This document shows positions 1 through 64,000 of a DNA stretch of 64,000 bases, one piece after another (the first letter of the stretch is position 1; each line of letters starts with the position of its first letter). This DNA comes from Pusillimonas noertemannii. Its GTDB lineage: Bacteria > Pseudomonadota > Gammaproteobacteria > Burkholderiales > Burkholderiaceae_B. The notes under the pieces are model-generated. The model was given only the letters and a program-made list of their open reading frames with translations, had not been told where the DNA came from and made no database searches. Location: NCBI RefSeq assembly GCF_003096595.1, contig NZ_QEKO01000002.1:63064-127063 (forward strand). The letters are read 5' to 3'. Made by a program: the position numbers and the translations under genes.

Positions 1-10
1 CAGGCAAGGC

Positions 11-50
11 GCAAACCACAGCGATAGCCGTAGCTATCGCGCGGATTTGC
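11..50. repeat. Palindromic stem-loop element at left edge
   Basis: A perfect 8-bp inverted repeat (21-28 with 33-40, spacer CGTA) is flanked by a second imperfect pair (11-17 with 43-50). There is no reading frame I would support here. It has the look of a dispersed intergenic palindrome or the tail of an upstream gene. I saw no second copy in this window, so repeat status is inference. Nothing else is identifiable between 51 and 235 apart from a GC-rich imperfect hairpin around 132-155. Confidence 0.4.
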
Positions 51-235
51 AACGCAGCATGGCGGGCCCAGGCGCCGAAGATAAGTACGCGAATTAGCCA
101 AACAGGACACTAGGTTCCAAGCCTATCAAGGGGCGGCCGCCCGCCGTGGCGGGCCGCAGCCTTACTTCGGTTATAGTTAACGATCCAAAAGAACACGAGC
201 CACATTCCAAGAGCCGTAAACCCCGGGGGAACAAC

Positions 236-1354
236 ATGCTCATCGGCATTCCGCGCGAAAGCGCGGCGGGCGAGACACGCGTCGCCGCAACGCCAGAAAC
301 CATCAAGAAGTACGTCGCAGCCAAGCACAGCGTCGTGGTAGAAACGGGCGCCGGTGCAGCCGCCAGCTACACCGACGAAGCCTACCAGGCGGCCGGCGCC
401 ACATTGGGCAGCAATCAAGACGCGCTGGGCGCCAGCCTGGTGCTCAAAGTGCGCTCGCCTTCGGCCGCCGAACTCGGCCACATGCAGCCCAACACCGTGC
501 TGGTGGGCATGCTCGACCCGTTCAACCAAGAGGGCCTGCAGGCCATTGCCCAGGCGGGCTTGACCTCGTTCGCCCTCGAGGCCGCGCCGCGCATCACACG
601 CGCCCAAAGCCTCGATGTGCTGTCTTCCCAGGCCAACCTGGCCGGCTACAAGGCCGTCATGCTGGCGGCCAACCAGTACGGACGCATTTTTCCCATGATG
701 ATGACGGCCGCCGGCACGCTCAAAGCCGCGCGCGTGGTCGTGCTGGGCGCGGGCGTTGCCGGCCTGCAGGCCATTGCCACGGCCAAGCGGCTGGGTGCGG
801 TGGTCGAAGCCTCCGACGTCCGCCCCGCCGCACAAGAGCAGGTCGCGTCGCTGGGCGCCAAGTTCATCGAAGTGCCGTTCGAAACCGACGAAGAGCGCGA
901 AATCGCCCAGGGCGTGGGCGGCTATGCTCGCCCCATGCCGGCCGCCTGGATGGCCCGGCAGGCCGCACTGGTCTCCGAACGCTGCAAGCAGGCCGACATC
1001 GTCATCACCACGGCCCTGATCCCCGGCCGGCCGGCCCCCACGCTGGTCAGCGAAGAAACCGTCCAGGCCATGAAACCCGGCTCGGTCATCGTCGACCTGG
1101 CCGTCGAGCGCGGCGGCAACTGCCCTCTTTCCGAAAAAGACCAAGTGGTCGTCAAGCATGGGGTGGCCCTTATCGGCTACAGCAACCTGCCGGCCCTGGT
1201 GGCTACCGACGCCTCGGCCCTTTACGCACGCAACGTGCTCGATTTCCTCAAGCTCATCACCGATGCGGAAGGCGGCCTGGCCATACAACGCGAAGACGAA
1301 ATCGTCGCCGCCTGCCTGATGACCCTCGACGGCAACGTACTAAGGAGCGCCTGA
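236..1354 (+). CDS. pntAA: NAD(P) transhydrogenase subunit alpha 1 (soluble NAD-binding part)
   Basis: This is the NAD(H)-binding domain I of proton-translocating transhydrogenase, which passes hydride between NADH and NADP+ and so makes NADPH at the expense of proton-motive force. The 372-residue product starts MLIGIPRES, typical of the alanine dehydrogenase/PNT N-terminal domain, followed by a Rossmann segment ([20 protein letters not shown], about residue 166). I chose the ATG at 236 because a purine-rich GGGGGAA site lies 5-11 bases upstream and family members begin with this motif; the frame is open further upstream to 146. The stop shares one base with pntAB (TGATG), as expected for a coupled operon. 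The length and the absence of membrane segments match the split alpha form of many proteobacteria. Confidence 0.95.
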
Positions 1355-1665
1355 TGGAAGCCATCAATCCCACTCTGCTCAACCTCATCATCTTCGTGCT
1401 GGCCGTCTACGTGGGCTATCACGTGGTCTGGAACGTCACGCCCGCGCTGCACACCCCTCTCATGGCGGTCACCAACGCCATCTCGGCCATCGTCATCGTG
1501 GGCGCCATGCTGGCCGCAGGCCTGACCGAAGGCGGGCTGGCCCGCTACATGGGCGTGTTCGCCGTGGCCCTGGCCGCCGTCAATGTGTTCGGCGGCTTCC
1601 TGGTCACCCGGCGCATGCTCGAGATGTTCAAGAAGAAAGAAAAGAAGGCCGGAGGCAAATCGTGA
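1354..1665 (+). CDS. pntAB: NAD(P) transhydrogenase subunit alpha 2 (membrane part)
   Basis: This small 103-residue protein carries the transmembrane helices that form the C-terminal part of PntA in organisms with a fused subunit. Three hydrophobic stretches are visible (about residues 6-28, 36-56 and 60-80), followed by a lysine-rich tail ([12 protein letters not shown]). It starts at the overlapping TGATG with pntAA and has an AAGGAG site at 1342-1347. Its end overlaps pntB by four bases (GTGA), so the three genes are translationally coupled. It contributes to the membrane proton channel with PntB. Confidence 0.93.
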
Positions 1666-3095
1666 TCTCAATCAATCTCGTCACTTTCTTCTACCTGCTG
1701 GCCTCGGTCTGCTTCATCCAGGCGCTCAAGGGCCTTTCCCACCCCACCACCTCGCGGCGGGGCAACGTCTTTGGCATGGTGGGCATGGCCATCGCCGTGC
1801 TCACCACCGCGGCGCTCATCATCAGTCTGTCAGAGGGCTCGGCCGCCGTCGGCCTGGGCTGGATCTTGCTGGGCCTGCTCATCGGCGGCGCCACCGGCAC
1901 CATCATGGCCAAGCGGGTCGAAATGACCAAAATGCCCGAGCTCGTGGCCTTCATGCACAGCATGATCGGCCTGGCCGCGGTGGCCATCGCCATCGCCATC
2001 GTGGCCGAGCCGCATGCCTTCAACATTGCCGCCGAGGGCGCGGGCCTGCCCGTGGGCAACCGGCTCGAGCTCTTCATCGGCACTTTCGTCGGCGCCATCA
2101 CGTTCTCGGGTTCGGTCATCGCCTTCGGCAAGCTGTCGGGCAAATACAAGTTCCGCCTGTTCCAGGGCGCTCCGGTCGTATTCGGCGGCCAGCACATGCT
2201 CAACCTGCTGCTGGCCCTGGTGATGCTGGCCTGCGGCCTGTGGTTCATGGGCACGCAAGAGTGGCTGCCCTTCATCATCATGACCGTGCTGGCCTTCATC
2301 CTGGGCGTGCTCATCATCATCCCCATCGGCGGCGCCGACATGCCGGTGGTGGTGTCCATGCTCAACAGCTATTCAGGCTGGGCGGCGGCCGGCATCGGCT
2401 TCTCGCTGAACAACCCCATGCTCATCATCGCCGGCTCGCTGGTGGGGTCGTCGGGGGCCATCCTGTCATACATCATGTGCAAGGCCATGAACCGCTCGTT
2501 CTTCAACGTAATTTTGGGCGGATTCGGTTCAGATGGCGGTTCGTCGCAAGGCGGCGCGCAAGAACAGCGCAGCGTCAAATCGGGCAGCCCCGACGATGCG
2601 GCCTTTCTCATGGGTAACGCCGAAACCGTGACCATCGTGCCGGGCTACGGCCTGGCGGTGGCGCGCGCCCAGCATGCCCTGAAGGAACTGGCCGAAAAGC
2701 TCACCGAAAAAGGCGTGACGGTGAAGTACGCCATCCATCCGGTGGCGGGCCGCATGCCGGGCCACATGAACGTGCTGCTGGCCGAGGCCGAAGTGCCCTA
2801 CGACCAGGTCTTCGAAATGGAGGACATCAACAGCGAGTTCTCGCAGACCGACATCGTGCTGGTGCTGGGCGCCAACGACGTGGTCAACCCGGCGGCCAAG
2901 ACCGATCCGCAGTCGCCCATAGCCGGCATGCCCATTCTAGAGGCCTACAAGGCGCGCACCGTCATCGTCAACAAGCGCTCGATGGCGGCGGGCTATGCGG
3001 GCCTGGACAACGAGCTGTTCTACATGGATAAAACCATGATGGTGTTCGGCGACGCCAAGAAAGTGCTCGAAGACATGGTGAAGGCGGTCGAGTAA
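1662..3095 (+). CDS. pntB: NAD(P) transhydrogenase subunit beta
   Basis: The 477-residue product has an N-terminal hydrophobic half with about eight to nine membrane helices (to about residue 285) and a C-terminal soluble NADP(H)-binding domain III. The NADP domain motif [15 protein letters not shown] is visible near residue 325, followed by the conserved [18 protein letters not shown] segment. The start is GTG, overlapping the pntAB stop by four bases. With pntAA and pntAB it forms the complete inner-membrane enzyme. Length and domain order are normal for the family. Confidence 0.96.
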
Positions 3096-3105
3096 AAGCA
3101 GCCTT

Positions 3106-3127
3106 GGGCCCGTCAGTGCACGGGCCC
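3106..3127. terminator. Hairpin between convergent pntB and NDUFA9-like gene
   Basis: A perfect 7-bp GC stem (3106-3112 with 3121-3127, 8-base loop) lies just after the pntB stop and contains the stop codon of the convergent gene in its loop. Its position suits a shared terminator, but no clear U tract follows on either strand, so intrinsic termination is unproven. Confidence 0.4.
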
Positions 3128-4054
3128 GCGGTCGGGCTTTCCGCCGCGCAGATAGCTGGGCGCCACCGATTCCAGCGGGGTCGGAATGATTCCCAGCTCG
3201 GGCGCCATGATCTCGTCGCTGGTATTGTCGGCCCTGAGCGAATCAAGGTTGTCGCGCGACATAATCGGCAGGCCGGGCAGGCATTCGAACAACAGGGCTT
3301 GCGCATAGCCGATGAACCGGGGCATGGGCAGCACCGGCCGGGGCCGGCCGCTCCATTTTGCGGCCAGCCGCGCCAGATCGGCCAGCGTATACTGCGACAC
3401 GCCGGCAACCACATAGGTCTTACCGTAGGTTTGCGAGTTTTCGAGCGCGTTGGCCATGGCCGTGGCCACATCGCGCACATACACCGGCTGCAGGCGAGCC
3501 TGGGCGCCTGCCAGGGGTATGGCGGGCAGCCATCTTGCCAGGCGGGCAAACAGGTTCATGAAATTGTCTTCGCGGCCGAACACGACCGAGGGCCGGAAGA
3601 TCGTCAGGGCGCCTTCCGCAAAGGATGAGAACTCGGCCCATACGGCCGCTTCACCCGCCGCCTTCGAGCGCTGGTAGCCGCTTGGCCCTTGCGGGTCGGC
3701 GCCCAGGGCGCTTACGTGCAAAAGACGCGGCACCCCCGTTTTGCGGCAGGCCGCCGCAATGCGCCGGGGAAGCTCGACATGTGCACGCTCGAACTCGGGC
3801 CCGTAGGGCTTGCCCGGCCTGCTGTGCAGCACACCCACCAGATTGACGACCGCATCGGCCTCGGACAGCAGGCGTTCAAGCACGGCGTCGTCATGGATGT
3901 CATCCTCGAAGAGGGTAAGGGTGGGGAACACCAGGAGATTGCGCCCCTTCTGATAGCGGCGCGTGGGCACATGGACGAAATGCCCGGCCCGGACAAGGCA
4001 TGCGACCAGATGCTGTCCGATGAACCCGGTACCGCCGATGACCAAGACGCGCAT
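3113..4054 (-). CDS. NAD(P)H-binding protein, complex I NDUFA9 subunit family
   Basis: This is an atypical short-chain dehydrogenase. The N-terminal dinucleotide fold GGTGFIGQHLV is at residues 7-17, and an SDR-like YQRSK motif is near residue 130 (SGYQRSKAAGEAAV). Bacterial homologues are annotated as complex I NDUFA9-like or NAD-dependent epimerases; in mitochondria the relative is an accessory subunit of NADH dehydrogenase, but the bacterial substrate is unknown. The preceding codon is TTG, so I start at the ATG at 4054, with a G-rich site just upstream. It is convergent with pntB and transcribed in the same direction as the TRAP operon, 101 bases downstream of dctM. Confidence 0.85.
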   Translation of the reverse strand: MRVLVIGGTGFIGQHLVACLVRAGHFVHVPTRRYQKGRNLLVFPTLTLFEDDIHDDAVLERLLSEADAVVNLVGVLHSRPGKPYGPEFERAHVELPRRIAAACRKTGVPRLLHVSALGADPQGPSGYQRSKAAGEAAVWAEFSSFAEGALTIFRPSVVFGREDNFMNLFARLARWLPAIPLAGAQARLQPVYVRDVATAMANALENSQTYGKTYVVAGVSQYTLADLARLAAKWSGRPRPVLPMPRFIGYAQALLFECLPGLPIMSRDNLDSLRADNTSDEIMAPELGIIPTPLESVAPSYLRGGKPDRGPVH

Positions 4055-4103
4055 CAAGCCCCCCGCTGTGAAACTGTCACAGGGCCATTTTCGGCCGAGA
4101 CGC

Positions 4104-4123
4104 GGCTGCGCGCAAGCGCAGCC
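4104..4123. other. Hairpin downstream of dctM
   Basis: A perfect 8-bp stem (4104-4111 with 4116-4123) closes a GCAA tetraloop in the gap between dctM and the NDUFA9-like gene. A second short palindrome (4154-4159 with 4164-4169) overlaps the dctM stop. No U tract follows, so this may be an mRNA-stabilising or pausing structure rather than a terminator. Confidence 0.35.
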
Positions 4124-4155
4124 CGACCTACGCGGCTCGACCGAACCCGCTGCGC

Positions 4156-5469
4156 CTAACGTATTAGGCTAGGCATCCATAAGGCGATTTGCGGAAAAAT
4201 GAGGATGAGCACCAGCACGAACATCTCGATCGCCAGGAACGGCACCGCCGCCCTGTAGACCGTGGCCATACGGATCTCGGGCGGCGCGATGCCCTTCATG
4301 ACGAACAGCAGCAGGCCAAACGGCGGAGTAAGAAAGCCCATCTCCATGGTGATGAGATAGATGACCCCCAGCCAGATCGGGTCGATGCCCACGGCGTGCG
4401 CAATAGGGATGAACAGCGGCACGGTGATCATGACCATGCTGACCTGGTCGACAAAGCACCCCAGCACAAGCAAGACCAGCATCATCATCACCAACACCAT
4501 CAGCGGGTCGGCCCCGAAGCCCGTAACCAGGGTGACCACGCCGCTGGTGGCGCCGGAGAAGGCCAGGATCTGGCTGAAGGTGGTGGACGCCATGATGATG
4601 AAGAGAATCATCGTGCTGGTCTTGGCCGTTTCGGCCAGGGTGGTCTTGATGGCCTGCCAGCTAAGGGTGCGATAGCCCGCCGCGGCGATGAAAGAGGCGA
4701 TTACGCCCAGGCCGGCGGACTCGGTGGGCGTGGCGACGCCCAGTATCAGCGAGCCCACCACTACGATCAGAATGCCCGAAAGCGGCACCACGTAAATAAG
4801 GAAAGGCACCCAGCGCTCGGCGAACGTGCGCTGTACCGGATCGTCGGCCGGGGCGTCCTGCGGGCGCCGCTTGGCCCGATAGATGATGTAGGTGAAGAAC
4901 AGCAGCGACATGAGCAGCGCCGGAATAATGCCCGCCAGCAGCAGCTTCGAAATGGACATGCCCGCCAGGCTGCCCACCAGAACGGCCAGCGCCGATGGGG
5001 GGATCAGCATGGCGATGGCTCCGGTTGCCATGATGGGGCCCATCGACAGCGTTGGGTGGTAGCCGCGCTTCAGCATCTCGGGCATCAGCGAGCGCCCCAG
5101 CATGGCCGTGTTGGCGATGCTGGAGCCGGACAGGGCCGAAAACACCGTTCCGGCGGCCACCGTGACCACCGCCATGCGGCCCGGCACCTTGACGATGAGG
5201 CGTTCGATGGCGTCAATGGCCTTGAAGGCCATGCCGGTGTGCAGCAGGATTTCGCCCATCAGGATGAACAGCGGGATGGGCGCAAGATTGTAATTGGTGA
5301 TGGCCGTGACCACGTTGCGGGTCATTTGTATCAGGCCGATTTCGCCATTCAGGAAGACAATGGCGCCGATGATGTTGACACCAAAGAAGGTGACGGCCAC
5401 CGGCAGGCCCAGCATGAGCAGGACCACAAGTGATCCTGTCAGCAATAACAAAGCAGAAATCCAATCCAT
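4156..5469 (-). CDS. dctM: TRAP transporter large permease (DctM)
   Basis: This 437-residue protein is the large, roughly twelve-helix membrane subunit of a tripartite ATP-independent periplasmic (TRAP) transporter, which couples solute uptake to a sodium gradient. It shows the family's landmarks: LGLPVAVTFFGVN near the N-terminus, the SGSSIANTAMLG segment around residue 115, a GPIMATGAIAMLIPPS loop, and a C-terminal MEMGFLTPPFGLLLFVMKG motif. It is the third gene of dctP-dctQ-dctM, 15 bases after dctQ. The substrate cannot be read from the sequence. Confidence 0.95.
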   Translation of the reverse strand: MDWISALLLLTGSLVVLLMLGLPVAVTFFGVNIIGAIVFLNGEIGLIQMTRNVVTAITNYNLAPIPLFILMGEILLHTGMAFKAIDAIERLIVKVPGRMAVVTVAAGTVFSALSGSSIANTAMLGRSLMPEMLKRGYHPTLSMGPIMATGAIAMLIPPSALAVLVGSLAGMSISKLLLAGIIPALLMSLLFFTYIIYRAKRRPQDAPADDPVQRTFAERWVPFLIYVVPLSGILIVVVGSLILGVATPTESAGLGVIASFIAAAGYRTLSWQAIKTTLAETAKTSTMILFIIMASTTFSQILAFSGATSGVVTLVTGFGADPLMVLVMMMLVLLVLGCFVDQVSMVMITVPLFIPIAHAVGIDPIWLGVIYLITMEMGFLTPPFGLLLFVMKGIAPPEIRMATVYRAAVPFLAIEMFVLVLILIFPQIALWMPSLIR

Positions 5470-5484
5470 GTAGGGGTATTCCGT

Positions 5485-6018
5485 TTACCGCGCTGAAACG
5501 TGCGCGGGGGAGCGAAGTTCGCCCCTGAACAACAGCAGGAACTCGATGGCGACAAGAAGCATGCCAAAGGGCACGAAGATACTTATCGTCCACTCGGGGA
5601 TGGTGAAGGTTTTGTAGATTTGGCTGCCGCGTTCGAACGCCTTGAGGGTGGCCAGGGCGCTGTAATAGCAGATGACGAAGCAGATGGCGCTGCCCAGCAG
5701 GCAGACAAAGCAGCTGACCACACGTCGCAGGCCTTCGGGCAGGTTGGACGTAACGACGTCGACGCTTACGTGGGCCCCCTCGCGAAGCACCCAGGGTGCG
5801 GCGAAGATGGTTGCCACGTACATGGCGTATTCCATGGTTTCGATCACCCAGGCCAGGCCGCCGCCGACGGTGTTGCGCACCAGCACGTCGGCGCCGATGA
5901 AGAAGGCCATCAGCCCGAAGATGGCCCCCGCAACGACTGCCAGGCCTGTAATAAGGGAGTTGTAGGCCCGTGCCACGGGGTTGCTGGAAACAGCGGCGCC
6001 TGTGCCTGGATGATTCAT
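5485..6018 (-). CDS. dctQ: TRAP transporter small permease (DctQ)
   Basis: The 177-residue product is the small four-helix membrane subunit that pairs with DctM. Hydrophobic segments are visible at about residues 19-45, 60-82, 98-123 and 145-165, with the conserved WVIETMEYAMYVATIF and APWVLREGAHVSVDVV motifs. It lies 15 bases from each neighbour in the TRAP operon. Confidence 0.92.
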   Translation of the reverse strand: MNHPGTGAAVSSNPVARAYNSLITGLAVVAGAIFGLMAFFIGADVLVRNTVGGGLAWVIETMEYAMYVATIFAAPWVLREGAHVSVDVVTSNLPEGLRRVVSCFVCLLGSAICFVICYYSALATLKAFERGSQIYKTFTIPEWTISIFVPFGMLLVAIEFLLLFRGELRSPAHVSAR

Positions 6019-6033
6019 GCGGAAAAAACCTTG

Positions 6034-7011
6034 TTACTTGGACCGGGTAAGCAGTTCGCGCAGGCGCGGAGCGGTGTCGGGCGCGGCCTTGAGCACCTGG
6101 GCCCAGCCGGCTTCGCGTGCGGTTTCAAGCCATTTTTCGCGTTCCGCGCCTTCGAGCGTGTACACGGTCATGCCCGAGGCGGCCTGCTTCTTGGCCTCTT
6201 CGGCGTTGATCTGCTCGTTCTCGGCGTTGGTGGACTCGACCCATTCGGCCATCTTGTTCAGGAAGGCGCGCTGCTCGTCGGAGAGGGACTTCCATTTGTC
6301 GAGGTTGAGCAGGATGTTGACGTCGACGGTATAGAAGCCCGGGTCGACGCGCGCCTTGGTGACTTCTTGCCAGCCCAGGTCGAGCACGCCCTGGATGGGC
6401 CAGCCATAGCCGTCGACCACGCCCCGCTCGAGCGCGGTGTAGACCTCGGACGGAGGTGTTTGAATGCTGCTGGCGTTAAGCGCTTCGAAGAAGGCACGAT
6501 AAACCGGCGTGACCCGCAGGGTGAAGCCGCTGAGATCGGCCTTTTCGACAGGCTTGTTCGTGTACATGTGGAAAGGCACGCCGTCGCCGGTGCGGGCCAG
6601 GTACCACGCGTTCATTTTTTTGTTGTGCAGCTCGTTGATGTATTCCCAGCCGCCGTTCTTGCGCAGTTCTTGTATGGTGTATTCGGTAAGCTTCAGGCCG
6701 TCGCCCGCGGGCAGCAGGTTGGTGTAGAAGGCCGCAGTGACGAAGGCCATGTCGATGACGCCCGACGACACCGAGTTGCCCACTTCGAACGGAGGCATGG
6801 CCGAAGGCCCGCCCATGTAGTTGATTTGTACCAGACCCTTGCCCTCGGCGTTGACCTTTTCGACGAAGCGGGCAAACGGACGTTCGATGAGCGAACCCTG
6901 CTGGAACGAGCTGACGGCCCGAAGGACGACCTCTTCCGCGCTGACAGGGGCCGCGGCGAACAAAGTGCCGACGGCCAGGGCCACGCCGGCCATCCTGGTA
7001 AGAATCTTCAT
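6034..7011 (-). CDS. dctP: TRAP transporter substrate-binding protein (DctP)
   Basis: This 325-residue periplasmic receptor delivers the ligand to the DctQM permease. From the chosen start it has a clear signal peptide (MKILTRMAGVALAVGTLFAAAPVSAEE, cleavage likely after VSA). The arginine of the conserved substrate carboxylate-binding segment lies in the region SGFTLRVTPVYRAFFEAL, suggesting an acidic ligand, as in most of the family. I start at the ATG at 7011 because the signal peptide begins there and a GGGAG site precedes it; the frame continues upstream to 7044. No regulator adjoins the operon; the DNA upstream is the debris end of the RM island. Confidence 0.94.
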   Translation of the reverse strand: MKILTRMAGVALAVGTLFAAAPVSAEEVVLRAVSSFQQGSLIERPFARFVEKVNAEGKGLVQINYMGGPSAMPPFEVGNSVSSGVIDMAFVTAAFYTNLLPAGDGLKLTEYTIQELRKNGGWEYINELHNKKMNAWYLARTGDGVPFHMYTNKPVEKADLSGFTLRVTPVYRAFFEALNASSIQTPPSEVYTALERGVVDGYGWPIQGVLDLGWQEVTKARVDPGFYTVDVNILLNLDKWKSLSDEQRAFLNKMAEWVESTNAENEQINAEEAKKQAASGMTVYTLEGAEREKWLETAREAGWAQVLKAAPDTAPRLRELLTRSK

Positions 7012-7170
7012 GGGGGGATCTCCCGTTAATTGTTTATGTATCAACTAATTTTTGCACAAAGCCAGGAAGATTGTCACTAGGGCTTGCCCCATGGTCCGAG
7101 GGCTAGAGGGAAAACCGCCCTCTGCTACCGAGGTGGGAAACAGGACCGCCATACGGTTCTGCGCGCAGGC
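7012..7170. other. Non-coding gap upstream of the TRAP operon
   Basis: About 160 bases without a supportable gene. The first 60 bases next to dctP are AT-rich and probably hold its promoter (minus strand), though I cannot assign -35 and -10 boxes with confidence. Around 7105-7125 there is a small hairpin (AGAGGG/CCCTCT). The transition from host DNA to the RM debris appears to fall between about 7080 and 7170. Confidence 0.4.
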
Positions 7171-7530
7171 AGCGTGGCTGGGAAGTTGGTGACCGCCTGG
7201 CCGCTGCGCTCCAGCAGTCGGGACTCGATCTGCATCACCAGCACGTTACGCGAGCGACCAGTTGTGCTCAATGGCTTTGGCAACATACCACTTGCGGGTT
7301 TCAGGACCGGGCAATTTGTCCAACAGGGCCAGATGGTGGTACCAAGGCAATTGTGCAAGCAGCTCTTGCATAAACGACCCATCCGGCCAGGCCTCGGCAA
7401 ACGCTCCCATGTACTTTAGGTTGCGCGGCGAAAAGCCTTTTATATCCGGGAAGGCGGTGCCTAGATCATGCACCAACCGGTCGATCACCTTCGCTCCCCG
7501 ACCCCGCTCTGTAACGGCCTGACCTGCACC
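7171..7530 (-). pseudogene. Remnant of a second YhcG/DUF1016-type nuclease gene
   Basis: Two minus-strand frames together give a stretch clearly related to the middle of the intact nuclease gene at 10280-11320. The first frame reads GAKVIDRLVHDLGTAFPD onward to IEHNWS, and the second continues VMQIESRLLERSGQAVTNF. The switch occurs at 7250-7257, where GCGA is tandemly duplicated; removing one copy restores the frame across the conserved WSR segment. The N-terminal part is missing (an in-frame TAA lies just upstream, about 7534), and homology stops after NFPATLPA, before the PD-(D/E)XK catalytic part. It is therefore a broken internal fragment. Its sequence differs enough from the intact copy to be a separate family member rather than a recent duplication. 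Confidence 0.8.
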
Positions 7531-7596
7531 GTCTTAACGGCAGTCGACTCTCTGAGCAAGAAGCCAACCGACCGTTAAATCGGGCATAGGGGACAA

Positions 7597-7780
7597 TGCC
7601 CCGACTGTGGCGGAGCCTGAAAGCGGCTGGGCGAAGACGTTGAGCGAGGTACTAGTCTGGTTCGGGTGCGCTTCCATGTCGTGCGTCACGTGCGTCCGCT
7701 CCTGGCCTGTTCCTGCTGTGACCGTATCGTACAGGCGCCGGCGGTCAGCCGCCCCATTGCGCGCGGCTACGCGGGTCCGA
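7597..7780 (+). pseudogene. IS66-family transposase (TnpC) fragment
   Basis: In one plus-strand frame the DNA encodes CPDCGGA, a stop, KRLGEDV, then VRFHVVRHVRPLLACSCCD and RIVQAPAVSRPIARGYAGP. This is the zinc-finger region of the IS66 transposase. The in-frame TGA replaces the usual Leu codon after CPDCGGA. Homology begins at the first CPDC motif and ends abruptly after YAGP at about 7780, where the sequence changes to a truncated gene on the other strand. No terminal inverted repeats or other IS66 genes are visible, so this is a dead scrap. Confidence 0.75.
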
Positions 7781-7867
7781 GATCAGCCTTCTTACCAAGA
7801 CAGGAAGCGTTCCTTGTGCTTCGCGCCTGTCTGACCACTGCACGAGATGGGTTGCGGTGACGCGCAT
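7745..7867 (-). pseudogene. Truncated gene downstream of hsdS, cut by the IS66 fragment
   Basis: A minus-strand ATG lies 24 bases after the hsdS stop. The frame encodes MRVTATHLVQWSDRR and then EAQGTLPVLVRRLIS before running into IS66 DNA at about 7780; the last dozen codons to the stop at 7745 are antisense transposase sequence. The opening resembles the N-termini of large uncharacterised proteins that I associate with restriction or defence islands, but I cannot name a family. Position and spacing make it the fifth gene of the hsd operon before it was destroyed. Confidence 0.55.
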
Positions 7868-7890
7868 GTTGGGAAAACCCTCTAATCGAA

Positions 7891-10287
7891 TCAAACGCCA
7901 AGCGTCCATTGTTGGATGGTTCTCGGTGGCAACCCGCGAGGGATGAAGTTTTCCTTGCGCAACCAGGAAAGCCATGGCTTGAGGTCGGATGGCAAAAAGC
8001 GGGCTTTGCGTTCATGCCAGTTTTCGCGAACATCGGAGATGATCTGCGTATCCGTCGGTTGAACACCGTCGATCAGAAAGTCGTTCCAGACTGCGAAAAG
8101 CGTGGCGATGATTTCGACCTCTTCGGTAGTCCTGTCTGCCAGAGCGTAGAGCAAACGATCAAATTCAGTCTTCTGGCCGGGTGTCATTAGAGCTTCGGCG
8201 TTGGCCGCAGGTTCCAACAACGCCGACAAGCAGCGGTACTCCGTCTTTTTCCTGCCGTTGGCCCAGGTCTTTTCATTGACCTCGAACCAGCGCTTGTCTT
8301 GACCTTGCCGCTCGAAATCATAAATCCAGGTATCCAGTGGCCCCGCAGCTTCACGCTCGGGTTTCAGATCCAGATCCAAGCCAATATGCGCTTGCGCCAG
8401 GTACATCACCTTGGCGGCAGCGGTCCGACCGAAGTATTGGGCGTTGGCGAGTTTGTTGATCGCATAACAGCCGATGTTGGCGCGGTAGGTAGCCAAGTCA
8501 ATGACTTGGGCTTTTGAAAATGGCTTTCGCTGAGGCTCTTCCGTTGTGTCGTCTTGTGATTGGGCGAGCCTCAGCGCGCTCAGCAGTTCGGCCTGCTTGC
8601 TGGTTGCGGCCTTAATCTGATGACCCAGCGAATCGCATAAATCCATTAGTTCGTCGATTTTTGCAACAATGCGGTGCTGTTCGGGGAGGGGTGGGAGTGC
8701 CGCAATTACTTGCTTCACTTTGTCTTGGGATATGTTCATTTGGCTATCTGCCATTCCCGACTTCATTCTCTCAATTTGGTCACCTCCATATCCCGTGTTT
8801 AAAACAAGAGCGCAAAAATCCGGGAAAATCAGATCCCCATAGATCTTAAAACGTATAATTTTGTCGGAGAGCATTAGTTGCGGGCGTACAGTTTTTGCAA
8901 CGCAACAAACTCCCACACGGTTCTTTGGGCCCGCGCGGGTAATGAGAATGTCGTTTTCTGCGACTTGCGCATCGGGCCGTGGGGCTAATTTTCCAGGAAG
9001 AGCCTTATTCTCGTGAGGCCAAAACTGTAAGGCTTGAACAGCGGTCGTTTTGAGTACACCCCACTCATTTTCCCTTGCTGGTTCGTTTTCACATTTCGGG
9101 CTCCAGCCAGCATCCATGTATGAAATTAGATCGCCCAATCTTGCCCATTCCCACCCCTGCGGCAACTTATAGGGCTTTTCTTTCTCCGTCACTGACGGCA
9201 AGAGCTTGGGTTTCTTGATCTTGCCTTCCTTTACCAGCCGCTGTTTCTCGGCTTCGATCTCTTTCAGCAGTTCCCTGGCGGGCTGGTCGTCCGGGTTTTG
9301 CGGGACGAGTTTGCCCATCACCGCCAGTTGCAGGATGGCCTTACGCAGTTCGGCGACGTTTTCCTTGACGGTGTAGAGCTCGCCGAAGTGTTCGGCGAGG
9401 AAGGTCTGAGCATGCTGGTGCTGGTCGGGTTCAGCGATGTTCAGCAGTTGCTTGATGGCAGCGGTATGGACGGTCAGGCGCGCCTTCTGCTGGGCGCTGC
9501 GCAGTTTTTCCAGTTCATCACAACGTGCCATCAGTTCGTCAATTTTGGCGACGATGTGGTGTTGTTCGGAGATGGGAGGTAAAGGCAGTTCCAGTTCCGC
9601 AAACAAAGGTGTTGGCACACGCTTCTGGCCAGCCGAACCTGTCATTCTCGCCGCTGTTGTGGAAATGAACTTTGGGTTCTTCAAGAAAAAAAGAAGGTAG
9701 CGTGGGTCAACTGCATCAAATGTGTTGCGAAATATATGAAGCTCAGTTGTTCCGGCACCGATTCCACTGGGGAGGTTAGAGAATACACAAGACTTCGCAT
9801 TCTCAAAGCATGGGGTAATTTTGGCCATTCCGACATCTCCATCTGCGAAATGTGTATAGCCTTTTCTTATATCACCCCAATGACGCTCTTCAAAAGAATG
9901 AAACTCAGAGTAACCCTCCTGAATAAGCGGCATAGGTACAAACCCAGCCAACATATCATCATCTGCATTATTGCGCGGATTGATAAGGCCGATATCACCC
10001 AGCCTCACCCATTCCCACCCCCGCGGCAACGCATAGGGTTTCTCTGCGTCCGTGATCGGCGGCAAGGGCTTGGGCTTCTTGATCTTGCCTTCCTTTACCA
10101 GCCGCTGTTTCTCGGCTTCGATTTCTTTCAGCAGTTCGCTAGCGGGCTGGTCGTTCGGATCTTGTGGCACCAGCTTGCCCTGCATGGCCAATGTCAGGAT
10201 CAGCTCGCGCAGCTTCCTGATGCCATCGGGGGCGGCAAAGGCGGTATCGAAGTGCTTTTCCAATAGTTCGGCGGTGTGCTTATTCAT
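7891..10287 (-). CDS. hsdS: Type I restriction-modification specificity subunit (HsdS)
   Basis: This subunit chooses the bipartite DNA target for the HsdM2S methylase and the HsdR2M2S nuclease. The 798-residue protein has two half-subunits, each with a conserved helix (KLRELILTLAMQGKLVPQ near 25; ELRKAILQLAVMGKLVPQ near 315), a target-recognition domain (about 90-225 and 375-525) and a conserved exit segment (LPPISEQHHIVAKIDELM near 236; LPPLPEQHRIVAKIDELM near 530). A C-terminal extension of some 220 residues (about 575-798) follows, making the protein much longer than the usual 400-600. The recognition-domain DNA (about 8690-9130 and 9610-10010) is visibly richer in A+T than its surroundings. 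It overlaps the upstream nuclease gene by eight bases. Confidence 0.93.
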   Translation of the reverse strand: MNKHTAELLEKHFDTAFAAPDGIRKLRELILTLAMQGKLVPQDPNDQPASELLKEIEAEKQRLVKEGKIKKPKPLPPITDAEKPYALPRGWEWVRLGDIGLINPRNNADDDMLAGFVPMPLIQEGYSEFHSFEERHWGDIRKGYTHFADGDVGMAKITPCFENAKSCVFSNLPSGIGAGTTELHIFRNTFDAVDPRYLLFFLKNPKFISTTAARMTGSAGQKRVPTPLFAELELPLPPISEQHHIVAKIDELMARCDELEKLRSAQQKARLTVHTAAIKQLLNIAEPDQHQHAQTFLAEHFGELYTVKENVAELRKAILQLAVMGKLVPQNPDDQPARELLKEIEAEKQRLVKEGKIKKPKLLPSVTEKEKPYKLPQGWEWARLGDLISYMDAGWSPKCENEPARENEWGVLKTTAVQALQFWPHENKALPGKLAPRPDAQVAENDILITRAGPKNRVGVCCVAKTVRPQLMLSDKIIRFKIYGDLIFPDFCALVLNTGYGGDQIERMKSGMADSQMNISQDKVKQVIAALPPLPEQHRIVAKIDELMDLCDSLGHQIKAATSKQAELLSALRLAQSQDDTTEEPQRKPFSKAQVIDLATYRANIGCYAINKLANAQYFGRTAAAKVMYLAQAHIGLDLDLKPEREAAGPLDTWIYDFERQGQDKRWFEVNEKTWANGRKKTEYRCLSALLEPAANAEALMTPGQKTEFDRLLYALADRTTEEVEIIATLFAVWNDFLIDGVQPTDTQIISDVRENWHERKARFLPSDLKPWLSWLRKENFIPRGLPPRTIQQWTLGV
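9212..9273. repeat. Intragenic direct repeat in hsdS, copy 2
   Basis: Bases 9212-9258 are identical (47 of 47) to 10076-10122; after one mismatch, another 14 bases match. The repeat encodes the ELLKEIEAEKQRLVKEG region that precedes each target-recognition domain. Such long identity within one gene can support recombination between the two half-subunits. Confidence 0.85.
10076..10137. repeat. Intragenic direct repeat in hsdS, copy 1
   Basis: Partner of the repeat at 9212-9273, in the same orientation, 864 bases away. It sits just before the first target-recognition domain of HsdS. Confidence 0.85.
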
Positions 10288-11320
10288 GCTCGCCCCCTAG
10301 TTCGCGTTCGATCTGTTCGATGCTGGGCAGGCTGGTTTGTAGTTCTTCAGGCAGGGATTCAATCAATTGGTATTCCGCCACGCCGATGGGCTGAGTCTTG
10401 TCGCGCAATGCGTATTCGGCCACCACGGTGTTCTTACTTTTGCACAGCAACAGGCCGATGGTGGGGTTGTCCTGTTCGGCCTTGACCTGCATATCGACGG
10501 CAGTGAGGTAGAAGCTCAACTGGCCGAGGTGTTCCGGTTTGAATTTCTCGGCTTTCAGCTCGATGACCACGTAGCAGCGCAGCTTGAGGTGGTAGAACAG
10601 CAGGTCGATGTAGAAGTCGTCACCGCCGACTTCCAGATGAATCTGGCGACCGACGAAGGCAAAGCCCGCACCCAGTTCCAGCAGGAACTGGGTGATGTGC
10701 TTGACCAGCGCTGACTCGATTTCCCGCTCGTTGGCTTCCTGGCCAACATCCAGGAAGTCGAACAAGTAGGGATCCTTGAGGGCTTGCCGGGCCAGATCGG
10801 TTCCCGGCGCGGGAAGACGGTTGGCGAAGTTGGTGATCGCTTGGCCTTCTCGTTCCAGCAGGCGGGATTCGATATGGATTTCCAGTGTGGCGCGTGACCA
10901 GCCGTGTTCCACGGCGCGCTGGGCATAGGCCAGGCGTTGTTCTCGCTGCTTCAGCTTGGCCAGCAACACCAGGTTGTGGCCCCAGGGCAATTGTCCAACA
11001 GCCTGTTGGACAATTGCCGCGTCCGGCCAGGCGTCGGCGAAGGAACGCATGTACATCAGGTTGGCGCGGGAAAAGCCCTTCATCTCGGGAAAGGCTGTCC
11101 TGAGGTCGTGCGCCAGCCGCTCGATGACCTTGGCCCCCCAGCCCTGCTCAGCCTGCCGCTGCAGGATGTCACGGCCGATCTGCCAGTAGAGCAGCACCAG
11201 TTCGCGGTTGACGGCCAGCGCGGCCCGCTGCCGGGCATTGTGGATGCGGTTCTTCAGTTCGCCCAGCCAGTTGGCGTAGCCTTCGGGGGCTGGAACGAGG
11301 GAGACGGGCTTGTCGCTCAT
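10280..11320 (-). CDS. YhcG-family (DUF1016) PD-(D/E)XK nuclease domain protein
   Basis: The 346-residue product has the DUF1016 N-terminal helical domain (about 10-160, with LVLLYWQIGRDIL and WGAKVIERLAHDLR) and a C-terminal PD-(D/E)XK fold. The nuclease core is visible as DDFYIDLLFYH followed by CYVVIELKAEKFKPEHLGQL (about 230-270), giving the Asp and Glu-x-Lys expected of the family. Its biochemical role is unsettled. It is inserted between hsdM and hsdS, overlapping hsdM by four bases (ATGA) and hsdS by eight, so it must be made together with the RM complex. A broken relative lies at 7171-7530. Confidence 0.88.
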   Translation of the reverse strand: MSDKPVSLVPAPEGYANWLGELKNRIHNARQRAALAVNRELVLLYWQIGRDILQRQAEQGWGAKVIERLAHDLRTAFPEMKGFSRANLMYMRSFADAWPDAAIVQQAVGQLPWGHNLVLLAKLKQREQRLAYAQRAVEHGWSRATLEIHIESRLLEREGQAITNFANRLPAPGTDLARQALKDPYLFDFLDVGQEANEREIESALVKHITQFLLELGAGFAFVGRQIHLEVGGDDFYIDLLFYHLKLRCYVVIELKAEKFKPEHLGQLSFYLTAVDMQVKAEQDNPTIGLLLCKSKNTVVAEYALRDKTQPIGVAEYQLIESLPEELQTSLPSIEQIERELGGEHE

Positions 11321-12795
11321 TCCGCTTGCCCGCTGGTAGCCTTGAGCGCGGCCAGCAGTTCAGTTTTCAGCGCTTGCTGGGCAGCCTGCAACTGGCGGGT
11401 AATGTCCTGGTATTCGGCCATCAGTTCGTCCGGATCACCCAGTTCGACAGCCACCTCGTGCGGGTTCTTGCAGTCCAGGTTGTAGTTGCGAGCAGCCAGA
11501 TCCTTGGCAGAGACCTTCCAGGCATGCTCGGTGGTCTTGCGTCCCTTGCGTTGCGGGCCGCCCCACCAGGCTTTCTCAAGATCGAATTCCTTAATGGTCA
11601 ACGGCTTGGAACGGGAATAGCTCTTGTAGCCCTCTGGGTAGGGATGCTCGAAGAACCATACGTCCTTGGTGGGGCCGCCCTTCTCGAAGAACAGGATGTT
11701 GGTGGCGATGCTGGTGTAGGGGGCGAACACGCCTTTGGGCAGGCGCACGATGGTGTGCAGGTTGAACTCTTCCAGCAGTTCGCGCTTGAGCGTGGTTTTC
11801 ACTCCCTCGCCGAACAGAAAGCCATCCGGCAACACCACGGCAGCGCGGCCAGTGTCGTGCCTGAGCAGGTGCATGATCAACGCCATGAACAGGTCGGCGG
11901 TCTCGCGGGTCTGATGCTTGGCGAGGAAGTTCTTCTCGATGCCATCCTCTTCCATGCCGCCGAATGGTGGGTTGGTGATGATAATGTCCACCCGGTCGCG
12001 CGGGCCATAGTCCTTGAAGGGGCGAGAGAGCGTGTTGTCGTGGCGGATCCGGGTAGGCACGTCGATGCCGTGCAGCATCATGTTGGTCATGGCCAGCATG
12101 TGCGGCAGGGGCTTCTTCTCGACGCCGTGGATGTTTTCTTGCAGCAGCCGGTTGTCATCTGGCGTCTTGACCTGCTTTCTGAGGTGCTCGATGGCGCAGG
12201 TCAGGAAGCCACCCGTGCCGCAGGCTGGGTCGAGGATGCTTTCGCCGAGTTTCGGGTCGAGGATATCGACCATGAACTGCGTGACCGCACGCGGGGTGTA
12301 GTACTCGCCCGCGTTGCCAGCCGACTGCAAGTCGGCGAGGATTTTCTCGTAGATATCGTTGAACAGGTGCCGGTCGCTGGACGAGTTGAAATCCACGTCC
12401 TCTTCAATGGTGTTGATCACCTGGCGCAGCAGCGTGCCGGACTTCATGTAGTTGTAGGCATCCTCGAACACCGAGCCGATCACCCGGCCTTGCGCGGACA
12501 CGCCCGCCTTGGTGGCAAGCTGTTTCAAGGAGGGAAAGAGGTCGTTGTTGACGAAGTCGATCAACTCTTCACCGGTCATGCCTTCCGGATCCTTGGCCCA
12601 GTTGCTCCAGCGAAAGCGGCTTTGCAGCGGCGAACGGTAGCTGGACTGGGTCAGTTCCCACTCCTGTTCCTTGTCGTCGAAGATCTTCAGGAACAACAGC
12701 CAGCAGATTTGGCTGATTCGCTGGGCATCGCCATCGACGCCGACATCCTTGCGCATGATGTCCTGGATGGCTTTGATAAGAGTTGCGAGTGACAT
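11317..12795 (-). CDS. hsdM: Type I restriction-modification methyltransferase subunit (HsdM)
   Basis: This N6-adenine DNA methyltransferase has 492 residues. An N-terminal helical domain (about 5-140) is followed by the S-adenosylmethionine-binding motif I DPACGTGGFL (about 188-197) and the catalytic motif IV NPPFGG (about 275-280). It forms the M2S methylase with HsdS and protects host sites from HsdR. It starts 25 bases after the hsdR stop and overlaps the YhcG-type gene by ATGA. Confidence 0.95.
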   Translation of the reverse strand: MSLATLIKAIQDIMRKDVGVDGDAQRISQICWLLFLKIFDDKEQEWELTQSSYRSPLQSRFRWSNWAKDPEGMTGEELIDFVNNDLFPSLKQLATKAGVSAQGRVIGSVFEDAYNYMKSGTLLRQVINTIEEDVDFNSSSDRHLFNDIYEKILADLQSAGNAGEYYTPRAVTQFMVDILDPKLGESILDPACGTGGFLTCAIEHLRKQVKTPDDNRLLQENIHGVEKKPLPHMLAMTNMMLHGIDVPTRIRHDNTLSRPFKDYGPRDRVDIIITNPPFGGMEEDGIEKNFLAKHQTRETADLFMALIMHLLRHDTGRAAVVLPDGFLFGEGVKTTLKRELLEEFNLHTIVRLPKGVFAPYTSIATNILFFEKGGPTKDVWFFEHPYPEGYKSYSRSKPLTIKEFDLEKAWWGGPQRKGRKTTEHAWKVSAKDLAARNYNLDCKNPHEVAVELGDPDELMAEYQDITRQLQAAQQALKTELLAALKATSGQAE

Positions 12796-12820
12796 GAATA
12801 CTTCCTGGGTCTAGTTCTGG

Positions 12821-15211
12821 TCAGGCGCGGTAGAGCTCACGTTCAAGCTCGCCCACGGCCTGTTGGTATTGGGTCTTGCCGCCAAAGGCACGCACCAGTT
12901 CGATCGGTGTGCCCAGGCGGTTGAAGGGAGCGATGGCGAGGATCTGCGTTTCCTCGATGGCGGCCACGCCTTCGTCGGCATACTTGTCGAGCAGGGCTTC
13001 GAGCACCTTTTGCGCCTGCTCGCCATACTTGGCGAAGTAATGGCGCTTCTTGACCTGCTCGGCCCGCTCCTTGCGCGTGAGTGGGGGCTGGTCCCAGGCC
13101 ACGTGGCATAGCAGATCGAAGGGGTCGAAATCCTTGCCGGATTGCTTGTCCACCTCGTCGGCCAAAGCCTCGAAAAAGATGCCTTGATGAGCCAGCTCGT
13201 CGATGATGGCCTGCTTCTTTTCGGCCTTGCTCCAATGGCGCAGGAAATCGTCGAGTGACGCGAACTCCTTGGCCAGGGTGTTACGGGTGTAATCCTTCAG
13301 GGACTCGGTGATCAGTTTGCCGTTGGCGTCGAAGTACTGCACCCGCTCGGCCACCACCTTGACCTCGACATTGGCGACAACGTAACGACGCACGTTGGTG
13401 CCTTCCTCGCCTGGCAGCGGTTCGGCTACGCCGCCGGGGGACGTGGGGTTGTCGTCCGGCGTGGGATAGGTGAATTCATCGTCAGGCGACGCCTCCCCTT
13501 CTTCTTCATCTGGAGGAAGCGGTGGCTCGCCCGGGCCTGGCTCATAGATCTGGACGGGATCGCCGTCGAAAGCCGGATCGGCGAACAGCTCGGTCGCTTT
13601 CTTGAAGTCGAGAATGGTGAACCAGTACTTGTCGAAGTCTTCATTTATGCGCGTCCCGCGACCGATGATCTGCTTGAACTCGGTCATGGACTGGATACGT
13701 TGATCCAGCACAATGAGCTTGCAGGTCTGGGCATCGACGCCCGTGGTCATCAGCTTGGAAGTGGTCGCGATGACGGGGTATTTGCTTTCCGGGAAGATGA
13801 AGTTGTCCAACTCCATCTTGCCTTCTTCATTGTCGCCGGTGATGCGCACGACATAGCGGTGGTTCTGCGCCACCAGGTCGGCGTTTTCGTTGACCAGCGC
13901 CTGGCGCATGCGTTCGGCATGGTCGATGTTGTCGCAGAAGACGATGGTCTTGTCGAAGCGGTTGCTGGCTTTCAGGTACTCACTGATCTTGCGCGCCACC
14001 ACGTGCGTGCGCTGTTCCAGTACCAGCGTCTTGTCAAAATCACGCTGGTTGTAGATACGGTCTTCGATCTCGTTACCGTGCTTGTCGAGCATGCCCTTGT
14101 CGGGACGCCAGCCGGTCAGGTCTTTGTCCAGGTCGATGCGCACCACCTTGTAGGGTGCGAGAAAGCCATCGTCGATGCCCTGGCGTAGCGAGTAGGTGTA
14201 AATGGGCTCGCCGAAGTAGTCGATGTTGGAAACGTCCTTGGTTTCCTTGGGCGTCGCGGTCAGACCGATCTGTGTGGCGGAGTGGAAATACGTCAGGATC
14301 TCGCGCCAGGCCGAATCTTCGGCAGCACTGCCCCGGTGGCATTCGTCGATCACGATCAGGTCGAAGAATTCCGGGCTGAACTGTTTGTAGATGTTCCGTT
14401 CTTCTTCGTTACCGGTGACGGCTTGGTAAAGTGACAGGTAGATCTCATACGACTTGTTGGCTTGTCGCCTCTGGATCTTGGTCATCGCAGCGCCGAACGG
14501 CTTGAAGTCGTTGGTCATGGTCTGATCGACCAGGATGTTGCGGTCAGCCAGAAACAGGATGCGTTTCTTGGCACGCGACTTCCACAACCGCCAGATGATC
14601 TGGAAGGCGGTATAGGTCTTGCCTGTACCCGTGGCCATCACCAGCAGAATGCGCTTCTGCTCTTTGGCTATCGCCTCGATGGTCTTGTTAATGGCAAGCA
14701 ACTGGTAGTAGCGGGGCATCTTGTTACTGCCATCGCTGTAGTAGTCCTGGGCCACCAGGGCCTGCTGCTGCGTGCTCAGCCCCTGGTGCTCTGCCCACCA
14801 CCGCCACAGCGTATCGGCACTGGGGAACTCGTCTAGGCCCAGTTCGCGCTCGATCACACCGTCCTTGGCGATCTTGTTGTGGAACAGGAAGCCGTCTCCA
14901 TTGCTGCTGAATACGAAAGGCACTTGCAGCATGTCGGCATAGCCAAGCGCCTGTTGCATGCCCGAGCCGACAGCGTGCTTGTTGTCCTTGGCTTCGATGA
15001 CGGCGATGGGCAGGTTGGGCTTGTGGAACAGCACATAGTCGGCGCGCTTGTGCTGACCGCGCGTGTGCAGTTTGCCGCGTACGATGATGCGACCCTTGGT
15101 CAGCAGGAACTCTTCTCGCACCTGGGTCAGAACATCCCATCCGGCCTTTTCCAGAGCAGGCGTGATGAACTTAGTGCAGATATCGCGCTCACTGAGTGTC
15201 TGCTTATTCAT
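12821..15211 (-). CDS. hsdR: Type I restriction endonuclease subunit (HsdR)
   Basis: This is the motor and nuclease of the RM complex. From the chosen start it has 796 residues. An N-terminal nuclease domain carries [21 protein letters not shown] (about 55-80, Asp and Glu-x-Lys), then come superfamily 2 helicase motifs: Walker A MATGTGKT (about 188), VIDECHRG (about 285), LTATPKET, and GRGTRINED late in the motor. A C-terminal region like that of EcoEI-type R subunits follows. I start at the ATG at 15211 because a GGAGGGGG site lies just upstream and [16 protein letters not shown] is a typical opening; the frame is open to 15283. It is the first gene of the island operon. All motifs are intact. 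Confidence 0.93.
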
Positions 15212-15351
15212 AGCCTGTCCCCCCTCCGTACTGGCACTTTTATCTGTGCCTGCTTGCCTGCTACTGGGCTGAAGCCGTATCAATTCGTGACGATTATCCT
15301 CGATAACAACTATCAGAGGGCTCGAATGTCGTCAGCTTCCTCTAAAAAATG

Positions 15352-15374
15352 GGGTAATACACGCTTCATTACCC
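15352..15374. promoter_or_regulatory. Perfect inverted repeat over the hsdR promoter (possible operator)
   Basis: GGGTAAT (15352-15358) and ATTACCC (15368-15374) form a perfect 7-bp inverted repeat with a 9-base spacer, covering the proposed -10 box and the spacer. A further TATTACC half-site occurs at about 15388-15394. The symmetry suits a dimeric repressor, but no regulator gene is present in the island. Confidence 0.5.
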
Positions 15375-15383
15375 TATTTTCAA
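15354..15383 (-). promoter_or_regulatory. Candidate hsdR promoter
   Basis: On the minus strand TTGAAA (15383-15378) and TATTAC (15359-15354) are separated by 18 bases, in the AT-rich gap between ychF and hsdR, about 140 bases before the hsdR start. The boxes are imperfect, so this is a candidate only. Confidence 0.4.
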
Positions 15384-15441
15384 TTGCCTATTACCTTTAT
15401 TTTCGCAGTAGGTATCAACCTGAAAATTCAGCACCGACTAA

Positions 15442-16533
15442 TCAGACGTTGAACAAGAAATTCAACACATCCCCGTCCTTCACCACATATTCCTTGCCTT
15501 CAGCCCGCATCTTGCCGGCCTCTTTCGCGCCCTGCTCGCCCTTGCAGGCGATGTAGTCGTCGTAAGCAATGGTTTGCGCGCGGATGAAGCCGCGTTCGAA
15601 GTCGGTGTGGATGACGCCGGCGGCCTGGGGGGCCGTGTCGCCGATGCGGATGGTCCAGGCGCGCACTTCCTTCACGCCGGCGGTGAAATAGGTTTGCAGG
15701 CCCAGCAGGGTGTAGGCGGCGCGGATGACGCGGTTCAGGCCGGGCTCGTCCATGCCCATGTCTTCCAGGAACACGGTCTTGTCTTCGTCGTCGAGCTCTG
15801 CGATCTCGGCCTCGACGGCGGCGCATACGGCCACGACCGGCGCGTGCTCGGCTTCGGCGTACTTGCGCACGGCATCCAGGTGCGGGTTGTCGTTGAAGCC
15901 GTCTTCGCGCACGTTGGCCACATACATGCAGCGCTTGGCGGTGATGAAGCAGAACTGCTTGATCAGGGCGAGTTCGTCTTCGTCGAGCGAAAGCGAGCGT
16001 ATGGGGCGGGCTTCGTTCAGGACGGGAATCAGCTTTTCAAGCGCGGCCACCATCTTGATGGCTTCTTTGTCGCCGGAACGTGCCGTCTTTTGATGACGCT
16101 GCAAGGCTTTTTCGGCGGAAGCCAGGTCGGCCAGGGCCAGCTCGGTGTTGATGACCTCGATGTCGGAAATGGGGTCGACGCGGCCGGCAACGTGAACGAC
16201 GTTCTCGTCTTCGAAGCAGCGCACCACGTGCACGATGGCGTCGGTTTCGCGGATGTTGGCCAGGAACTGGTTGCCCAGGCCCTCGCCCTTCGATGCGCCC
16301 GCCACCAGGCCGGCGATGTCGACGAACTCGACCACGGCCGGCAGCACACGCTCGGGCTTGACGATTTCAGCCAGCGCGGCCAGCCGGGCGTCGGGCACCT
16401 CGACCACGCCCACGTTGGGCTCGATGGTGCAGAAGGGATAGTTTTCCGCCGCAATGCCCGCCTTGGTCAGGGCGTTGAACAAAGTAGATTTTCCGACGTT
16501 GGGCAGGCCAACGATGCCGCATTGCAAAGCCAT
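15442..16533 (-). CDS. ychF: Ribosome-associated ATPase YchF
   Basis: YchF is an Obg-family P-loop protein that prefers ATP over GTP and binds ribosomes. The 363-residue product starts [20 protein letters not shown] with the Walker A motif at residues 8-15, followed by [20 protein letters not shown] (the G3 region) and a C-terminal TGS domain ending [12 protein letters not shown]. Length matches the family exactly. It marks the return to host housekeeping DNA after the RM island. Confidence 0.97.
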
Positions 16534-16644
16534 GGAGATCCTGAAAGTTGAATGAAGCGAGAAATCGCAAGCAAATAGTATCTATTTTAACCGGCCGGCG
16601 GGGGCTGTCGCCCGTGGCGCAGGCTTCGGCACAGGGAATCGTTT

Positions 16645-17421
16645 CTAAGCAGGCGGCAGGGGCATCCACTGCAGGGCCAGCCACACCACCAGCAAGGGCC
16701 CGCCATTGAACATTCCGTGCAACAGCATGCTTGCGCCTATGCCCCGCCGCACGCGCAGCCAGGCCAGCGCCAAGCCGGTAAGCCACTGCGGCAGTACCAG
16801 CAAGGGCATCAGCCACCAAGGCGTCTGGTTCAACGAGAAGTTGTTGAGGTGAACCGCCGCGAACAGCAGGCAAGAGCCATGCACCACCCAGGGGAATATG
16901 CGCAGATAGGCGCGGCGCCAGCGCCAGGGCAAGGCTGCGGGCCTGGCCGGAACGCGCCGCAAATACGGCCACCAACACAGCAACACCACCATGCCCGCCA
17001 GCGCCACGGCATACCAGCGAGGCCCCGACAGCAGCGCCACCACGCAGGCCGGCACCAGCCAGACCGCGCGGCCCGGCTGGCGAAGGCCATGCCGGAAAGT
17101 CAATTCTTCGACGATGGGCGCCCACAGCAAGGCCTGCAGCCAGGGAATATTGCCCAGGTCGAGCCGGTGCTCTGCCCCGCCTGCGCCGGCGGCGGCCAGG
17201 GCGATGGGGCCCAGGAACAGCAAGTTGATCGCCCACAGCACGCAGGCCCAGCGAAACAGGCGCCCCACCGACACATCTGGGAACCAGTCCATCCATTCGC
17301 CGTGGCCGCCCCGCCTGCCCGGAAGGCGCGGAGCTATGCGGGGCCTGGCCACGAAGCGCAGGAAGTCGCGCCACTCGTCGCGAAACCTCAGGGTATGCGT
17401 GCCGTAGGCGCCGGTTGCCAC
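16645..17421 (-). CDS. CPBP-family intramembrane metalloprotease
   Basis: The 258-residue membrane protein has the three motifs of the CPBP (Rce1/ABI) family: EELTFRHGL (about residue 107, the paired glutamates and arginine), FAAVHLNNF (about 190) and LHGMFN (about 237). Seven or so hydrophobic segments are visible. The substrate is unknown; relatives process prenylated proteins or bacteriocins. The start codon is GTG placed directly after the pth stop (TGAGTG), so translation is probably coupled to pth. A later in-frame Met at MDWFPDV is an alternative start. Confidence 0.8.
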   Translation of the reverse strand: MATGAYGTHTLRFRDEWRDFLRFVARPRIAPRLPGRRGGHGEWMDWFPDVSVGRLFRWACVLWAINLLFLGPIALAAAGAGGAEHRLDLGNIPWLQALLWAPIVEELTFRHGLRQPGRAVWLVPACVVALLSGPRWYAVALAGMVVLLCWWPYLRRVPARPAALPWRWRRAYLRIFPWVVHGSCLLFAAVHLNNFSLNQTPWWLMPLLVLPQWLTGLALAWLRVRRGIGASMLLHGMFNGGPLLVVWLALQWMPLPPA

Positions 17422-18027
17422 TCAAGCGCCCTGGACACTGTTGCCGCCATGAAGCTGCTGCATGGCCTGGTCGAAATCGCCGCGCAGCAATGCCGGCACG
17501 ACCACCCGGCAGCGTTCCAGGGCTTTTTCGATTTCAAGAAGCTCGTCGCGCCGCGGCGGCGCCAGCACGAAACCCACGACCTGCTGCGCCAGGCCCAGCG
17601 AGCGAGGATGGCCGATGCCGATGCGCAGCCGCCAGAAGGCGGGACTGGAGAAAACCGACTGGATGTCCCGCAAGCCATTGTGGCCGGCGTGGCCGCCGCC
17701 CTGCTTGATCTTGGCCTGGCCCGGCATGAGGTCGAGCTCGTCGTGCAGCACCAGCACCTGCTCGGGCGTGAGCTTGTAGAAGCGCATCAGCGCGCCCGCC
17801 GCCTGGCCCGAACGGTTCATGAATGTGGTGGGCTTGGCCAGCAGCACGGCCTCGCCGTTGACCCGCGCCTTGGCGACCCAGGCCGAAAAACCCTTTTCGA
17901 GCGTAAAGGAGGCATGCAGGTCGTCAGCCAGCTGGTCGGCCAGCCAGAACCCCGCGTTGTGGCGCGTGGCTTCGTACTCGGGGCCCGGGTTGCCCAGGCC
18001 GATGATGAGGCGAATGGGAGGTTTCAT
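17422..18027 (-). CDS. pth: Peptidyl-tRNA hydrolase
   Basis: Pth frees tRNAs from prematurely released peptidyl-tRNA. The 201-residue protein opens [20 protein letters not shown] and contains the catalytic His region [17 protein letters not shown], and [18 protein letters not shown] with [11 protein letters not shown] start at 18027 because all family members begin at this motif; the frame is open upstream to 18276. It lies downstream of rplY in the usual betaproteobacterial order. Confidence 0.96.
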
Positions 18028-18111
18028 AAAATGATGTGGCCGATGGGCACTTGCGCGCACACGGCTTGGGCGGCACCGCAAGGCGGTTCCATGCAAAGCG
18101 CCTATCGTAAA

Positions 18112-18149
18112 GCAAAGCCCCCTGTGGTGCACACCAGAGGGGGCTTTGC
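18112..18149 (-). terminator. Strong hairpin between rplY and pth
   Basis: A perfect 12-bp stem (18112-18123 with 18138-18149) encloses a smaller GGTG/CACC stem. On the minus strand it is followed by GCTTTGCTTTACG, a weak U-rich tail. It lies 56 bases past the rplY stop and probably terminates or attenuates transcription into pth. The remainder of the 178-base gap shows nothing else that I can support. Confidence 0.6.
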
Positions 18150-18205
18150 CGGAGCCATGTGAACATGGGCTGCGCCCGCGTTCGGCTCCAGAGTGCCGGA
18201 AGCGA

Positions 18206-18841
18206 TTACTCGGCTGCGGGTTCGTCGCCCGAAGCGGCTTCGCCGCCTTCTTCAGCATCGTCGGCCGCCGAAGCACCGCCGCCCTTGACCAGAGCGGTGG
18301 CCAGCGCGGGGTTGGCTGCTTCGCCTTGGCCTACGAAGGTTACGCCCTTGGGCAGCTGGATGTCGGCCAGGTGCAGCGTGGCACCGGCTTCGAGGGAGCT
18401 GAGGTCGACTTCGATGGCCTGGGGCAGGTCGGCCGGCAGGCAGGTGATTTCAAGTTCGGTCAGAACGTGGCTGATGATGGCCTTGCCCACCTTGACCGCG
18501 GGCGAGGAATCGCCGTTGACGAAGTGCAGGGGCACTTTGGTGGTCAGGGCCTGCTTGGCCAGGACGCGCTGGAAATCGACGTGCAGGACCTGCTGCTTGT
18601 ACGGGTGCCATTGCACTGCGCGCAGCAGTACTTGCTGGCTCTTGCCGTCAAGCTGCATGTCGAGAATGGAAGCGTGGAAGGCTTCTTTGCGCAGGGCGTG
18701 GAAGATTTCGTTGTGATCCAGCTCGATGCTGAGGGGCGACTCGGTGCCGCCGTAAACAATGGCGGGAACACGGCCAGCGTTGCGCAGGCGGCGGCTCGCA
18801 CTCGTACCTTGTACGCTACGCTGAGTGGCGTTGAATTTCAT
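18206..18841 (-). CDS. rplY: 50S ribosomal protein L25/general stress protein Ctc
   Basis: L25 binds 5S rRNA. This is the long Ctc form (211 residues): an N-terminal L25 domain ([25 protein letters not shown]) and a C-terminal TL5-type beta domain, ending in an acidic Ala/Glu-rich tail ([18 protein letters not shown]). I use the ATG at 18841 because the family begins MKFNA; an upstream in-frame start at 18880 has no support. Confidence 0.95.
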
Positions 18842-18908
18842 GGAAATACTCCAAATGCAAGGGGCTGAAGCCCCGTTCAAAAACGCAGCGCAAGGCGCTG
18901 CGCGCTAA

Positions 18909-18938
18909 CGCCTTCCTGCCGCGACCAGCAGGAAGGCG
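18909..18938. other. Hairpin series between prs and rplY
   Basis: A perfect 11-bp stem (18909-18919 with 18928-18938) lies just after the prs stop. Two smaller GC-rich hairpins follow before rplY (around 18859-18873 and 18883-18899). None has a clear U tract, so they may tune rather than end transcription from prs into rplY. Confidence 0.45.
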
Positions 18939-18945
18939 AATGAGT

Positions 18946-19896
18946 TTACTCGACGAACAGCGAGCTGACCGACTCGGCGTTGGAAATGCGCAGCATGGTT
19001 TCGCCCAGCAGCGAAGCGCAGGACAGCTGGCGGATCTTGCCGCAGGCGCTGCCTTCTTCGGACAGCGGGATGGTGTCGGTAACCACGAGTTCGTCGAGCT
19101 CGGATTCGTTGATGCGGCTGATGGCGCCCCCCGACAGGACCGGGTGGGTGCAATATGCGTAGACGGCGCGCGCACCGCGCTCTTTAAGCGCCTGCGCGGC
19201 CTTGCACAGCGTGCCCGCCGTATCGACCATGTCGTCCATGATGATGCAGGTGCGGCCGTCGATTTCGCCGATGATGTTCATGACCTCGGACACATTGGCA
19301 CGCGGACGCCGCTTGTCGATGATGGCCAGGTCGGCCTCGAGCTGCTTGGCCAGGGCCCGTGCGCGCACCACGCCGCCGATGTCGGGGGAAACCACCACGA
19401 CATCCTTGTAGTTGCGGCGCCAGATGTCGCCCAGCAAAATGGGGCCGGCATAGACGTTGTCGACGGGAATGTCAAAAAAGCCCTGTATCTGGTCGGCGTG
19501 AAGATCCATGGTCATGACGCGGTCGACGCCGACGACCTGCAGCATGTTGGCCACCACTTTGGCCGAAATGGCAACGCGCGCCGAACGGGGCCGGCGGTCT
19601 TGCCGGGCGTAGCCGAAATAGGGAATGGCGGCGGTGATGCGCCCCGCCGAGGCCCGGCGCAGTGCGTCGACCATGACCATGACTTCCATCAGGTTGTCGT
19701 TGGTGGGAGCACAGGTGGGCTGCAGGACGAATACGTCTTTGCCACGGACGTTTTCATTGATTTCGACCATGACCTCGCCGTCGGAGAAACGGCCTACGGT
19801 CATTTTGCCGAGCGACATGTCCAGATGATTGACAACGTCGACCGCCAGACGGGGGTTGGCGGTGCCGGTGAAGATCATGAATCTGTCATTTGCCAT
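18946..19896 (-). CDS. prs: Ribose-phosphate pyrophosphokinase (PRPP synthetase)
   Basis: Prs makes 5-phosphoribosyl 1-pyrophosphate for purine, pyrimidine, histidine, tryptophan and NAD synthesis. The 316-residue protein shows [12 protein letters not shown] (about 130) and the PRPP-binding loop [14 protein letters not shown] (about 218-231). Length is exactly that of class I enzymes. It lies between tRNA-Gln and rplY, about 25 bases after a terminator-like hairpin. Confidence 0.97.
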
Positions 19897-19921
19897 GATG
19901 GATGAGATTCCGTGGCGTCAA

Positions 19922-19970
19922 TTAAAAAGCTGTTGACGCGCGCCGGTGAAGCACGCAGACTCAACAGCTT
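19922..19970 (-). terminator. Terminator-like hairpin between tRNA-Gln and prs
   Basis: A perfect 10-bp inverted repeat (19927-19936 with 19961-19970) with a GC-rich interior is followed on the minus strand by a run of five T and then AAT. This is a plausible intrinsic terminator or attenuator for the ispE-tRNA-Gln transcript, ending only about 25 bases before the prs start codon. Confidence 0.6.
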
Positions 19971-20011
19971 GTTGTACGCGCCAATGGCCGTTAGCCATGA
20001 CTGCGTGAAAA

Positions 20012-20088
20012 TGGCTGGGGAAGAAGGATTCGAACCTTCGCATGCTGGAATCAAAATCCAGTGCCTTAACCAGCTTGGCGATTCCCCA
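20012..20088 (-). tRNA. tRNA-Gln (anticodon UUG)
   Basis: The minus strand folds as a 77-base tRNA including an encoded 3' CCA. The acceptor stem starts TGGGGAA and pairs with TTCCCCA. The anticodon stem CTGGA/TCCAG encloses loop TTTTGAT, giving anticodon TTG, and the T loop is GGTTCGAATCC. Its 5' end is one base from the ispE stop codon, so it must be cut out of a longer ispE transcript or have a promoter inside ispE. Confidence 0.96.
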
Positions 20089-20089
20089 A

Positions 20090-21049
20090 TTAATCTTTTG
20101 TCCAATACCGCAAGGGATGATCGAGCAACCCGTGGCAAGCCCAAGCTGCTTCGATGACCGGAACCGTGTCGCCACAGTAGGGTATTTTACCGATAATTTT
20201 CTGCTGATTCAGCAGGGCCTGCTCATGCGTTACAAACTCTGCAAAAAGGCAGGCACCCGAACCCGTCATGCGTGCGCATATACCGTTCTGCCTTAAAAAA
20301 GCCAAGGCTTTTTCTATAACAGGATAGCGCGCCCTAACTACAGGTTCAAGGTCGTTGCGGCCAAAAAAAACACCGCAACTGCCATTCAAGCCGCTTTCAA
20401 GCGTTTGCTTCGCTTGCCCGCCTTTCGCTTGCAACTGATGCCTAAGCACCCAATCAGCAAAGACCGACATTTTGATGCTTTTTGTGTCACGTGTCAAGCC
20501 AGGGTCGGTAAAAACATGGGGCGTCGAAACATGCTGGGCAGGCTGCGCAACAAGGTAGGCCCGTTCGGGCAGGTCGACACCCGTCAATACCTCACCCACG
20601 CCTTCGGCAAAGGCGGGTTGCCCGTACACAAAAACGGGTACGTCGGCGCCCAGCGGCAGCGCCAGTTCCATCAACTGGCGGCGGTTCAGGCCGGTTTCCC
20701 ACAGGCGATTGAGCGCGATCAGCGTGGTTGCCGCGTCACTGGAGCCCCCGCCCAGCCCGCCACCGGCGGGAATACGCTTGTCGCAGGAAATCCGTGCCCC
20801 CCACTTGGCTCCGGTGGCCTGCTGCAGGGCCCTGGCCGCCCTGACGATCAGGTTCTCTTCGGCGGGCAAGCCGGGAATCTCGTGGTCGCACACGACAAGG
20901 CCGTCGCTGCTGCGTTCGAAATGCAGCATGTCGCACAAGTCGATGAAGCGGAATACCGTCTGCAGCAAATGGTAGCCGTCTTCACGGCGCCCTGTGACGT
21001 GCAGGAACAGGTTCAGCTTGGCCGGCGCGGGAACGTCGTACAGGCGCAT
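20090..21049 (-). CDS. ispE: 4-diphosphocytidyl-2-C-methyl-D-erythritol kinase
   Basis: IspE phosphorylates CDP-methylerythritol in the MEP isoprenoid pathway. The 319-residue GHMP kinase opens with PAPAKLNLFLHVTGRREDGYH (about 7-27) and has the glycine-rich loop IPAGGGLGGGSSDAAT (about 92-107). The stop TAA is one base from the tRNA-Gln gene. lolB lies six bases upstream, the usual betaproteobacterial order. Confidence 0.96.
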   Translation of the reverse strand: MRLYDVPAPAKLNLFLHVTGRREDGYHLLQTVFRFIDLCDMLHFERSSDGLVVCDHEIPGLPAEENLIVRAARALQQATGAKWGARISCDKRIPAGGGLGGGSSDAATTLIALNRLWETGLNRRQLMELALPLGADVPVFVYGQPAFAEGVGEVLTGVDLPERAYLVAQPAQHVSTPHVFTDPGLTRDTKSIKMSVFADWVLRHQLQAKGGQAKQTLESGLNGSCGVFFGRNDLEPVVRARYPVIEKALAFLRQNGICARMTGSGACLFAEFVTHEQALLNQQKIIGKIPYCGDTVPVIEAAWACHGLLDHPLRYWTKD

Positions 21050-21055
21050 GGCCCG

Positions 21056-21643
21056 CTATGGGTCGATGACCAGCCGCAGGCTGATGTCGCGCGCCGGCTC
21101 GGTGCGGCGCAGGCGCAGCAGGCGGGGGCCCAGCTCGTCGTAGCGAGAGAGCTCGACCCGCCAGCCGTTCTGGGCAAAGCGCGAAAGCCGGCCGTCGGCG
21201 TCTTTCTCTACGTGTTCAGAGGGGCCGGGGGCAAGCCGTCCGCGCAGCCAGTCGCGCAGGCCGCCTACGGGAATGGGACTGCCCAGCACCTGCTCGACCA
21301 GCGCATCGGGGTCGGCGGCCGCCTCGGTGGAGCCGTCGCTGCGCGTAAGCAGGGCGCGGCCCGGCTGGACGTCGATACGCGCCAGCGTATTGCCCAGGGG
21401 GTTGGCCAGGTCGAGCCGCTGCCCGCCCGCCGTGTCGCGCCAGGCGAAGCCGCCCTGCACGGCGTCTTGCTTGCCGCCGCGGTGTTCAACCAGCAGCGCG
21501 AAACGCCCGCCACGGTCAAAAGACGGCCCGTCGGCCGCTTGGTCGATGCGGGGCGGCGAGGCACATCCGGCCGCCAGCATGGTGGCTAACGCCAGGCTGC
21601 CCATCAAGAGCACGCGACGCGCGGGAAGAAAGGTTTCTGGCAT
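21056..21643 (-). CDS. lolB: Outer-membrane lipoprotein insertion protein LolB
   Basis: LolB accepts lipoproteins from the LolA carrier and places them in the outer membrane. The 195-residue protein has a lipoprotein signal with lipobox-like LAAGCASPP (cysteine at about residue 27), then the LolB fold with GGFAWRDTAGGQRLDLANPLG. Its start overlaps the stop of the TPR gene by one base (TGATG). Confidence 0.88.
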   Translation of the reverse strand: MPETFLPARRVLLMGSLALATMLAAGCASPPRIDQAADGPSFDRGGRFALLVEHRGGKQDAVQGGFAWRDTAGGQRLDLANPLGNTLARIDVQPGRALLTRSDGSTEAAADPDALVEQVLGSPIPVGGLRDWLRGRLAPGPSEHVEKDADGRLSRFAQNGWRVELSRYDELGPRLLRLRRTEPARDISLRLVIDP

Positions 21644-23406
21644 CAGCGCGATACTCCGAAGCGCTTCATCGTTTTGTTCAGCACTTCATTGTCGGTGTCT
21701 TTTTCTAGCGCGGCACGCCATACGCGGCGGGCCTCGTCGCGCTGGCCCAACTGCCACAGCACCTCGCCCAGGTGCGCCGCGACGTCGGCCGCGGGCATCA
21801 GTTCGTACGAGCGCTCGAGATACTCGCGTGCGGCGTCAAAGTCGCCCACGCGGAAGAAATACCAGCCGACGCTGTCAAGAATATAGGGATTGTCGGGCTC
21901 GAGCTCGAGCGCGTGCTCGAGCAGGTCGCGGGCCTCGTCCAGCCGCGTGTTCTGGTCGACAAAAGTGTAGCCCAGCGAGTTGTAGGCATTAGCGTCGTCG
22001 GGCTCGAGCTCGATGACACGCCGCATAAGTGTCTCGAAATCGTCGAAGCGGCCCTGCCTTTCATACAGCATGGCAAGGTCGTATTTGATCTCGGACGTGT
22101 CGGGAAGGTCTTTATCGGCCTTGACCAGCACTTCGACCGCCTGCTCGGTGCGGCCCGCCTCGCGCAAAATGGAGGACAGCGTCAGGGCAATGACGGCGCG
22201 CTCGCGGTTGTCGGCCGGCTTGAGGGCATCGATGGTGCGCCGGGCCTGGGCCAGATTGCCCTGCCGGCTTTCAAGCACAGCCTTGTGGATACGCGCCTGG
22301 AACATCAGCGAAGGGTCGTCGATCTGCTCAAGCTGCCGTATGGCCTCGGCCAGATCGCCCTGCTTTTCTGCGATCTTCACCAGCATCAGCCGGGCGTCCG
22401 AGGCGTCGCCCATGGCGTTGCTGGCCCGGTCGTCGACCGACTGGCGCCGCTGGGTCTGCACATTGACATATTGCAGCAGCAGGTTGCGCGCCGCATCGAG
22501 CCGATTGCCGCGGAAATTGATCTCGGCCTCGGTGTACAACAGGTCGAAATCTTCGGGCGTGCGCTGGCGCAGGACATGCACCACCTGCAGGGCGCCGTCG
22601 AAATCACCCCGCCGGACCAGATGATTGGCCAGCAGGAGCTGGGTCTTGGACGCATCGGGATGCGCCTGTATGAAGGCGCGCGTTTCAGCCAGCGCCGCCT
22701 CGGGGTCGACGCTCATGCCGTATTCGAGCACCCGCTGGGCGGCTGATTCCAGGCCCGAGTCAAGGGCCTGGGCCTGATGGGCCTCGTCAAGCGCGCGTGC
22801 GGGGTCGCCGGCCGCCCAGGCGGCATCGGCCAGCACGACATGCGAGATCGGAAGCGAACGAACCGGCTGGCGCAAAGTGCGCTCGAGTACGTCGAGGGCC
22901 ACGTTTTTGTCGTTGAGCTTGGAAATGATGGCGGCCGCCTGCAGGATGGCGGTGTCTTTGTCGTCGGCCTTTTCGATGCGTTGCCACAACGCCGACGCCA
23001 TGCCGTCCGTCTGGCCGTTCGAGGCGGCCAGCGCCAGCGAACTGGCCACCGCCTCGGGGTCGCCCGGCGCCAGCAGCACCCATTGCTGGGCCGCCTCGTT
23101 TGCACGCGCCATGTTGCGGTCGATAATCGATGCCCGGAACGCCTTTTGAGCCAGGCGCGGATCAGAGGTATCCTTTGCCAGGCTCAGGAACTGCGCGCTG
23201 GCAACGTCAAAGTCGCCGCGCTGGGCGGCGATTTCGGCCAGCAAGATGCGGTACAGCAGCTCGGAGGTAAGGCTGATCGCCGGCGGTTCGCCGGCGCGCA
23301 AGCGTATCTGCTCGACGACCTCGTCTTGCGCCGCATGCCCCGTCGCGGGAAACTGTACACACAAACTTGCCGATACTGCCCAAAACAGAAGACTGGATAG
23401 TTTCAT
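21643..23406 (-). CDS. Exported tetratricopeptide repeat protein
   Basis: The 587-residue protein has a signal peptide (about residues 1-25, ending GHAAQ) and many TPR-like helix pairs, clearest in the C-terminal half (EPDDANAYNSLGYTFVDQN, EPDNPYILDSVGWYFFRVGD). It is the large TPR protein regularly found before lolB-ispE in betaproteobacteria. Its function is not established; coupling to lolB suggests a role in the cell envelope. Confidence 0.85.
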   Translation of the reverse strand: MKLSSLLFWAVSASLCVQFPATGHAAQDEVVEQIRLRAGEPPAISLTSELLYRILLAEIAAQRGDFDVASAQFLSLAKDTSDPRLAQKAFRASIIDRNMARANEAAQQWVLLAPGDPEAVASSLALAASNGQTDGMASALWQRIEKADDKDTAILQAAAIISKLNDKNVALDVLERTLRQPVRSLPISHVVLADAAWAAGDPARALDEAHQAQALDSGLESAAQRVLEYGMSVDPEAALAETRAFIQAHPDASKTQLLLANHLVRRGDFDGALQVVHVLRQRTPEDFDLLYTEAEINFRGNRLDAARNLLLQYVNVQTQRRQSVDDRASNAMGDASDARLMLVKIAEKQGDLAEAIRQLEQIDDPSLMFQARIHKAVLESRQGNLAQARRTIDALKPADNRERAVIALTLSSILREAGRTEQAVEVLVKADKDLPDTSEIKYDLAMLYERQGRFDDFETLMRRVIELEPDDANAYNSLGYTFVDQNTRLDEARDLLEHALELEPDNPYILDSVGWYFFRVGDFDAAREYLERSYELMPAADVAAHLGEVLWQLGQRDEARRVWRAALEKDTDNEVLNKTMKRFGVSR

Positions 23407-23491
23407 TCATCAACCGCCGCTGCGGCGCCGATTCGAGAAGCGCAAAATGGCGAAAATACATAATCAGATTTAGCGATGTTAGCACCCTGCC

Positions 23492-24319
23492 ATGCCCGAG
23501 CTCCCAGAAGTTGAAACCACACGTCGCGGAATTGCGACGGTCATGCCCGGCCAGCCGCTGCGCCACCTGCTGGTGCACGAACCGCGGATGCGCTGGCCGG
23601 TGCCCCCCGACCTGTCCGCCCGCGTGGCCGGCCAGACCGTGCGAAGCTGCGAACGGCGCGGCAAATACCTGCTGCTGAACTTCGACCACGGTACCATGAT
23701 CATCCACCTGGGAATGTCCGGTTCGCTGCGCAGCGCGCCGCCGGACGAACCCCGGCGCAAGCATGACCACATCGAATGGATATTCGACCACGCCCGCTTC
23801 CTGCTGCATGATCCGCGCCGCTTCGGCGCCGTGCTTTGGCACGACAGCCGCGACGGCCCCCTGCTGGCGCACCCCCTGCTGGCCAGGCTGGGGGTAGAGC
23901 CGTTCGGCCCCGACCTTGTTCCGGCTTTCCTGCATGCGCAGATGCGCGGCAAGCGCGTGGCCATCAAGCAGGCCCTGCTGGCGGGCAACATCGTGGTCGG
24001 CGTGGGCAATATCTATGCCTCGGAAGCCCTGTTTCGCGCCCGCATCCATCCGTCCACCCCCGCGGGCCGCCTGTCGCTCCAGCGCTGCGAGCGGCTGTGC
24101 GAAGCCATCAAGGCCACGCTGCAAGACGCCCTGGCCTCGGGCGGCAGCACGCTGCGCGACTATGTCAACGCCTCGGGCCAGCCAGGCGCTTATTTCGAGA
24201 TACACGCAGCCGTGTACGACCGCGAGAAACAGCCCTGCAGGGTGTGCACCACGCCCATCCGCCGCATCGTGCAAGGCCAGCGGGCCACGTATTACTGCCC
24301 GAGCTGCCAGCGGCGCTAA
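23492..24319 (+). CDS. mutM: Formamidopyrimidine-DNA glycosylase (MutM/Fpg)
   Basis: MutM removes 8-oxoguanine and ring-opened purines. The 275-residue protein has the catalytic N-terminus MPELPEVETTRRG (Pro2 becomes the nucleophile), NIVVGVGNIYASEALFRARI in the middle, and a C-terminal zinc finger with four cysteines (CRVCTTPI, then YYCPSCQRR). It is transcribed divergently from the TPR gene. Confidence 0.97.
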   Translation: MPELPEVETTRRGIATVMPGQPLRHLLVHEPRMRWPVPPDLSARVAGQTVRSCERRGKYLLLNFDHGTMIIHLGMSGSLRSAPPDEPRRKHDHIEWIFDHARFLLHDPRRFGAVLWHDSRDGPLLAHPLLARLGVEPFGPDLVPAFLHAQMRGKRVAIKQALLAGNIVVGVGNIYASEALFRARIHPSTPAGRLSLQRCERLCEAIKATLQDALASGGSTLRDYVNASGQPGAYFEIHAAVYDREKQPCRVCTTPIRRIVQGQRATYYCPSCQRR

Positions 24320-24323
24320 TAGC

Positions 24324-24350
24324 GCCGCCCCGCCGGGCGGCCAGTTTTTA
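24324..24350 (+). terminator. mutM terminator
   Basis: A perfect 7-bp GC stem (24324-24330 with 24335-24341, loop CGCC) is followed by CAGTTTTTA on the plus strand, five bases past the mutM stop. It is a convincing intrinsic terminator. Confidence 0.75.
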
Positions 24351-24394
24351 CCGCAAGCAAAGCCGGCCCCTTTTGCCTGCGCGCCTGGGGAAAT

Positions 24395-25762
24395 CTACTT
24401 CGCGGGCGGCTGGAAATGGCTTTCTATGCCCTGCCAGCACTCGGAGTAATCGGACTGCCTCAGCGGACTCTCCAGGGCGAACCGGGTCGGGCGGATGACA
24501 TGGCGCGTTTCGAACATGAACGCCATGGTGTCTTCCACCTTGCGGGGCCGGGCTACGTCGGCAACTGATGCCTGTGCGAAGGTTTCGGCATCGGGACCAT
24601 GGCCGGTCATGCAATTGTGCAAGCTGCTTCCTCCCGGTACAAAGCCCTCTGCCTTGGCGTCGTAGGTGCCGCGAATCAGCCCCATGTACTCGCTGGCTAT
24701 GTTGCGATGGAACCAGGGCGGCCGAAAGGTATTTTCAGCCACCAGCCAGCGGGGAGGGAAAATCACGAAATCGATGTTGTCGACACCAGGCGTATCGCTT
24801 GGCGATTGCAACACCAGGAAGATGGACGGGTCAGGGTGATCGAAGCTGATGCTGCCCAGCGTATTGAAGCGGCGCAGGTCGTATTTGTAGGGCGCATAGT
24901 TGCCATGCCAGGCAACCACGTCGAGCGGCGAATGATCCATGTCGGCCTGCCACAACAGCCCGCCGAACTTCGTAATGAGCTTGAAGCGGCCGGCCAGGTC
25001 TTCGTAGGCTGCCTGCGGCGTCATGAAATCGCGCGGGTTGGCCAGGCCGTTCGAGCCTATCGGCCCCAGATCCGGCAATTGGAACAAGGCGCCGAAGTTC
25101 TCACAGACGTAGCCTCGCGCTTCGCCGTCGGGCAGTATCACGCGAAACCGGACACCGCGAGGAATGACGGCGATTTCCAGGGGCTCGATGTCTATGCGCC
25201 CCATTTCAGTGTCCAGCTGCAAGCGCCCCCGTTGGGGAACGATGAGCAGTTCGCCGTCGGCATCGCAAAAGAACTGATCCGTCATCGAGCGGTTCGCCGC
25301 ATAGACGTGGACAGCGCAACCGCTCATCTGGGTGGCGGAGCCGTTGCCAGCCATGGTTCTTAATCCGGCGACGAAATCCGTGGCAAGTTCGGGTATGGGC
25401 ACGGGGTTCCAGCGTAGCTGATCAGGGGGCGTCGCAGGCACCGTATTGAAATCCGCCACGAGGTGTTCGCTGGAAAGCGGTTCAAATGGCCGATGCACGG
25501 CGGCCGGCCGAATACGGTACAGCCACGACCGGCGGTTGCGGCTGCGTGGCGCGGTAAAAGCCGTACCCGAAAGCTGCTCGGCATACAGGCCGTAAGCAAC
25601 TCTTTGGGGCGAATTCTGTCCGACGGGCAAGGCGCCGGGCAACGCTTCCGTAGCGTGTTCATTGCCAAAGCCCGACATATAGCCGCCTGGAGAAGTTGAT
25701 GGCGGCCCACTTTCAAAGGCGGGGGATTCCGGCATATTGGTTTCCTTTTCCGTATTGCTCAT
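24395..25762 (-). CDS. hmgA: Homogentisate 1,2-dioxygenase
   Basis: HmgA opens the ring of homogentisate to maleylacetoacetate. From the ATG at 25762 the product has 455 residues. It includes [19 protein letters not shown] at the N-terminus, [19 protein letters not shown], the iron-binding region [18 protein letters not shown], and [14 protein letters not shown] near the C-terminus. The start overlaps the stop of the upstream Rieske gene by four bases (ATGA); a second in-frame ATG at 25735, preceded by AAGGAAA, is an alternative. No 4-hydroxyphenylpyruvate dioxygenase gene lies nearby. Confidence 0.95.
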
Positions 25763-26865
25763 GCCAATTTTGCAGCCGCAGGCTCGATATGGCCAACGCT
25801 TTCGGATAAAGGCGCGCCCGCTGCTTCCTGGCGCTCGGCCTCTATCTGACGGTCGATCATCCAGCGAAACTGCCCAAGCGCGGCGTCCAGGCCGCAAGCC
25901 ACCGGCTCGAATGCCGGATCGGCCTTCAGGCTATCGGCCTGAGCCGTGATCATTGCCTTGTCCTCACCGAAGGCGGTAAGAACGCTTTTGTAAAGCGCCT
26001 GGTTCACCGCCTCGTCGTCCCGGTCGAAGTTGCGCGGCTGGGCGAAAAAATAATGGCAGGAGTTCTCGGTCTCGGGGGTGACGACCTGGCAATGGCGAAA
26101 CTCAATGGCCTCGTCGCGATGGCCTTTCTCTGCCCCGCTGCCGGCCGGCGCAAAGCCGGAATCCATGATGAGGACTCCCGGCAATAGAAAGTCGTAGTTA
26201 TTCCACCGGTCTACATTGCCCGATATGCCTTTTGCCCGTACCAGCTTTTCGGCAAACGGAGCGGGAGGACGATCCATGAACCAGCGCGTAATCCTCAAGC
26301 CACGTGGAAGACGTTCAATTTTAGAACGCAGCTGTGCGTATTCTTCGCTTCCGCCCAGGGTATTGGCATGCACATAGGCCAGATGGGAAAAGTCGAGCAA
26401 GTTGTCATTCAGCAGTTGATAGTTGACATCGAAATGCAGATATCCGGGTGGGGTACAAGCCCAGCCCGGGTCATCGAGCCAATGTGTGTCGGGAATGAGC
26501 GCTTCATCGGCCTGCTCCGGATCGCCCATCCACAGCCAGACCCAGCGCGAACGCTCTACGACCGCGTAGCTGCGAACGCGCGCCTTGGGCGGAATCTTGT
26601 CGTAGCCGGGTATCTCGATGCACACGCCATTGATGTCGAACAAGAACCCGTGGTACATGCAACGAATGTTGTCGCCTTCTTTGCGGCCTATGGAAAGAGG
26701 CGCGCCGCGGTGGCAGCATCTGTCGTCCATGGCATGGAGGGCGCCCGCCCGGTCTCTCCAGAATACGAGACGCCTGCCGCAAATAGTGCGTGTGAACAAG
26801 GCGTCGGATTGAATTTCGTGCGCCCACCCAGCAACATACCAGCAATTCTTCATAAACATTGACAT
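25759..26865 (-). CDS. Rieske oxygenase, VanA-like aromatic O-demethylase/hydroxylase alpha subunit
   Basis: The 368-residue protein has the N-terminal Rieske [2Fe-2S] site (about residues 48-70: C-x-H in CCHRG, then C-x2-H in CMYHG) and a mononuclear iron site with [14 protein letters not shown] (about 152-165). The overall pattern is that of vanillate O-demethylase-type oxygenases. No VanB-type reductase is in the window, so an unlinked reductase must supply electrons. It is between the DUF2783-like gene and hmgA, overlapping hmgA by ATGA. The start has a GGAGGA site. The substrate is unknown; a methoxylated or other substituted phenylacetate upstream of homogentisate is a guess from context. 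Confidence 0.85.
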
Positions 26866-26895
26866 TGCGCGTCCTCCATTTCTTGGATTCCACTA

Positions 26896-27069
26896 TCAGG
26901 CGGGCTCAGCCGCCTGTCCGATCAATTCATGCAGCCGATCAGGGCTGTCGATCTCCAGCATTGCAAGCAAGGCAAAGCGGCTCAGCAGCATCAGAGCCTG
27001 CTCGTGATCAAGTTCGCCCAGCGCGCGACAGAGCGCGGTGTAGACCGCATCGAGTTCCTGGTCAGTCAT
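26896..27069 (-). CDS. DUF2783-like small protein
   Basis: A 57-codon frame starts with an ATG that overlaps the stop of the flavin hydroxylase gene by eight bases (ATGACTGA) and ends 31 bases before the Rieske gene. The product, MTDQELDAVYTALCRALGEL followed by a helical Leu-rich half, resembles the small DUF2783 proteins that often accompany aromatic flavin monooxygenases. Its role is unknown; genetic coupling suggests a partner or assembly factor for the hydroxylase. I rate the gene itself as likely and the family name as moderate. Confidence 0.68.
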   Translation of the reverse strand: MTDQELDAVYTALCRALGELDHEQALMLLSRFALLAMLEIDSPDRLHELIGQAAEPA

Positions 27070-28786
27070 GCCATGCCTCCTTCACGGCCCCGCCCGACAT
27101 GGAGCACAGGGCCGTTGCAAGCACGGAAGCCGACAACGAGCGCCAACGTCCGAAGACATAGCCATCGGGACGAACCAGATACGCCGTGCCGGGCTCGGCG
27201 TCGTAAAGAGCGGCCATTCTTGCGCCGGAATCGACGACATGCTCCTGGGCTACAGGTTCGAGCATGGACGAGCAGACGAACAGGAGCCGAACCGCCCATT
27301 CTGCAGGCAGTTCCTTGACAGCCCGGGAGGCCTCGCACGCGGCATCAGGCCCGTTGCCAAACACAAGCAACAGGTATTCGCCCGGCCTGAGCAGTTGCGT
27401 CAGATGGATGGAGCTTTGCCGGCCCTTGGCGTCGATCAGCCGCAAAGGCAGGTTCTGCAATACAGATCCGCGCTGCGGCCCATGACGGAACAATTCTTCG
27501 TCATCGTGCTGCGCCAATGCCGAAGACTCTGCATAGCGGATGGCACTGGTTTGGCGCGGGTTGATCAGCGGGCGCACCCCGGGCGCCTTCGAAGCGAGGC
27601 TCAGGACCGCCCGCCTCATCAGCTGGAACCCATTTGATGGCGGAGCCATGAACTCGGTGCTTTTCATGCCCTGCTGCAGGTTTTCGCGGGCGGCATGCGC
27701 GCGCTCGGACGAATACGAGTCGAGCAGTTCTTCGCCGGCGCCCCGGCCAACTACATGCGCAAGCTTCCAGGCAAGATTGTCGGCGTCGTCAATGGCGGAA
27801 TTGGCGCCGCGCACGCCGAAAATAGGCACGAGATGCGCGGCGTCGCCCACGAAGAAAACCCGCTCGTGCCGGAAATGCTCGAGGGCCAGCGCATTGGCCC
27901 GGTACAGCGAGATCCATAAGGGAGCCCATTTGCCCGTTTCGTCGATCATTTCAAGGTGGGCCTGGATGCGGGGCAGTACGTTTTCGGGCAAGACCGCCTT
28001 TTCAGGGTCTTCGTCCTTTCCAATCTGATAATCGATGCGCCAGATGTTATCTGGTTGCCGGTGCATGAGTATCGTTTCGCCGGGATTGGAAGGCGGGTCG
28101 AACCAGGCGAGCCTTTCAGTGGGCAGGTTGGTCTCGAGCTCGATGTCGGCAATGACATAGGCGCCCTCGTAGGCTGTTCCACGCAACGAGAGGCCCAGCG
28201 CATCGCGGACGGTGCTGCGGCCACCGTCACATGCGGCGAGCCACTCGCCTTCAAGGGTGTGGCGCCGGCCTTCATGCTCTACCTCGACCACGACCGACCC
28301 ACTACGCTGCTCGAGACCGATCAGCCGGCTGGACCAGCGGATATCGACCAGGCCGGCGTGTTTCTCAAGAGCGCGAACCAGAAATTCTTCGACATAGTAT
28401 TGCTGGATATTGATCATCGGCGGCAGGTGCTGATCATCGTCCTGGGGCATCGAAAAGTGCAGTACCTCTTGCTGGCGATAGAAGGACCGGCCGCTGGTCC
28501 AGGCAAGCCCTTTGTCGAGCAAAGCGCCCGCGATACCAAGGCGCTCGAATATCTCGAGGCTACGCCTGGAAATACAAATGGCGCGACTGCCGAAACAGAC
28601 GCTATCGTCCGCCTCGAGGACGACTGAACGAACCCCTTGAACGGCTAAGGCCAGGGCGAGGGTAAGCCCCGCCACCCCGCCGCCCGCAATGACCACGGGT
28701 TGCCGTTCTACCCGTCCCTTGTCATGCCATACGCTTTTTCGCTTTACGAATTCAAAGGGGTAGGGTTTCAGTGCCGTTGACACCAT
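27062..28786 (-). CDS. FAD-dependent aromatic hydroxylase (PHBH/MhpA-like, group A flavoprotein monooxygenase)
   Basis: The 574-residue enzyme has the three signatures of single-component flavin hydroxylases: the N-terminal FAD loop VIAGGGVAGLTLALALAV (about 32-49), the DG motif AACDGGRSTVRDALG (about 185-199) and the GD motif RVFFVGDAAHLVPIFGVRG (about 306-324). A thioredoxin-like C-terminal region, as in MhpA relatives, is plausible. It is read just after the solute-binding gene and before the DUF2783-like, Rieske and hmgA genes. Hydroxylation of a hydroxyphenylacetate to homogentisate fits the context but is inference. Confidence 0.85.
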   Translation of the reverse strand: MVSTALKPYPFEFVKRKSVWHDKGRVERQPVVIAGGGVAGLTLALALAVQGVRSVVLEADDSVCFGSRAICISRRSLEIFERLGIAGALLDKGLAWTSGRSFYRQQEVLHFSMPQDDDQHLPPMINIQQYYVEEFLVRALEKHAGLVDIRWSSRLIGLEQRSGSVVVEVEHEGRRHTLEGEWLAACDGGRSTVRDALGLSLRGTAYEGAYVIADIELETNLPTERLAWFDPPSNPGETILMHRQPDNIWRIDYQIGKDEDPEKAVLPENVLPRIQAHLEMIDETGKWAPLWISLYRANALALEHFRHERVFFVGDAAHLVPIFGVRGANSAIDDADNLAWKLAHVVGRGAGEELLDSYSSERAHAARENLQQGMKSTEFMAPPSNGFQLMRRAVLSLASKAPGVRPLINPRQTSAIRYAESSALAQHDDEELFRHGPQRGSVLQNLPLRLIDAKGRQSSIHLTQLLRPGEYLLLVFGNGPDAACEASRAVKELPAEWAVRLLFVCSSMLEPVAQEHVVDSGARMAALYDAEPGTAYLVRPDGYVFGRWRSLSASVLATALCSMSGGAVKEAWHD

Positions 28787-28809
28787 GTTGCTGGCCTCCG
28801 GTTGGGCAA

Positions 28810-29961
28810 CTAGGGCACGTACTTCCAGGCGCCGTCCTGGATCTTTACCAAGACCTGACTGCGCGCGTCCGCGCCGTTATGGTCGTCGGCCGACATGGTG
28901 TATACACCTTCCGTCAGCACCACATCTTTTATGTCGTTCTCGAGGGCGTTTCGCAGGGCCACTCGAAAGTCTGGCGTACCTGGTTTGGCGGACTTCAAGG
29001 CAACCGGTATCGCTTGCTCGAGCAACAAAGCGGCGTCCCATGCCATGCCGCCGAACAGCGAGCGCGACCCCTTGCCATATTTCTTTTCAAATGCCTCGAC
29101 ATAACTCAGGGCCACAGGCTTGATCACGTTGTCGTCAGGCAACTGCTCAGCAACGAGCAAAGGAGCCACGGTAACCAGCGTGCCATTCAGCGCCTTGCCC
29201 CCGACCCGCAAGTAGTCGTTGTTTGCCACCGCCTGCGTCTGATATTGTGTGCCGGAGTATCCCCGGTTCTTCAACTCAATTTGCGGCATGGCCGCAGGCG
29301 TTCCAGCCGCCGCAATGAAAACGGCGTCGGGGTTTTTTTCCTTGATCTTCAGTGCCTGCGACACGAAGGAAGTATCGGTCGCCCCAAAACGCTCGACACT
29401 GACGATCTCGATTCCCGCCGAAGGAGCCACTTTCTTGGCTTCGTCGATGAACACCTGCCCATAGGCATTGTTGGTTGCGATAATGGACAGCGTTTTTTCG
29501 CCTTTCTTTTTCATGCTGTCGAAAATCACATTAAGCTGGATTTCTTCGGATGGGGGCATTTTGAAGGCCCAGGTCCGGGCGCCGGTTTGCGGCAGCACCA
29601 CTGCCCCGCCCCCTGAAAGAGAAATCATGGGAACCTTGACTTCTCCGGCGACCTGCATGGCGGCCAGCGCCGTGGGCGTCACCGAGGGCCCCACTAGAAT
29701 GTCGACGTTGTATTCGCTGATGAGCTTGCGCGCCGCCACCGAAGCTGCAGTAGGGTCGGACGCATCATCCAGCACGGTGACAGCAAGCTTCTGGCCTGCG
29801 ACTTCGGTAGGCCACATTGTGATGGTTTGCTGCTCGGGGATGCCCAGCGAAGCCGCCGGGCCCGTCAGCGACAGAATCACGCCGACTTTTACGTCTGCAT
29901 GCGCCAGCCCAAACGCCGAACATGCCGCCAACACTACAAATAATTTTGTGAAAATACGCAT
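28810..29961 (-). CDS. ABC transporter substrate-binding protein, branched-chain amino acid (LivK) type
   Basis: The 383-residue periplasmic protein has a clear signal peptide (MRIFTKLFVVLAACSAFGLAHA) and the type I periplasmic fold (VKVGVILSLTGPAASLGIPE). No permease or ATPase genes adjoin it. Relatives of this group often bind aromatic acids, which suits the catabolic cluster it heads. It is divergent from iclR, with an AT-rich intergenic region of 193 bases. Confidence 0.85.
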   Translation of the reverse strand: MRIFTKLFVVLAACSAFGLAHADVKVGVILSLTGPAASLGIPEQQTITMWPTEVAGQKLAVTVLDDASDPTAASVAARKLISEYNVDILVGPSVTPTALAAMQVAGEVKVPMISLSGGGAVVLPQTGARTWAFKMPPSEEIQLNVIFDSMKKKGEKTLSIIATNNAYGQVFIDEAKKVAPSAGIEIVSVERFGATDTSFVSQALKIKEKNPDAVFIAAAGTPAAMPQIELKNRGYSGTQYQTQAVANNDYLRVGGKALNGTLVTVAPLLVAEQLPDDNVIKPVALSYVEAFEKKYGKGSRSLFGGMAWDAALLLEQAIPVALKSAKPGTPDFRVALRNALENDIKDVVLTEGVYTMSADDHNGADARSQVLVKIQDGAWKYVP

Positions 29962-30011
29962 GGTTTGTCTCCCGTTGCTAAAATATTTTCTACGCTTATA
30001 GCGCTATTTTT

Positions 30012-30030
30012 TAGACATTTTTATTGTCTA
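30012..30030. promoter_or_regulatory. Inverted repeat in the divergent SBP/iclR promoter region
   Basis: TAGACA (30012-30017) and TGTCTA (30025-30030) form a perfect inverted repeat with a 7-base spacer in the AT-rich gap. The position between the divergent genes makes it a reasonable binding site for the adjacent IclR-type regulator, although no consensus is available for this protein. Confidence 0.4.
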
Positions 30031-30154
30031 TTAATAAAACTCTATATTTTCAAGGTTTTCTTGTCAACGGTTTTATTTCTTCTTTCTACCGGGTCAACTA
30101 CCCATATCCGTCCGCACTCGAATACAGCCCACTCATCACTGGAAGCCACATCCC

Positions 30155-30958
30155 ATGTCCGCATCTCCTTCAGTCATTGGCCGAGTAATGAGCATTCTTG
30201 ACTTGTTCAATGCAAACACGCCATTGATCAACATCAATGAGATCGCCGCGGCCCTTGAGATCAGCACTGCTTCGGCATATCGCTATGCCAGCGAACTCAC
30301 TGATGCAGGGATGTTGTCCCGCAGCTCGGGCTGCTACCGCCTTGGCCCCAAGATCATCGAACTGGAATACCTCATCCATACCAACGATCCGGTTTTGAAC
30401 GCAAGCAGGGACCTCATGTATGGACTGGCCGAAATGACCCACTGCAACGCCTTGCTGTGCAACCTGTATGACGAATCGGCTGTCAATATTTTTCACGTCC
30501 CGGGCCGCGACCCTGCCAAGATCACCTACACGAAGGGTCTGAAAATGCCCACCTTCCGCGGAGCGCAAGCGCATATTGTTCTGGCCCACATGAATCGGCG
30601 CAAACTACGCCGCGTCTACGACCGCGCCCTGCAAGACCCATGCGTGGCTCCGGATGCACGAGCAATCGGCGAAGACTGGACCTCATTTACCAAAAATCTG
30701 AAACGAATCCGCGAAGCGGGATACTATATTTCGCGTGGGCAGCTTGATCCCGGCGTCGTCGGCATTGCCGCTCCGGTCTTCGGAGAGAACCTTGAAATCG
30801 TCGGGGCGCTGGTGCTGGCCTGGGACGACGTACGCCCGTCCAAGCTCAACGAAGAAACCTTGATAGGGCTGGTGGTACAAAGCGCCAATGAAATTTCCAT
30901 CCGCCTCAAGAACGAATCTTCTTCACAACCTTCTGCGGAGGACGCATGCTCACCCTGA
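30155..30958 (+). CDS. IclR-family transcriptional regulator
   Basis: The 267-residue protein has an N-terminal winged helix-turn-helix (about 8-65: VIGRVMSILDLFNANTP, NINEIAAALEISTASAYRY) and a C-terminal IclR ligand-binding domain. It overlaps fahA by 13 bases and is divergent from the aromatic transport and oxygenase genes, so it most likely controls the homogentisate cluster in response to an aromatic acid. Confidence 0.88.
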   Translation: MSASPSVIGRVMSILDLFNANTPLININEIAAALEISTASAYRYASELTDAGMLSRSSGCYRLGPKIIELEYLIHTNDPVLNASRDLMYGLAEMTHCNALLCNLYDESAVNIFHVPGRDPAKITYTKGLKMPTFRGAQAHIVLAHMNRRKLRRVYDRALQDPCVAPDARAIGEDWTSFTKNLKRIREAGYYISRGQLDPGVVGIAAPVFGENLEIVGALVLAWDDVRPSKLNEETLIGLVVQSANEISIRLKNESSSQPSAEDACSP

Positions 30959-32259
30959 ACGAAACCCACGAAGCGGGCCTGAAAAGCTGGGTCGAATCGG
31001 CCAACGAGCATGATTGCCGCTTCCCGATACAGAACCTGCCCTACGCTGTATACAAGCCCGCCGATGGCGACGATTTTCGCGTGGGGGTGGCCATAGGCCG
31101 CCAGATACTCGACCTGCGCGCCCTGGCCGCGCTGCAGCCGTTCTGCGGCGCCGCTTTGCAGGCGCTGGATGCCTGCCAGGGCGATTCCCTCAATGCCTTG
31201 ATGGCCTTGAGCGCCGAGCACTGGTCGGCATTGCGGCTGTCCCTGTCGCGCGCCCTGCGAGCCGGGTCGGCCCACCAGGCAAAGCTGCAGCCGCTGCTAA
31301 GCGAACACGCCACGGCCCTCTTCTCGCTGCCCGCGCAGATCGGCGACTACACCGACTTCTATATCTCGCTGCATCACGCCACGGCGGTGGGCAGCCTTTT
31401 CCGGCCCGACAACCCCCTGCTGCCCAACTACAAATGGGTGCCCATCGGCTATCACGGCAGGGCCTCCAGCATCAATGTCTCGGGCAGCGACTTTCTGCGG
31501 CCCCTGGGCCAGACGCGGCCCCTGCCCGACGCCCCGACACCCTCGTTCGGCCCCAGCCAACGCCTCGACTACGAGCTGGAGCTGGGCATCTTCGTGGGCA
31601 GCGGAAACGCGCAGGGGCGCCGCATCGACATGGACGAGGCCGAATCCCATGTGTTCGGGCTTTGCATATTGAACGACTGGTCGGCGCGCGACCTGCAGGC
31701 CTGGGAATACCAGCCGCTGGGGCCCTTCCTGGCCAAGAACTTCGCCAGCACGATTTCGCCCTGGGTGGTCACGCTGGAAGCCCTGGCGCCCTTTCGCGTG
31801 CCGTTCAGCCGGGCGGCGGACGATCCGCAGCCCATGCCCTACCTGGCCTCGGAGCACAACTCGGCGGCAGGCGCCATCGACATCCAGCTCGAGGTCGCAT
31901 TAAGCACGCGCAAGTCGCGCGCGGCCCGGCATGAGCCGCATGTGCTGGCGCGCAGCAATTTCAAGGAAGCGTACTGGAGCATCGCCCAGCTGATTACCCA
32001 CCACACCGTCAACGGCTGCAACCTGCGGCCCGGCGACCTGCTGGGAACAGGAACGCTATCGGGCCCTGCGGCGGGCCAGGAAGGGTCTTTGCTGGAAACC
32101 ACACGAGGCGGCAAGCAATGCGTGTCGCTGCCCTGGGGAGAAGACCGCTACTTTCTCGAGGACTACGACCGCGTCGTCATGCACGCCTACTGCCACAAAG
32201 AAGGCTACCCGTCGATAGGATTCGGCGACTGCGCGGCCACCGTGCTGCCGGCCGGCTGA
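30946..32259 (+). CDS. fahA: Fumarylacetoacetase
   Basis: This enzyme splits fumarylacetoacetate into fumarate and acetoacetate, the last step of homogentisate breakdown. The 437-residue protein contains DYTDFYISLHHATAVGSLFR, PIGYHGRASSI, the metal-binding LDYELELGIFVG and FGLCILNDWSARDLQAWEYQ. The ATG lies inside the end of iclR in another frame, with GCGGAGG just upstream. Maleylacetoacetate isomerase, needed between HmgA and this enzyme, is not in the window. Confidence 0.95.
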   Translation: MLTLNETHEAGLKSWVESANEHDCRFPIQNLPYAVYKPADGDDFRVGVAIGRQILDLRALAALQPFCGAALQALDACQGDSLNALMALSAEHWSALRLSLSRALRAGSAHQAKLQPLLSEHATALFSLPAQIGDYTDFYISLHHATAVGSLFRPDNPLLPNYKWVPIGYHGRASSINVSGSDFLRPLGQTRPLPDAPTPSFGPSQRLDYELELGIFVGSGNAQGRRIDMDEAESHVFGLCILNDWSARDLQAWEYQPLGPFLAKNFASTISPWVVTLEALAPFRVPFSRAADDPQPMPYLASEHNSAAGAIDIQLEVALSTRKSRAARHEPHVLARSNFKEAYWSIAQLITHHTVNGCNLRPGDLLGTGTLSGPAAGQEGSLLETTRGGKQCVSLPWGEDRYFLEDYDRVVMHAYCHKEGYPSIGFGDCAATVLPAG

Positions 32260-32263
32260 ACGG

Positions 32264-33691
32264 TCAAGGCTTGCCAGTGGGCCCAAGCACTTTGCCCGGG
32301 TTCATCAGGCCTTGCGGGTCGAGCGCCTGCTTGATCCGGCGCATCAGCGCCATTTCGACAGGGTCTTTGTAGCGCGGCAAGACATCGCGCTTCAGTTGCC
32401 CCACGCCATGCTCGGCGCTGATGGAGCCGCCCAGCTTGTGCACATTGTCGTGCACGATTTCATAGACGGCATCCTGGTTGGACAGCAGTTCGTCTTCGGT
32501 AAAGGCCTGGCCGCGCGCCACGTTGTAGTGCAGGTTGCCGTCGCCCAGATGGCCGAAGATCACGTGCTCGATGCCCGGGAAACGCGCCTGCAGGGCGGCA
32601 TTGGTGGCCTCGATGAAGGACGACATTCTGGATACGGGCACCGACACGTCGTGCTTGATGCTTTTGCCGGCGTCTTTTTCGGCCAGCGGTATGCTTTCGC
32701 GCAAGTGCCACAGCGCCTTGCTTTGGGCGATGTTCTCGGCGATGACGGCATCGGCCACCAGGCCGGCCTCGAAGGCTTCGCCCACAATGGCCTCGAAGCG
32801 TTCGCGCGCATGTTCGGCGCTTTCGCTGTCGGAGATTTCAAGCAGGGCATACCAGGGCATGGCCGCCGAATCGCCCTCGAAAGGCAGCCTTTGCTGCGGA
32901 TATTGCCGGTTGACCAGATGCAGGCAAAAGCCGGCGATCAGCTCGAAGCCCGTGAGGGACGCGGCAAAGCCGCGGCGCGCCATCGAAAGCAGGGCCACCG
33001 CGTCTTCGACCGAATTCAGGGCCACCAGGGCCGTGCATTGGGCCACGGGCAGGGGATAAAGCTTGAGCGTGGCCGCGGTGATGATGCCCAAGGTGCCTTC
33101 GCTGCCGATGTACAGGTCGCGCAGGTCGTAGCCGGTGTTGTCCTTGCGCAGGCCTCGCAAGCCGTGCCAGATGTCGCCTTCGGGGGTCACGACCTCGAGC
33201 CCCAGCACCAGTTCGCGCGCATTGCCATAACGCAGCACCTGCGTGCCTCCGGCGTTGGTGGCCAGATTGCCCCCAATGGTGCAACTGCCCTCGGCCGCCA
33301 GGCTGAGCGGAAAAAGCCGTTGCGCATCGCGCGCCGCCTGCTGCACCTGTTGCAATATGCAGCCCGCCTCGACCTCCATGGTGTCGTTGTCGGTGTCGAT
33401 GCCGCGAATGCGGTTGAGGCGCGCAAGCGAAAGCACAAGCGCCGTGCCGCTTGAATCGGGCGTGGCCGCCCCGCACAGGCCCGTATTGCCCCCTTGCGGC
33501 ACAATGGGCACCTTGTTTGCTGCACACCACTTGACGACCTGGGCCACTTCCTGGGTGTTGCCGGGCCGGGCCACGGCCAGCGCCTGGCCGCGATAGCGGC
33601 CGCGCCAGTCTTCGACGTAGGAATCGGCGTCGGCCCCGGTGATTACGTTGGCCGGCCCCAGAATTTGAACGAGGTCATTCAGTTGCGTCAT
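32264..33691 (-). CDS. FAD-binding oxidase, D-lactate dehydrogenase/glycolate oxidase GlcD-like
   Basis: The 475-residue protein belongs to the vanillyl-alcohol oxidase/PCMH fold. The FAD-binding domain has PIVPQGGNTGLCGAATPDSS (about 66-85) and GGNLATNAGGTQVLRYGNAR. The C-terminal FAD-oxidase domain has HLGDGNLHYNV and SISAEHGVGQLKRD, the usual metal-binding region of D-2-hydroxy acid dehydrogenases. The substrate is probably a D-2-hydroxy acid. It is convergent with fahA (4 bases between stops). I use the ATG at 33691 as the family starts just before this region; the frame is open to 33736. Confidence 0.88.
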   Translation of the reverse strand: MTQLNDLVQILGPANVITGADADSYVEDWRGRYRGQALAVARPGNTQEVAQVVKWCAANKVPIVPQGGNTGLCGAATPDSSGTALVLSLARLNRIRGIDTDNDTMEVEAGCILQQVQQAARDAQRLFPLSLAAEGSCTIGGNLATNAGGTQVLRYGNARELVLGLEVVTPEGDIWHGLRGLRKDNTGYDLRDLYIGSEGTLGIITAATLKLYPLPVAQCTALVALNSVEDAVALLSMARRGFAASLTGFELIAGFCLHLVNRQYPQQRLPFEGDSAAMPWYALLEISDSESAEHARERFEAIVGEAFEAGLVADAVIAENIAQSKALWHLRESIPLAEKDAGKSIKHDVSVPVSRMSSFIEATNAALQARFPGIEHVIFGHLGDGNLHYNVARGQAFTEDELLSNQDAVYEIVHDNVHKLGGSISAEHGVGQLKRDVLPRYKDPVEMALMRRIKQALDPQGLMNPGKVLGPTGKP

Positions 33692-33837
33692 TGCTTGCCT
33701 TTTGCTGTGCCCGGGGCGCAGTCCGCCCCGTTTCATTTTAGCCCTTAGTCACAAGGGGCGGCCCGGCCGGCGCGCCGCCCGCCGGCCCTGTGCCATAATC
33801 GGCCAACTAGCTGGAACTCTGCATGAAAGGAAACCCC

Positions 33838-35229
33838 GTGACGTCCTCCCCCTCCCTGCCCGACGCCGTCTTCAAGGCCTACGATATCCGCGGCACAGTC
33901 CCCGAACAGATCGACACGCAGTTTGCCCGCCTGCTGGGCCGCGCGCTGGCGCTGCAGGCCCGGCGGGAAGGCGTCGACACGCTGGTCGTGGGTTACGACG
34001 GCAGGCTCAGCAGCCTCGAACTGGCCCAGGCCCTGCAAGGGGGCATCAATGCCGAGGGCATCGATTCGCTGGACATCGGCATGGTGCCCACGCCCCTGGT
34101 CTATTTCGGGGCCTACACCCAGCACACGGGCTCGGGCGTGGCCATCACCGGCAGCCACAATCCGTCCAACTACAACGGCTTCAAGATGATGATGGCCGGC
34201 AAAACGCTGCATGGTGCCGGCGTGCAGGAACTCAAGAAGGTAATGCACAGCCTCGACCCCACGGGCGAAGTCATGCCGGGTACACGCCGCAGCCTGAATC
34301 TCATAGATGACTACGTGCAGCGCATTGCCTCCGACGTCGCGCTGGCGCGGCCCATGAAGATCGCCATCGACTGCGGCAACGGCGTAGGCGGCGCAGTGGC
34401 CCCGCAGTTGTTCCGCGCCCTGGGCTGTGAGGTGGACGAGCTGTATTGCGAGGTGGACGGCCGCTTTCCCAATCACCATCCCGACCCGGCCGACCCGCAC
34501 AACCTGCAAGACCTCATCCGCCACGTGCGTGAAACCGATTGCGAAATCGGCCTGGCCTTCGACGGAGACGCCGACCGCTTGGGCGTGGTCACCAAATCGG
34601 GCGAGATCATCTGGCCCGACCGGCAATTGATCCTGTACGCGCGCGACGTGCTGTCGCGGGTTCCCGGAGCCACCATTATTTTCGACGTCAAGTGCAGCCG
34701 CCATGTGGCCGCATCGATTTCCGCCGCTGGGGGCCAGCCGCTTATGTGGCAAACAGGCCATTCGATGATCAAGGCCAAGCTGGCCGAAACCAATGCGCCG
34801 CTGGCCGGCGAAATGAGCGGCCACACCTTCTTCAAGGAACGCTGGTACGGCTTTGACGACGGCCTTTACACGGGCGCCCGGCTGCTCGAGATTCTGGCGC
34901 GCGGCGACAACCCCTCGGCCGTGCTCGAAGCCCTTCCCAAAGATATCTCCACCCCCGAGCTCAAGCTTGAAATGCAGGAAGGCCAGCCCCACGCCCTGAT
35001 CGAGCGCCTGCAGGCCGAAGGCAAGTTCCCGACTTCCGAAAGCATCAACACCATAGACGGTGTGCGGGCCGAATACGCCGACGGCTTCGGGCTGGCCCGG
35101 GCCTCTAACACCACTCCGGTCGTGGTGCTGCGCTTCGAAGCCGACAGCCAGCAGGCGCTGGACCGCATCCAGCAGGAATTCCGCGCGGCGCTGGCGCCGC
35201 TGGCAGGCGAAGCCAGGCTTCCCTTCTGA
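33838..35229 (+). CDS. Phosphomannomutase/phosphoglucomutase
   Basis: The 463-residue alpha-D-phosphohexomutase provides mannose-1-phosphate or glucose-1-phosphate for nucleotide-sugar synthesis. It has FKAYDIRGTVPEQ at the N-terminus, the active-site serine loop TGSHNPSNYNGFK (about residues 100-112), the metal loop FDGDADRLGVV (about 240-250) and the sugar-binding GEMSGHTFF (about 322-330). A GTG start at 33838 has AAAGGAA just upstream; an ATG five codons earlier (33823) is an alternative. It is convergent with the polysaccharide operon and could supply it. Confidence 0.93.
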   Translation: MTSSPSLPDAVFKAYDIRGTVPEQIDTQFARLLGRALALQARREGVDTLVVGYDGRLSSLELAQALQGGINAEGIDSLDIGMVPTPLVYFGAYTQHTGSGVAITGSHNPSNYNGFKMMMAGKTLHGAGVQELKKVMHSLDPTGEVMPGTRRSLNLIDDYVQRIASDVALARPMKIAIDCGNGVGGAVAPQLFRALGCEVDELYCEVDGRFPNHHPDPADPHNLQDLIRHVRETDCEIGLAFDGDADRLGVVTKSGEIIWPDRQLILYARDVLSRVPGATIIFDVKCSRHVAASISAAGGQPLMWQTGHSMIKAKLAETNAPLAGEMSGHTFFKERWYGFDDGLYTGARLLEILARGDNPSAVLEALPKDISTPELKLEMQEGQPHALIERLQAEGKFPTSESINTIDGVRAEYADGFGLARASNTTPVVVLRFEADSQQALDRIQQEFRAALAPLAGEARLPF

Positions 35230-35279
35230 AGCCACGCCTTCAGGCTGCGCTTGGCAGCGCGGCCACCCGGCCCGGACTT

Positions 35280-37685
35280 TCAGTCCAGGTCGGAAGGCTC
35301 GAACTTGCGGGTGGCGCCCGAGGCCGCAATCAGGGTGTCGTAGATCTCGAGATGCCGGTGCACCACCTGCCGGATGTCGAAGGCGCGCTCGGCCAGGCGT
35401 CTGCCCGCTTCGCCGAACTGCTTTCTTAGGACGGCATCGTCGGCCAGGCGCTGCACTGCCGAGGCCAGCGCGGTGGCGTCGCGCGGCGGCACCAGAAGGC
35501 CGGTCTCGCCCGCCTCGATGGCATCGCGGCACCCGGGCACGTCGGTGGTTACCACCGCCCTGCCGCAGGCGGCGGCCTCGACCAAGGACTTGGGCAAGCC
35601 TTCTCTGTAAGACGGCAACACGGCAATGTGCGAGCACGCATACAAGCCAGCCACGTCGCTTTGCTCGCCCACGTAATCCACCACGCCCTCTTTCTGCCAG
35701 TCCTGCAGCTCTTGGGCGGAGATACCGGCCGGATTGCCGCTGTCGAGACTGCCCGCCAGCACCCAGCGCAAGCTGTCCGGCCGGCCCGAAGCCAGGCGCG
35801 CCGCCTCGACGAATTCGCGCACACCCTTGTCGGCCAGCAGGCGTGCCACCATGACGGCAACGAGCGGCCCGGCGGGCTCGGGCAAGGCCGCGAAGTGCGC
35901 AAGGTCTACCCCGGATCCGCGGATGAGCTCGACCTGCCGCTGGCGCACGGCGCCCGCCCGCAGCAGCACGTCGCGGTCGCTGGTGTTCTGGAAGATGACC
36001 CGGCTGTTGCGATGCCCCAGGGCAATGCGGTAAAGCGTCAAGGCCGCCCCGCGCAGAAGATCAAGGCCCTGGCGTTTGCGCATGAAGATGAAGCCCAGTC
36101 CCGACACGGCGGCGACATAGCTGGGAACACCCGCCAGGCGCGCCGCGATGCCTCCGTACAGTACCGGCTTGATGGTGACGGCATGCACCAGATCGGGCCG
36201 CAGCGCGCGATACAGCCGCCACAAGGCGAACAGCGTGGCGCACTCCTGCAGGGGGTTCTTGCCGCTGCGCGACATGGGGATATTGTGGTGCTGCAGGCCC
36301 TGTGCCTCGATGTCGGCCGAGGCGGCCCCGGCCATGGTGGCCACGTGCACATCGTAGCCGGCATCGCGGGCGGCCAGGGCAATGGGTAGCCGGTGCGACA
36401 GGAAGAAAGCGGGATTGTTCACGACATACAGCAGGCGCCGCCGGCCCGAGCCCGACTGCGCGCGTGAGCCAGAGCCTGGTTCCGCACCAGGTTCTTGGCC
36501 CGGCGAGCCCATGGCCGCCGCGGCAGGCCGCTTCGCCCCGTTTCGCGCGGCCAGCTGCCGCCAGTTCGCCTCATAGGCCGACACCATGGCAGGCAGGCTG
36601 TAAAGGCGCTGAACACGCTCCCGGCCGTGTTGCAGCCGTTTGCTCATAAGGGGGGTGCCCAGCTCTCGCAGGGCGGCCTCCATGGCCCGCGCAAGCGCGG
36701 CGCCGTCCTGGGGTGGCGCGACCCAGCCGAAATCGCCCACGATGCGCGCCGCATCGCCCACGTCGGTGACGACGCAGGCCACGCCCGCCGCCATCGCCTC
36801 GGCCACGACATTGGGAAAGCCTTCGGCGCAGCTGGACAAGACATGTGTGTCCAGAGCCGACATGACGTCCGGCACATCGTCGCGGCGGCCCAGCAAGATG
36901 ACCTTGTCCCGCAGTTGCCAGCGATCGATGAGGGCCATCAGCGCCTCGTTGTCGCGCGTCAGCCCGTGTCCCACCAGCACACAACGCGCCTCGGGCACTG
37001 AACGGGCGCACAGCGCAAACCCTTCAAGCAGATTGGCGTGGTCCTTCAGGGGATTCCAGCGCGCCACGCTGCCGATCAGTGGCACATCGTCCGCCACGCC
37101 CCACTCTTGCCGCAAGCGCTCGCGCGCCCCGGGACGGGGCGCCCAGCGCGACAGGTCGTAGCCGTTGGGAATGACCGCCATGCGGTCGGCCCGGTAGCCT
37201 CGCGCCTGGTGGCGCGCGGCCGCGTCCTGGGCGCAGGCGATGATGCCTGCCGGCACCACGCCCGAAAGCCGCGCGCAGGCCCAGGCGATCAGGTGGGTGA
37301 GCCGGCTGCTTTTTTCAAGGTTGGCGCCCGAGTTGCGTATGCCCCATGACACGGCGCGCAGGCCCGCCCAGCGCGCCACCACGCCGCCTATGAGGTCGGC
37401 ATGGTACATCCAGGTCTGCACCACGTCCGGCCGCTCTGCCTGCAAAAAGCGATACAAATGCCGCAAGCCGCGCCAGGTGAGGCGGCCGGCGGGCATGTCC
37501 AGGGTCACCACCCGTATGCCCGCCTCGCGCAATCGCGGCCCGAACACGCCCTCGTCGCCCATCGACACCACGGTATGCCGCGTGGCCTGGCCGGGCGCGG
37601 TAACGAGGCGATGCAGCACGGTTTCCGCCCCGCCCTGTCCGAGCCCGGAGATGATGTGTACTACGTGCAATTCTGCGTCTGCCAT
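35280..37685 (-). CDS. Two-domain glycosyltransferase (GT4-GT4 fusion)
   Basis: One continuous frame of 801 residues holds two complete family 4 glycosyltransferases. The first (about 1-385) opens VVHIISGLGQGGAETVLHRL and has its donor-site motif EGFPNVVAEAMAAG. The second (about 415-801) opens LLYVVNNPAFFLSHRLPIAL and has EGLPKSLVEAAACG. A low-complexity linker rich in Gly, Ser, Pro, Glu and Ala joins them (about 386-414). The two halves are different transferases, not a repeat, so the protein could add two sugars in succession. It is the last gene of the operon, starting 13 bases after the preceding stop, with AAAGGA before the ATG at 37685. A lost stop between formerly separate genes would also explain it. 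Confidence 0.88.
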   Translation of the reverse strand: MADAELHVVHIISGLGQGGAETVLHRLVTAPGQATRHTVVSMGDEGVFGPRLREAGIRVVTLDMPAGRLTWRGLRHLYRFLQAERPDVVQTWMYHADLIGGVVARWAGLRAVSWGIRNSGANLEKSSRLTHLIAWACARLSGVVPAGIIACAQDAAARHQARGYRADRMAVIPNGYDLSRWAPRPGARERLRQEWGVADDVPLIGSVARWNPLKDHANLLEGFALCARSVPEARCVLVGHGLTRDNEALMALIDRWQLRDKVILLGRRDDVPDVMSALDTHVLSSCAEGFPNVVAEAMAAGVACVVTDVGDAARIVGDFGWVAPPQDGAALARAMEAALRELGTPLMSKRLQHGRERVQRLYSLPAMVSAYEANWRQLAARNGAKRPAAAAMGSPGQEPGAEPGSGSRAQSGSGRRRLLYVVNNPAFFLSHRLPIALAARDAGYDVHVATMAGAASADIEAQGLQHHNIPMSRSGKNPLQECATLFALWRLYRALRPDLVHAVTIKPVLYGGIAARLAGVPSYVAAVSGLGFIFMRKRQGLDLLRGAALTLYRIALGHRNSRVIFQNTSDRDVLLRAGAVRQRQVELIRGSGVDLAHFAALPEPAGPLVAVMVARLLADKGVREFVEAARLASGRPDSLRWVLAGSLDSGNPAGISAQELQDWQKEGVVDYVGEQSDVAGLYACSHIAVLPSYREGLPKSLVEAAACGRAVVTTDVPGCRDAIEAGETGLLVPPRDATALASAVQRLADDAVLRKQFGEAGRRLAERAFDIRQVVHRHLEIYDTLIAASGATRKFEPSDLD

Positions 37686-37698
37686 GAGCGTCCTTTTT

Positions 37699-38820
37699 TC
37701 AGCCTGTAGCGGGGTCCGCACCCGCCTGCTTCATGATCTCGTCCCAGCGCTGCAATACCCTCGGCAGCGCATAGCGTTCGCGCACCGACTCGGCGGCCCG
37801 CCCCGCCAGTTCGGCGCGCAGCGCGGGGTCTTGCATCAACCGCTGCAGCCCTTCGCGCAAGCCAGCGGCATCGCCCAAGGGGATGAGCAGCGCGTCCTGG
37901 CCATGGCGGGTCATTTCGGCGGGCCCGCTGGGGCAATCGAATGCGATGCAGGGCAGGCCCAGGGCCATGGCCTCGAGCAGCACATTGGGAAATCCTTCTA
38001 CCGCCGACGTCAAGGCAAAGGCGTCCGCCTTCGAAAGCTCGTCCCAGGGAGATTCGGTGCGTCCCGGCAGCGAAATACGCGCTTCCATGCCCAGGCCGGC
38101 TATTTGCCTTGCAAGGGCATCGCGCATGGGCCCATCGCCCCAGATCATAAGATCCCAGTCCGGGGCCCCGGAGGCAAGCTGTGAAAACGCTTCGATCAGC
38201 ACATCGAACTGTTTGGCGGGCACCAGCCTGCCCATGGCCATCAGGCGCTTGCGCCCCGCCGAAACAGCGGGCCGAAGAGGCCGCTCGAGCAGTTCCGGCG
38301 GCAGGGGGTTGGAGACGACCTCGAGCCGGCGTATGCCGGGCACCATGCGCAGGAAAGCCTCCACACTCGACTTGGCCTGAACCGTAACGACGTCGGCCCG
38401 GGGATAAGTAAGGCGGCGCATGGCGCGAAGCACCGCGCCGCTGTTGCGCGCCGCCGCGGGGTTGGTGCGCTCGCAGACCACGATGGGAACCTTCAGCCCC
38501 CAATGCGCCAGCAATGCCATGACATTGACGTTGGTCAGGAACGAAATGACGACATCGGGTGCTTCGTCGACCATCATTGCGCGCAGCGCCCGCAGCTTGG
38601 CGGCCGTAACGCGCAGGGGATGCCGGGCGCCATTCAGGCGATCGGCGATCCACACCAGCTTCACGCCGGCGTCCAGCGGGTAAAAGCAGCTGCCCCGTTG
38701 AGGAAAGGTGGAAACCAGCGTTACGTCGTCGCCGCGCCTGGACCAGGCGCTGGCCAAGGTGGTGGCCACGCGTTCGGCGCCGCCCGTATTCAAAGAGCTG
38801 ACCAGAAACAGTATCTTCAT
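37699..38820 (-). CDS. Glycosyltransferase family 4 protein
   Basis: The 373-residue GT-B fold enzyme opens MKILFLVSSLNTGGAERVAT and carries the retaining-GT4 donor motif EGFPNVLLEAMALG (about 278-291). The start at 38820 overlaps the asnB stop by ATGA, fixing it firmly although the frame is open to 39144. It probably adds one sugar of the surface polysaccharide repeat at the inner face of the cytoplasmic membrane; donor and linkage cannot be told. Confidence 0.88.
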   Translation of the reverse strand: MKILFLVSSLNTGGAERVATTLASAWSRRGDDVTLVSTFPQRGSCFYPLDAGVKLVWIADRLNGARHPLRVTAAKLRALRAMMVDEAPDVVISFLTNVNVMALLAHWGLKVPIVVCERTNPAAARNSGAVLRAMRRLTYPRADVVTVQAKSSVEAFLRMVPGIRRLEVVSNPLPPELLERPLRPAVSAGRKRLMAMGRLVPAKQFDVLIEAFSQLASGAPDWDLMIWGDGPMRDALARQIAGLGMEARISLPGRTESPWDELSKADAFALTSAVEGFPNVLLEAMALGLPCIAFDCPSGPAEMTRHGQDALLIPLGDAAGLREGLQRLMQDPALRAELAGRAAESVRERYALPRVLQRWDEIMKQAGADPATG

Positions 38821-40730
38821 TGGCCGCGCCTCCATGACTCGGATTCGTCCAGCCATGCCTGCGCCATCAGTACACCCCATAGATGCGGGCTCCAGTCGCG
38901 GCGTCCAGACTGGTGCTCGCGCCATTTCTGAAGTATGGGTCGCGCATGGAAAAGCCCCTGCGCCTTCAGCCGCTGCGGATCGAGCAAGGCATAGGCCCAG
39001 TCCTTGAGAGGGCCCCGCAGCCAGAGGCCGAGCGGCACGCCAAAACCCTTCTTGGGGCGATCGACCAAATCGCGCGGCACATGCCGGTACAACAGCTGGC
39101 GCAGCAGCCATTTTCCCTGGCCGTCGCGATTCTTGTACTGCCACGGCAGGCGACGCGCAAACTCGTAGACGCGATGATCGAGCATGGGCACGCGGGTTTC
39201 AAGGCTGACGGACATCGCGGCGCGGTCGACCTTTACCAGGATGTCATCGGGCAGATAACTGACCGTGTCCAGCCAGGTCATGTGATCAAGAAAAGGCAGC
39301 CCGGACGCATGGTCGAACAGGCCCTCGGGCATGCTGGCATCGATCACGACCTGCTCGGGCTTTTTCCAATAGGACACGAACTGCCGGTAAAACCGGCCGC
39401 TGTGCTCGGCCGCCAGCACCTGCGCCAGCTTGCCGGCCTGCTCGCGCATCATGCCAAGGGGCGCGGCGCCACCCATGGCGCGCATGCCCAGGGCGATGGG
39501 GCCCCGCAATGCGCCGGGCAATTTTTCGCGCCGCGCCCACCAGGCGGCGGCGCGGACATAACGCGAGTACCCGCCCATCAGTTCGTCGCCCCCGTCTCCC
39601 GACAAGGCCACGGTAACGTCACGGCGCGCCATGCGGGCCAGCAATAGGGTCGGGATCTGCGATGAGTCGGCAAAGGGCTCGTCGTATATGCCGGCCACCG
39701 CGGGCACGACATCCAGCGCATCCTGGGCCGAGACATACAGCTCGTGGTGGCTGGTGCCCAGGTGTGCCGCCACCGCCTTCGCATGCTCGGCCTCGTTGAA
39801 GGCGGGCACGTCGAAGCCGATGGAAAAGGTATTGACCTGGCCGCCCCCCCGCGCCTGCATCAGGGCTACCACGGCGGAAGAATCGATGCCCCCGGAAAGA
39901 AATGCGCCCAGCGGCACATCCGACAGCATCTGCCCCTGCACGGCCGCGCCCATTACCTTCTCAAGAGCGTCGATGGCTGCGGAATCGGACTCGAAGGCCA
40001 GCGGATCGGCCACGCCCTCGAGGGCAACCGCCTCAGCGGACCAGTATGCCTGCGGCTGTCCCGCCGTTTTGGACTGCAGCAGGGCTCCGTCAAGACGAAG
40101 CCACGAGCCCGGGGTCAGCTTGCGCATCGCGGCGTATATGCTGAAAGGCGCGGGAATATAGTTGTGGCGCATCAGCAGCGCAAGAGCCTGCCTGTCGATG
40201 CGGTGGTCGAAGCCCGGCAGGCCCGCCACGGCCTTGAGCTCGGAACTGAACACGAAAGAGTCGCCAGCGTAGCCATAGTACAGGGGCTTCTCGCCAAAGC
40301 GATCACGCGCCAGGAACAGGCTGCGCTCATGGCGATCCCACAGCGCCAGGGCGAACATGCCCACCGCTTCCTGCAATGTCCTTTCAATGCCCCAGGCTGA
40401 AATAGCTTCGACCAGCGTCTCGGTGTCCGAATGCCCTCTCCAGGCGGGCATATGCCCTTCCTGCTCGAGGCGGCGGCGCAGCTCCTGATGGTTGTAGATT
40501 TCTCCGTTCAGCGCCATGACATTTCTGCCGTCGTGGGACACCATGGGCTGGTGTCCCGCCTCGGTCAGGTCAAGGATGGCCAGCCGCACATGGCCCAAGG
40601 CGACCTGCGTCTCTTCGTCCTCCCATAAGCCCTGGCTGTCCGGCCCCCGATGCCGCATGCGTTCGCAGCCCCGTCCTATGGCTGCCCGCTTTTCCGGCAT
40701 CGGGCCCCAGGCCCCAAGGATTCCGCACAT
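38817..40730 (-). CDS. asnB: Glutamine-hydrolysing asparagine synthase-like amidotransferase
   Basis: The 637-residue protein begins MCGILG with the catalytic Cys2 of a class II glutamine amidotransferase domain (to about 210), followed by an asparagine synthase ATP-binding domain with the pyrophosphate loop SGGIDSSAVVAL (about 270-281). In polysaccharide operons such proteins (for example WbpS in Pseudomonas) are thought to amidate a sugar uronic acid. With TviB/TviC making UDP-GalNAcA next door, conversion to a uronamide is plausible; plain asparagine synthesis is the alternative. Confidence 0.9.
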   Translation of the reverse strand: MCGILGAWGPMPEKRAAIGRGCERMRHRGPDSQGLWEDEETQVALGHVRLAILDLTEAGHQPMVSHDGRNVMALNGEIYNHQELRRRLEQEGHMPAWRGHSDTETLVEAISAWGIERTLQEAVGMFALALWDRHERSLFLARDRFGEKPLYYGYAGDSFVFSSELKAVAGLPGFDHRIDRQALALLMRHNYIPAPFSIYAAMRKLTPGSWLRLDGALLQSKTAGQPQAYWSAEAVALEGVADPLAFESDSAAIDALEKVMGAAVQGQMLSDVPLGAFLSGGIDSSAVVALMQARGGGQVNTFSIGFDVPAFNEAEHAKAVAAHLGTSHHELYVSAQDALDVVPAVAGIYDEPFADSSQIPTLLLARMARRDVTVALSGDGGDELMGGYSRYVRAAAWWARREKLPGALRGPIALGMRAMGGAAPLGMMREQAGKLAQVLAAEHSGRFYRQFVSYWKKPEQVVIDASMPEGLFDHASGLPFLDHMTWLDTVSYLPDDILVKVDRAAMSVSLETRVPMLDHRVYEFARRLPWQYKNRDGQGKWLLRQLLYRHVPRDLVDRPKKGFGVPLGLWLRGPLKDWAYALLDPQRLKAQGLFHARPILQKWREHQSGRRDWSPHLWGVLMAQAWLDESESWRRGQ

Positions 40731-40776
40731 GTCTATCGCCTATTTGCCATTGTTCGATGCCGAGCGCGAGGCGCGC

Positions 40777-41904
40777 TCAGCGGGCGCGAAACACCTCTTC
40801 CCACAGGGCCATGACCCTTGCGGTCGAGAAACGGTCGAGCACGTCGACTGCGCGCCGGGCGCATGAGCGCCGCTTTTCTTCGTTGCTCATCATGTCGGAC
40901 AAGTGCGCAGCCAGCGCCTCGACGTCTTCGGGCGGGTTGACCAGCACGCCGTCTATGCCGTGCCGCACGATTTCACGCGGCCCGGTTTCGCAATCGAAGG
41001 CCACCGGCGCCAGCCCGCTAGCCATCGATTCCAGCAATGTATTCGAAAGGCCCTCGACGCGCGAACTGAGGACGTACAGATCGGATTCGACATACCACTG
41101 CCCGACATTGCCCACCCGGCCCGGCATGGAGATGCGCTGCTCCAGGCCCGCCACCTCGATCTGCGCCTGAAGCGGCTCGCGGCAATCGCCTTCGCCCAGT
41201 ATCACCAGGTCCCAGTTGGGAAAGTAGCCGGCCAACTGCGCAAACGCCTCGATCAGCAGGTCGAAGCCCTTGCTCTCATGCAGGCGGCCCACGGCCAGCA
41301 GCCGCCGCCTGCCGTAGCGCGCCGGTGGCTCGACCACCGGCTCTTCGACCGGCATGGGCCAGCGAACGGCATTGGGTATGACGGTAAGGCGCGAACCGGG
41401 TACGTGCTGCTCTATCCAGGCAGCCGTGCCCGAGGTAAGGGCCACCACGCGCGCCGCTTTCGGGTAGGCCCATCGGCGCAGCCGCTGCCACATGGGCGCC
41501 ATCGTCTGGGCCGGAGGATGCGTGTGCTCGGTGGCTATGACGCGGCAGGGCAAGCCCTGGGCGGCCATCACCGCCAATACGGACGACGTCGTCATCATGC
41601 CCAGCACCAGCGAGGGCTTCTCGCGCCGGATCAGCCTGCGCAGCCTCCATACGCGCTGCAGGTTTGCAAGCGCTCCGGCAAATGCGCCGCCGCTTTCGCC
41701 GGCGGTACCCATGACGATGCGCTTGACGCGCGCATCGACCTCATAGACGTCGCTTTGCGCGTCGGCCTGGGTCACGAGCGAGACACGAAAGCCCCTTTCG
41801 ACCCAATAGGCCGCCAGGTCTACCGCCACCCGCTCGGCGCCGCCGCCGCTCAGCGAGTGGATGACTATCATCAGGTGAGGAGAAGAAACTGAAGAGCGTG
41901 ACAA
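40777..41904 (-). CDS. Glycosyltransferase family 4 protein
   Basis: The 375-residue GT4 enzyme has MIVIHSLSGGGAERVAVDL at the N-terminus and SRVEGLSNTLLESMASG as donor motif. I favour a TTG start at 41904 because AAAGG lies six bases upstream, and it begins 22 bases after the flippase stop; the first ATG (41871) has no evident ribosome-binding site. It resembles the 37699-38820 transferase (same GGAERVA opening), so the two may be ancient paralogues with different acceptors. Confidence 0.87.
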   Translation of the reverse strand: MSRSSVSSPHLMIVIHSLSGGGAERVAVDLAAYWVERGFRVSLVTQADAQSDVYEVDARVKRIVMGTAGESGGAFAGALANLQRVWRLRRLIRREKPSLVLGMMTTSSVLAVMAAQGLPCRVIATEHTHPPAQTMAPMWQRLRRWAYPKAARVVALTSGTAAWIEQHVPGSRLTVIPNAVRWPMPVEEPVVEPPARYGRRRLLAVGRLHESKGFDLLIEAFAQLAGYFPNWDLVILGEGDCREPLQAQIEVAGLEQRISMPGRVGNVGQWYVESDLYVLSSRVEGLSNTLLESMASGLAPVAFDCETGPREIVRHGIDGVLVNPPEDVEALAAHLSDMMSNEEKRRSCARRAVDVLDRFSTARVMALWEEVFRAR

Positions 41905-41926
41905 TTGAAACCTTTGATGAACCGGC

Positions 41927-43276
41927 TCAGCGCGCGCCCGACGGCGATGCGGGCAAATAGAGCGCGACGAACACATAACAAATGTACGACAGCGCGTACA
42001 TGCAACTGGTTGCCAGCATGATGCCGGCCGTGCCCATGACCGGCGCAAGCACCATGTTCATGAGGGCCTTGATGGCAAAGTTGGCCACGGCGATGCCGGC
42101 CATGATGCGGTAGCGGTTCTGGCTTGCCAGCAACTGCACCAGTATCAGGACACCGAAATAGAAGGGAAGTTGCATCAGGCCCCATCGCAGCACGTGCGCC
42201 ACCGCCACGGTGTCCTGGGCTGTAAAGGCCCCTCTTTCGAACAGAAGGGCCACCCCCCAGGGCGCCAGCAGCCAGCCCACCGCGGCCGCCACGGCGCCCG
42301 CGCCCAGCATCCATACAGACCATTTCAGTGCCACCGACCGGGCATGTCCCGCATCGCCACGGCTCTGAACATCAGCCAGGACCGGCAGGGCCGCGCGCCC
42401 CACCGAGGCGGCGCCCAGGCCCAGCACCAGCGACAGCAGGCGCGCCGCAAAGCCCAGCGTCGCATTGGCGTTGGCCCCGAGGTTGGCCGCCGTGTACTGG
42501 TCGATGGGACCGACAAAACTCATGGCGATCTGTCCCACCAGCATGACGCCCGCGGCCTTGACCAGGTCGGGCCACTGATGGGCCGAAAAACCCAGCCGGG
42601 GCCGGCCCCACATGCCGTCGGCCCGCGACGCAAGCCACAGCAGCCATGCCGACTGAATCACATACCCCACCAGCGTGCCCCACAGCAAGGGCCCGATGTC
42701 GTCGACCGTGGCGGCCAGCAAGACCCAGATAAGGATCACGACGGCGGGCACGCTGTCGAGCAGCGTATTGATGTGACGCTCGTGCGCGCGCAGCCGTGCC
42801 GCGCTGATGCCTGTCATGAGGGTCAGCAGTGCCGCGGGCGCAAACGCCAGCATCAACTGCGAGCTCATGTGCTGGGTGCGCGGGTCGAGCCCCTGGCCGG
42901 CCAGCTGCAGCAGCAAGGGCCAGGCAATATAGCTGAGGACGGCCAGCACCACGCCCAGCATGATGACCCACCCCTGCAGCTGCCCCAGGAAAAGTGCGCG
43001 TGCCGCGCGGCTTTCGCGGCGGCTGCGCACCAGCACCGGAATCAACACGACGGACAGGGCGCCCACGATGGTGACGGGCAGCCAGCTGGCCATCGTGAGC
43101 GTGAACTGGTAGGCGTCGACGGCGTCGCTGACGCCATAGCGGTAGGCCACCGCCATTTCTTTCAGCGCGCCCGCCGCCTTGCCCAGAAGCAGGAAGAAAG
43201 CTACCCGGGCGGCGCCCTGGGCGATGCGGCGATGATCCGCATGCAGCCCGGCCAGCCGTTGGGAAAAAGTCTTCAA
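41927..43276 (-). CDS. MurJ/MviN-family flippase (polysaccharide lipid flippase)
   Basis: This polytopic protein of about 449 residues has some 13-14 hydrophobic segments and MurJ-like features (RVAFFLLLGKAAGALKEMAVAYRYGVSDAVDAY; ALPVLADVQSRGDAGHARSV). In this setting it most likely flips the undecaprenyl-linked repeat unit across the inner membrane, the job of Wzx elsewhere. No ATG or GTG fits the N-terminus between the tviC stop and the first helix; a TTG at 43276, one base past that stop, is the best start and would be translationally coupled. The start is uncertain. Confidence 0.83.
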   Translation of the reverse strand: MKTFSQRLAGLHADHRRIAQGAARVAFFLLLGKAAGALKEMAVAYRYGVSDAVDAYQFTLTMASWLPVTIVGALSVVLIPVLVRSRRESRAARALFLGQLQGWVIMLGVVLAVLSYIAWPLLLQLAGQGLDPRTQHMSSQLMLAFAPAALLTLMTGISAARLRAHERHINTLLDSVPAVVILIWVLLAATVDDIGPLLWGTLVGYVIQSAWLLWLASRADGMWGRPRLGFSAHQWPDLVKAAGVMLVGQIAMSFVGPIDQYTAANLGANANATLGFAARLLSLVLGLGAASVGRAALPVLADVQSRGDAGHARSVALKWSVWMLGAGAVAAAVGWLLAPWGVALLFERGAFTAQDTVAVAHVLRWGLMQLPFYFGVLILVQLLASQNRYRIMAGIAVANFAIKALMNMVLAPVMGTAGIMLATSCMYALSYICYVFVALYLPASPSGAR

Positions 43277-43277
43277 G

Positions 43278-44303
43278 TCAGCGCAGGAATTGTGTATACC
43301 ACGGCATCGCGACTTCGAGCCCCTGCACGATGTTGTGCATGGGCTCGTAGCCCAACAGCTCTTTGGCCTTGCTGATGTCGGCCTGCGAATGACGCACGTC
43401 GCCGGCCCGGAAATCACGATAGACCGGCGGCTTGTCGTACTTGACGCCCTGGCTGTCGAGGGTTTGCGCCAGATACTGGAACAGCTCGTTCAGCGTAGTG
43501 CGCGCATTGAAGGCGACGTTGTATACCTGGTTGACACCTTCGGGCTGGGCCAGCGAGGCCAGGATGTTGGCCTGTACGGCGTTCTCGACAAAGCAGAAGT
43601 CGCGGCTGGTTTCGCCGTCGCCATTGACCACGACTTCTTCGCCGCGGATCATGGCCGCCACCCATTTGGGAATGACGGCCGCATAGGCGCCGTTGGGGTC
43701 CTGGCGCTTGCCGAACACGTTGAAGTAGCGCAGGCCAATGCTGCCAAAGCCGTATGAGCGCGCGAAAACGTCGGCGTAGAGCTCGTTCACGTACTTGGTG
43801 ACGGCATAGGGAGACAAGGGACGGCCGATACGGTCTTCGACCTTGGGCAGCGCCTCGTGGTCGCCATAGGTGGAGCTTGAGGCCGCATACACAAAGGACT
43901 TGACCTTGGCGTCGCGCGCAGCCACCAGCACGTTCAGAAAACCCGAAATGTTGACGTCGTTGCTGGTGATGGGATCTTGCAGGGAACGGGGCACCGAGCC
44001 CAGGGCCGCCTGGTGCAGCACATGGTCGACGTCCTGGACGGCGCGGCGGCAGACTTCAAGATCGCGGATGTCGCCCTGGATGAAGGAAAAATTGGCCCAT
44101 TTGTCGGCCCCGACGGTCTTTTCGACTTCGTCCAGGTTGTGCTGGTGCCCGGTGGCGAAGTTGTCCAGGCCGACCACCTTCTGGCCCAGGGCCAGCAGCG
44201 TCTCGAGCAGATTGGAGCCGATGAAACCGGCGCAGCCCGTGACCAGCCAGCGCTTGGGTTCTTCGCGCAGGGATTCGATGACTTCTTGATAGCGGTTACT
44301 CAT
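43278..44303 (-). CDS. tviC: UDP-N-acetylglucosaminuronate/UDP-GlcNAc C4 epimerase (TviC/WbpP family)
   Basis: The 341-residue extended SDR has an N-terminal extension before the cofactor motif [13 protein letters not shown] (about 22-34), the catalytic SSSTYGDHE region and YAVTKYVNE (Tyr-x3-Lys, about 165). This N-terminal pattern ([20 protein letters not shown]) is characteristic of WbpP/TviC rather than GalE. With TviB it would yield UDP-GalNAcA. It ends one base before the flippase TTG and starts 21 bases after tviB. Confidence 0.92.
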
Positions 44304-44324
44304 ATAGACCTCTTGTCCCGTTGA

Positions 44325-45614
44325 TCACAAACGCAGGTCGGATTCGTCGGCCGACATGATGTACTTGAGATCGTAAAGCACGTGCTGGTCCTTGCCCAGC
44401 GCGCGTATGGCCTGCGCGCCCATTTCAAGGAATTGCTTGTGCGCCACCGCCACGATGACCGCATCGTAGGCGCCCGCGCCAGGCGTCTTGATGGGCGTGA
44501 TGCCGTATTCGTGCACGGCCTCGGCCGCATCGATCCAGGGGTCGTAGACGTCTACATCGATGTTGTATTCGCCCAGCTCGCGCACAATGTCGACCACACG
44601 CGTGTTGCGCAGGTCGGGGCAGTTTTCCTTGAAGGCCAGGCCCATGACCAGTACCCTGGAGCCCTGCACCTGGATGCGGCGCTTGGTCATGGCCTTGACC
44701 AGCTGCGACACGACATAGCTGCCCATGCCGTCGTTCAGGCGGCGGCCGGCCAGGATGATCTCGGGGTGGTAGCCGATGGCCTGCGCCTTGTGGGTAAGGT
44801 AGTAAGGGTCGACGCCGATGCAGTGCCCGCCCACCAGGCCCGGACGGAAAGGCAGGAAGTTCCACTTGGTGCCGGCCGCTTCGAGCACGGCCTGGGTATC
44901 GATGCCCAGGCGGTTGAAGATGAGCGCCAGCTCGTTGATGAGGGCGATATTGACATCGCGCTGCGTATTCTCGATGACCTTGGCGGCTTCGGCCACCCGG
45001 ATCGACGAGGCCTTGTGAGTGCCCGCGGTGATGATCTGGCCGTAAAGCTGGTCGACCAGTTCGGCCACTTCGGGCGTAGAGCCCGACGTGACCTTCTTGA
45101 TGGTGGAAACGCGGTGCTGCTTGTCGCCCGGATTGATTCGCTCGGGGCTGTAGCCGGCGTAGAAATCTTCATTGAAGCGCAGGCCGGACACCCGCTCGAG
45201 CACCGGCACGCAATCTTCTTCGGTGGCGCCGGGATACACGGTGGATTCATAAATAACGATGTCGCCGCGCTTGAGCACCTTGCCCAGGGTTTCGCTGGCG
45301 CGTACAAGCGGCGTAAGGTCAGGCTGCTTGTATTCGTCGATGGGCGTGGGGACCGTCACGATGTAGACATTGGCCCGCGCAAGCATCTCGGCCTCATGCG
45401 TGAATTCGAGCTGGCTGGCCTGCGCCAGTTCTTCAGCGTCGACCTCGAGCGTGTGGTCCCTGCCCTCTTTCAGCTCGGCGATGCGCTGCGCATTGATGTC
45501 AAAGCCCAGGACCGGGCGCTTCTTGCCGAATTCCACGGCCAAAGGCAGGCCTACATAGCCCAGGCCCACAACGGCCAGTTTCACGTCTTGAAGTTGCAAA
45601 ATCGAATCTCCCAC
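44325..45614 (-). CDS. tviB: UDP-N-acetyl-D-glucosamine 6-dehydrogenase (TviB/WbpO family)
   Basis: The 429-residue nucleotide-sugar dehydrogenase oxidises UDP-GlcNAc (or UDP-GalNAc) to the uronic acid. It has the NAD motif [20 protein letters not shown] (about 12-31), [12 protein letters not shown], the catalytic cysteine in [12 protein letters not shown] (about 265-276) and [14 protein letters not shown]. It is the second gene of the polysaccharide operon. TviB and WbpO cannot be told apart by eye; the symbol is by similarity to the Vi-antigen pair. Confidence 0.92.
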
Positions 45615-45700
45615 GTTGAGCTGTCGAAAACAATATTAATAGGTTCGCGGGCCAAAGCGCACGCCCGGACAGCCCGGGGCGGCACGAGCCCGCGCCAGAG

Positions 45701-46837
45701 TCAGTTCTTGTCGCGGCTGTTGCGCCCCAGCGAGGGCAGAAGCAGCCAGGCCGGGCGCCGCCACGATACGAGCCGCGTATAGATCCAGATGTAGACGGCG
45801 GCAAACACCACCAGGCTGATGCAGAGAATGACCGGGTTGTCCCACCAGATGGTGGCCGGAGCCAGCCCGATCAGCGTCAGGACCCACAGGTAGGGCGAAG
45901 CCATGGCGTTGCACAGCGCCGGCACGGCGTGGCGGCTGTCGCGGCTGAAGGTGACCCGCACCAGGCGCCGGAAAACCAGCTGGTGCAAGTGCAGGGCATC
46001 GGGCTGGTCGACCGGCGTGCCGCGCTTGAAGCGCCGCCGCCAGATCGAGAACAGGGTTTCGAACACCGGATAGAACACCGCCGCCAGGGCATAGAAAGGC
46101 GATACGCCCGGATTGCGCACCACCAGTTGCACGGCCAGCGAAGCCAGCATGAAGCCCAGGAAATACGCGCCGCCGTCGCCCAGGAACACCCGCCCGAACG
46201 GAAAGTTCCAGACCAGGAAGCCCAGGGTGGCCGAGGCAAGCGCCGCAGCGATGAGGAAGATGGGAATATCCTGCACCTGCAGGGCGACCAGCCCGATGGA
46301 AAGCGCCATAAGGGTGGCCACCATGCCGGCCAGCCCATTCATGCCGTCGACGATATTGAGCGCATGGGTACAGCCGCCCACCGCCACCACCGTGACGACC
46401 AGCGAAATGGGCCAGAACGAAAGCAGCCAATCAAGCCCCGGCACACCTACGCGCGACACGCCTCCCAGCAGCCACCAGGCAATGGCGGCCGAAACAAAGG
46501 CGGCCACAAGGCGCTTGCCCGCACCGACTTCCTTGGTGATGTCTTCGAGCAGGCCCGCTACGAATACCGGCATGGCCGCAATGAACAGCACCGGCCACAG
46601 CCAGGTCAGTGTCATGTTGCTGGGGCCCAGCACCAGCAAGCCCGCCAGGCTGCCCGCGACCACGGCCAGCCCCCCCACCCGCGGCGCGGCGCGCGCATGC
46701 GAGGCCTGGGGCTTGGACATGTCGGAGTCGCCCGTGAACGCGCCATGCCAGCGCTCGGACGCAACAATGAGCCCCCCGACCGTGAAGGCCACGATACAAA
46801 TGTACAGCCAGGTTAGAGTGTCCCAGGTTTGAGGCAC
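45701..46837 (-). CDS. Undecaprenyl-phosphate glycosyltransferase, MraY/WecA/WbpL family
   Basis: The 378-residue membrane protein transfers a sugar phosphate (probably GlcNAc- or GalNAc-type) to undecaprenyl phosphate to start the repeat unit. About ten helices are visible. Family motifs are GLLEDITKEVG, NIVDGMNGLAG (about 165-175), FPFGRVFLGDGGAYFLGF (about 214-231) and the cytoplasmic HLHQL. It is the first gene of the operon. The start is GTG with a GGAG site about ten bases upstream. Confidence 0.9.
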   Translation of the reverse strand: MPQTWDTLTWLYICIVAFTVGGLIVASERWHGAFTGDSDMSKPQASHARAAPRVGGLAVVAGSLAGLLVLGPSNMTLTWLWPVLFIAAMPVFVAGLLEDITKEVGAGKRLVAAFVSAAIAWWLLGGVSRVGVPGLDWLLSFWPISLVVTVVAVGGCTHALNIVDGMNGLAGMVATLMALSIGLVALQVQDIPIFLIAAALASATLGFLVWNFPFGRVFLGDGGAYFLGFMLASLAVQLVVRNPGVSPFYALAAVFYPVFETLFSIWRRRFKRGTPVDQPDALHLHQLVFRRLVRVTFSRDSRHAVPALCNAMASPYLWVLTLIGLAPATIWWDNPVILCISLVVFAAVYIWIYTRLVSWRRPAWLLLPSLGRNSRDKN

Positions 46838-47060
46838 GACCAGAGAGCTCCCGCTATGTTGTTAAGGACAATTCCGCTTCGCCGCCGAACCAGAATGAGC
46901 AACCATCATTATGAGCCGAAATTGTAACAGTAGGGGCAAACCCTAAAAGAAATATGCAACGAAACATGTGGCCTGCCGCGAAACAGGCACGAGGCATCTT
47001 CTTCGGAATTCTAGGGCCAAACAGGGAGGACAGGCCTATAAAAATGGGGCCACGGCGCAC
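46838..47060. other. Non-coding leader upstream of the polysaccharide operon
   Basis: About 220 bases between the operon's first gene and the terminator at 47061-47098. I see no gene here: a 68-codon minus-strand frame (46854-47060) lacks a recognisable product or ribosome-binding site. A promoter for the operon may lie here (a TACAAT box on the minus strand at about 46924-46929), but no matching -35 box is convincing. Confidence 0.4.
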
Positions 47061-47098
47061 AAAGAAAAAAAAAGCCCGAGATCGTGAGATCTCGGGCT
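47061..47098 (-). terminator. Strong intrinsic terminator of the candidate RNA
   Basis: A perfect 11-bp stem (47073-47083 with 47088-47098, loop TCAC on the minus strand) is followed by nine U on the minus strand. This is the best terminator in the window, though no ordinary gene ends at it. Confidence 0.88.
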
Positions 47099-47229
47099 AA
47101 ATCCACCAAAGGAGGAGGGTGGAGGAGACAACCGTGGCATGTCGGGCTACAAAAGCTTTACTGCTTGAGCCGCCGTGACTGGAAGTTTTGTTAAGGGTTT
47201 ACCTCTACAATCACGTTTCGACATCCGAT
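47065..47229 (-). ncRNA. Candidate small regulatory RNA or leader RNA with anti-Shine-Dalgarno hairpin loop
   Basis: A near-consensus promoter predicts a start at about 47229 and a strong intrinsic terminator ends the RNA at about 47065, giving some 165 nucleotides. Just before the terminator a hairpin (47102-47107 paired with 47118-47123) exposes the ten-base loop CUCCUCCUUU, the exact complement of an ideal ribosome-binding site. More CCUCC sequence follows in 47124-47127. This design is typical of CCUCC-loop sRNAs that block translation initiation. Because the RNA is on the same strand and upstream of the polysaccharide operon, a leader/attenuator is the alternative. I know of no named family that fits. 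Confidence 0.65.
47147..47224 (-). CDS. Possible 25-residue small protein or leader peptide
   Basis: An ATG five bases from the predicted transcript start opens a 25-codon frame (MSKRDCRGKPLTKLPVTAAQ, then AVKLL) that ends 48 bases before the terminator stem. It is basic and has no recognised family. There is no room for a normal ribosome-binding site, so it would be read almost leaderless. It may be chance. Confidence 0.25.
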   Translation of the reverse strand: MSKRDCRGKPLTKLPVTAAQAVKLL

Positions 47230-47235
47230 AACTAA

Positions 47236-47264
47236 ATTATATAGCATCAAATGGTGCAATGCAA
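47236..47264 (-). promoter_or_regulatory. Near-consensus sigma-70 promoter
   Basis: On the minus strand TTGCAT (47264-47259) and a perfect TATAAT (47241-47236) are separated by exactly 17 bases, in an AT-rich stretch. Transcription would start near 47229 and produce the RNA described at 47065-47229. Confidence 0.75.
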
Positions 47265-47394
47265 GAAACTTCTTAAAACTGTCGTATCTGGAGCGACTGG
47301 CGCTTTCGATACCGCTTTCTTGCAACCACAACTGCAGTATACCTAGGGGAAACCCGAATGGCAAGAAAAATAAAAAAGCGGTTCGACTAATTCG

Positions 47395-47425
47395 TTACAA
47401 AACAACAACAGGCCGTGGGCGGCCT
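47395..47425 (-). terminator. coq7 terminator
   Basis: A 6-bp stem (47410-47415 with 47420-47425, 4-base loop) lies 17 bases after the coq7 stop and is followed on the minus strand by GTTGTTGTTTTG. It is a plausible intrinsic terminator. Between it and the promoter at 47264 (about 130 bases) I see no gene. Confidence 0.6.
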
Positions 47426-47442
47426 TCTGGCGAGCCACTTTG

Positions 47443-48135
47443 CTAAATGCGATATGCGGTCGTGGTCATGACCTTCGACATGGCGCGCATTGCCAGCCGT
47501 ACGGGCAGGGACAAGCGCCGGGCGCCTTCCCTTTGCGCCGTGGCGCGATGATCGATCTCGTCGCTGCGCATCTGTTCGACGATGCGGCGCGAACGTTCGT
47601 CGGCAGCCGGAAGCTGGGTAAGATGCCCATCGAGATGCTGCTCGACCTGGGCTTCGGTTTCGGCCATGAATCCCAGGTTGCGCGCCGTGCCGGCCCGGCT
47701 GGCGGCCAGCCCCAAAGCGAACGATCCCGCGTACCACAAGGGGTTCAGGTAGCTGGGGCGGCTTTTCAGTTCGTCCAGCCTGTCGCCGCACCAGGCCAGG
47801 TGGTCGACCTCTTCGGCTGCTGCGCGCAGCAGCAGCGCTCGGGCTGCCGAGTCTTTGCACAACAAGGCCTGGCCCCGGTACAGCGCCTGCGCGCACACTT
47901 CGCCCACATGGTTGACGCGCATCAGCCCTGCCGCGTGCCGCTGCTCGGCCTCTGACAACGCAGGTTCGCCGCGCTGCCGACCTGCCGGATTCGGCCGGCT
48001 GGCCTGCGCCGCGCCCGACAGCACCTGCAGAGCGCGGCCCGCTTCGGCCAGGACGGCGTCCAGCCCGCGCAAAGAGCGCGCCGGCATGCCGGCCGCGGAT
48101 GAGGCTTGAGCCTGGGATACGTTGGATTCGGCCAT
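47443..48135 (-). CDS. coq7: 2-octaprenyl-3-methyl-6-methoxy-1,4-benzoquinol hydroxylase (Coq7)
   Basis: Coq7 performs one of the ring hydroxylations of ubiquinone synthesis with a di-iron site. The 230-residue protein has an N-terminal variable segment and the ferritin-like core with [18 protein letters not shown] (Glu-x2-His type ligands), [31 protein letters not shown] and [13 protein letters not shown] start at the ATG at 48135, which has AGAGGG upstream; the in-frame codon at 48153 is TTG. Confidence 0.92.
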
Positions 48136-48153
48136 AATGCCCTCTTGCGTCAA

Positions 48154-48382
48154 CTAGGTTCTACCCTGACATGATATAAAAATTCAGCGCCGGCCGCAGG
48201 AACTGCGGCGCTTTCAGCCCAGGCCCGGAGCCGGGCTTCCGCACTGTCCGGTCGCAGCTATGCGATGTCGCCGCCATGCGCGCGCCGGGCAGTACCGCAA
48301 CGACGCTTGCGCTATGATTGACCTCTTGCGGACCGGCTTGTTTCCGGTCCATTCAGACATATATCCAGGCAACGAGACTCAA
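48154..48382. other. Divergent intergenic region coq7/osmC with two hairpins
   Basis: Two GC-rich hairpins lie here: 48186-48192 with 48206-48212 (with an inner GCAG/CTGC stem), and 48223-48228 with 48231-48236. A TATAAA box at about 48174-48179 on the plus strand could be a -10 for the OsmC gene. I see no additional gene. An upstream extension of the OsmC frame to 48260 looks non-coding. Confidence 0.4.
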
Positions 48383-48805
48383 ATGGAATGCACTGTAGAT
48401 TGGGGCGGCCCGGAAGGCATGCTTTTCGTCGCACGCACGGGCAGCGGGCATGTTACCGCCATGGACGGCGCCCCCGACGGCGGCGGCCACAACCTGGCGC
48501 CGCGCCCTATGGAAATGATGCTGGCCGGCGCGGGCGGCTGTGCCGCCTACGACGTCGTGCTCATCCTCAAGCGCGGGCGGCACGCAATCAAGGGCTGCCA
48601 GGTCAAGCTCGAGGCCGAACGGGCCGAAACCGACCCCAAGGTGTTCACCAGGATCCACTTCGCGTTCTCCGTCACGGGCACGGGCCTGCCCCAGGCGGCC
48701 GTCGAGCGGGCCGTCAAGCTTTCTCACGAAAAGTACTGCTCCGCCTCGGCCATGCTTGCCCAGACGGCCGAGATCACGCATTCGGTCTCCATCCACGAGG
48801 CCTGA
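48383..48805 (+). CDS. OsmC/Ohr-family protein
   Basis: The 140-residue protein has the OsmC fold. It shows NLAPRPMEMMLAGAGGCAAYDVVLILKR, where the reactive cysteine of the family falls in AGGCAAYDV, and a second cysteine in HEKYCSASAML near the C-terminus, matching the two-cysteine peroxidase pattern. It probably detoxifies organic hydroperoxides, although the YhfA-like branch has unknown function. I chose the ATG at 48383 because the domain begins directly there. It is divergent from coq7. Confidence 0.82.
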   Translation: MECTVDWGGPEGMLFVARTGSGHVTAMDGAPDGGGHNLAPRPMEMMLAGAGGCAAYDVVLILKRGRHAIKGCQVKLEAERAETDPKVFTRIHFAFSVTGTGLPQAAVERAVKLSHEKYCSASAMLAQTAEITHSVSIHEA

Positions 48806-48873
48806 AGCGCCGGCACGTGCCTGGCACGGCTGAAACCGCCGGCCCACCCACTTGAAAACCTCTTTTTCGATCG

Positions 48874-49674
48874 ATGACCATGCAACAGTACGAAGACTTC
48901 ATGCGCCATGTATACGAACATGGCACCAGCAAGACCGATCGCACCGGCACGGGCACGCGCTCGATCTTCGGCCACCAGATGCGTTTCGATCTGAGCCAGG
49001 GCTTTCCGCTGGTTACCACTAAAAAACTGCACACCAAAAGCATCTTCATCGAACTGCTGTGGTTCTTGCGCGGCAGTTCCAATGTGCGCTGGCTTCAAGA
49101 GCGCGGGGTCTCGATCTGGGACGAGTGGGCCGATGCCAATGGCGACCTTGGGCCGGTCTACGGCGTGCAATGGCGCTCGTGGCCCACGCCCGACGGGCGC
49201 CACATCGACCAGATCTCGAACGTGCTGCGGCAAATACGTGAAAATCCCGACTCGCGCAGGCTCATCGTGTCGGCCTGGAACGTCTCCGACATTCCCAACA
49301 TGGCCCTGCCGCCCTGCCACGCCTTTTTCCAGTTCTACGTGGCCGACGGCAAGCTGTCCTGCCAGCTGTACCAGCGCAGCGCCGACATATTCCTGGGCGT
49401 GCCCTTCAACATCGCCAGCTATGCCCTGCTTACCCACATGGTGGCGCAGCAGTGCGACCTAGAGGTGGGCGACTTCATCTGGACCGGCGGCGACTGCCAT
49501 CTGTACAGCAACCACTTCGAGCAGGTCGAACTGCAGCTGTCCCGCGCGCCCCATCCCTATCCGCGCCTGAACATCAAGCGCAAGCCGGCCAGCCTGTTCG
49601 AGTACGAATACGAAGACTTCGAAATCGTCGACTATCAGTTCCATCCGCACATCAAGGCCCCTGTCGCCGTCTGA
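48874..49674 (+). CDS. thyA: Thymidylate synthase
   Basis: ThyA methylates dUMP to dTMP, turning methylenetetrahydrofolate into dihydrofolate. The 266-residue enzyme has [19 protein letters not shown], the catalytic cysteine in [14 protein letters not shown] (about residue 148) and the folate-binding [18 protein letters not shown]. It lies 20 bases before the folA fusion gene, whose DHFR recycles the dihydrofolate made here. Confidence 0.98.
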
Positions 49675-49694
49675 CCTTCACACAAGGCATTGCC

Positions 49695-51587
49695 ATGGCC
49701 CAGCCCCACATCAAGTTGGTCGTCGCCTATTCCACCAACCGGGTCATAGGCCGCGACAACGACCTGCCCTGGCGCCTGCCGGGCGACCTGGCGCACTTCA
49801 AGCGCAGCACCATGGGCCAGCCCATCGTCATGGGCCGCAAGACCTGGGAATCGCTGGGGCGGCCACTGCCGGGCCGGCCCAATCTCGTCATCAGCCGCGA
49901 CCCAGCCTATGCGGCCGAAGGCGCGCGCACGTTCACCTCGCTGGCTCAGGCCCTGGCGGCTTGCGAAGGCGAAGCCACGGCCTGCGTCATCGGCGGCGCG
50001 CAGATATTCAAGGAAGCCCTGCCCCTGGCCGATGAAATCATCGCCACCGAAATCCATGCGACGGTGGACGGCGACGTGTTTTTTCCGGCTCTGCCCGCCA
50101 ATGAATGGCAAGAGAAAGAACGCCGGCCCCAGCCTGAAGAAAACGGCTATCGCTACGACTTCGTCGTGTATTGCCGCCAGGGCAGCGACGCTGCGCGCAA
50201 AGCCGATGACACAGTTGAGCCTGCCACAGACAGCACGGAAAACGCGCTGAAGGCCGCCGATTCCGCCGACGACGGCTCTGCGCCGGAACTCGCCCATCTG
50301 TGGATGCCCTTCACCGCCAACCGGCAGTTCAAGCAGAAGCCTCGCCTGCTCAGCAGCGCCCAGGGCATGTACTACCACGATATGGACGGCCGCCGCATCC
50401 TGGACGGCACAGCCGGGCTGTGGTGCGTCAATGCCGGGCACGGAAGAAGCGAGATCGTGCAGGCCATTTCCAGCCAGGCCGCGCAGCTGGACTATGCGCC
50501 GGGCTTCCAGATGGGCCACCCGCAAGCCTTCGAGGCCGCCACAGCGGTAGCCCGGATCATGCCGCCCCAGTTGGATCGCATCTTCTTCACCAATTCGGGC
50601 TCAGAGTCGGTGGACACCGCCCTGAAGATCGCCCTGGCCTACCATCGCAGCCGCGGCGAAGGCCAGCGCACGCGCTTCATAGGCCGCGAGCGCGGCTACC
50701 ATGGCGTCGGCTTCGGCGGCATTTCGGTAGGCGGCATCACGGCCAACCGCAAGGCCTACTCGGGCGCCCTGCTGCCCGCCGTCGACCATCTGCCGCATAC
50801 CCATAACCTGCAGCACAACGCCTTTTCGAAAGGCCTGCCCGAATGGGGTGCTCACCTGGCCGACGAACTCGAGCGCCTGGTCGCATTGCACGACCCCTCG
50901 ACCATTGCCGCCGTCATCGTCGAACCGCTGGCGGGCTCGGCCGGCGTGCTGCTGCCGCCTAAGGGCTATCTCGAGAAGTTGCGCGCCATTACCGCGCGCC
51001 ATGGCATTTTGCTTATCTTCGACGAAGTCATCACCGGCTTCGGCAGGCTGGGCTCCGCCACGGCCAGCGAGTATTTCGGCATTACCCCCGACCTGCTTAC
51101 CCTGGCCAAGGGGCTGAGCAACGCGGCCGTGCCCTGCGGCGCCGTGGCCGTGCACCGCGACGTCCACGACAGCATCGTGGGCCAGGCGGCCCAGGGCATC
51201 GAACTGTTCCACGGCTATACCTATTCGGGGCATCCCCTGGCCGCCGCGGCTATCCGGGCGACTCTGGACATTTATGAACGCGAGCGCCTGTTCGAACGCG
51301 CCGCAAGGCTGTCGCCCTATTTTGAACAAGCCGCGCACGGCCTGCGCGGCGCGCGCCATGTCGCGGACGTGCGCAACCTGGGCCTGGTTGCCGGCGTGGA
51401 ACTGCAAGGCCGCGAGGACGCACCGGGCGCGCGCGCCGCCGAGGCCTTCCAGGCCTGCTACGAACAGGGCGTGCTGCTGCGCTACACGGGCGACACCCTG
51501 GCGCTCTCGCCCCCCCTGATCATCGACGAAGGCCAGATCGAGCAATTGTTCGGCACGCTCAAGGCAGTATTGGACAAGATAGCCTGA
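49695..51587 (+). CDS. folA: Dihydrofolate reductase fused to class III aminotransferase
   Basis: One uninterrupted frame of 630 codons encodes two enzymes. Residues 1-162 are a complete dihydrofolate reductase: LVVAYSTNRVIGRDNDLPWR, the catalytic acid Asp31 in RLPGDLAHFK, VMGRKTWESLG, CVIGGAQIFKEAL, ending YDFVVYCR. An acidic Ala/Asp/Glu-rich linker (about 163-195) leads into a full omega-amino-acid:pyruvate-type aminotransferase (about 196-630). The aminotransferase has HLWMPFTANRQFK, FFTNSGSESVDTALK, the cofactor aspartate Asp443 in FDEVITGFGR and the PLP lysine Lys472 in LAKGLSNA. Both active sites look intact. DHFR is normally a stand-alone protein of about 160 residues. A lost stop codon (or a base-call error) between two adjacent genes must be excluded; the linker has no obvious internal start with a ribosome-binding site. 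Confidence 0.9.
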   Translation: MAQPHIKLVVAYSTNRVIGRDNDLPWRLPGDLAHFKRSTMGQPIVMGRKTWESLGRPLPGRPNLVISRDPAYAAEGARTFTSLAQALAACEGEATACVIGGAQIFKEALPLADEIIATEIHATVDGDVFFPALPANEWQEKERRPQPEENGYRYDFVVYCRQGSDAARKADDTVEPATDSTENALKAADSADDGSAPELAHLWMPFTANRQFKQKPRLLSSAQGMYYHDMDGRRILDGTAGLWCVNAGHGRSEIVQAISSQAAQLDYAPGFQMGHPQAFEAATAVARIMPPQLDRIFFTNSGSESVDTALKIALAYHRSRGEGQRTRFIGRERGYHGVGFGGISVGGITANRKAYSGALLPAVDHLPHTHNLQHNAFSKGLPEWGAHLADELERLVALHDPSTIAAVIVEPLAGSAGVLLPPKGYLEKLRAITARHGILLIFDEVITGFGRLGSATASEYFGITPDLLTLAKGLSNAAVPCGAVAVHRDVHDSIVGQAAQGIELFHGYTYSGHPLAAAAIRATLDIYERERLFERAARLSPYFEQAAHGLRGARHVADVRNLGLVAGVELQGREDAPGARAAEAFQACYEQGVLLRYTGDTLALSPPLIIDEGQIEQLFGTLKAVLDKIA

Positions 51588-51607
51588 AAAAGCGCCGGGC
51601 CGCTTTC
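51587..51607 (-). terminator. Shared hairpin between the folA fusion and the barrel gene
   Basis: AAAGCG (51589-51594) pairs with CGCTTT (51601-51606) across a GC loop between the two convergent stops. On the minus strand a run of five T follows, making it a short intrinsic terminator for the barrel gene and the gcv operon. Confidence 0.5.
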
Positions 51608-52931
51608 AGAAAGTGTAGGTAACGAGAAGCTGGCCCCACAGGTTTCCGCTACTCGTGCCGATCTGGCTGCCTCCGCTTGCATCGTCGTACCGAGGCTTGT
51701 ACCAGCCGATGACGGGCATGATATAGAAACTGCCCGCCCGCCATTCGGCGTACAGATCGATTTCATGGGCGTCCAGCCGGCCCAGCGACTTGTTCAGGGA
51801 ACTGAAGCGGTAGGCCAGCAGGCCGAAGCTCAGCCGTTCACCCGCGGAAACCCTGACGTTGACGTGATGCACCTTGGCATTGCTGTTGAACGGGCCGGCG
51901 TAATTGCCGGCCAGCTCGCCCTGCACCCAGGTGCCCAGGCCGCGCACATTGCCATAGAACAAAGGATCGAAGCGATCCGAAAAATAGCTGTAGCGATAGT
52001 TGACGCTGGGCTTGCCGGGCAGATCTGAGAAAGTCCACCCTATCTCGCCATACCAGGCCCTTTCCGCTCCCGTGTGCCTGCGCTGATGCGCGTACTCGGC
52101 CGAGACGAAGAGATTGCGTATGCCCAGGTTTCCATGGCCGCGCAAGCTGTAGGTCTTGACGCCCTTGCGGTCGCGCGTATCGAGCTCGGCATCGCTGTCG
52201 AGAATATCGACATAGGCCAGGCTCAGGGTGGCCTCTTCCGATTGCCCTTCCAGCAAGGCAACGGCCAGCTCCGGTTTGCCCTGGCCCGGGTTGTTCGACT
52301 TCAGCCACATCAGTTCGCCGGCCAGGCCCCGGTCGCCGCCCAGGCGCAAGGCGGCCGTTTGCGCAAAGGCGTTCTCGGGCGCCAGGTAATAAGCCCCGCC
52401 CCGGTCCAGCACCCCGCCCGAAATTTCCCGGCCCATGCTGAGGCCGTCCTTGGCGATCAGGAAGCCGTCGCCAAGCATGAGCCGCTGGCGCCCCACTGAA
52501 AAGCGCAGCCCGTCCTTGCCCAGTGCGGGAAACAGGAAGCCCGAGCGCCAGCCGACATAGGCTTCGGAAAGCGCTGTCGCACGCTCGCGGCCGCTGGTCC
52601 ATCCGGCGGGATCGCCGTCGCCGAACGTGCCCTTGGCCAGGCCTGTGACGCCGCCGTACAGTTGGCTTGCCATCGACAGGTTTCGCACGCCCCGCAAGCC
52701 GAGCTTGACGTAGCCCTCTTGCCACGTAGAAGAGCCCTTGCCGCGAAGCCCCGACTGCTGATAATTGCGCTGGCTGTGGTAGGCGCCGGCGCCCACCTGG
52801 AAGTCGAGATGCAGTTCACCCGTCTCGGAATCGATCATCTGCTCGGCACACGCCATGCCAGGACCACCAAGCAGCAAGGCGGTGGAAAGCGCAACGCATG
52901 CGCAAGACAGCTTTCCGCATTCAAGGAACAT
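51606..52931 (-). CDS. Outer-membrane beta-barrel protein, alginate-export/porin-like
   Basis: The 441-residue protein has a signal peptide (about 1-29, ending MACAEQ) and alternating beta-strand patterns throughout, ending with the outer-membrane signature LLVTYTF (terminal Phe). The stretch RFDPLFYGNVRGLGTWVQGE and NSNAKVHHVNVRVS resembles the alginate-export family of barrels. The substrate is unknown. It starts six bases after the gcvP stop, on the same strand, so it appears to be the last gene of the glycine cleavage operon. Confidence 0.78.
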   Translation of the reverse strand: MFLECGKLSCACVALSTALLLGGPGMACAEQMIDSETGELHLDFQVGAGAYHSQRNYQQSGLRGKGSSTWQEGYVKLGLRGVRNLSMASQLYGGVTGLAKGTFGDGDPAGWTSGRERATALSEAYVGWRSGFLFPALGKDGLRFSVGRQRLMLGDGFLIAKDGLSMGREISGGVLDRGGAYYLAPENAFAQTAALRLGGDRGLAGELMWLKSNNPGQGKPELAVALLEGQSEEATLSLAYVDILDSDAELDTRDRKGVKTYSLRGHGNLGIRNLFVSAEYAHQRRHTGAERAWYGEIGWTFSDLPGKPSVNYRYSYFSDRFDPLFYGNVRGLGTWVQGELAGNYAGPFNSNAKVHHVNVRVSAGERLSFGLLAYRFSSLNKSLGRLDAHEIDLYAEWRAGSFYIMPVIGWYKPRYDDASGGSQIGTSSGNLWGQLLVTYTF

Positions 52932-52937
52932 GCAGCA

Positions 52938-55832
<2,895 letters not shown>

Positions 55833-55846
55833 GATGGGGGCCGCTG

Positions 55847-56227
55847 TCAGTTGGAGTCGACCAGGTCTTGGTAGCCGTTGGCGTCGAGCAAAGCCTCGAT
55901 GTCGGTGGCATTGGAGGGGCGGATCTTGAAGATCCAGGCCTCGTACGGGGTTTGATTGATGAGATCGGGCTGGCTGTCGAGCACTTCATTGAAGGCGACG
56001 ATTTCACCGGCAACCGGGGCATAGATGTCGGAGGCGGCCTTGACCGACTCGACCACGCCCGCTGTCTCGCCGGCCTTGAGCTTGGCACCCACCTTGAAAT
56101 CGCCGACGAAAACCAGGTCGCCAAGCTGATCTTGCGCATTGTCGGTGATGCCCACCAGCAGGACATCGTCCTCGTTCTTTACCCATTCGTGCGAAGGCGT
56201 GTACTTGCGATCATCCGGTTGATTCAT
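55847..56227 (-). CDS. gcvH: Glycine cleavage system H protein
   Basis: GcvH carries the lipoyl arm between GcvP, GcvT and the L protein. The 126-residue protein has [13 protein letters not shown] at the N-terminus and the lipoyl-lysine site [15 protein letters not shown] (Lys at about residue 64). I start at the ATG at 56227, with GAGG just upstream, rather than the upstream ATG at 56242, which lacks a site. It starts 11 bases after gcvT. Confidence 0.96.
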
Positions 56228-56238
56228 TAGGACCTCGT

Positions 56239-57354
56239 TCATGTTGCTGGATTGTCGGAACCCGCAGCGCTGCCGCTGCGGACAAAAGGCATTTTTACCA
56301 CTTCGGCGGACATCGGCTTGCCGCGCACCTGTACCTGCACGGCATCGCCGGCGCCGATGCCGTAGGGAACCCGCGCCATCGCAATGGAAACGCCCAGGGT
56401 GGGCGACATGGTGCCTGACGTGACCACGCCCTGGCCCAAGGCGGTCTGGACGGCGGCGCCCGCCCTGATGATGCCGCGATCGAGCAGGCGCAGGCCCACA
56501 AACGCCAGTTGGGGTTCGCCGGCCTGCTCGAGGGCATCGCGGCCGATGAAGCGGCGGACTGGATCGGCAAAGCTGACCGTCCAGGAAAGGCCCGCTTGGG
56601 AAGGCAGTATGCCGGGGTCCATGTCCTGGCCATGCAGGTTCAGGCCCGCCTCGAGGCGCAGGGTGTCGCGCGCGGCAAGGCCGCAAGGTGCCACGCCCGC
56701 CTGCGCCAGGTCGCTCCATAGGGCCGGGGCCAGGGAAGCGGGCAAAACGATTTCGTAGCCGTCTTCGCCCGTGTAGCCGGTTCGCGCCACCATGACGACC
56801 TCGTCGATGAACGTGGCCGTGAAGCGCTTCAGGTCGCGGGTGGCCGCCTGCCAGGCCGGCCGCGCCTGCCAAAGCGCCTGCTGCGCCTTGGGACCCTGCA
56901 CCGCGATGATGGCAAGCTCTTCGCGCATTGTCAGTGCCGCGTCGAAGCTTTCGTCGGCCGCCACGGCCTGCATCCATTCGAGGTCGGCCTGTGCATTGGC
57001 CGCATTGACCACCAGGCGCCAGTCGTCGGATGCAAAGAAATAGACGAGCAGGTCGTCGAGGACGCCGCCGTCATGGTTGAGCATGCATGAATACAGGGCC
57101 TGGCCCACTGCCTTGAGCCGCGCCACGTCGTTGGCCAGCAGGCGTTGCAGGAAGGCCTTGGCCTGGCTTCCGTGCACGTCGATCACGCGCATGTGGGAAA
57201 CGTCGAACATGCCCGCCGCGCTTCGCACGGCGCGATGTTCGTCCAGTTGGGACCCGTACGACAAGGGCATGTGCCAGCCCGCGAAATCGGTAAGGCGCGC
57301 GCCGGCCTGCACATGCAGGGAATACAAGGGAGTACGCTTCAAGTGCTGTGTCAT
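56239..57354 (-). CDS. gcvT: Aminomethyltransferase, glycine cleavage T protein
   Basis: GcvT moves the one-carbon unit from GcvH to tetrahydrofolate and releases ammonia. The 371-residue protein has RTPLYSLHVQAGARLTDFAG, the folate-binding FDVSHMRVID, RTGYTGEDGYEIVLP and RLEAGLNLHGQDMD. The ATG at 57354 has CGGAG upstream and fits the family start. It is the first gene of the gcv operon. Only 66 bases separate it from the next gene upstream, leaving no room for a glycine riboswitch. Confidence 0.96.
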   Translation of the reverse strand: MTQHLKRTPLYSLHVQAGARLTDFAGWHMPLSYGSQLDEHRAVRSAAGMFDVSHMRVIDVHGSQAKAFLQRLLANDVARLKAVGQALYSCMLNHDGGVLDDLLVYFFASDDWRLVVNAANAQADLEWMQAVAADESFDAALTMREELAIIAVQGPKAQQALWQARPAWQAATRDLKRFTATFIDEVVMVARTGYTGEDGYEIVLPASLAPALWSDLAQAGVAPCGLAARDTLRLEAGLNLHGQDMDPGILPSQAGLSWTVSFADPVRRFIGRDALEQAGEPQLAFVGLRLLDRGIIRAGAAVQTALGQGVVTSGTMSPTLGVSIAMARVPYGIGAGDAVQVQVRGKPMSAEVVKMPFVRSGSAAGSDNPAT

Positions 57355-57420
57355 GACAACTCCGGGTGAGGGCCCAGCATAGCGTGAATCAGCACCACGC
57401 GCCAAGGCCGGGGCCGTGCT

Positions 57421-58641
57421 TCAGGCAGCCCGTAGCGCGCGGCCGCAGGCAACGCCCGACGCCCACGCCCACTGGAAGTTGTAGCCGCCGAGCCAGCCCG
57501 TGACATCCACCGCCTCGCCAATAAAATACAGGCCCGGCACCGCCCTGGCCTGCATGGTCTTCTGGTCGAGGCCCCGCGTGTCCACGCCGCCCCGCATCAC
57601 TTCGGCCTTGCGATACCCGGCTGTGCCGCTTGGGACCAGGCTCCAGCCGTGGATGCGCTGGGCCAGGGCGCGCAGCGTCTTGTCGGGGATGTCGGCCATG
57701 CGCATCGCGCCCGGCTGTCCAGGGGCCGTGGCCAGCCACTGCTCGGCCAGCCTTTTGGGCCAGATGGCGGCCAGGGCGGTATCGAGCTGCTGGCGATTGC
57801 CGGGCTTGGCCGCCAGCAGCGCCTGAGCCAGGTCTTGCCCGGGCGCCAGGTCGAGCGCTATGGCCTCGCCCGGGTTCCAGTAGCTGGATATCTGCAGTAT
57901 GGCCGGCCCCGACAGGCCGCGATGCGTGAACAGCAGGTCTTCCAGAAACACTGTCTTGCGCTTGCCCTGGCCGCAGCTCACGCTGACCTCGAGCGAAACC
58001 CCGCTGAGCGCGCCGAAAGGTTTCCATTGCTCGGCGTCAAAGGTCAGCGGCACCAGCGCCGGACGCGGCTCGACCACCTTGAGGCCGAACTGCCGGGCCA
58101 GCTTCAGGGCGAAGTCGGTGGCGCCCAGCTGCGGAATGGCCATGCCTCCGGTGGCCATCACCACCTGGGCGGCCTCTATCGGCTCGCCGTCTGTCGCTAT
58201 TGAAAAATGGCCGGGCCCTTTGTCCACCCCAAGCACCTGGCAGGGCATGCGCCAGCTGACGCGGCCCGCATCGCACTCGCGCCGGAGCATCTGGATGATG
58301 GCTTCGCTGGAGTCGTCGCAAAACAGCTGCCCGCGATGCTTTTCGTGCCAGGCGATGCCATGCCGCTCGACCAGGTCGATGAAATCGCGAGGGGTGTAGC
58401 CCGCAAGCGCCGAGCGGCAGAAGTCGGGATTCTGGGAAATGAACTGGGCGGGGGTGGTACCGATGTTGGTGAAGTTGCAGCGCCCTCCGCCCGAAATGCG
58501 GATTTTTTCGGCCAGCCGCTGCGCGTGGTCGACCAGCACCACCCGCAAGCCTCTCTGCCCCGCCACCGACGCGGCCATCATGCCGGCCGCCCCCGCGCCG
58601 ATTACGGCGACGTCGAAGGCCTGCCGCCCCGCCCCGCTCAC
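57421..58641 (-). CDS. NAD(P)/FAD-dependent oxidoreductase, YhiN/HI0933 family
   Basis: The 406-residue flavoprotein has the dinucleotide fold VAVIGAGAAGMMAASVAGQRG (about 10-30), the family hallmark RISGGGRCNFTN (about 48-59) and a C-terminal GEAVDVTGWLGGYNFQWAWASG. The reaction is unknown. The GTG start directly follows the stop of the decarboxylase gene (TAAGTG), so the two are coupled. Confidence 0.88.
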   Translation of the reverse strand: MSGAGRQAFDVAVIGAGAAGMMAASVAGQRGLRVVLVDHAQRLAEKIRISGGGRCNFTNIGTTPAQFISQNPDFCRSALAGYTPRDFIDLVERHGIAWHEKHRGQLFCDDSSEAIIQMLRRECDAGRVSWRMPCQVLGVDKGPGHFSIATDGEPIEAAQVVMATGGMAIPQLGATDFALKLARQFGLKVVEPRPALVPLTFDAEQWKPFGALSGVSLEVSVSCGQGKRKTVFLEDLLFTHRGLSGPAILQISSYWNPGEAIALDLAPGQDLAQALLAAKPGNRQQLDTALAAIWPKRLAEQWLATAPGQPGAMRMADIPDKTLRALAQRIHGWSLVPSGTAGYRKAEVMRGGVDTRGLDQKTMQARAVPGLYFIGEAVDVTGWLGGYNFQWAWASGVACGRALRAA

Positions 58642-60906
58642 TTAGTCTTCTTCGCGTATGCAGTCGACGTAGTAACGCGGCTGCGTGTCGGGCCCGATGT
58701 CTTCGGCCAGGCCGTGCACATAGGTTTCAAAACCCGGGAACCGTGCGTTGAACTCGCGCACGAACTGCAGGTAATGCACGATGCGCGTATTGAAGCGCTC
58801 GCCCGGGATGAGCAGCGGGATGCCCGGCGGATACGGCGTAAGCAGAACGCCCGTGACGCGGCCTTCGAGCTCGTCGATGGAAACCCGCTCGACTTCGCGG
58901 TGCGCCATCTTGGCATAGGCATCCGAGGGCTTCAGGGCCGGCACCATGTCGGAAAGATACATTTCGGTGGTCAGCCGCGCCACGTCGTGGGCGCGATAGG
59001 CTTCGTGGATCTGCTGGCACAGGTCGCGCAGGCCCATTCTTTCGTAGCGCGGATGCTCTTTGCAGAAGTCGGGCAGTATGCGCCACATCGGGTGGTTGCG
59101 GTCGTAGTCGTCCTTGAACTGCTGCAGGGCGGTCAGCAGCGTGTTCCAGCGGCCCTTGGTGATGCCGATGGTGAACATGATGAAGAACGAATACAGGCCC
59201 GTCTTTTCAATGACAACGCCGTGCTCGGCCAGATACTTGGACACCAGGGCGGCGGGAATGCCTGTTTCGGCGAACGTGCCCGAGATGTCGAGCCCGGGCG
59301 TAACCACCGTGGCCTTGATGGGGTCGAGCATGTTGAAGCCCGGTGCCAGCGAGCCGAAGCCGTGCCATTCGTCGTCGGCCTCGAGCATCCAGTCGTCGCG
59401 ATGGCCTATGCCTTCGCTTGCCAGGCGCTTGGGCCCCCAGACCTTGAACCACCAGTCGTTCTTGCCGAACTCGGATTCGACCTTGCGCATGGCACGGCGG
59501 AAATCCAGGGCCTCGCTGATGCTTTCCTCGACCAGCGCCGTGCCGCCGGGCGGCTCCATCATGGCCGCCGCCACGTCACAGGACGCAATAATGGCGTATT
59601 GCGGCGAGGTGGACGTATGCATGAGGAAAGCTTCGTTGAACACGTTGCGATCGAGCTTGCGGGTCTCGGAGTCTTGCACCGTGATCTGCGAAGCCTGCGA
59701 CAAACCCGCCAGCAGCTTGTGCGTGGAATGCGTGGCAAAGATCATGGCGTCCTTGCTGCGCGGCCGGTTCTTGCCGATGGCATGCATGTCTTTGTAGTAC
59801 TCGTGGAAGGCCGCGTGCGGTATCCAAGCTTCGTCGAAGTGCAGCGTGTCGATCTCGGAGCCCAGCTTCTCTTTGATCATTTCCACGTTGTAGCTGACAC
59901 CGTCATAGGTGCTTTGCGTAATGGTAAGAATGCGCGGCTTCTTGTTCTTGATCTTGCTGGCGAAAGGATGCGCCTCGATCTTGGCGCGGATGCTCTCGGG
60001 CTCGAACTCTGAAAGCGGGATCGGGCCGATGATGCCCAGGTGGTTGCGCGTGGGGCGCAGAAACACCGGGATGGCGCCGGTCATGGTGATGGCGTGCAGA
60101 ATGGACTTGTGGCAGTTGCGGTCGACCACCACCACGTCGTCCATGGCCACGTTGGCGTGCCACACGATCTTGTTCGAGGTAGACGTGCCGTTGGTCACGA
60201 AAAAGCAGTGGTCGGCATTGAAGATGCGCGCGGCATTGAGTTCTGATTCGGCCACCGGCCCGGTGTGGTCCAGCAGCTGGCCCAGCTCGTCCACGGCATT
60301 GCACACGTCGGCGCGCAGCATGTTCTCGCCGAAGAACTGATGGAACATCTGGCCCACGGGGCTCTTCAAAAAGGCCACGCCGCCCGAGTGCCCCGGGCAG
60401 TGCCACGAGTACGAACCGTCGGAAGCGTACTTGACCAGCTCGCGAAAGAACGGCGGCGCCAGGCTGTCGAGGTAGGCGCGCGCCTCGCGGATGATGTGGC
60501 GGGCCACGAATTCGGGCGTGTCCTCGAACATATGGATGAAGCCGTGCAACTCGCGCAGGATGTCGTTGGGAATGTGCTGCGAGGTACGGGTTTCGCCATA
60601 CAGGTAGATGGGAATGTCTTCGTTGCGAAAGCGCAGCTCGCCGATGAAGGAACGCAGGTTCTTGATGGCATTGGCCACGTCCTCGGGCGAATCGACGTCG
60701 AACTCTTCATCGTCGATCGACAGGATGAAGGCGCTGGCGCGGCTCTGCTGCTGAGCGAACGAGCTCAGGTCGCCATAGCTGGTAACGCCCAGCACCTCGA
60801 CGCCCTCGGCCTCGATGGCCGACGCCAGGGCGCGGATGCCAAGACCCGAGGCGTTCTCGGAGCGATAGTCTTCATCGATGATGACGATGGGAAAACGGAA
60901 TTTCAT
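58642..60906 (-). CDS. Arginine/lysine/ornithine decarboxylase (PLP fold type I)
   Basis: The 754-residue protein has the three-part layout of large basic amino acid decarboxylases: an N-terminal response-regulator-like wing (VIIDEDYRSENASGLGIRAL), the PLP domain with the Schiff-base lysine in ATHSTHKLLAGLSQASQ (about residue 395), and a C-terminal domain with LTPYPPGIPLLIPGERF. Substrate choice among Arg, Lys and Orn cannot be read by eye. The product would be a polyamine precursor (agmatine, cadaverine or putrescine); such enzymes also consume protons. No antiporter gene adjoins it, which argues for a biosynthetic role. Confidence 0.92.
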   Translation of the reverse strand: MKFRFPIVIIDEDYRSENASGLGIRALASAIEAEGVEVLGVTSYGDLSSFAQQQSRASAFILSIDDEEFDVDSPEDVANAIKNLRSFIGELRFRNEDIPIYLYGETRTSQHIPNDILRELHGFIHMFEDTPEFVARHIIREARAYLDSLAPPFFRELVKYASDGSYSWHCPGHSGGVAFLKSPVGQMFHQFFGENMLRADVCNAVDELGQLLDHTGPVAESELNAARIFNADHCFFVTNGTSTSNKIVWHANVAMDDVVVVDRNCHKSILHAITMTGAIPVFLRPTRNHLGIIGPIPLSEFEPESIRAKIEAHPFASKIKNKKPRILTITQSTYDGVSYNVEMIKEKLGSEIDTLHFDEAWIPHAAFHEYYKDMHAIGKNRPRSKDAMIFATHSTHKLLAGLSQASQITVQDSETRKLDRNVFNEAFLMHTSTSPQYAIIASCDVAAAMMEPPGGTALVEESISEALDFRRAMRKVESEFGKNDWWFKVWGPKRLASEGIGHRDDWMLEADDEWHGFGSLAPGFNMLDPIKATVVTPGLDISGTFAETGIPAALVSKYLAEHGVVIEKTGLYSFFIMFTIGITKGRWNTLLTALQQFKDDYDRNHPMWRILPDFCKEHPRYERMGLRDLCQQIHEAYRAHDVARLTTEMYLSDMVPALKPSDAYAKMAHREVERVSIDELEGRVTGVLLTPYPPGIPLLIPGERFNTRIVHYLQFVREFNARFPGFETYVHGLAEDIGPDTQPRYYVDCIREED

Positions 60907-60946
60907 GCCATGGACTCCCTGCTAGGGCCTGTTGATGCAATGTGCG

Positions 60947-61516
60947 CTACGTGCGGGGCAAGGTGACGCCTTGCTGGCCCTGATACTTGCCGCCACGGTC
61001 GCGATACGAAGTTTCGCAAACTTCGTCGCCTTCGAAGAACAACATCTGGGCGCAGCCTTCGCCCGCATAGATTTTCGCGGGCAAAGGGGTGGTATTTGAA
61101 AACTCGAGCGTAACGTGGCCTTCCCATTCGGGCTCGAGCGGCGTGACGTTGACGATGATGCCGCAGCGCGCATAGGTGCTTTTGCCCAGGCAGATCGTCA
61201 GCACGCTGCGGGGAATGCGAAAGTACTCGACCGTTCGCGCCAGCGCAAAAGAGTTGGGCGGAATAATGCACACATCGCCCACGAAGTCGACAAAGGACTT
61301 TTCATCGAAGGCCTTGGGGTCGACGATGGTGGAATTGATGTTGGTAAAGATCTTGAACTCGTTGGCGCAGCGCACGTCGTAGCCGTAGCTGCTTGTGCCA
61401 TAGCTGACAATGCGCGAACCGTCGGCCGCCTGGCGCACCTGGCCCGGCTCGAAAGGCTCGATCATGCCCTGCTTTTGCGCACTCTCTCGAATCCAGCGAT
61501 CACTTTTTATGCTCAT
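60947..61516 (-). CDS. dcd: dCTP deaminase
   Basis: Dcd converts dCTP to dUTP, the source of dUMP for thymidylate synthase. The 189-residue trimeric-fold protein has [37 protein letters not shown], the catalytic region [20 protein letters not shown] (Glu near residue 138) and [14 protein letters not shown]. Length and ends match the family. It is transcribed in the same direction as the decarboxylase, 40 bases upstream of it. Confidence 0.97.
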
Positions 61517-61592
61517 TGCCCATTCCCTTATGACGTGGGCGCCTATTTTATCCCTTCGCCATGGCTGGCGGGCGTCTGTGGGTGGAAAACCG

Positions 61593-64000
61593 CTAATCGC
61601 GGAAAATAGTCCGATAGATCAAGGCAATACCGTTCACGGTGCCCACGCTCAGCTGCGCCGACAGCCGTCGCGCGATCTGATAGCTCAGGCGGCCCACCGT
61701 GCCGGTATCGGACAGCGCCTGCTCGATGCTGGCCGTCATGCCGTCGGTAATGCGCCGGCTTGCCACGATGAACTGGTTCTCGATGTTGCTGGTGCCGGAG
61801 TCCAGCCCCCGCACCACGCTCTCGACCGGCAAGATGCTGCCGGTGCTGCCCAGTTCGCCCGATCGCATGGTGAGCTCATCGATGCCGAACTTGCGATAGA
61901 ACGGTTCGTCGCCGCTTAGGAAAGAGGTGCCCACCGAGAACAGCAGTGCCGCGTCGCCGCCGGAATCATCCGGACCATGGCCCAGCAGCAGCCACGACAG
62001 CTTCTGCACGTCGCTGACTTCCGGGTAGGAAACCAGATCGATGCGCGGCCTCTTGGCCGTGCCAGCAACTCGCACGCCCGCCTCGACCGCGAGGCCGGTG
62101 CGCAGCGCTTCGATATTGAGCACCGGGTTGGCGATGTCGCCCTGGAAGGTGATGGTGCCGCGCCGCAGTTGCAGGTGTTGTCCATAGATATCGATGGCCC
62201 CGCCCCGGGTGCGCAACGCCCCCTCGGCGGTAAGCTTGCCCTCGTGCATCAGCAGGCGCATCTGTCCCACCAGGCCCGAGTTGACGCCAAAGCCCGTGAT
62301 ATAGAAGCGCGGCCCCAGGTCGATGGACAGATCCAGCTCGATGTCCATGGGCGTACTGGCCTTGGGCTTGACGCCCGAACGCACCACCACCACGTCGCTG
62401 TCCACCGTGGGAACGCTGCTGAGCATGTCCAGGTCGATCCAGCCCGCATCGGCGGTGATCTCGCCCGACAGCGAAAACCGCGGCAGGGGCGCATCGACGC
62501 GCAGCTTGCCGCTTACCATGGCGTATCGGTCGGAACGCTGCAAGAGCGGGTAGCGGAACAGGTCTATGTCTATCTCGCCCACCGACTCACTCAGGTTCCA
62601 GCTGCCGCTCAGGGTAAGGCTGCCGTCCTGGGCGTCCGGGTTGGTGGATACCCATTCCGCCGTACGCCACTCGTCGGGCGTCACGCGCAGACGGGCGGGA
62701 AAGCGCAGGCTTTCCAGAATGAAGCGGTCGCCTTCCAGGCGGGCCGAAAGTTCGCCATCGAGCAGGCGCACGCCGTCGTCGATGCGCACGACGCGGATCT
62801 CGCGTCCCGTTACGCTGCCCTCGGTCGTCCAGGTGCCGTCCGCCCGGGCGTTGCCGCTCACGTCGGCATGCAGGATGCCGCCTATGTCCATGGCGTCGCC
62901 CGTGAAAAACGCCAGCCAGCTCAGGTCGTTGATATCGGCAAGCAGATTGAAGGTGCGCGGCGTCGCATCCAGGACAAAACCTCCGCCGGGCGGGCTGCGC
63001 AGCACGGCGCCGGCCGTGGCCCTGACCTGGCCCATTTTCTCGGTGGCGACGTTGAGTTCGGCCGCAAGCCGGCTGCTGGCGGACCCGCCATTGGGCGTGG
63101 CGGTAAGGTGCAGGTCGAGGTTGCGCAAGCCCAGCGGGAACTCGGGCTCGGCCGGAACGATGAAGTCGCCGGACAGGCGGCGCACATCGACCGAGCCGGC
63201 CAGCGCGCCGGCGAAGCTCAGGTTCCAGTCCGCATTGAAAACCAGTTCGACCGAAGAGAACTTGTCGTCCTCGGCGACGATGATGCGGCCTCTGTCCTGG
63301 GCGGCGTCGCCGGTGGGAATCAGGGCCTCGAACTCTTTGACGATGTCGCGCGAGATCACGAGCTTGTCGATGCTTCCCTGGGTTTCCCAGCGCCCGCCGC
63401 CCACGTTGGAACGCCCATGCTGCACCACCGCCTCGCTGCCCGAAGGCAGCTTGATGCCCAGCGAAGTGGCGCCGATCCGCCACTGCCAGTCGGGCGCCTG
63501 CGCCTGCGGCGCAAACACCAGATCGAGCGGAGACCGCATATCGAACCCCAAGCCCGCGTGCGTGGCGTTCAACGCGGTAATACGGCCCCGCCAGCCTTCC
63601 TGCTGCCCGCCCTGCTGCAAGGGGCCCCACTGGCCCTGCAGGGCGAAGTGGGCTTCGACCGGCGCACTGCCCACCTTGTTCGCTTCAGATTCTTCGGGCG
63701 TGTAGGTGGCCCGCAGGTCGGCAGCATGCTGTTGCAGGGTGCCGCCGATCCAGCCTTGTGCTTGCGCGCCTCCGGGCAGCCCCGGCCACAGGTCCGCCAG
63801 CGCAGCCACGGCAAGGTCCAGGTTCAGGCGGCTGCCGGGCGTGCCCAGCGATCCCTGGCCGGCCAGCTTGTGCCGGCCCACGCTCAGATCCATGTCGAAC
63901 TCGGGCAGTTGCAGGTTTTGCCACAGTGTTCCAGCAGCCAGTTCCTGCTTGCGCTGGCTGGCCGATGCCACATTGACCACCGTGGCGCGGATGCCGCCGG
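61593..64000 (-). CDS. tamB: Translocation and assembly module protein TamB, C-terminal part (5' end beyond the window)
   Basis: About 802 codons are visible with the frame open to the right edge, so the gene begins outside. The product is a long repetitive beta-rich protein ending with the TamB C-terminal domain (about the last 330 residues: ISVGRRF-like barrel-targeting region, [28 protein letters not shown]). It bridges inner and outer membrane with the Omp85 protein TamA and is now thought to move phospholipids. The apparent first Met-coded codon at 63980 is an internal GTG, not a start. Confidence 0.92.

Follow-up and report, generated by a model that had tools for sequence, protein, structure and literature searches.

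The window analyzed here, a 64,000-nucleotide stretch of the Pusillimonas noertemannii genome, contains on its forward strand a single open reading frame of 630 codons (positions 49695-51587; ATG at 49695, stop codon at 51585-51587) in which a dihydrofolate reductase (DHFR) gene, folA, runs on into a gene for an AptA-type omega-amino-acid:pyruvate transaminase. We hold with good confidence that this frame is a genuine fusion of folA and the gene behind it, aptA, which would yield one polypeptide of two independently working domains and tie AptA to folA expression. The fusion probably arose by the merging of neighbours after loss of a regulator gene.

The DHFR domain (residues 1-159; 49695-50171) is complete, as proposed in the first-pass annotation, whose coordinates, frame and length for the 630-codon frame were correct. 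Pfam DHFR_1 (PF00186, E = 1.8e-56) matches residues 6-161 at 190.7 bits against a cut-off of 25, covers positions 2-159 of the 159 in the profile and finds no other match in the whole genome, and the nearest solved chains are DHFRs. Asp31, which we take to be the catalytic Asp and the counterpart of E. coli Asp27, is present within the motif LPGDL. Residues 198-630 (50286-51584, forward strand) form a class III aminotransferase domain matched by Pfam Aminotran_3 (residues 213-626, E = 9.8e-87) and by the NCBIfam omega-aminotransferase AptA model NF052567 (residues 199-629, 708.5 bits versus a cut-off of 500, profile positions 2-431 of 431), with 4b98, 4uhm and 3a8u as the best solved matches. 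The PLP lysine and aspartate claimed for this domain are indeed there, Lys472 and the paired Asp443 aligning with those of 4b98; in the same alignment the pocket Trp243 and the substrate Arg596 are kept relative to Pseudomonas Trp61 and Arg414, and Gln421 is replaced by Ala603. These three Pseudomonas residues are described as the carboxylate site of the Pseudomonas-type beta-alanine:pyruvate aminotransferase (EC 2.6.1.18) in the available part of PMC3606037. An Ala at the Gln421 position is common to all 16 AptA rows of our alignment, fused and unfused. The genome encodes five class III aminotransferases in total, and the four outside the fusion are just 27-30% identical to the one within it.

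All three genomes in our sample of the genus (G000, the window genome; G001; G002) carry the fusion in frame, and the window protein shares 86% and 81% identity with those of G001 and G002. The linker of the window protein (residues 160-197; 50172-50285, forward strand) is acidic, as originally noted (9 D/E, 4 K/R), and by these borders measures 38 residues rather than the approximately 33 first reported; it has 41 residues in G001 and 8 in G002, and since the linkers differ in length while the frame stays open, the insertions and deletions preserved the reading frame, which goes beyond what chance would give. dN/dS values (NG86) over the three genus pairs were 0.189, 0.127 and 0.105 for the DHFR domain and 0.116, 0.069 and 0.061 for the AptA domain, those for pairs with G002 being rough because synonymous sites are near saturation (AptA pS 0.69). 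For the linker, dN/dS was 0.505 on the 38 codons aligned between G000 and G001; the other two pairs gave 1.10 and 0.30 on 8 codons, a number too small for a verdict. Thus, both domains are under purifying selection, whereas neither the length nor the sequence of the linker is conserved. Together with the conserved catalytic residues, this selection supports the earlier suggestion of a bifunctional enzyme, as far as sequences can speak to activity. Sequencing or assembly error, or a gene in decay, is very unlikely and scarcely merits weight: nothing was found in its favour for the window gene, and it is contradicted by the agreement of three genomes and by dN/dS well below 1 in both domains.

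Two of the three fused genes have no standard start codon between the domain cores: in G000 and G002, ATG, GTG and TTG are all missing from the stretch that separates the DHFR core from the AptA motif HLWMPF, the nearest such codons lying within the DHFR core and within HLWMPF, and the window linker has no in-frame ATG, GTG or TTG. Among unfused relatives, an ATG stood 3-8 codons ahead of the AptA core in 11/11 inspected, and the folA stop codon lay 2-14 codons past the DHFR core at the 17 loci inspected. AptA might nonetheless also, or only, be made separately, through a non-standard internal start (for example a CTG in the linker), re-initiation, or post-translational cleavage of the linker. 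The last route would suit the AlphaFold model, in which the DHFR part is mostly confident and the linker is of low confidence (pLDDT < 50 at residues 165-210), like disordered and hence cleavable stretches; the AptA part is too weak in that model to judge domain packing. In G001, moreover, separate AptA is possible because the linker contains one ATG, 16 codons ahead of the AptA core. We nevertheless regard separate production as unlikely, given the missing standard starts in G000 and G002, the loss of conserved residues if translation began at the TTG or ATG within HLWMPF, and the G002 linker of just 8 residues.

The arrangement of folA and aptA in relatives suggests how the fusion could have come about. 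Both genes could be placed, from the matches listed, in 112 of the 268 genomes of the family, most genomes with just one of the two among those matches being left out. In 82/112 genomes the two genes share a strand, with aptA 1.2-3 kb further downstream; they are less than 500 bases apart or merged in 15 (3 fused, 12 unfused with stops checked), 3-15 kb apart in 5, and on separate contigs, on opposite strands or far apart in 10. Where the gap was inspected (part of the 82 genomes), it mostly holds a gene pointing away from aptA that was rejected as pmbA-like, its GntR and Aminotran_1_2 domains being those of a MocR-type regulator; the compared stretch of G202 (gap of 1.8 kb) gave no MocR match. 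Such a mocR gene stands beside folA in G013, G026, G105, G109, G110 and G031. At 26 family loci, which are among the best AptA matches and not a random sample and which include G026, G105, G109 and G110, mocR is divergent upstream of aptA, with a flank free of DHFR, in 19; it is absent with folA/DHFR adjacent in 5, and neither mocR nor DHFR is nearby in 2.

A graded series is seen among the closest relatives. G127 has the order osmC-thyA-folA-[divergent mocR]-aptA-gcvP, and this order recurs, minus mocR, in G125 and G126, where folA and aptA are adjacent but separate genes; in G126 aptA begins, in a different frame, with an overlap of 11 bases onto folA. A stop codon and separate aminotransferase start in close relatives, which the first-pass annotation had viewed as speaking against a fusion, are therefore not seen within the genus (3/3 fused) but do occur one genus out, in G125 and G126. 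The best matches to a MocR query were 55-59% identical in G127, G135, G119, G120, G114 and G118 and 30-34% identical in G000, G001, G002, G125 and G126; they were 35-44% identical in G128, G065, G134, G081, G082 and G092, where folA is next to aptA and unfused. G114, G118 and G120 each carry, besides the aptA that adjoins folA, a second copy located elsewhere beside mocR, so that the adjacency in these genomes may stem from duplication. We infer, rather than observe, that the regulator gene was lost, since the mocR layout is not general: mocR is divergent upstream of aptA in just 8/80 public loci from wider bacteria at the threshold used, and at 2/26 family loci both mocR and DHFR are missing from the neighbourhood. 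That the mocR-aptA layout is the older one is supported by its presence in Cupriavidus necator, where aptA has a divergent MocR-type regulator gene in the mocR / aptA-mmsA1 cluster (available part of PMC6572756).

In a tree of 36 AptA rows chosen from the compared loci, the fused domains form one clade (support 100/96) beside the unfused folA-adjacent copies of G125 and G126 (99/95), and the folA-adjacent label requires six changes, at least two of them forced by well-supported branches. Because all three genus genomes are fused and G125 and G126 keep two genes, the fusion arose, on the sequence comparison, in or just before the window genus, and most simply it had a single origin. From an ancestral or common family layout with a divergent mocR between folA and aptA, disappearance of mocR in the genus and in G125 and G126, the nearest relatives compared, would have left aptA directly behind folA; the genus would then have lost both the stop codon of folA and the start codon of aptA, giving a single reading frame. 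The two domains are expected to fold and work independently across a flexible, poorly conserved linker, and the fusion would probably carry two DHFR units per AptA dimer, because a related Pseudomonas enzyme is a dimer (available part of PMC4907197). The main consequence would lie in expression, with AptA made together with DHFR and in equal number instead of under its own regulator.

In a search with the fusion, no further DHFR-AptA fusion occurred among the matches listed for the 268 family genomes, in which stop-free matches spanning both domains were confined to G000 and G001; the G002 match splits in two because the linker is short, yet that gene is still fused. Matches in G119, G120 and G134 cross both genes but have stops between, and these were rejected as fusions. 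DHFR frames longer than 590 residues among the matches listed belonged to G000, G001, G002 and G013, the G013 frame extending upstream. Long frames at other folA genes were likewise rejected as further fusions: in 9/9 genomes inspected (G013, G026, G109, G105, G110, G031, G224, G116 and G117) the frame extends upstream and folA stops normally, and the loci L135, L141 and L143 gave the same picture. Among the matches listed for 399 order-level genomes, both domains were spanned solely in G000, and no DHFR match was present in any of the best 80 public loci listed from a whole-fusion search of genome contigs, in which the best named matches to the AptA part (72-75%) came from Paraburkholderia, Caballeronia and one Burkholderiaceae genome bin.

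A different fusion occurs in another genus of the family (g28). In G176, behind osmC-thyA, folA is in frame with a class I/II aminotransferase (L122:1501-3138, forward strand; also seen as L176, G176:C223), giving 545 residues in total, and the aminotransferase part belongs to the methionine aminotransferase subfamily (520.6 bits versus a cut-off of 420). In G177, G181, G183 and G184 the same aminotransferase gene comes after a folA that ends in a stop codon, and it starts from an ATG of its own, whereas in G176 the intergenic stretch and the ATG of the second gene are missing. This fusion rests on one genome of approximately 310 contigs that is 95% complete. The genus comprises 11 genomes, of which G178, G180 and G182 were outside the comparison and G175, G179 and G185 are without that aminotransferase neighbour in the compared stretch, the gene lying about 8 kb further on in G175. 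Among the matches listed for 300 order-level genomes, a sample without G176, none spans both domains of the G176 fusion. If the G176 fusion is confirmed, a natural DHFR C-terminus accepts large partners more than once. It is unlikely that DHFR is a recurrent fusion partner of PLP aminotransferases in this family, favoured by selection because it is useful to tie a transaminase to the expression of folA or to folate status; if true, folate reduction and transamination would have a link that has gone unrecognised, with the class III AptA of the genus and the methionine-type enzyme of G176 as two convergent examples of it.

The surroundings of the window fusion bear on a functional coupling of this kind. 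The upstream neighbour is thyA (thymidylate synthase; 48874-49674, forward strand; Pfam Thymidylat_synt, E = 2.2e-128), the fusion ATG starts 20 bases past the thyA stop, and thyA adjoins folA in many of the relatives checked. By Pfam, the gene order is OsmC-like, thymidylate synthase, fusion, an opposite-strand gene of uncertain family (51606-52931, reverse strand; Alginate_exp match below cut-off) and gcvP (52938-55832). Thus, thyA is directly upstream as first described, whereas of the gcv genes placed downstream gcvP is near but not next, the 51606-52931 gene lying between. A counterpart of that intervening gene adjoins the fusion in G001 and G002 too, and it has no match in the compared stretches of G125, G126 and G127. 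The one-carbon context drawn from these neighbours is weaker than it appears, as aptA sits beside its own divergent mocR in 19/26 family loci.

Folate and beta-alanine meet in pantothenate synthesis, so that transamination could be tied to folate status or the two activities could profit from proximity in a shared pathway (for example beta-alanine and 5,10-methylene-THF leading to pantothenate). The nearby thyA and gcvP and the occurrence in the family of two DHFR-PLP aminotransferase fusions with different aminotransferases, the second known from one genome, would fit such coupling, but we consider it improbable, with only a slender chance of being right: the linker shows no conservation, the partner in either fusion is simply what follows folA as the next downstream gene in relatives, and panD is present in 3/3 genus genomes, which led us to reject AptA as a required source of beta-alanine. 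The channelling proposed at first reading is unsupported because the linker is conserved in neither length nor sequence and we know of no substrate or intermediate that DHFR and AptA share.

The likely AptA reaction, predicted from sequence, converts an omega-amino acid and pyruvate to a semialdehyde and alanine, the donor being unproven and uncertain because P. aeruginosa Gln421 aligns with Ala603. In Alcaligenes and Caulobacter, related AptA enzymes accept amines and short beta-amino acids, with beta-alanine and beta-aminobutyrate among the donors (available part of PMC3281772), and a catabolic role has been proposed for the Pseudomonas enzyme from enzyme assays (available part of PMC4907197). 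Such a role would fit here because panD is present and each of the 3/3 genus genomes has one MMSDH above cut-off, always on a contig other than that of the fusion.

Bifunctional DHFR-thymidylate synthase is known from protists and plants. The window protein resembles it in having DHFR inside a bifunctional protein; however, DHFR is joined there to another enzyme of its own folate cycle, whereas here the partner is a transaminase and thyA is a separate neighbour. Like stand-alone FolA, the fusion has a whole DHFR_1 domain, the presumed catalytic Asp, a single genomic match and a thyA neighbour, but the DHFR C-terminus continues into another enzyme. Like the AptA transaminases of Caulobacter, Alcaligenes denitrificans and P. 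aeruginosa (4b98), the second domain has a full-length NCBIfam match and keeps the PLP Lys, the Asp, the pocket Trp and the substrate Arg; unlike them, it is without its own start codon, and it has Ala instead of the carboxylate-binding Gln421 of Pseudomonas. The C. necator cluster shares aptA and a divergent mocR with the 19/26 family loci, while in the window genus no close relative of the MocR regulator was found and the one MMSDH match above cut-off is on another contig. No report of a DHFR-aminotransferase fusion was found in the open-licence literature searched; in the sections available, a comparative study of folate genes lists several fused folate genes, none of them FolA-aminotransferase (PMC1971073), and a survey of metabolic fusions contains no FolA-aminotransferase fusion (PMC4921024).

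The locus thus offers a natural series, from a regulator gene between the two genes through adjacent and overlapping genes to fused ones. It could serve to test whether unrelated enzymes become free to fuse once a dedicated regulator gene is lost, rather than through metabolic channelling, and it cautions against taking every gene fusion for a functional link. A minor observation concerns thyA at other folA loci: in G189, G181 and G135 the best ThyA match beside folA is just 26-35% identical, versus at least 81% at other loci having ThyA, and thyA in these three genomes looks as if it had been replaced.
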